This document shows, one piece after another, positions 1 through 64,000 of a stretch of 64,000 nucleotides of DNA (position 1 is the stretch's first letter; each line of letters opens with the position of its first letter). The notes below the pieces were generated by a model that worked only from the letters and a program-made list of their open reading frames with translations, made no database searches and was not told where the DNA came from. The position numbers were made by a program, and so were the translations under genes. The stretch spans positions 23,286,153 through 23,350,152 of the forward strand of contig NC_134028.1 of assembly GCF_964204645.1 (NCBI RefSeq), given 5' to 3'. The DNA comes from Tubulanus polymorphus (Eukaryota; Nemertea; Palaeonemertea; Tubulaniformes; Tubulanidae).

Positions 1-3000
1 CGAATGAAGTTCTTTTCACTTTTCCTAATCGCTCTTTTCAGCTAACGGTCGAAGAGAATGCGAGATGCGCGCGAAACGCATGATCGAAAAAAAAATGGAA
101 AATCGTTCATTTCCTCAACGGACATTATAGGATGTTTAAGTAGCGCTATTAGCAGCAATGAGCGGTTTGTCCATCCATTTAGACAAGGGATCTTAACGAA
201 TATCGACTTTTCGAAACAATCCGCAATAGAACGACGTCCTTGAGTCCAAGATACCGTTGGCAACCTTGTGTACATATATGTGTTATGCAAAAACGACCTC
301 AACATCGATGGAAATCCCAAAGCGATTTCGGTTATGTCTCGTCCCGAATGGGCAACAGAATATAAGATGATATAACATAATACATAATGATGTAAACCGA
401 CTGATATCGACCGAGCAGTGACGTATCCTTCATTTTTCTACTGTTCAAACATCAGGAAAAAGGACATACGCCGGGCTTCTGCCTGCTGAAAAATCAGAGG
501 CATCCACATTTTAATGTATTCTAACAACAGGATTGGTACTACATACATATTACAGTTTTTGGATTATTTCTTCCAGTACTCAGGATCAAAAGATCTATGT
601 TTTTCATTATTGGCCCTGTGGGACCTGTGGCGACGTCACTGCTGAGCTACTGACCCAGTGGGCTAGTTCTAGTGCATTGCGTGCACGGCGTCCCCCGTGC
701 ATTTCTCTGTCACTTACTAATGGGCTCAATTCAGAAGAACTTTTGTTGTCTCGGCAAATCCTAGTACTAAACACCCAGTATTGATAATATTGTCAATAGC
801 TGAAAGCGGTAAGACATAAACTTGATTTATAAGTCCACCAGCTACATTTAATAGCTCAATTAATAAAAGTTTTAATGAGACGTCTCTCAATAGCTCAATA
901 CTGATCGCTTGTCGTTAAATATGAGATAGCAAATCTCATTTCAACAAACTGCAAGTGAAGAATGATGAAGTAGTGTAAGTTGAGTCTACGAGCAATCTGG
1001 CTAGTAGGTTGAGTGAAGCATAGCTCTCCCTCGCTCTCTCGCTCTTCGCACAATGGCTTTAGTTTCCGCTCTGAGGCGAATAATTTGTAACCTGTTGAAT
1101 AAAGGCTAAGACCATCAAGACAGCTACAATTTTCTCCTAATCATTGTCCCCGAAGTAAAAGTAAACCAACACGGAACCAGCCACCAGTGACTGCTTGCGA
1201 TAAATTAGATAAACTGCTTAGTTGATAAATCATCCTTCTGTTTCCCGCGGCAACGGGCAAAAACTGCGTCTTAATACGAACGCCGTGAGAGGAGGTTCCA
1301 TTGCAAACGCAATATTTGATTTAGAGAAATCGTCAGCGTGTCTTTATCTGTGATAAATCATTGTGTCGGTGAAGGTATAATCTGTACCGCTGATTAACAG
1401 GTAAAAATCACTATAATCTACAGCCCGTGAACGAGTGTTTTATTAAACATCTTTTTTCTCGATTTTCGCTTTACGCTCTCGTGTTCTGATAATCGGCTGC
1501 GGAAATTATTCATCGAATATTTCGCGCGTATACGGAAAATCGTCTGCATAAAGTTCAAGGTCACGTTCAGTCTGGAAAACTGAGATGTGTGCGGTTATGG
1601 TAATACTAGTACTCTCCGTCAGAAAAGTCGAGTTTTGCTGGCCTTGAAATTTACTCGTCGAGGATTTCCTGCTTTTACCGATGTCTGTTTGAAGTTTATC
1701 TGCTCGTGGTTCATAATAACATCGTTAGTAAATGAAGTCAGCCTCAATCTGCGCTATTCGAACTAATTTATCTGAAATTGAAACTCGGGCTTCCAGCGAA
1801 TGATTCAAGAACGGGAGCATTCCCAGTCAGGAAAAAGATTTCATTCTTAAAATCAAGCATTAGGAACTCTTTGAAGATTACTAGTGCTAGATGTTCCCAG
1901 ATGTCGTACATGTCATTATTTGTATCGCTCGATTGATTCACGTAAACTCTGAGAGACGAAATAAAGTAACATTTCTTGTAACGAAGTGACACTGGGGTAA
2001 TTCATTCATCAACTCTATCATAGTACGAGACAAGATGTTCAGCGGCATCGTCTACGACGTTTGCCATTTATTGCAGAGAAGAATTCAGTTTGTCGTAAAG
2101 AGGACAATACATCATGTTTCCGAACAACAATCATACGCTTTGCTTCTACCAACTGACATCTGTAATCATACGATTAGGTCACGGGACGAACCTTGCCGAA
2201 TAATCGATCGCATTATATGACAAATGGCAAACATCCAACAGTCCCAGTAACATTTCTTATACATGTATTATTGCCGTTTTTCAAGTACGACCAGTTTCGA
2301 AAGAGTTTGCTCGGGTCAAAATGAGTTGGTCGTTAGCCGAGTTGAATTAACTGATCGGAGATCTGCGAAATTGGCGAATCGTGTTAAATTCCTCACGGAA
2401 ATCACTGCGAAAAAAGTTGATGCTGACGAGGGTTGTTGTCGGCGGCAATCTGACGTTAACTCGGTTAGTCGACGGCTGAACCGACAGATCAAACCGGATT
2501 ATCTGCATAATCTCGGTAATCACCCAGATCATCACGGCTTCAACAAACACCGCAGTCAGCACAATACCAACATGTCCATCAAAATCATTTTGAACTCGTT
2601 CCAGTACAATACAACATATTCCCCTTCTTCAGAGCTGCTGTGTCCATAAGATATTCTCAAAGTTACAACTATAGTGCATTACAATCTCGGCACTTTTAAA
2701 GTGAAATAGCAGCATTTCTTCTTGAATCTAAAGACGAATTTCCGACGTTTTTCTTTATCAATGATCAAGCCATAGAATAGGAAAATGTATTTGCATTCAA
2801 ATCTAGAAATCCTTTTGAAAAAAAAGACAACCATAGATTTTGATTACGTTGTAACTCTGGGAATAGACTGCGATATAGCTTCTCTGCAGAAAATCATCTG
2901 ATGACATTGGGTCCAAAACCTACAAAAAGCTCTTTTCAACACTCTCAGGATTTCGCCTGAAAAGTAACTGCTAACCAGGGCCTTTCCTTGATTTTTCCAT

Positions 3001-6000
3001 TGGCAAGTTCTTTTCAGAATTTGCTCTAGACTTTTTTGCAGCTTTGTCTCCTGCACAGGATGACGATCTAACGTCATCAAACGGACAAAACTGAATGACG
3101 TTTAAATCATTCCACTCATCGAATAGTACGAAATAATGGTTGAATGTAACCGCATGTCATATGCAGCAAACCAAGACCCATATCAACCTTTACAGCATCG
3201 CCAAGGACATTTACAGTCGCATTATGAAAACCATCGGCAATTCGTGTTACTAGTCATGCGCGATACTAGTTTGATTACATCCATAACTGCCGTGGTCAAA
3301 TCGCTCACTTCTTTCAACTAGTATCAAAAGGTTGTAAGCGAGTCATGATGCCAAGTTCAGTTTCTCTGCGAATGTTTCAGAATTGAGACGAGCGAAAGTT
3401 AGCTCAATTCTGCATCAGAAAGAAGTCTTGATAGTTCTGAGCAGAATATTTGCTAATCATAATCAGGAGGTTTCTATCAAAATTCCTCCATTTTTGTCTA
3501 GGCACACTTTTTCTTTTTCTACCTACAGAAAAATGTGTCGAGAAGGAATGATTAGCAAACGCCGAGACAGCGACTAACAAAGCCAATATTTAGAATTTTT
3601 AAGAGCTCAACTAGCCGACAAAGTCACACAGTCGATGGAGTGGACATAAGATCAACGCATGAATAGTAAGCCAATGAACGAGTGCAGCACAATTAGCTTA
3701 ATTCTTCATATGAGTCAAGTACAGACACAGTTTGCCCCAGCGGTTGTCTATTTCATAATCAAATAATAACTGTCTGACCAACAGAATATCAAGAGCGTAA
3801 TGCTCCCAACACGAATGAGCCTTCGGGATGCGAGCAAATCAAATCAGTTACCAGCGAGGAAAACAATCCTAGACTGCTGCTAAAGGAAACTGAGTTAGTT
3901 AAACTCAAAATTTTGAGTCAGTTGCCAATTACGAGTCGAATTTCTAAGAATGTTCTACATCATTCCGTGTCCAGTCACAAGCAAATCATAGGGCCGTACG
4001 GTGAGAATAGAATCAGAGACCTCACGAGCCCGTTGACAATAATTTGTTGACCCCTGACTGTTTCGGCTTGTTCTGACCAGGGTAAATACCACTCGGTCTT
4101 AATACTCAATGTGACCTCGGTAACCCGGTATCTTATAACAGATAATAGATTAAATTGAAGGTAATTTCTTCAAACCTAGTATTTTTCAATCAGCGGTATT
4201 GACTTGGCAACTACAGGCTGCATACATTTTGCAAACATGAGCACATAATAAGACATATACACTGTAGCTGCCTTGACAAATTAATTTCACTTGACAACTT
4301 GCTAAACACGTGTGCAAAAATAGCACTGTCTACTAGTGATCACACGTCTAAAACATGATTGATTGATTTACAAAGACCGTCCTTAAACAAATGTATCTCA
4401 ATGAGACAATTCTGACAAGTAAAGATATATATCAAACGTTCAAATATCCATTCATCTTATGCACCTCTTGTCAATAGAATTGCAATGCCATTCAGTGACA
4501 CATGTATTCCAGACCGGCGCTGTTCTGGATGTGCTGATGTAACAGAATTCAAAAGCAAAGGAAAATTAAAGCGAACTGAATGAAAATGATGATGATCAAA
4601 ATGAAGTATAGTTTGTTCAATTAGGGGGGGGGGCAGGTATAAAACGCCAGATTACAAATAGAGAATAAATATGAATAATTGAAACATATATTTAAGTCCC
4701 TCTGGGTAAAAGTAAGTTATTTGGTAAACACAATATGGTTAAGTTTGATAAAAACTTATTTTAGTCGATGTTTAAACAATTCATATGAAACAAATGAATG
4801 TGTACCAACCGCTTTTTAACTACGAGAATGATCAAAAACCGAAACTTAAGGAAATTGAAAACGTAATTATTGAATTTGTAAAAATGACGAGTTCTAGTAT
4901 TTAGGTATACTGTATACACACGAAGTATTAATCGGTGGTATTTGTACAAATCGAACGGAACTGTAAACCACAGCGAAATGGTCAATGTAAGGAAATTAAC
5001 ACTGGTTGTTAACACGGCCAAAAGAGACATAAAATGCAGGCAATAAACGCTGCAATACGTCGATACCACGCAAGCTGCTGCTGTGCTCGTGATTTAAGAA
5101 ATATAAGATCCACCGCTAACAGGTTAAACTGTACTTAACTGTTATATCAATGGCTTTTATGAAATCATTCACACATTCAAATCGAATTGGTACTCATTCA
5201 TTTGCGTTCACTTTGGTTATTAACGCGTAAATGTTATCAACAGAGCTTTTACCATAATCATTATTAATATCTAGATTAGCAGTGGTGATGGTATTATTCA
5301 TTTACAGGACAAGACAAATATTGAGCGTCTTCTGTCATCGTCTGGTTATTACCATAATTATATATTGTCAGACAGATAAAGTGCAACAAGAAGCGAAGTG
5401 CGGTTTTTCCATAATTAATAGAACGACATGCAGATCATTATCGATAAACAGTCATAACGATGTTTTTTTTTTTCTGGATAGGAGTTTCTCGAGTGAAGTC
5501 AACTTGTTTCGGAGGATTCTGATAGAATGCGACGTGGCAGCCGATGACGTCGAAATGATGCGAATCAGTATAAGATCAAAGATTTCGAATCATAAATGGC
5601 TTACGACGTCGGGGAGCTCTATGCGAGATGGAAGCACGCAGATCTGCTCTAGTATAGCGTATGCGTCCTTTTTCTTTATATTAGCCATTTTATGATCGTA
5701 TTTTCTTTTCTGACATAAGCCGATGAACCCTGCGGCGATTGTACTGCGCAAACAACATTGACATGAGCATCGGAACCAACTAACAAAATATGGCAATTAA
5801 GCCGGGACTTGGTCGAATGACAGCCGTATTTCTAAAACGTCATAAAATGGATGTATTTTCGGAGACGTTTGTAGAATATGGGGATAGAAAAAAATTTCTT
5901 TATATGCTAGTCATTTTCACTTGAGAGCGATTCGAAAGAAATATACGGCAATAAAACAGCGACAAGGAAATTCCCTTAAACGCGATATTATGGAGCGCGT

Positions 6001-6424
6001 TGAGCTTGGCATCGAGATAACAGTGTTTCGACGACTATAAGTCAACGGTCATCAAATGTAAAACGCAGTTCAATTAGTGCTTAATGGCAGTAGAATTCTC
6101 GGACGGACAGTTTTAGTATTTGCATAAATAGATTCGAAGTCTCGAGTAATTTCAGATAAGATTTTTGGACGATTTTGATACTCAGAACGGATGCTATCAG
6201 AGAAAAAAAACTAACTCGACAAGTTGATTTCACTTAAGAAAAAAAAACTTCATTTCTTCATTATTTAAATCTTAGCATATTCGTGAAGATTGAAAAACGG
6301 ACGCCATTAAACAATGTACTTTACACGGTTCGCGTGTTTTAAATCACGTATAATGACAAACAAAAGGCGGTTGTGAAAAAAAAGCTTTCGGATAGGATAG
6401 AAAGAACTGTCGAATGTAACTTAC
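1..6424. other. Cav3 intron 2 region, no further exon recognised
   Basis: This AT-rich sequence lies downstream of Cav3 exon 2 on the minus strand. I looked for the next exon (S3-S4, arginine-rich S4) and saw none, so intron 2 probably runs past the left edge. A run of ten G lies at 4624-4633. Open frames on both strands around 2263-2649 have no recognisable motif and no convincing splice signals. I see nothing else to annotate. Confidence 0.5.
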
Positions 6425-36755
<30,331 letters not shown>

Positions 36756-37015
36756 TTTTTTTACGGGGACTAATAATACGCGACCGCTACTGAACAACGG
36801 TAGTTTTGATCGATTATCTCCCAACTCGTCTGAATTCGCCGCTGAATGCAATTCATAGTCGCGACCGGAAAATTTTTCTTTTACAGCGAAACTAAAATCC
36901 CAATTTCCATGATATAAATCCGTATCCTTAGCTGAGATGTAAAATTGCGTCCTTTGTTGTTTAGTTTCTTCGTTGTTCCATGATGAACATTGATATTTCA
37001 CTTTAAAATATCGTT
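36756..37015 (-). promoter_or_regulatory. Probable Cav3 5' UTR or leader region (open in frame, no ATG)
   Basis: For about 80 codons upstream of the chosen start the frame stays open without any ATG, until a TAA near 37015. I read this as 5' untranslated sequence. The tract between 37090 and 37200 just beyond it is AT-repeat rich. No TATA box or initiator could be assigned. Confidence 0.35.
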
Positions 37016-38286
37016 ACTTAAACGTATGTATATGCGTACGCGTGCGGCTTCAATAAACTTATTTGATATCGATATTGATAGATAGAGGTAAATGATAAAC
37101 TTATATAGATACTTTTTATGTATTTATATATATATATATATATTGTATGTATATAATTTCGTATATATAGAGAGATAATGATATATATGAAGATTTTATA
37201 AGAACGTCGAATAAAATGAGTCTAAATTCTACAAAAATGAAATAGGTTTAGCATGATTATATATTATTTGATGATAATTATGATTGACTAATTTATCCAA
37301 GGTCCTCTTGTCACAGTTGATAGTTAGTTAAGTCCTATGCGCAGTTACATAACATACCGCGCGAACTGATGTTGACTTTCAGTAAAATACATTTCGGCAA
37401 CATTTTTCCTTCAGGTTCGAGTGACGAATAACGAAAACGGTGTCTCTAAACATAAATACACAGCTAGTCCTTACCGGGATGCGCAGTATAAATCCATACA
37501 AACAGCTTCAAACACTCGCCCGGCTCAAAAAGCTATAAAGTTCCGAGGCAAGAGACCTGATGCACACACTATTCACACTCGCAGCAGCGCAACGCGTACT
37601 GTTCTGCAACAGCATTGAATTTCAGCGCACAAGCTGACATTTGTTCAACTGAATTAACTCAGGTGGCAGCACGTGGAATGAATGAACGAATGAATGAAAT
37701 ATATAATTCAAGAAACAGTTTCAACGGGAATCTTAGGCCTACCACCGATTTGGAGCAAAACAAATCAGCGAAGCTTTGGTCGAATAATCACAGGGCCCGC
37801 CGGATCGTAGAGAGTGACGTAGATCACTTTGAGACAAGGGGTAAATGAAGACCAACAACGCAGACCTAGTCATGTTGGGCGTCGCGGTTCTAATCGTTCG
37901 TAGAAAATGACTGATTATGATCGGGATTTTATGGTGCATTCTGTTCCAGTACTCTCTATGTATTGTGGTCAATCCATTCCCCCAGTCACGATCAGAAAAA
38001 AACCTTTAGTCAAGTGGTAAAATCCTAGGTCCGCAGTAACTGGGACTCAACCAACCAACCAATTGCCCGGCCAGGAATACAAAGGCCACCAAGCTCAATA
38101 ACACATTTAACTTATTCATAATGCATGTTTATCAAAATACAAAAAAGCACTACTCTCCATTGCAGCGGTTTTATTCTAATGTGAAATCTTCTAAATGAAG
38201 GGTTGCGGGCAGGGCTATGGTTGGTGAAGATGTATATAATATACAGACTCAGTACCCGGTATTCAACATCATTTGCAATCTAGATT

Positions 38287-38580
38287 CAGAGGCGGATCCA
38301 GGGGCATGTTGTGACCATGTCGACCAATAAAAAGGGCATATATTCTTTATTTAGGGCGGAAAGGCATATCAGCAAATTTTTTGAAATTTTACTATCATTT
38401 TAGAGCTTTCTGAGCATCTCTGAGAGGCATTTAGTCAAGAAACATAGGTTATATATTTAGGAAAAATATCTATTGTGTATCTCAGGTGGTTACAACGGCA
38501 AATTTTGATACAGAGAAAAAATGAAAAGGGCAGTTTAGAATTCCGACCGTGTCGGGCGACACGGTCTAAATCCGCCCCTG
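38287..38580. mobile_element. CAGGGGCGGATC-type MITE, intergenic
   Basis: Left end CAGAGGCGGATCCAG, right end (inverted) CAGGGGCGGATTTAG. It is 294 bp with the duplication AGATT on both sides (38282-38286, 38581-38585). Confidence 0.85.
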
Positions 38581-38743
38581 AGATTTGGGATTCTCCTCCT
38601 TCGTGCATAAATTAGCAATTAATTAGTTCAATTACTGTCTTTTCTGCAGATTTTTGTCCAGATACATCGTTGATTTGTGATATCACAAGGAATGATGACC
38701 CCCATCACTTAACTCGAATCCACGTTTTGCCGCTAAAAAACTT

Positions 38744-38895
38744 TCTCTGTACTTCGATTTCCGATTTCAAAATCAAACCCCCTGTTTCGCTCCCGGCAGG
38801 TGTGGTGGGTCTGTAAGGGACACTCAATCGAAAAATCAAACGAAATTTACCAACCAAATAAATGAATAACTAACGGGGACAATCCTTATTTTAGG
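38744..38895. repeat. SINE-like dispersed repeat, copy 2
   Basis: CTGTACTTCGATTTCCGATT, CCCCCTGTTTCGCTCCCGG and GTGGTGGGTCTG are colinear with 32097-32265. Confidence 0.5.
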
Positions 38896-40003
38896 ATCAA
38901 AAAACTTTCTACGTCCTTGAGAATGATGCGTCACACCTCACCCTTGCGACGCAGAAACTACTCACATGCCATCTATCGTTATTGGAGCGAACTAACAAAT
39001 TCCTCGCGATACCATCGGGTTCGAGCCCCAGTAGAGGGAAGAGTTAGAAAAAGACCAAAATGGAAACGGTGTCTACAACATATTTTACCCCATTTATTGA
39101 CTGCCGCTAAGCAGATAAATTACATAGATATAATTATTTGATTATTTACAAATCTATCAACAATTCAGAAATAAACGCTATCATCAGATGTCAACTTGTC
39201 AAAAGAGCAAGATCAGAACTACATGAATTTCAACTGTATTACTACATGTACTAGAATGGGTTCTCAAAAAAGTTCGTTTGGTGTTAGATTATGCTATGAA
39301 TCCAAATCATTTCAATTCTGTTTGAAGTCAGGTTTTTTCTCAAGATTTTAATAAAAGTTTTGATATGATTACACTACGGCTAAAAAACCTACCGCTATTG
39401 TGGATGGAATGATCGAAATTAATGGAATGTTTTAGGAAAATACTAACAAAATAAATACAGATTTATGACCAGAACCGAACGCGCACCAATCACAACTCAA
39501 TCGAAACTCATCAGACTTTTTAACAGAAATCGAAGCCGAAGATGTTGTATATGTTTATACAATGCTGAACAACATCGGAACATTGTGGTGTTTTGAACCA
39601 ATTTCAAAAGCTAAGCGACCTGCGACAATGAAAATACATGAAACAATATATTTTCTGATTGAGAATTTAAATTTGATATCGACATATTCAGGGATGGCTT
39701 CCACAAAATGTGAAATTTATCCAAATCATCGCCATTTCACAGGATTACGGATATCCCTCATCGGGATATCAGTGTACAGATTAACAATACTAAATACGAT
39801 GAACACCAATTAGAATTTATATAAGACACATAAAAATAACACCATATGTCAACAACCACCTAACATTTTAAACATTATTGGCTATACGCTATCACAAACT
39901 CCGCAAAACACGGGTCATATCCAGGCACATTCGATATTATTCGGGCCACCTATCCATCTATAACCCATTTCAACACCAGATTGTGATGAAAAAAAGTGCA
40001 GAC

Positions 40004-40009
40004 TTTATT
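40004..40009 (-). promoter_or_regulatory. Candidate polyadenylation signal of the CCSER-like gene
   Basis: AATAAA on the minus strand, about 410 nt after the stop codon. It is in the right place, but AT-rich sequence makes chance matches common. Confidence 0.4.
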
Positions 40010-40420
40010 TCAATTATCCACTATAGGTCATTCCATTTGACACTACACCACATGGTTAGTTGCTCAAACCGTTTGTCTAGTACCAATAATGAAATACTGA
40101 ACGTTTCAAAATCATTTTTAAAAGAGCAACGTCGCCAGTTCCAACAGAGTTAGACAGTCTACTGTATTACAGTATGGTTTCACTGTCAAACACGGTTAAC
40201 TTATCATCGAATATTTCATCGCATTACTTATAAGTCATCACTATTTTTCAGGCACCCACAACTAGTGTATATCCAGTTCCATTTCCTAAGTGTAAGTCGT
40301 CATTTTGATGTCCGAGGTCTGACGACTTTGAGACTGTATCGGTTTAAGTTGAAGTTGATCTCTGCTCAAAAGTGATACATGACTTGTATCGCGCGCTATA
40401 TGAATATATCAACGATTCAT

Positions 40421-40591
40421 TCAGATCTTGATTTGCGTATCGGTATTATTGTTCACCATACTCAGCTGATTATCTGTTAAACTGTTCAACGACGTCATAC
40501 TTCCGTGGCGGCTCGCCGAGCGTATATTATCCGATACGTGATTGAATGAATCCTCAACCTGAGTGAATTTCCGACGTACGTTCGCCGCATT
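40421..40591 (-). CDS. CCSER: CCSER-like last coding exon (exon 8)
   Basis: Acceptor TGATTTCAG; 56 codons and a TGA stop at 40423-40421. Together with exons 6 (44715-44654) and 7 (40989-40941) it forms a hydrophilic tail containing KDILDEVTRKCNE, KFTQVEDSFN and a Ser-rich end. All three frames of exon 6 are open, so its frame is fixed only by the phase of its neighbours, and that chain closes exactly. The tail is not recognised as a known domain. Confidence 0.7.
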   Translation of the reverse strand, partial: NAANVRRKFTQVEDSFNHVSDNIRSASRHGSMTSLNSLTDNQLSMVNNNTDTQIKI

Positions 40592-43500
40592 CTGAAATCA
40601 AACGCAAAATAATCGTTAATTCATTCGACGTAAAAGGAGTACCGGGATCAGGGGCGGATCTAGGGGGGATGTCGGGGTGTCCGGACCCTCCCCCTCAACT
40701 TTGAAGTGCACTCAAAAATGTCACCCACAAAATTTTTTTGACCAAGGTTTTCCACCTATAATATTTTTTCAACGCATGAAATGACCGAAAGCACCCCCTA
40801 AAATGGTGTAGAAGTATCCGGAGTACGTGGTGTTTCGTAAAAAGTGCCCCTTTTTCTCATTGGACACCCCCCCGGCATGGATAATCCTAGATCCACCCCT
40901 GGGGATACGTGTAAGTTTCTGCGTAGCCGGAGCTGCTGACCTCATTGCATTTTCGAGTAACTTCGTCCAGGATGTCTTTGACGCTGGTTCTGAATGAGAA
41001 GAAAAATACTTTTCAGTACAAAGAGATGCTCACAATACAAAGACTCATAAGAAGACAAAAATGTGCTCAAAACATTACTTAGGAGGCCAGTAGGATACCA
41101 GTGTTCTCCGTCACAAGTTTTAGAGGGGTGGCCAACCCTTTCATTTTACATCCACCCCTCTGAACATCAGCCACCCCTTATGCCGGAATCATAAAGGGGC
41201 TGCATTCGTTGTGAAGTGTGTGACATCATGGTTGTTCAACTAGCAAGGCTTTCGACCCCCCAAAAATACAGAAAATGAAAGCTAACTTTAGGTGTATCTT
41301 CACATAAGCTCAATACATGTATATTTCAAAGTAATTATCAGCATTGATTGAAAATCTTCTGCCCCTACCAGAGTGGATGTCAATATTCTATCAATGCTGA
41401 TAATTGCTTTGAAATATATTGAGCTAATATATACTAAGCTTAATTTTCTTTTTGGGGGGATCGAAAGCGTTGTTACTTCAGCAACCACAATGTCATTTTC
41501 CTAACAATGAACTACGTGATGAATGCAGCCCCTCTAAAATTCCAGCATATTGAGAACACTGCGGATATACATCTACGGTAGTTAGATAATTAGCTCAAGG
41601 AAACACTTTTTTACTTATTGTGGGATTTTTTGTTGTTACACGGACACAGGACGTGTTTCATCAAAGGTTATAGGACCTGATAGCTTATTTATTTTGATCA
41701 CTAATGGATTTTCTAATTTCATGAATCAATATTTTGAAAGTTGTTCACAAACGAAAGGAGTGCTGATCATCGATCATGTCTGACGTTCTGTTAACTACGG
41801 CTATAAATACTCCTGGAAACTACAGGATTACACACACTGGCAAATCAGGTTTTCCAATTTGAACGAAATGAGCATGAGAAATGAGACGCAAGCAAAATAG
41901 AACGGAATTTGTGTCGAAAATCTTTGTGGCTATAAGCTTTCTACAAAGAATGAACATTCAAAACAGCAAAATAAAAATTTGATTCTCTTGAAGCTAAACT
42001 AGCGGATAATTCAGACGAACATTTGAACAACATGCATAAGGCATCAAAACAAAGAGCACTCAGAATGAGTTTCAGTTTATATGAGAAGAAAATTTAAAAT
42101 AATTGCAAATATTTGACGATAAAAGGAGCACACTGGATTATACATGCACAAATGACGAATTACCTTCCTGTTTTGAGGGGTGATATAGAAGATAGAAAGG
42201 AGAAAATCATCGATTATACACTAATAATCAGTGAAATCAAATACCAGCGGTGGAAACAAGACATTGACGAAATAACACACCTGATTGAAAAAACCACCAT
42301 TTCACATCGATTAATCTACAGTCAAATATTTAGTCCTTAAACAACTTTATTGTCTCTCAGGTCTGGGTCATTTGAGACGCAATATATGGAAAACAAGTAA
42401 ATCACTGTAATAGACTGGTTACCTAATCCTAGGGTTCTGATTGGTCTAGCGGTGGTCACCTGATGATTGTAATCAAACTGGGCTGACATGGCTAAGTGTT
42501 CAGATTGGTTCCGATGTTTTGATGTTAGACAGATATCAATAAATTAGCATTTTAATTTGATTGATTGAATTGGTCTACGGCTGGTTGCCTGGGGTGCACT
42601 CTTTTATGACCTTCGAAGTCTCCACCCGAAATCACCGGTTGGCTCCACGCAAAATGCAAATCACAAAACCTCGACAGAAAGGAGGTTTCGGGCTCACAAA
42701 AGGTCACGTGACCAATGAATGAGTACGATTGGAGGCAAACGGATTCTCCAATCTGATAAAAGAGTTCGCCCCACAATTGTGGAACTGACTCCACAAAATG
42801 ATGTGAACAAACGGGCCACAGGCTAGATAAAACCGATTGTTCTGATTGGTCTAGAGGTGGTCACGTGGTGTAAACATACAGGCAGTAAATCTCAATATAA
42901 CTTGAATTTTGACAGAATGATTACTCTGGTCAATGGTATAATCTACGTGCACGTATTACACATTCTTGGCTACCAACCTTGGCTCCCAAAACCAACTTAA
43001 GAAACTAAAACAATGCTAACAGTTACTGTAATAGTTTACTTGTAAAATATAGCAAACTTTGAACTTCATATTATCAAGTACCCGCTAAATACCTCTTAAA
43101 TGTCCCAGAACAGAATATTTTACCCGCAACCATTCAAATTGATCTCGAAGGGATGGAAACTAGATATACCAGGTATGTGTGTCGAGAGGAAAACAGGATT
43201 AGAAATTGTTTAATGTGTACCTTGTTAACTTTCATCCATTACAAAATCACTAGATATCGCACACGAAATAAAGAAAAACATAACACAGATAGAAATATCG
43301 AATAGAATCATTTTTCACAAAATATTTCCATCTTTTCACCGATCGTGTTAGCATTTTATATATAAGTAGGGGAAAAAAACACAAAAATCACACATGCAAG
43401 CTAAAAAAAATCTCTTCTGATGTTACGAATTTTCAAATTCTAAGACGATTTTCATTTTTTGTTTTGAACGACTATAATATACATTAAATCTAGTTTCTAA

Positions 43501-46500
43501 ATCGCTAATACGTGCGCATGTAGAAATATACATCTAAATTACGGCCCAAAGGAAAATACAGAAAACGTGCTTTGAAAGTTATGTAAAGCACTGCAGTGAA
43601 TGGAGGAGGTATCATGTTGATGAAATTTATTTTGCGGGCTAATAACATCGTAGTAATCATGTAAGTGAAAATAAGTGCGTTAAAAAAAGGTTTCTCTCTA
43701 TGAATTTCAGCTCGAAAATGATTTTGACCTTAATGAAGATGATTGAATCGTTAGGAACATCGATCAGCTCGCGGGGAAGCATTGTACCGCGACGACAAAG
43801 CGAGGCGTTAAAAATCATCAAGGCTGCCGTAAAAATTTGTTCGCGAATCATTTTGACTATATACGGAAAGAGAGCGTTAAGACAGTGCACCACCTATAAA
43901 TATGCATGTACAATAGGGGGCGCTATTGAATGGCAACAGCGTGAATGAACTTACAAACGAACGAACGAACCAATGAACGGTTTCAACCGGTTACGCAGAA
44001 TTCAAGCAGATCGTCTCTGGAAAATGCCGGATACAGATCGGGAATAAACGATGTCAGATTTTCACGCGCCGTATTGAAAATGTACAGACGGGAATATATA
44101 CGACCAGGGGCAGATCCGAGGACTACATCTGAACGTTTTATCGTAATTTGTGGACATTTTAACGGTATTTCCTTAAATGGTTTATTTGGAGGCGTATCAA
44201 CAATTAAGGCATTGTATTCGAAAATTCGTACGTATCGTTAGATGCATTTTGCAGCATTTTCAAGTAGGAAACCTTTCCTTCTTACCAATCATGCAAGAGA
44301 GAGGTTTATAAGATCCATACGATAAGGCAGTAAAAAGTTAAGCGTTCATTCACAACAGGGCAATTCATTCAAATATATTTGAGAGAGTTTCATACAAGGC
44401 CCACAAGAGGAACTCCTGGATCCGCACCTGATCGTTGATGTCAGATTTTCACGCATATTAAAATACGGCAGACGATAGATTTTTAGCAAGACGAATAAGC
44501 CGATATTTTCTATTGGATATAATCATTCATCGCGCATTATGCAATTAGCTTCTGATTTTGAATGGCTTCGTGGGCGACAGAAGGCAGCAGCTGGGGTGAT
44601 TCAAGTGCATGTTTACGTACACTCGCGTAACGTTTTTTAATAAGAACACTCACTTGGGCGTAAAATTTCGATCGGGTTGATTCCGATTCGGCCGCCGATT
44701 TGTACCCGGTCGACTCTGAAATTATACAACAAATAATATATAAGTCTATATAAATTTAAGTAAGAGTAGCAACGGGGTGGCGCCACTTTCCAAACAATTT
44801 ACAAATTCCCGGAGTTGTTTCACTGATTTTACCATGTTATAACACAAAATTCCCTGGTGAATCTGCAGAATTATAATCACAGTTTGTCTCGTTTGATTTA
44901 AGAGTGCTGATAATTTTCAAAGATACACAAAGGCTACTCAAAGCACTATTTTTAATATCAGGGGCCAATTCCATAGTCGAGACTTAATTCCAAATGTGGT
45001 CTCAATTATAAATACTGGTCTTAAGTTGTAAGATTGGCTATAGAGTTGGTCTTAGATCGGTCTGAAGTCTAAGCCATGACCCAGTGTCTTGTCCATTCGA
45101 GGATATTGAACTAGCCGAACTCTCTCCCGAGGATTCAGCTCTTGATATCTGTTTTGTTCTCGGTAACACTGTTGTTAATCTGTCTACCCGCGAAACTTAC
45201 GTCTTCAGTCTGTGTACTGATATGCTTTCGGTCTTCCGCGCCGCAACTATATTTTGTCTGAAAATAAAACAGAGCGGAGAATTCACATCGAGCTTTCGTT
45301 CGCAGATGCTTCACAGATTTTTCGTCGATTTTTATACATAGATCAATTTACATCGAGAACCAGGAACCGATATTTTCTCATATCTTACCATTTGTTGCTG
45401 TAATAATTTGATAGTCTGCTCTCGTTCGTCGAGTTGTAATTTTAATTGCGCCACCTGCTGGCGTAAATCATCATTCTCCTGTTTATCGGCAGAAAAAAAG
45501 ACAATACCGTTAATCAACATTATCAGACACAATGAGAAATTGTGTTCACAAAATACAACTCTGAGTTCAAGTATGTGCTACAATGAAGGGTTTAGACTGG
45601 ATGGTCACTTTTACTTGACTTGCTTTATCCCTGAATATTCCCTGACATGTACGTTGTTTTCCCTGACTTAATCTGTTAAGAATCCAATCCATTAACACAG
45701 TCAAACACATAAGGCATAGCTGGAAAATGTTTAATTTAGATCTAGCAATATCAACACATTTCCCTGACTTTTCCGCGATTTTTAGCTTTTTCACAAACTA
45801 CCTGACTATTAGCTGATTTCCAGGTAAGTGGCCACCTTGTTGTGTTTATAGAATACAAGACTGAATTCAAGTATATGCGCGGCAATGAAGGGGCTTTCGA
45901 GTGTAATCTCTATTGTGTACCTGGATAATATCATCTTGGTTGATAGACGAACCCATGCTGCCGAACTCGTGAGTTAACGACCGTCGTTTTAAAGAACCGG
46001 CTGTATCCATACCGACATCGCTGCTCTTCGACCCTCGGAAACTTCCGCTACACGGAATCGACGACGTCTGGAAAAACAAATTTGAGGACGAGATATCGAT
46101 TTATATCGGGAATCGATGAACATCGACGAAACGTGTCGTAACGATGATATAAAAATCCCACAATACGATAGAAAAAAATTCCCACAATGGGAAAGAAAAA
46201 ATATCCCACAATATGGAAAAAAATTCCACAACAGGAAAATAAGAAAGAGAAAACGTCCCACAATAAGAAAGAGAAAACACCCCACAATAAGAAAGAGAAA
46301 ATATCCCACAATAAGTAAGGGAAAACATCCCACAATAAGAAAGAGAAAACGTCCCACAATAAGAAATTGTCCCACAATAAGAAAGAGAAAACACCCACAA
46401 TAAGAAAGAGAAAACATCCCACAATAAGAAAGAGAAAAGATCCCACAATGAGAAAAAAAATCCCACAATAAGAAAGAGAAAGTTTATATATGAATCATCA

Positions 46501-49500
46501 ATAATAATCTATTTCAACATTTCAAATGTATCCTATCAAATAGTCATCATTAGGAATAATGTAGGTATTCAATATACTTTCACTATTACCCTTTAGTCGA
46601 AACGTTGAAATAAATCACTAACTCCAAGAAACCTTTCGTACTCGTTTTTCTTTGTTAGCGTGAGATTTTTTATATCACCAGGAATTGATGATTCATGTCG
46701 AACTAGCGCGGCGATAGTCTGATCGAAAAACAGTTGTGACCCGCGTACAAGGTATACTTTCCATCGACGACCGACCGTGCCTGGAAACATCTGATATACC
46801 AGTCGCACAGCTGCCAGTAATATGCGAATATTTGCCCGATATGCGACAACGCTTATTACACGAGGATTAATATGAATATCTAGGGAAAATCACGCGCATT
46901 ACATAGGATAGGAATCACTAGGGCAGGCGCAGATCTAGAGGGGGGTTTCAAGGGTCTTGACCCCCTGCGCAGCTACCAAAAAATCTTTTAATTGTTTTCT
47001 TGAAGGAATGTACTCAAGACAACGCAGGCGGACAGTACTACATTAATCTGTTGTTTGGCCAAACAATATGCCATATAGACAACCTATCAGATATTTTAGT
47101 CAGCGGTTTAACATTAACATTCTTTATGAACCCCCTCCTGGCTGGATCCGCGCCTGTAGGGGCTAAATGTTCATAGCCCATATCTTCCCTCATAGCCCAT
47201 ATCTTCCCTTACCTTATGATGTATTTGTTCAGTTTCGAATGGGCTGCGAATGTCTTCCTGTTTAAGCGAAAAAGAAAAAAAAAATGAAAAAAACATAATA
47301 CACGCCAACATCGTAAATCAACTACGGAATAAAAAGAAACATCTGACATTATCAGAATCAAATTCTGGCGTAAAGTGCTTCGAGGGAATTGTAAGTGAAG
47401 CGTATATAATTCAGTAAGCGGGCAGCGTTCTACAGATCGAATTAGACACAGAATAGAACGAACGTTTCAATTTAGTTGCTTTTAAACTACGAAACTAAAT
47501 ACTAATCGACTTACAGAGGGAAACTTCTGCATTCAATCAGAGATAGATAAAGTTTTTTTTTTAAATTCGCGTATATTTGTAGTTCCTGGTTTAAAACATG
47601 CTTCTAACCGGTATGAATCCCTATTTTACAAGCCTGTAGCGTGAGAAATATGCGGGTGGCTTCATTTTCTATTTGGTCGCTGACTGGACAAGATCTGAGC
47701 CCTCCCTGGCAAACTTCCCAAAATTTGTAGCTCGAATATGGCCTCTGACGGATTCCCGACGTGGTTACCCAAATAACTTTAATATACATGTATTCCCACT
47801 TTTTTACTCGCTTTTTACCTGAATTTTCCAATCAATTAACACAGTAAAATACATAAGACATAGATGAAAATTCTTTGATTTAATACGGGATTTAGCAATC
47901 TCAACAGACTTAAGCCTGATTTTTAATTATGTACAAAATTCTCAGACTATTCCCTGACTTTGTCGAAGAGCCAAGAAAATTTCCATTTTGCAGGCCACCC
48001 TGCATGTATTATGCTGCAATAGTAAACGTTTCACCTGAACAATCTTTCTTAAATAATCATTTTCTGGCACAATTCCCCAACCCCCCTGACACGCTACGGT
48101 CTGATTTACCAATACTTACATCTTGTAAAATGCGTTTAAGTTTATGTAGCATGGTCTTCACGTTCGTCACGTCCTGCATCGCTTGTCGATACTGATGACC
48201 GTCGAGCGTGAAATTCTCGTCGTCTTCAAAAACAGCCGATCGCGGTCGCGGCGCCTTCAACGGAGTCGATACGGAACGATTTCTCAACGCGACCTTGTTC
48301 TGTTTGCTACGAGAGAAACGATGAAATAATACACAATACATTCTACAATTCGAACGCACATCTAGCGCCACCTTCGGTTTTCTGAGTTAGTCGACTATAG
48401 TCGAACTAAACGAAACCGAATGTCCGTTAGTCGGAACAATATTCCGGAAATAGTTCGAAAATCAAGCGCATTCGGTTATTAGTTCCGACCACTAGTTGAC
48501 TAGATACGAAAACCGAATTTGGCCTAGACTATCATTCACCCAGTCAGTGGTTGTCTCCACAGTAATCTACGTTGCTCTACGATCCTGGACTCAGTTCCAC
48601 AGTTGTGAGTTAGAGTTAGTTCAGTACTCAGAGTCAAATCTTAACTCGGAACTGTGGAACTGGATCCTAGTGTACGCACCTGCGGTACATCAGACACTAA
48701 GGTTCTAGGTGAAGAGTATCATCGATAGAAACCCGCGATACCTATTCAAACATCTGTTATTGTTTTTTTTCTCACGATTCAGGGGGAATCCTTCCGACCA
48801 TCATTCGAAAAAAAAAACTCTTAAGATGGGTGGAAGGATTCCACCAGAAACGTGAGAAAAAAACCAAATAACAGTTGTTTAAGTTGATATTGAGAGTTTC
48901 TCTTAATGATATTCAAGACTGGAAATACATAGTGCCCAACTATTTACAGGCATTTAGACTCTAAGAACTTTTTCGAGCATACCGTTGTATCTTTCTTCTT
49001 TCATATCGAATATGAAGATTTGTTTTCGCGTGATAATTTCCCATGTTTCCTGAAGGTAATACTATCCACGTTCTTATAGAGATCGATTACCCGACGTTGA
49101 CCCGATATTTCCCTGACCTTCGACTGAAAATTCCTCGATTAGATTAGATATCTTCAACGCGGGTTCATTCTTCACAAGAGGTTCCTTGTGACGCTTATCG
49201 CGAGCAATAACAACCAGACACCAAAACATCGAATTCCCTGACTTTCAAAGAAGAGCAATATTCCCTTACTATCCTGCTTGCTGCACAGAAAAATAAATCA
49301 GGAATTCCCTGATTTGCCTGATCTGTAAGAACCCCCCCCCTATATTATGAATATAACTGGTTTCACTATCAGCATATGCTAAAACGGTTCACCACTCCGA
49401 ACAATCATTATCAATTTAAGGAAGTTGATATCGAAACTTTATCCCTAAATTCTAAGGTCACCGGTTTGTACGTATACGTGCCGTGCCTCGTAATGAATCA

Positions 49501-52214
49501 GTTCGGTCGCCTAATTAAACTTGAGAATCGACGGATAACCTTTCACGAAGTCATTCCAGTACCGGCGGTAAATGAACCCTGTAACGCCGCAGAAATATTC
49601 AACATTCCACGCAACAAAACCCCGTTACCTGCCTAGCACATCCCGATACATGTAATACAAAGAAGATACTAACTTCGACATAGTTTCGTTAAGTATTTGT
49701 TGATATAAATATTTCGTAAACTATGCATAAACCGGCACAAAATAACTCTTATAAAACACTTCAACAATCGAGAGAGAGAGAGGGAACGCATAGGTCAGAA
49801 GTATACCAGTACAAAATGATCTGAATTCCACCGGAATACTTTCAATAGACATACCGCATTGGATTGATTTACATTCAGGCACGGATCCACAGGGTCTTTT
49901 TGTGGGCCTTTTACTAGTTTTTTCAGTGGGCATTTTCTGAATGAAACTAATCTACTGCCTTATCAAATAGGATCTTCTCCCATAATCAGCAGAGCAAGGA
50001 TATGTTTTATACTTGGAAATGCTGTTAAGAATGAATATCACCCGCCCAAAATTGCTAATACGCCTCCAAGAATGTATTTTCAAGTATCAAAAATATCCTT
50101 AAATGTGTCACAAGATCTTCGAAACTAGTCGTCTGATCCAACCCTTACATTATTAAAGGTATGTACAGAATCTTTATTAAAAAAAAGGCCACTTACTTCG
50201 GACTAGTATCTTGTACTAGATGTGATAACTCATCTAACGTCGCTGATCGTCCGTGTTTAATCAGTATTCGATCCTCGATCGTCGCGTGGCTGTGTTCGGC
50301 TAACGGCGAGATTTTATCCTCTTGCTCCGCGACGACAGACGGACTCGATTCGCCGCCGTGATACGACGCGGCGATCGGTAACTCTAAATCCAGGGATAGT
50401 CCTTTCGTTGCGGTTCCGCGCATATCGCCCGATGAGTCCGCGCCGTTGTTAAGTCCCGCGTCGTACGCGTCCTTGCCGTTATTATTGCCGTGATTGTCCT
50501 TGACCGCGTCCTGTTTACGCAGACGCCCGACGACCGGGTTGACTAGAGCACGCGGTTTCTCCACCGACTTACTGCGCGGTCGCGCGGCCGCGCGCGCGAA
50601 TTCTTTCACCACCGATTTCTCGTCGCCCGGCGTGCTCGCCACCGAGAATTTACCGGTGTCGTTGAAGTCGTCGGTCGACAATTCCATATCGAGCATCATG
50701 TCGTCGGAATTCAAACTGCAAATACTCGTGCTGCTCGTCAGCGGTATCGAGTCCATCGACGCGAGCGGCGCCGCCGAGAAATACGGACTGCCCGGAATAG
50801 AGTCGGTGTTCAGGGTATCGCCGAATGAACCGCACAACGACACGCGTTTCTTCTTACCGCCCGATTGTTTACGTTCTAAACTCGACGAAATTTCCGCGCC
50901 GTTATTCGTTTGCGGTTCTAAGAAAACCGCGGAATCCGTACTGATATCGGCGTTGTTATTGTTTTCGTTCGCGTCTGCCGCGATCGTAGCCTGCGCTTCC
51001 GATAAATAGTTCGATAAATAGTTCGCGTTCTGTTCCTCAAGTTTAACGCTGACCGTACTACTGGAACCGGAATCGGTCGAGCTATCGATCAGGTTCTCTT
51101 CGCGTGCCTCCTCACACGTCGACACGGCCGCTTGTCCCATCGTCGCCGCCGTTTCCGCGACGCTCTTCTTCGTTTGATGATTGTGATGATGTACTAATCC
51201 GTACATGCGATTGCGACACGTATTCGGCGACGGGTACGGACTGTTGTTCGACGTCGCGAAGTGATTCGTCGGTTTCTTCAAACCGACCGACTTCTTCTCG
51301 CCGGTCGGTTTCGACCCGTAGCCGTACGTCTGATAGGCGCCTCGCGCGTTCGGCAATCGACCCGTCGGTCGAACGTCCGCGTACGTTTTATAACCGGTGT
51401 CCGACGGATCTTTCGTGTCGGTTTTTTTCGCCGGTGTCGAATTCTTGCTGCGCGGACTGGCGGCGGTCGCGCGCGCGTTCATTCCATTCGTCGACTGCAC
51501 TGATCTAGCCGGCGGTGTCGTCGTCGTCTTCGTTGCAGACGGTATTTTATTCTGATAACGACGAGCGCCTGTCGTCGTTGAACATTGATCCGCTTTCAGC
51601 GTTTTGTGAACCTCGACAATGTTGTTGTATTCACCAGAAACAGGTCGTTTCGAAACCGGTCGAAGTTTACTTCCCGTCGATATCTGTGCAGTAGTCGACG
51701 TCTTACTATTATCAGAAGGAATTTCACCGCTATTCAGTTTGTCAGTACTGCTCCGCTTAATACTCTCGCGTTGTCTATTTTTATTCTCATCTGCCGCCGC
51801 TGTTGTTGCTGCCGCTGTTGCTGAAATGTTTTCCGAACTACTACGATTACTACCGATATTATTCATGTTAAATCCGAAACGTTTCGCTTGTTTATTGATC
51901 TGCGTTTGTTTCGTCGTCGATTTATTGCCGTTTTTCGCGTCCAACGATTGGTTGCTGCCGCTGCGGTTCAAACTCGACGAATTCGACGAGACGCTGCCAC
52001 GCGGCGAACCCGATTTCGGACGCGGGATTTTATTCGCCGAATCCGACGGCGTCGGACTCGGGCTGCGGCGCACGGTCGGCGTCGTCGGTCGTTGCATGGC
52101 GATTTTCGACGGGGGTTTCAGGCCCCGATGAGGCTTTTTCAGGTTACTCGAAGGTCCAGGCATCGCGTAAGGCTCGTTTCCGTCCTTGTTCTTGCTCGAG
52201 TAGCATGACCCCAT
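40421..52214 (-). CDS. CCSER: CCSER-like (FAM190) serine-rich coiled-coil protein, complete
   Basis: Eight coding exons on the minus strand: 52214-50197, 48306-48120, 47257-47213, 46067-45921, 45478-45389, 44715-44654, 40989-40941 and 40591-40421. All junctions are GT-AG and phases match throughout, giving 2769 nt and 922 residues. Family evidence: an acidic DDMMLDMEL motif (residues 504-512) after a Ser-rich stretch; MQDVTNVKTMLHKLKRILQD at the end of exon 2 (residues 716-735), matching the vertebrate CCSER1/2 block of the form LQDCTxVKxxLLKxKRxL; and a heptad coiled coil in exon 5 (residues 800-829). Vertebrate CCSER2 is reported as microtubule-associated; the role here is inferred. ATG 52214 is immediately preceded by an in-frame TGA. 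The N-terminus MGSCYS fits N-myristoylation, with Cys4 available for palmitoylation. The C-terminal tail (last three exons) is not recognised. Confidence 0.83.
40649..40901. mobile_element. CAGGGGCGGATC-type MITE in the last CCSER-like intron
   Basis: Ends are CAGGGGCGGATCTAGG and, inverted, CAGGGGTGGATCTAGG. It is 253 bp, flanked by the 5-bp duplication GGGAT (40644-40648 and 40902-40906). It has no coding capacity and sits between coding exons 7 and 8. Confidence 0.85.
41099..41561. mobile_element. CAGTGTTCTC-type MITE in CCSER-like intron 6
   Basis: Perfect 10-bp terminal inverted repeats CAGTGTTCTC and GAGAACACTG, 463 bp apart. AGAGGGG and CCCCTCT follow inside each end. The centre (about 41310-41425) is a strong inverted repeat around a short spacer, with arms containing ATTATCAGCATTGAT. 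No coding capacity. The TIR style resembles hAT elements, but no target duplication could be confirmed. Confidence 0.7.
42439..42866. repeat. Threefold repeat of an ATTGGTCTA-type unit
   Basis: GATTGGTCTAGCGGTGGTCA (42439), ATTGGTCTACGGCTGGTTGC (about 42569) and GATTGGTCTAGAGGTGGTCA (about 42843) lie in the same orientation in CCSER-like intron 6. They may mark the remains of a transposon array. Confidence 0.5.
44105..44430. mobile_element. CAGGGGCGGATC-type MITE in CCSER-like intron 6
   Basis: Left end CAGGGGCAGATCC, right end (inverted) CAGGTGCGGATCCAG. The interior shares a block (GCATTTTGCAGCATTTTCAA and following) with the copies near 35570 and 35910. No target duplication is visible. 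Confidence 0.7.
44959..45088. mobile_element. CAGGGGCCAATTCC-type MITE in CCSER-like intron 5
   Basis: Starts CAGGGGCCAATTCCATAGTC and ends near AAGCCATGACCCAGTG. Internal GGTCTCAA, GGTCTTAAG and GGTCTTAGA repeats are visible. Related in its terminus to the 59113 element. Confidence 0.4.
45389..45478 (-). CDS. CCSER: CCSER-like exon 5, coiled coil
   Basis: A phase 0-0 exon of 30 codons, with acceptor ATAAACAG and donor GTAAGA. It encodes a continuous heptad pattern (LRQQVAQLKLQL, then EREQTIKLLQQQM), equivalent in position to the coiled coil that follows the KRxLQ block in vertebrate CCSER proteins. Confidence 0.83.
46155..46480. repeat. 24-bp minisatellite in CCSER-like intron 3
   Basis: About 14 tandem units of the form CCCACAATAAGAAAGAGAAA plus a few variable bases, with shorter variants at the left end and one short unit near 46362. 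The purine-rich strand is plus. The lack of stops on the other strand creates long spurious hydrophobic open frames. Confidence 0.9.
46480..46680. repeat. Foldback family copy beside the minisatellite
   Basis: The left arm has ATTTCAACATTTC and AATAGTCATCATTAGGAATA. The right arm has TTTAGTCGAAACGTTGAAAT, CCAAGAAACCTTTCG and GTGAGATTTTTTATATCACC. It lies in CCSER-like intron 3. Confidence 0.6.
46924..47156. mobile_element. CAGGGGCGGATC-type MITE in CCSER-like intron 3
   Basis: Ends are CAGGCGCAGATCTAG and, inverted, CAGGCGCGGATCCAG. It is 233 bp with the target duplication TAGGG on both sides (46919-46923, 47157-47161). Confidence 0.87.
48120..48306 (-). CDS. CCSER: CCSER-like exon 2, carrying the family signature block
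   Basis: Acceptor TCTCTCGTAG and donor GTAAGT. The exon encodes residues 673-735, starting basic and Pro-rich and ending with the amphipathic block VKTMLHKLKRILQD that is the most diagnostic CCSER feature. Phase: one base completes the exon 1 codon; the exon ends on a codon boundary. Confidence 0.88.
48590..48672. repeat. Palindromic GTTCCACAGTT element
   Basis: CTCAGTTCCACAGTTGTGAG is mirrored by CTCGGAACTGTGGAACTGGA about 45 bp later. Related single arms occur near 34226 and 42772. Confidence 0.55.
48720..48915. repeat. Foldback element in CCSER-like intron 1
   Basis: The left half has ATCTGTTATTG, TTTTTCTCACG and GAATCCTTCC. The right half repeats them inverted (GGAAGGATTC, CGTGAGAAAAA, AATAACAGTTGTT). 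The spacer contains CATTCGAAAAAAAAAACTC. Confidence 0.7.
49876..50150. mobile_element. Degenerate CAGGGGCGGATC-type MITE in CCSER-like intron 1
   Basis: The left end is CAGGCACGGATCCACAGGG. The interior matches the other copies in inverted-looking fragments (CTTGGAAATGCTGTTAAGAA, GCTAATACGCCTCCAAGAAT). The right end has decayed and its position is approximate. Confidence 0.5.
50197..52214 (-). CDS. CCSER: CCSER-like exon 1, large Ser/Pro/Asn-rich exon
   Basis: One exon encodes residues 1-672, mostly low-complexity and probably disordered: basic Pro/Ser-rich near the N-terminus (residues about 25-90), then Ser/Thr/Asn-rich with Lys/Arg patches, then an acidic LD-rich segment around 504-515. 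It is clearly GC- and CpG-richer than its surroundings, which produces long meaningless open frames on the other strand. The donor is GTAAGT (50196-50191), leaving two bases of codon 673. On the 5' side the sequence TCTCTGCGCAG ending at 52242 is a good acceptor 27 nt before the ATG, so at least one non-coding leader exon probably exists further right. Confidence 0.85.
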
Positions 52215-52241
52215 TCAGGGAGTTAAAAACACGCCACAAAC

Positions 52242-55200
52242 CTGCGCAGAGAAAACATCACAATTAAAAAGCGAATTCATTGTACACCGCATAGTGCAGT
52301 GACCGGGTACACCGATATTAAACTCAATCTTGGCTTCGTTATTGTGGGATTTCTCTCAAACAAAAAACAACAGTTGATGATTTAAAAATTTGTTTTGACA
52401 GTTTGAAGTTGTGGCTAAACTTCATCATCAGAGAAACGAAATTGATAAAACGAAAAAAATAATTTTTTTCTGCTTTGATGATGAAGTTATTAGTCGAAAT
52501 TTTGAAACTATTTGAGAATGAATAGTTGAATCATCAACAGTGAGTTCTGCTCATTAGCCCAGTACAACATTGCCTCGCGCGATAATTTCTAATTCATAAA
52601 ATGAAAACATGTGTTAAATGACATATGCGCCGCGACAATCTTTTTCAAAAAAAGATCAATGACACTTGCTAGTGTAAAGCCGGTTCAATTACTGATCTAG
52701 TGTCAGATTATTTCTACTAAAATAATGATTATACATCATGAGCTGTTGGTACCGTCTAAATTATACAAGACTGTCAACCGAAGAAAGTACTATCAGTCAC
52801 GAGCCAAATTTCTTTTGGTGGAAGATTTTGTCGAAATATAAAAGAACGTGTTCAAATCAATCGGTAATCTATGGTAAGATTAATCTTTCAAATTTCTGTA
52901 CGCATCAAACAAATTTCACAGCAGAATTTCTCAGGACAAAATAGTAACAAAACACTGAAAATCAGGAATTGTTGGCAGCCATTCTGCATATTATGGCCTC
53001 TGAATATACACGATGCACAAGACAAATATCTTCTTAACATAAATACCAAATCTCTTATAAAAAATTCAAAATGTCAAGTATTGAATTATATGAGTCAGGG
53101 GGCCGATGGGTGATTCACATTTCATGAGAAAATATAAGAAAGCCAAGCGTTACAATTTGATAGTCCTTGCACGCTGAAAATGACTTGAAGGATTTGAACG
53201 ATCGCAAATTTACCTCTATAATCCATTATTACACCACGAGATATTTTCGATAATTCCGATGATAATTTCCGAAATCAGTACAAATCCGACAACGGATTAT
53301 TACTGGTATTAGTCCTATAGCCTATCCTAGCAAGAATAATCCGGGCCCGACGTTAGACATTGTCTACTGAACTGTGGTGAACTTCTTTCAGCCTATATTT
53401 ATACATACACAATCATATCTCATTGAAGAATAAGCGAGATATTTTTTTGTCTGGTTCGCATTCGTGTAAAGGGTAAACACACGCAGCAGAATAACTGGAT
53501 ATGAATAAAAAATCAATTCATTAAGCGCAGGAGCCTTACACTTCTTGAAGCCTATGAAACCAGGATATGTAGTGTAGGTATTATTTAAGGGTTTTACACA
53601 ATTCATTGTCAAGAACTCACAAACACTCATTTCATGTGAACATCATTCTATAATTGCACTAATTGGTAGCAATCATTAGACATACCAAATTACTGTTTGT
53701 TTAAGCTGATATAACTGAATGCATCCATGCACATTCCTTATGGTAATAAATTAACATACTTTCATTGTGTGAAATTAGCATGTGTGCCTTAAATCAGTAA
53801 TGTCAATCATAATCAGAATGTCATTTCATCAAAACTTTCCGGTAGAAGAAATTCATTCCATAACTGTTAGTTTTAAGTGTATCACTAAACATGCTGTCAA
53901 AATAAACAATTAGCGGCTTTCAATTTCTATGTGCGTTCATATACAGACAGACTATACAAAGACAAAGGAGATTCTCAAGACTGAAGACATCAAGCGTTAC
54001 ATCTACACTTAAGAACAGAAAGCTAAAACATTTAGTGCTCCCACTGGCAAGACATACACGGTTATTCATTAAGTACATCGAGCTAATTTCCAAACCCTTC
54101 CCTCACCATACATGATATTAAGAAAGAAAACCCAAGCATATGTACTTTATGAATAGCCAATAAGACGCACGGTAAATATATCAGATCTTATGTACTCGTA
54201 TGGCCTATACATTTTTAGTGTTTTAGAGGAGTGCCAGCCCTGTCATTTGTCACATCCACCTCTGTTCAAAATCAGCCATCCCTATTACAACTTCTGCTGC
54301 CCCTGAATTGATGTCAATGTTATTTCAATACTGATTATTGTTTCGTCCAGCAGCGAGTTAGCTAATGTGACGGAAAGCAGCAGATTGCCCTGAAAATAAG
54401 TTTAATTTTCACTATTTTGGAGGTGGAGCCCAAAGCGTCTGGTGTTGACGACGACAATATCACTCAAATTCGGAATCAATGCAGCCCCTCTAAAAATCGA
54501 ACACGATCGACAACACTTATTTTTTTTCAAATACGACACAACATGAAATTGAAGGCAAACATCTAGTGAATTATAAGCATAAGTAACGAGACGATGAGCG
54601 CTGTGAGTGATAATAATAGATACACGTGAGAACACAGATTGAGTCTAATAAACTAAAACAACCATTACCTGGTCTGTATTGACCATCGGATATCGGAATT
54701 CTGCAAGAAATAATAAACGCACAAATATTTTTACTCACCGACGATGAAAATAAGGCGATGGAAGCCTCCGTAACGGTAAGAAGTTGGACTCTGTATATAG
54801 GCTTGACCTTAATGTTCACATAAGGAGCTAGTGTATTAGTAGGCCTACAAGTGTGTGTATATGTAAGGTCTAATTCTCTCTGACAGATAATTGATTGTTT
54901 TATCACAAATATGTACACATAATCTGATTGATTTTTGTACATGAAAGGTTCGATCCTATTGTTTGTCATGCAATCATAAATATTAACCTCATTGTAAATG
55001 GCTCTGTGGTCAAGGAGTGTCAGGTCTTGAGAAGGAACAGTTTTTGTTTGAAGTAAATAATCTGCCATTGAAAGTTACTCAAGCGACTTTATACGGTATT
55101 ATTTATCAATGAGTTAAGGTCAAGAATTTTTTATTTTTAAAAAAATTATGATATGAATCAAAACTTTTTCAACAAAAGCAAGCAAGTTAGTTCATACAAA

Positions 55201-56652
55201 TATGACTAACAACCTCAGACTAATTGGGACTAGGGCTTAGGTCAATTTATGATAGCTCCAAATGATTACCAAATTTCTGAGTAGGGATCCCTAGACAAGA
55301 TTAGCTAGTAACCAGTCCATGGTTTACTTTCACATTCCGATATTTTCACAAACCACCCTAGGCCTATAAGCCAATCCTTTTGTAAAAGCCATCAATAGGT
55401 CATTAAAACTAACTGTTGTCCATTAGACATAAGAAAGTATCAAAATAACAACAGATCAGTAACTAGATTACTAAACCTAAAACCCATGTTTAAAGCACAT
55501 TGTCGATCACAATCTAGAAAACCTGTCCTCAACCTTGTTATGACCACCAGAGCCGACCCCCTCCTTGACCTTTTAAAATAGGCTAAAGCATTGATTAGAC
55601 ACGACACATGGAACCAGCATGTCAATGATGCCGTAAATGATGTAATAATCTTGATCAGTCGACGGAACTCGCCTTAGTACCGATCCCGATACCACGATTA
55701 GAGCACCAGCCCCAACTACCACCATCCACTCCACCGACAAACCAACAAATTAACAAACCAACCACCACCAGCGCAAAAATACTGGCTCTATTTTAAACGA
55801 TGTTATTTCATTATCTTTTTGAATAATAGCAGGTTCTTAAACACGGCGCACTTACCACTTCTAAAAACAAAATCATAAACGCATATTTCATGGATTCGTC
55901 AAAAGATGTGGTTAAGATTTATCAATCAGCAGTTCTGCCTGGTTTCATTTGATGTCATCCATTTCCGCATCGATGGTGGTTGACACATTAACCCCTTCCT
56001 CTCGGTCTCGATCTTCCAGACTTCCAATCAAATTTTTTCGATTCAAACATCAATAGAGGAAATTTAAATCGAGATTTTAGAAAAATATCCCGAAATTTAG
56101 AAATTTAGAAGGCCGATAATGGAATATCCAATGTAAAGCAAATAAATTATTGCAACGGTGACAAAAAACCTGACCCTAATCTCAAGGTCGTGGCATACAG
56201 AATATGCTAATTGGACTCGCTAATTGGCTATCAATCATCTCGCCAAACTCGCAAACCAATCAGAAGCCGCATAACATCCGTCACTCGGCGGAGAGTTCCT
56301 TGACTGTCCGTGAGTATTTTGTTGATAAAATCTGGTTTTAAAAGGCATTTATGTCAGTCTTCCCCTTTTTAATCAGCAATAATAACTTCAGATTGATTCA
56401 TTCGTATTTATTACAAAGTGAATATATTACAACCATACCCGTGCATTAGCTGTCAATATTATTTTGGGCGTTGTTAATATGTAATATGTTTTTGAGGTGG
56501 CAGCACCGTACGGTTCGCGTTGAGTTGTCAAACTACTGTCAGACCACCTGTTGTTTGTTTTGTCCCCTCTTACCCTTGCTGAATTTAATTTGCGGTAAGA
56601 TTTTGTCACGTAGGGATATTTCTTCCACAGTTAGTCGTATCAGAACGTCAGC
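52242..56652. other. Intergenic region between divergent CCSER-like and annexin genes
   Basis: About 4.4 kb separates two genes transcribed away from each other, so their promoters should lie here. Non-coding leader exons are likely on both sides: an acceptor-like TCTCTGCGCAG ends at 52242 (minus strand), and TTCTTCCACAG ends at 56630 (plus), 22 nt before the annexin ATG. It also holds a foldback-family piece (about 52330-52540) and a MITE (54212-54518). No promoter motif was assigned and no coding exon was seen. Confidence 0.5.
54212..54518. mobile_element. Second, decayed CAGTGTTCTC-type MITE
   Basis: It shares with the 41099 copy the left block (TAGTGTTTTAGAGGAGTG), the internal CTGCCCCTGAATTGATGTCA-like segment and the right block GCAGCCCCTCTAAAAAT. 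The termini are degenerate. Confidence 0.55.
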
Positions 56653-56811
56653 ATGGATTACTATGGACATGGCGGCCATAAAAAACACAAGAAACACAAA
56701 GTGAAAAGTCACCACCGGAGCAGTTCATCATCGTCGTCATCTTCGAGTTCCGACGATGAGCATAAAAGGTGGAAGAAAGAAGAGAAGAAAAAGAAGAAGT
56801 TGATGAAAAAG
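56653..56811 (+). CDS. ANX: Annexin exon 1: His/Lys-rich, Ser11 tract, Lys-rich end
   Basis: 53 codons, [16 protein letters not shown] at the start, then a run of eleven serines, DDE, and a Lys/Glu end with five consecutive lysines. The donor GTAAAT follows AAG on a codon boundary. This very basic leader is not a standard annexin N-terminus. The frame stays open into the intron and the downstream exons share its phase, so it belongs to the gene, although transcript support is needed. Confidence 0.85.
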
Positions 56812-59800
56812 GTAAATTCTTCCATATCTTGGCATGAACTCCAGAACGCTATTTTCCTTGCCTCGAGCCTATGCAGATTATGCATCAATCGAAAAATTTC
56901 AATAAGTTTCAATTTGTCTCTCTTGATGCTAAAATTCTGGGGTGTTTGTTTTAACCAGAATACACTCTACCTATTCTGAAAAAGCTCACTTTGTAAACCT
57001 AATAGAACGGGCCGGTAGAGAGTTTCTAATCCGGAATTTATGATCCTAAACGGGAATCGGCTCAATCGAAACGTCTTGCCTCAGTTAGTATATCAGGCCT
57101 AACTCTGATTTTAACGCAATTTTATTGATTTTATTGTAGGGATTACTACCACCAGGGGGACAGGTAAGAACAATGTTTATTGTATTAATGAATTCAATGT
57201 CATTAGATTTCTTTCATCGTTCATTCTGCTTGAATATCGCTTGAAACACTTCAACTGCCAAAATAGCCATATATGGTGCTAAATACAGTCAAACTCACAT
57301 ACCGGGTAAGTTGTCAAGACAAGTCAGTTGTCAGTGATCTATCTATCGATGAAATGTTACTGAAAAAAAATTCAATTTTGTAATTTGTTACTGATAGCAC
57401 TTTTCAGTGGTTGGCAGCCCTGGTCACAACTGCAACGACTTTAAAAAAAGCCAATTTGACTGTATTTCCAGTTGAAGTGTTTCTTATCTAAACTCGCTGC
57501 TATTCAAATCATTATTGTCATTTCATAGGCCTATCCTGTTCAAACTGGATATCCTTACGGTCAGGTATGTTTTGAATGTGTGTGTGTGTGTGCGCATGTG
57601 TTGTTTAGAGTAAAACCCTGTATAGCTGCCTTTCGTTTGGCTGACCGAGTCAACTGATGAATCACAATATCCGTGATGAAACAATAAATGTGAAATCCCA
57701 CAATTGTTGAAAGACTGAAAGTTTATTTAGAATACTAGAAATAACCACCCTTCTTCGGTCTAAAAATTATACGTCAAATAAGCACACAGTGTATAAATGT
57801 AACATATCAGTTAAGACACTGATCTTTGGAAATGTGTGCTGCGTTGGCTGTCTTTTCATATTTACGATAATTTGGTATCAGACGCGGAAAAAGCAACGTG
57901 AAGAATTTCAAAACAAATTGAAAATCTGTGGGTAGGATGATGAATCAGTAAGCAGCTGATGTAACTGACACTTCGTTCAGTCCATCATTATCTCAATCAA
58001 ACGGATTCAGTCACAATCAATATGGCTGAACCCAGTAATTAGTAACTCATACGGAATACTGCACATATTCAACTGACCCCAGAACTGGTTCTGAGTTGTC
58101 TATCAAGGATTCTGAGTTGACTCGGTCTACCAATCTAACACAGCTTATATGTATCTTGTTGCATGTTTTCCCCTACAAATCTATTGCCTGGATTTTTTAA
58201 GGGTCTGAATCACTGTTTGATGATTTGTGTATGATGTATTTCAGACAGGATATCCTACTGGAACTCATCCACCTCCACCCGGAGGACCTGGTGGATACCC
58301 TCAAGCTGGTGTCCCCGGATACCCTCCGCAAGGAGGAGCTTATCCCCCACAGGGCGCGGGATACCCTCCTCAGGGTGGGGCTTATCCTCCGCCGCCGCAA
58401 GGTGGAATGCCCGGTGGATACCCACCTCAAGGTAATTATGGCATAAGAATTAGGCATTTTTGCTACCAATGGTATTTTTCCTGAAGATTATTGATTTACT
58501 TTCATTTCTAGGTGGTTATCCCGGTTACCCCGGTGGACCCCCACCACAAGGAGCACCACCGTTTACTGCTCCTCCAGGCGGTATGCCTCCAGGTGGAGCA
58601 CCACCATTCACCGCGCCTCCACCAGGACAGCCGGGTTACCCATACCCTCAATGTAAGTCTTCCGATTACACTCTTTTTTTGCTAACATGATATTCCTTAA
58701 AGTAAGCATCCAAAATGATTACTTTAAGGATATTACTTATTTGTTATTATTCCAGTATTGCTTATTATTTAGATCTAATGCTTTTCATAGAACTAACTTC
58801 ACTATTGTCATTCATTACGGGTGTTGTCCAATGCTGGTAGCGTTTCAAATAGTGTTATTCTGATCATTCAGTTAATAAATGTTGTTTCCATTCCTTTTTT
58901 GAACACTGAATCACGCCATGCTTTTGATAAATATCTGTATGTAGTGTTTTATAGCTTCCTAGTCAGCAACCCGATCGTGGTTTAGTTTCATGATCGGTTA
59001 TTTTCACAAACCACACAGTTGGTGTAAGCTCATCCGATTATGAAAGCTTACCACAAACGATAAGTTCACTAACTTAGTTCGTCACTTAGTCACTAGCTTA
59101 GTACCTAGACATCAGGGGCCAGTTGCTCAAAAGTTGGTTAAAGATGACGGGCGGATGAATACTAACGATGTACTTTTAATTGTCACTATGTCAACTATCT
59201 ACTGGTAAATTCTAACAAACTTTTGAACAACTGGCTTCAGAATGTGACCATTTTGCACGTAGCTTTAATATTTTTTCACTCAATGGAAAGGTTTGTCATC
59301 GAATATATAATTATATATGTATCCTAACTCATGAGCTTTCCTGATGGAAGAGTATTAGAGAAAAGTACGATATTTCTATTGTAAACTCAATAAAACCCAT
59401 TTGGATGTACAGTAAACCTCACCTTACGCGGACATGGCCAACTTGGACCAAACCGAAATAATTTTTGTGATTTCCTAATCTTTCCTTCAACTCGGACTTC
59501 ACTTACCTCGGACCGGTCCCAGTTAGTCCGAGTTAGGCGATGTTTACTGCGGTGTTTAAAACATTAGTCACTGACGTAGTGATTTTATGTTTATTTTCAG
59601 ATGGTCCGAGGTGATGATGACACGTATACCGAGACGAACCTTTCCTATGCTTAAATTTTACATTAATGTCTGCCTTTCACTCTTTATATATATATATGAA
59701 ATACATGATTTTTCTGTGATGTCGATCGAAAGTTTTTTCGTGTAAAAATTGTTATTATTATCATTATTATCATTGATATTATTATTTATCACGTAAGCGC

Positions 59801-62800
59801 TGTTAGAATAAACAAATAAATTAAATGAGGTCAGTATGTGCTAAAAAGCTATTCATCTTTACTTAAAGCTACAAAATTATTATACACATAGTACATTAGT
59901 TCATTTGTTTTATAAATAAATTGAAAATATTCGTATATTTGAATTTAGTTTTTTTTCGTACATTTGATTGTGTTTATTAGGAATGTTCTTTGACAGTTCT
60001 AACCCACCCCTTATATTGCTTCCTGTACCGGTAAATGCACGTAAATCTAGATACTATGTTGCAATGCATGGTTCAAGTTTTAAAAATACCTGTGTTAGCA
60101 TTTCACTGTTAGAAGTTGCTCACCTCTGAAAGGAACAAAGATATTTTCTTCACCATAGGGTAAGCCTCGAATTGATGAATAATAGAAAGTTACAATATAA
60201 TCACCAGTTTTCATTGAGATATGTTTTACAGAAATAAAGTTATGTATCAAGTCTTACAGAAATTGTCTTCTGCCTACTTCAGTACACCTGACATGATTTA
60301 TACAATTTATGAAGATTAACACATGTTTATCGATCGTTCAACTCAAACTGATAACTTATTATATTTGGTAACCGTTAACTGCTTCACTTCTTAGATACAG
60401 TAACATTTCATATGTCGCTTGATTCACTACGGATATAGAATGCTTTTTCAGCGCTTGTATATTTATCTTAAAATAGCCGGTGTACCGCCACCTTATACAG
60501 CAGCTTACGATAGTTCTGGCCCTAACTATGGTTCTACGGCTTATGGTGCACCGCCAGGTATGTCACAACCTGGTGGTGTCTATAATCAACCGTATCAACC
60601 TCCACCAGGACAGAATATCAGTCCATACGGTAACTATAGTCAATTCTATGAATCTCTTTATCATTATAGTTGTATGTTATATGTCATCGAAAAATATGTG
60701 TCCATATCGCGTGCTTGATTTATATTTCGAACGGTTTTATTTCAGCCCAAGTTGGAGGGATTGGTGCCCCATCCCAGCAAGTGCCAGTGGGTTACCCAAA
60801 TCAGCCACCGCAAGCTTCGGGTTATCCCGGAGGTCCACCTGGGCACCCTGGAGGCCCACCTGGACAGCCCGGTGGTCCACATCCAGGCCAACCTGGAGGT
60901 CCACCTCCAGCTGCGACGGGTAAACCACAGGTGAATTGAACTTTTAGCTCAACTGTGGTCAGCTCTTTAAAAAAACTGTAAAAAATAAGTTTTTAAATCA
61001 TGAAAATGTGTGAAAAATTCAAGAAGAATGTCTGTCAAAATATTTTCTGATCCCTTTTTTTCATATACCATGGAATATACCTCAGAATTTATGCACACAT
61101 TGTGTTTAGGAAATGTTATTGTCCAAATTGTGATCAGTAATCGCTTATGTTATTGTGCATAAAACAACTGTCTTCTTCTTAAGGGTGGAATGGATCCTAA
61201 TGTGGCTGGAGCGACTGCTATGGTTGGAAAAATGCAGATTTATGGCGAACAATTTGTTGGCACAGTATTTCCAGTGCAAGGTTTCAACGTTGAGAAAGAT
61301 GCTGAAATACTAAGAGCTGCTATGTATGGAGCGGGTAGGTGTCACTAGTTTGATAGTGCAGCAGTTTTGCTATTATTTCACTAATTTCACTATTTATTTG
61401 AAGGAACCGATGAACAAGCCATAATTGATGTCGTGAGCAAACGTTCAAATCAGCAACGACAAGCTATTAAGAAGACTTTCAAAACAATGTATGGAAAGGT
61501 CAGTTTTTACTGGTAAAGTTTAGGGACTGATTTTATTGACTGGTATTTTCCTTAACTCGAGTGTTATCTCAATTGAAGTATTGATATCATTCTTTAAAAC
61601 AGGGCCCAGGAATTTCTCCTTTGTTGATGATTAAGCTTTATCTATAAAACATTATATCCCTTACTTTTTGTCTAGGATTTGATAAAAGATCTTAAGTCTG
61701 AATTGAGTGGAGACTTTGAGGAAGTGATATTAGCATTGTTCGAGCCTACAACATTTTACGACGCTTGGTCTCTGCGGAAAGCGATGCAGGTATGTCTCTC
61801 TTAGACATCCCCTTAAACATGACCCGTACCGGGTATTTTAAAACGGAATATGAATGTTTTTTTTCTAAATGTATGTCCAGGGTGCTGGCACTGCTGAGGG
61901 CGTTCTTATTGAAATATTGTGCACACGAACCAATGAGGAAATTCGAGAAATCATCGAATGCTATAAACACAGTAAGAAACCCTGATATGACCTCTGCAAC
62001 TGGAATAAGAAGTTATGTGAATTGTTAGTCTTATTTCTATATCTATTTTCAAGAACTTGGACGTGACTTGGAGAAAGATATAGTCAGCGAAACTAGTGGT
62101 CACTTCAAACGTTTACTCGTGTCTTGTTGCCAGGTAAAAATCAATTGGAATACCTGTGTATGTTGAAAAATATCTGTGTAGAATACTTTGATGATATTCT
62201 TGTATGTAATTTCTCAGGCTAATCGCGCTGAATTGACACCCGCCGATTGGGAGAAGGTCTTCAAATCCGGGCCCCAGTCGGTTATAGACAGAGATCTAGC
62301 CCAAAAAGAAGCTCAACAATTGTTTGAAGCCGGTGAACAGAAACTGGGAACAGACGAATCGACATTCCTGCGTATAATGGCTATTCGACATTTCTATCAA
62401 CTTCGAGCGACATTTGAGGAATATGCTCGGGTAGGCCTGATAGATTTTCATCTGACAATAGCACAAAACTGGGTCGTCTTTTAGACTGGCAACTGATAAA
62501 ATCAAAACTCACTACATGAAAATTTAAAGATTACAAGCAAAATTTATTCATCAAAGGTTAATTCAAAAAATTGAAAGATACAATGTTTCAGACTTTCTCT
62601 AGCTCACAATGATTGATTGTGGCTACTTTTCTGAAATTTCTTCATTCACAATCGCAGCTATTGTGTCTAATAATCGCTTGTTTTGTAGATTTCTGGTCGA
62701 GATATTTTAAATTCGGTTTCACGCGAGATGTCTGGTGACTTAAAGGAAGGATTTGAAGCATTGAGTAAGATTTATATTTACAAAAAGATATAGCAAGAGT

Positions 62801-63181
62801 TCGTCGATGGTTCCATGACAAAATACTTATGTTGTTTATGTTTTTAGTTACGAGCGCAAGAAACCGACCGCAATATTTTGCTGATAAACTCTACAAAGCA
62901 ATGAAAGGAGCTGGTACTAATGATTCTGCCCTTATTAGAATCATTGTTTCAAGATCTGAGGTAAGAAAATGATTACAAATAGGATAAAGAATGATATGAA
63001 TTCTTGGCTTTATGTCTCTTTACATTGTTATGTCACTGTATTGCTTTGATTTCAGATCGATTTGAAGAATGTAGCCGACATATTTCTGCAGAAATACCAG
63101 AAAACTTTGTGGAAGATGATTGAAGGTGATACAAGTGGAGACTATAAACGCATCTTACTGGCAATTGTTGGGAATGCATAA
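56653..63181 (+). CDS. ANX: Annexin with long Pro/Gly/Tyr-rich N-terminus (A7/A11-like plan), complete
   Basis: Sixteen coding exons: 56653-56811, 57140-57163, 57529-57564, 58245-58431, 58512-58652, 60477-60629, 60746-60930, 61184-61334, 61404-61498, 61676-61789, 61881-61971, 62054-62133, 62218-62430, 62689-62764, 62848-62960 and 63056-63181. All are GT-AG and in phase, giving 1944 nt and 647 residues. Residues 1-53 are His/Lys/Ser-rich; about 54-320 are Pro/Gly/Tyr/Gln-rich with GYPPQGG-type repeats; 321-647 form four annexin repeats. Type II calcium loops: GAGTD (344-348), GAGTA (416-420, Asp replaced), LGTD (515-518) and GAGTN (589-593). The C-terminus [16 protein letters not shown] is typical of annexin A7/A11. 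The protein should bind acidic phospholipids in a calcium-dependent way; the N-terminal region resembles those that drive condensation in A7/A11. Confidence 0.96.
58245..58652 (+). CDS. ANX: Annexin exons 4-5: GYP repeat region
   Basis: Exon 4 (58245-58431) and exon 5 (58512-58652), separated by an 80-bp intron, encode residues 74-182: [19 protein letters not shown]-type repeats and a tandem GAPPFTAPP pair. Exon 5 ends after one base of a codon (donor GTAAGT), a phase compatible with both exon 6 (60477) and the alternative last exon (59601). Confidence 0.9.
59113..59240. mobile_element. GGGGCCAGTTGCTCAAAAG-type MITE in annexin intron 5
   Basis: The left end CAGGGGCCAGTTGCTCAAAA is mirrored by TTTTGAACAACTGGCTTCAG on the right, giving about 128 bp with imperfect TIRs. 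Confidence 0.6.
59410..59549. mobile_element. Tigger/pogo-like MITE in annexin intron 5
   Basis: Ends CAGTAAACCTC and, inverted, CAGTAAACATCGCC, 140 bp long, with internal inverted GGACC/ACTTGG blocks. TA is present on the left only. It ends 51 bp before the alternative terminal exon of the annexin gene. Confidence 0.65.
59601..59840 (+). CDS. ANX: Alternative terminal exon of the annexin gene (short isoform)
   Basis: TTTATTTTCAG is a strong acceptor at 59600. Spliced to exon 5 (one base of codon carried over), the exon reads Tyr-Gly-Pro-Arg then TGA (59612-59614), continuing the Pro/Gly/Tyr composition exactly. About 200 bp later come AATAAA at 59807-59812 and 59815-59820. The predicted short protein is 186 residues: the basic Ser-rich leader plus the GYP repeat region with no annexin core. 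The right limit is approximate. What else it could be: a chance acceptor in an intron; transcript 3' ends would decide. Confidence 0.6.
59807..59820 (+). promoter_or_regulatory. Two polyadenylation signals for the alternative annexin terminal exon
   Basis: Two AATAAA hexamers eight bases apart (59807 and 59815), downstream of the TGA at 59612 and still inside intron 5 of the long form. Confidence 0.5.
61184..63181 (+). CDS. ANX: Annexin core exons 8-16
   Basis: These nine exons encode residues 296-647. The core begins at [19 protein letters not shown] (residues 321 onward), the classic annexin repeat 1 entry. Repeat 2 begins in exon 11 (GAGTAEG), repeat 3 in exon 13 (KLGTDES) and repeat 4 in exon 15 (MKGAGTNDS). 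Introns are 69-400 bp, much shorter than those of the N-terminal half. Confidence 0.96.
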
Positions 63182-63456
63182 GAGAAATGATACCCATCAA
63201 ATCAATGTTCATTTATCAATTCTACTGGCTTATCATTGTATATCTATATTTATCAATGGCATTTTTGTGCTTAATATGTAACTGTCTACTAATTGTTAAC
63301 TCTTTATTTCGAATTTAGCTGGAAATTAAGAATTAGTGTTTCACTGAAGTTGTATCAATATATGTACTCTTTATGGCTTATGATGTAATAATGAATTGCA
63401 ATACATGTACATGTAGGCCTATATAATATTTGTTCTTTGTCTAATTACTAACAGCA

Positions 63457-63462
63457 AATAAA
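63457..63462 (+). promoter_or_regulatory. Polyadenylation signal of the annexin gene
   Basis: AATAAA 275 nt after the TAA stop, followed by GT-rich sequence (TGTAGCTGTCAATGTGATGT). It probably ends the long transcript near 63480. Confidence 0.7.
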
Positions 63463-63480
63463 GCGACTGTAGCTGTCAAT

Positions 63481-64000
63481 GTGATGTTCACTTGTTCATT
63501 CTATGTATAGGCCTGCTGACATTACGTATTAATTAAATGTCTAAACATGCTTGGTCAAAGTACGGTCTACTGATCTGGTTACCTACCAAAACTTTGCTAA
63601 ATCATTCATCCATTTTTAAGTCTGTCATGGTGCACATATTTCCATATTATTCCTGTATTTGACGTGCTTATGAAATATGTGCTGAAACTGGCTTCAAATC
63701 AAGACACGTGACAGGATAGTTCTGTCCTACCAGTTCTACCAGTACCACAAAAACTCAAAATCAAGATCAAGTCCTGTTTTTAAGTCCCAATTCAGGCGCA
63801 GATTCGGACGATAGAACCGTAAGCCACACGCTACTCGTCATAAGTCCCTGGATCCGCCCCTGTAGTTTATGTATTTCGAGTAAAATTTAAGTTTCGATAA
63901 TTTCTTAACATAATGATCGTCCGAAATTCGACGACTTAGAGTGAATTTCACTGAACATGTATTTCAGAGTGAGCAGAATTATAACAGTAAAGTGTTTTGA
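63481..64000. other. Downstream intergenic sequence
   Basis: Nothing coding is seen after the annexin 3' end. The only structured item is the short MITE remnant at 63793-63862. Confidence 0.6.
63793..63862. mobile_element. Very short CAGGGGCGGATC-type MITE remnant
   Basis: Only 70 bp between CAGGCGCAGATTCGGAC and the inverted CAGGGGCGGATCCAGGGAC. It consists of little more than the two terminal repeats. Confidence 0.55.

Follow-up and report, generated by a model that had tools for sequence, protein, structure and literature searches.

Does intron 5 of the annexin gene studied here contain an alternative last exon, which would free the Pro/Gly/Tyr-rich tail of the protein from its annexin core, or does it contain a stretch that only resembles one? 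The question comes from an original prediction in which splicing from position 58652 to 59601, followed by cleavage near 59835, would produce a free tail of 186 amino acids. We examined the locus in the window, which is the whole 64,000-nt stretch of DNA that was analysed; positions are those of the window, on the forward strand, except where another sequence or strand is named.

The Annexin Gene and Its Long-Form Product

An intact annexin gene occupies positions 56653-63181, with 16 exons that encode 647 amino acids, and 15 of its 15 introns are GT-AG. In a Pfam profile search, the long-form product matched PF00191 in four stretches (E 1.3e-94), giving the four annexin repeats that mark it as a member of the annexin family, and its long Pro/Gly/Tyr-rich N-terminal tail is of the kind found in A7/A11-type annexins. 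In the gene model, exon 1 (56653-56811) contains the start codon and is H/K- and Ser-rich. It is followed by exon 2 (57140-57163), exon 3 (57529-57564), the Pro/Gly/Tyr-rich exon 4 (58245-58431), in which a motif scan located an 11-residue match fitting the ALG-2-type motif, and exon 5 (58512-58652), which ends in phase 1 at the donor aat/gtaagt (the slash marks the exon boundary). The product of exons 1-5 is at first H/K- and Ser-rich, and then continues as a Pro/Gly/Tyr-rich tail. Intron 5 (58653-60476) is 1824 nt long and leads to exon 6 of the long form (60477-60629), and exons 7-16, which with their introns span 60746-63181, supply the remaining tail, the annexin core, and the stop. Elsewhere in the window, a 673-aa open frame on the reverse strand (50193-52214) has no Pfam match at E 0.001.

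Signals and Predicted Product of the Candidate Exon

A strong unannotated splice acceptor, gattttatgtttattttcag (59581-59600), lies within intron 5 directly before 59601, with A as the next base. It looks functional and stands in a compatible frame, as would be expected for an alternative terminal exon. The candidate exon itself (59601-59840) completes a Tyr codon, adds Gly-Pro-Arg, and reaches a TGA at 59612-59614, after which the sequence is UTR-like. Of the six AATAAA in intron 5, two (59807-59812 and 59815-59820) follow this stop, and a GT-rich stretch is found 3′ of the pair. Exon 5 ends in phase 1, and the junction 58652-59601 keeps the joined frame open as ...PYPQ-YGPR-stop. The predicted product is exactly 186 aa long, with a pI of 9.76 and 12 Ser, 39 Gly, 45 Pro and 17 Tyr residues, and it matched no Pfam family at E 0.001. 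The matching phase, the stop with two AATAAA, and the basic, Ser-rich, GYP-repeat product of 186 residues that had been predicted were all borne out at the level of the sequence. The four-residue end had also been taken as in keeping with the repeat composition of the tail; its sequence is as claimed, but YGPR is too short to count as evidence.

Strength of the Acceptor

Acceptors were scored with three models, built from the gene’s own 15 acceptors (leave-one-out), from 23 sites of other annexin genes in the genome, or from both site sets combined. An automatic procedure picked the 23 outside sites by their position and phase, with no check by hand, and two of them overlap; 14 sites in array copies B and C, described below, were excluded from the models. 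As background we used the 167 unannotated AGs in the gene’s introns, with the candidate counted and the first 30 nt of each intron excluded. The candidate acceptor ranked 1st of the 167 under all three models, in agreement with the strong acceptor that had been proposed. With a score of 9.81 it exceeded 14 of the 15 real acceptors under the own-gene model, and it exceeded 12 and 13 of the 15 under the outside-site and combined models, respectively. The exon 6 acceptor, with which it would compete, was the weakest of the 15 in every model. The strength of the candidate acceptor, together with the weakness of the exon 6 acceptor, is the best support for the idea of an alternative last exon, under which the short form would be chosen when the exon 6 acceptor is outcompeted.

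Another acceptor precedes 60452, just 5′ of exon 6 (60432-60476). It scores 3.9 and is in frame to a stop, and by eye its layout is common to copy B1 of the downstream array. This site is an in-house example of a coincidental acceptor-plus-stop.

Chance Expectation of the Complete Set of Signals

A complete set was defined as an acceptor with an in-frame stop and an AATAAA within 240 nt. An acceptor as strong as the candidate’s appeared in 21% of 500 dinucleotide-preserving shuffles of intron 5, and 4% of the shuffles contained a complete set; when the acceptor threshold was lowered to a score of 5, a complete set was present in 45% of the shuffles. Real sequence was represented by 322 kb-strand, comprising window positions 1-56000 and 12 neighbouring or annexin loci, on both strands and with true exons included. 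This background contained 11, 32 or 5 complete sets depending on the model, equivalent to 0.034, 0.099 or 0.0155 per kb-strand. The corresponding expectation is 0.03-0.18 complete sets for the 1,824-nt intron 5, unadjusted for the many introns that were looked through in making the original prediction, and 0.07-0.46 across the gene’s 4,585 nt of introns. Among the candidate’s signals, only the acceptor is notable against chance. Any acceptor can be expected to run into a stop after a short distance, and we give almost no weight to the stop or to the four added residues. The whole package is not rare, and chance suffices to explain the candidate exon; an expectation of this size, which is not small, counts against an alternative last exon.

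Donor-Like Sites and a Possible Stop-Containing Cassette

The terminal exon had been described as complete. Its acceptor, frame, stop and AATAAA are present as described, but the stretch also contains three donor-like sites, after 59741, 59792 and 59829; those after 59792 and 59829 would fit a cassette exon too, which weakens the case for a last exon. The first of these sites scores 5.73. The second, a possible donor cac/gtaagc (59793-59798) inside the candidate exon, has its exon side ending at 59792 and scores 6.47, and the third, a possible donor gag/gtcagt (59830-59835) at the predicted cleavage region, has its exon side ending at 59829 and scores 8.49. Because all three fall inside the range of the gene’s real donors (3.2-12.3), a stop-containing cassette is about as well formed as the terminal exon. 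A poison cassette between exons 5 and 6, covering 59601-59792 (192 nt) or 59601-59829 (229 nt), would combine an in-frame stop and a donor with the same acceptor evidence that favors the last exon. The stop would then direct the transcript to nonsense-mediated decay and lower the annexin dose, and no short protein would accumulate. However, comparable donor-like sites are common in intron 5, where 6 of the 20 listed GT sites scoring at least 2 score at least 6.4, and the exon is not kept in the duplicates described below; judged from these features of the sequence, a poison cassette seems quite improbable. An in-frame internal microexon is dismissed, since the first GT gives an exon of only 10 nt (59601-59610) and the frame into exon 6 is broken.

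Repeats in Intron 5 and Genome-Wide Searches

Much of intron 5 in this gene, hereafter copy A, consists of repeats. A dispersed repeat at 58960-59074 recurs at four other sites with 72-89% identity, and a palindromic, MITE-like dispersed repeat at 59110-59245 has dozens of matches (81-88%) among the 40 of 2431 candidates that were scored, many of which align with the reverse strand as well, at about 70-75%. A probable small transposon, recognized by its inverted ends by eye, lies at 59411-59551, 49 nt 5′ of the candidate exon; matches of 34-47 bases to the right end by itself occur at four places.

In a search of the 268-Mb assembly (77 contigs), the DNA of the candidate exon matched itself, copy C of the downstream array, and low-complexity places only. 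A search with the whole of intron 5, in which 40 of 2431 candidates were scored, added only repeats and array copies, and among the matches listed in the genome there was no second complete copy of the candidate exon. A profile search with PF00115 detected no mitochondrial gene in the assembly. A processed genomic copy of the short transcript would have shown that the exon is used, and we therefore searched for one; a 30-base pattern spanning the junction, with at most 3 mismatches, was not found in the genome.

The genome also contains further annexin genes, at G000:C4:23387811-23390849, C4:7993663-7996820, C6:5249285-5251471 and other places. A GYGQPP-rich tail lies near one of the C4 genes, and the C6 gene has an H/K/S-rich stretch that resembles exon 1 of the window gene.

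Downstream Duplicates and Conservation

Partial annexin copies form a tandem array just past the end of the window on G000:C4, comprising B1 (L009 about 52-2011), B2 (L009 3852-8215) and C (L009 9089 to L010 5086). No matches to exons 1-2 were found in B1, B2 or C, and the candidate exon is kept in 0 of the 3 duplicates, an observation that stands against its use as a last exon. In B1, the counterpart of window 58853-60254 is missing, and exon 5 is followed by GA in place of a GT donor, which gives an in-frame TGA right after PYPQ (L009 861-880). No annexin core was found in B1 before the start of B2, and B1 looks like a decaying fragment. Its TGA falls at the point where the short form proposed for copy A would diverge from the long form. 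In B2, exon 5 is fused directly to exon 6 (L009 4888-5373) and carries 66-bp units in tandem that encode GGNYGSTPYGAPPGMAPQGAPP-like repeats; because exon 5 continues straight into exon 6, intron 5 is gone. B2 and C each have a possible new first exon, ATG/gtaagt, at L009 3852 and about 8889, respectively. The joined tail of B2, in five exons, reads open and begins MAYPPPTGYPYGQ; in C, the possible first exon was joined to exon 3 only by eye.

The match of copy C to copy A resumes at 59615 and ends at 59759, leaving out the acceptor, the four codons, the stop and both AATAAA. Identity over this piece, 82% across 145 columns with gaps, looked encouraging at first as a sign of selection, but without gaps the value is 115/134 (85.8%), level with that of the adjoining intron 5 (201/235; 0.855). 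For other segments of C and A, with limits set by eye, the values were 147/166 (0.886) for exon 4, 120/140 (0.857) for exon 5 and 68/80 (0.850) for part of intron 3, and they were lower for intron 4 (59/79; 0.747) and intron 7 (173/235; 0.736). Since identity in the kept piece is on a par with that in the adjoining intron 5 and in intron 3, and exceeds only that in introns 4 and 7, we drew no support for selection from the piece, and its failure to exceed the adjoining intron is a further point against an alternative last exon. The comparison suggests no clear excess conservation, and weak constraint could be hidden in 134 bases of one copy. Copy C has also lost the greater part of exon 6, and rearrangement may have gone too far in the duplicates for them to test conservation fairly.

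Discussion

From the signals, their scores, and the absence of the exon from three duplicates, we infer that the candidate’s signals are not used, and that the stretch is probably a cryptic exon of good appearance. This reading is drawn from the rates of equally strong acceptors (21%) and complete sets (4%) in shuffled sequence, the rate of complete sets in real sequence, the loss from every duplicate, the similarity of the piece kept in C to the intron beside it, the presence of six AATAAA in one intron, and genome searches that listed neither a second complete copy of the exon nor a copy of the junction. In a T-rich, repeat-invaded intron of 1.8 kb, a strong acceptor would have arisen with a stop and AATAAA close behind it, exon 5 would normally be spliced to exon 6 to make the 647-aa annexin, and the candidate stretch would be used at most as low-level noise. 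Against a cryptic exon we counted the rank of the acceptor, the weak exon 6 acceptor, the GT-rich stretch, and the identity of the piece in C above that of introns 4 and 7. The first three of these would be expected of a terminal exon that is used and regulated.

An alternative last exon is, in our estimation, unlikely, despite the strength and phase of the acceptor, the AATAAA pair, and the weak exon 6 acceptor that speak for it. If it were used, the free tail could join condensates or bind partners of the tail without membrane contact, and in this way dilute or buffer the long form. The case shows that a terminal exon can look complete in an AT-rich intron and still weigh little unless RNA or cross-species data back it, and a cryptic exon remains the reading that we prefer.

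Comparison With Known Systems

Isoforms produced by intronic polyadenylation with a skipped terminal exon have an intronic acceptor, an in-frame stop and an AATAAA. The candidate exon shares this layout of signals at the level of genomic sequence. Among the matches listed in the literature, no annexin with intronic polyadenylation or an alternative last exon was evident. The function proposed for a free tail is plausible, given the condensation of human ANXA11 1-185, the ALG-2-type motif, and the N-terminal splicing of ANXA7; it appears biochemically reasonable, which is not proof of the isoform itself.

In ANXA7 (synexin), a cassette exon gives rise to a 47 and a 51 kDa form with different N-terminal domains (PMC1087847). 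The likeness to the present gene is alternative splicing inside a long N-terminal domain on the same general annexin build, and the difference is that the mammalian event described there is a cassette exon, with 3′-end variation in the untranslated region (PMC1087847). Proteins of the ALG-2-binding group, annexins A7 and A11 among them, are described with the sequence PPYP-X3-5-YP, in which PXYP or XPYP may stand, and the same source calls the exact binding sites of this group still to be identified (PMC2927601). The candidate tail has one match of this type in a motif scan, at residue 97 and of the form PXYP-X5-YP, which we counted in favor of an alternative last exon.

A further comparison is with residues 1-185 of human ANXA11, which are reported to phase-separate alone, with stress-granule entry below that of the full-length protein (PMC6890474), and this behavior also lends support to an alternative last exon. 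The two tails are of similar length and low-complexity character, whereas the ANXA11 piece is described as a cut construct and not as an isoform that occurs naturally (PMC6890474). The candidate tail, unlike ANXA11 1-185, also starts with an H/K- and Ser-rich stretch. It is a doubtful proposal that a natural free low-complexity annexin tail is made by intronic polyadenylation and tuned by the strong intronic acceptor versus the weak exon 6 acceptor, in which case it would enter condensates or sequester tail partners such as ALG-2 homologues, free of membrane tethering. If transcribed, such a tail would be nature’s equivalent of the cut ANXA11 tail used in condensate work, joining granules without tethering them to membranes.
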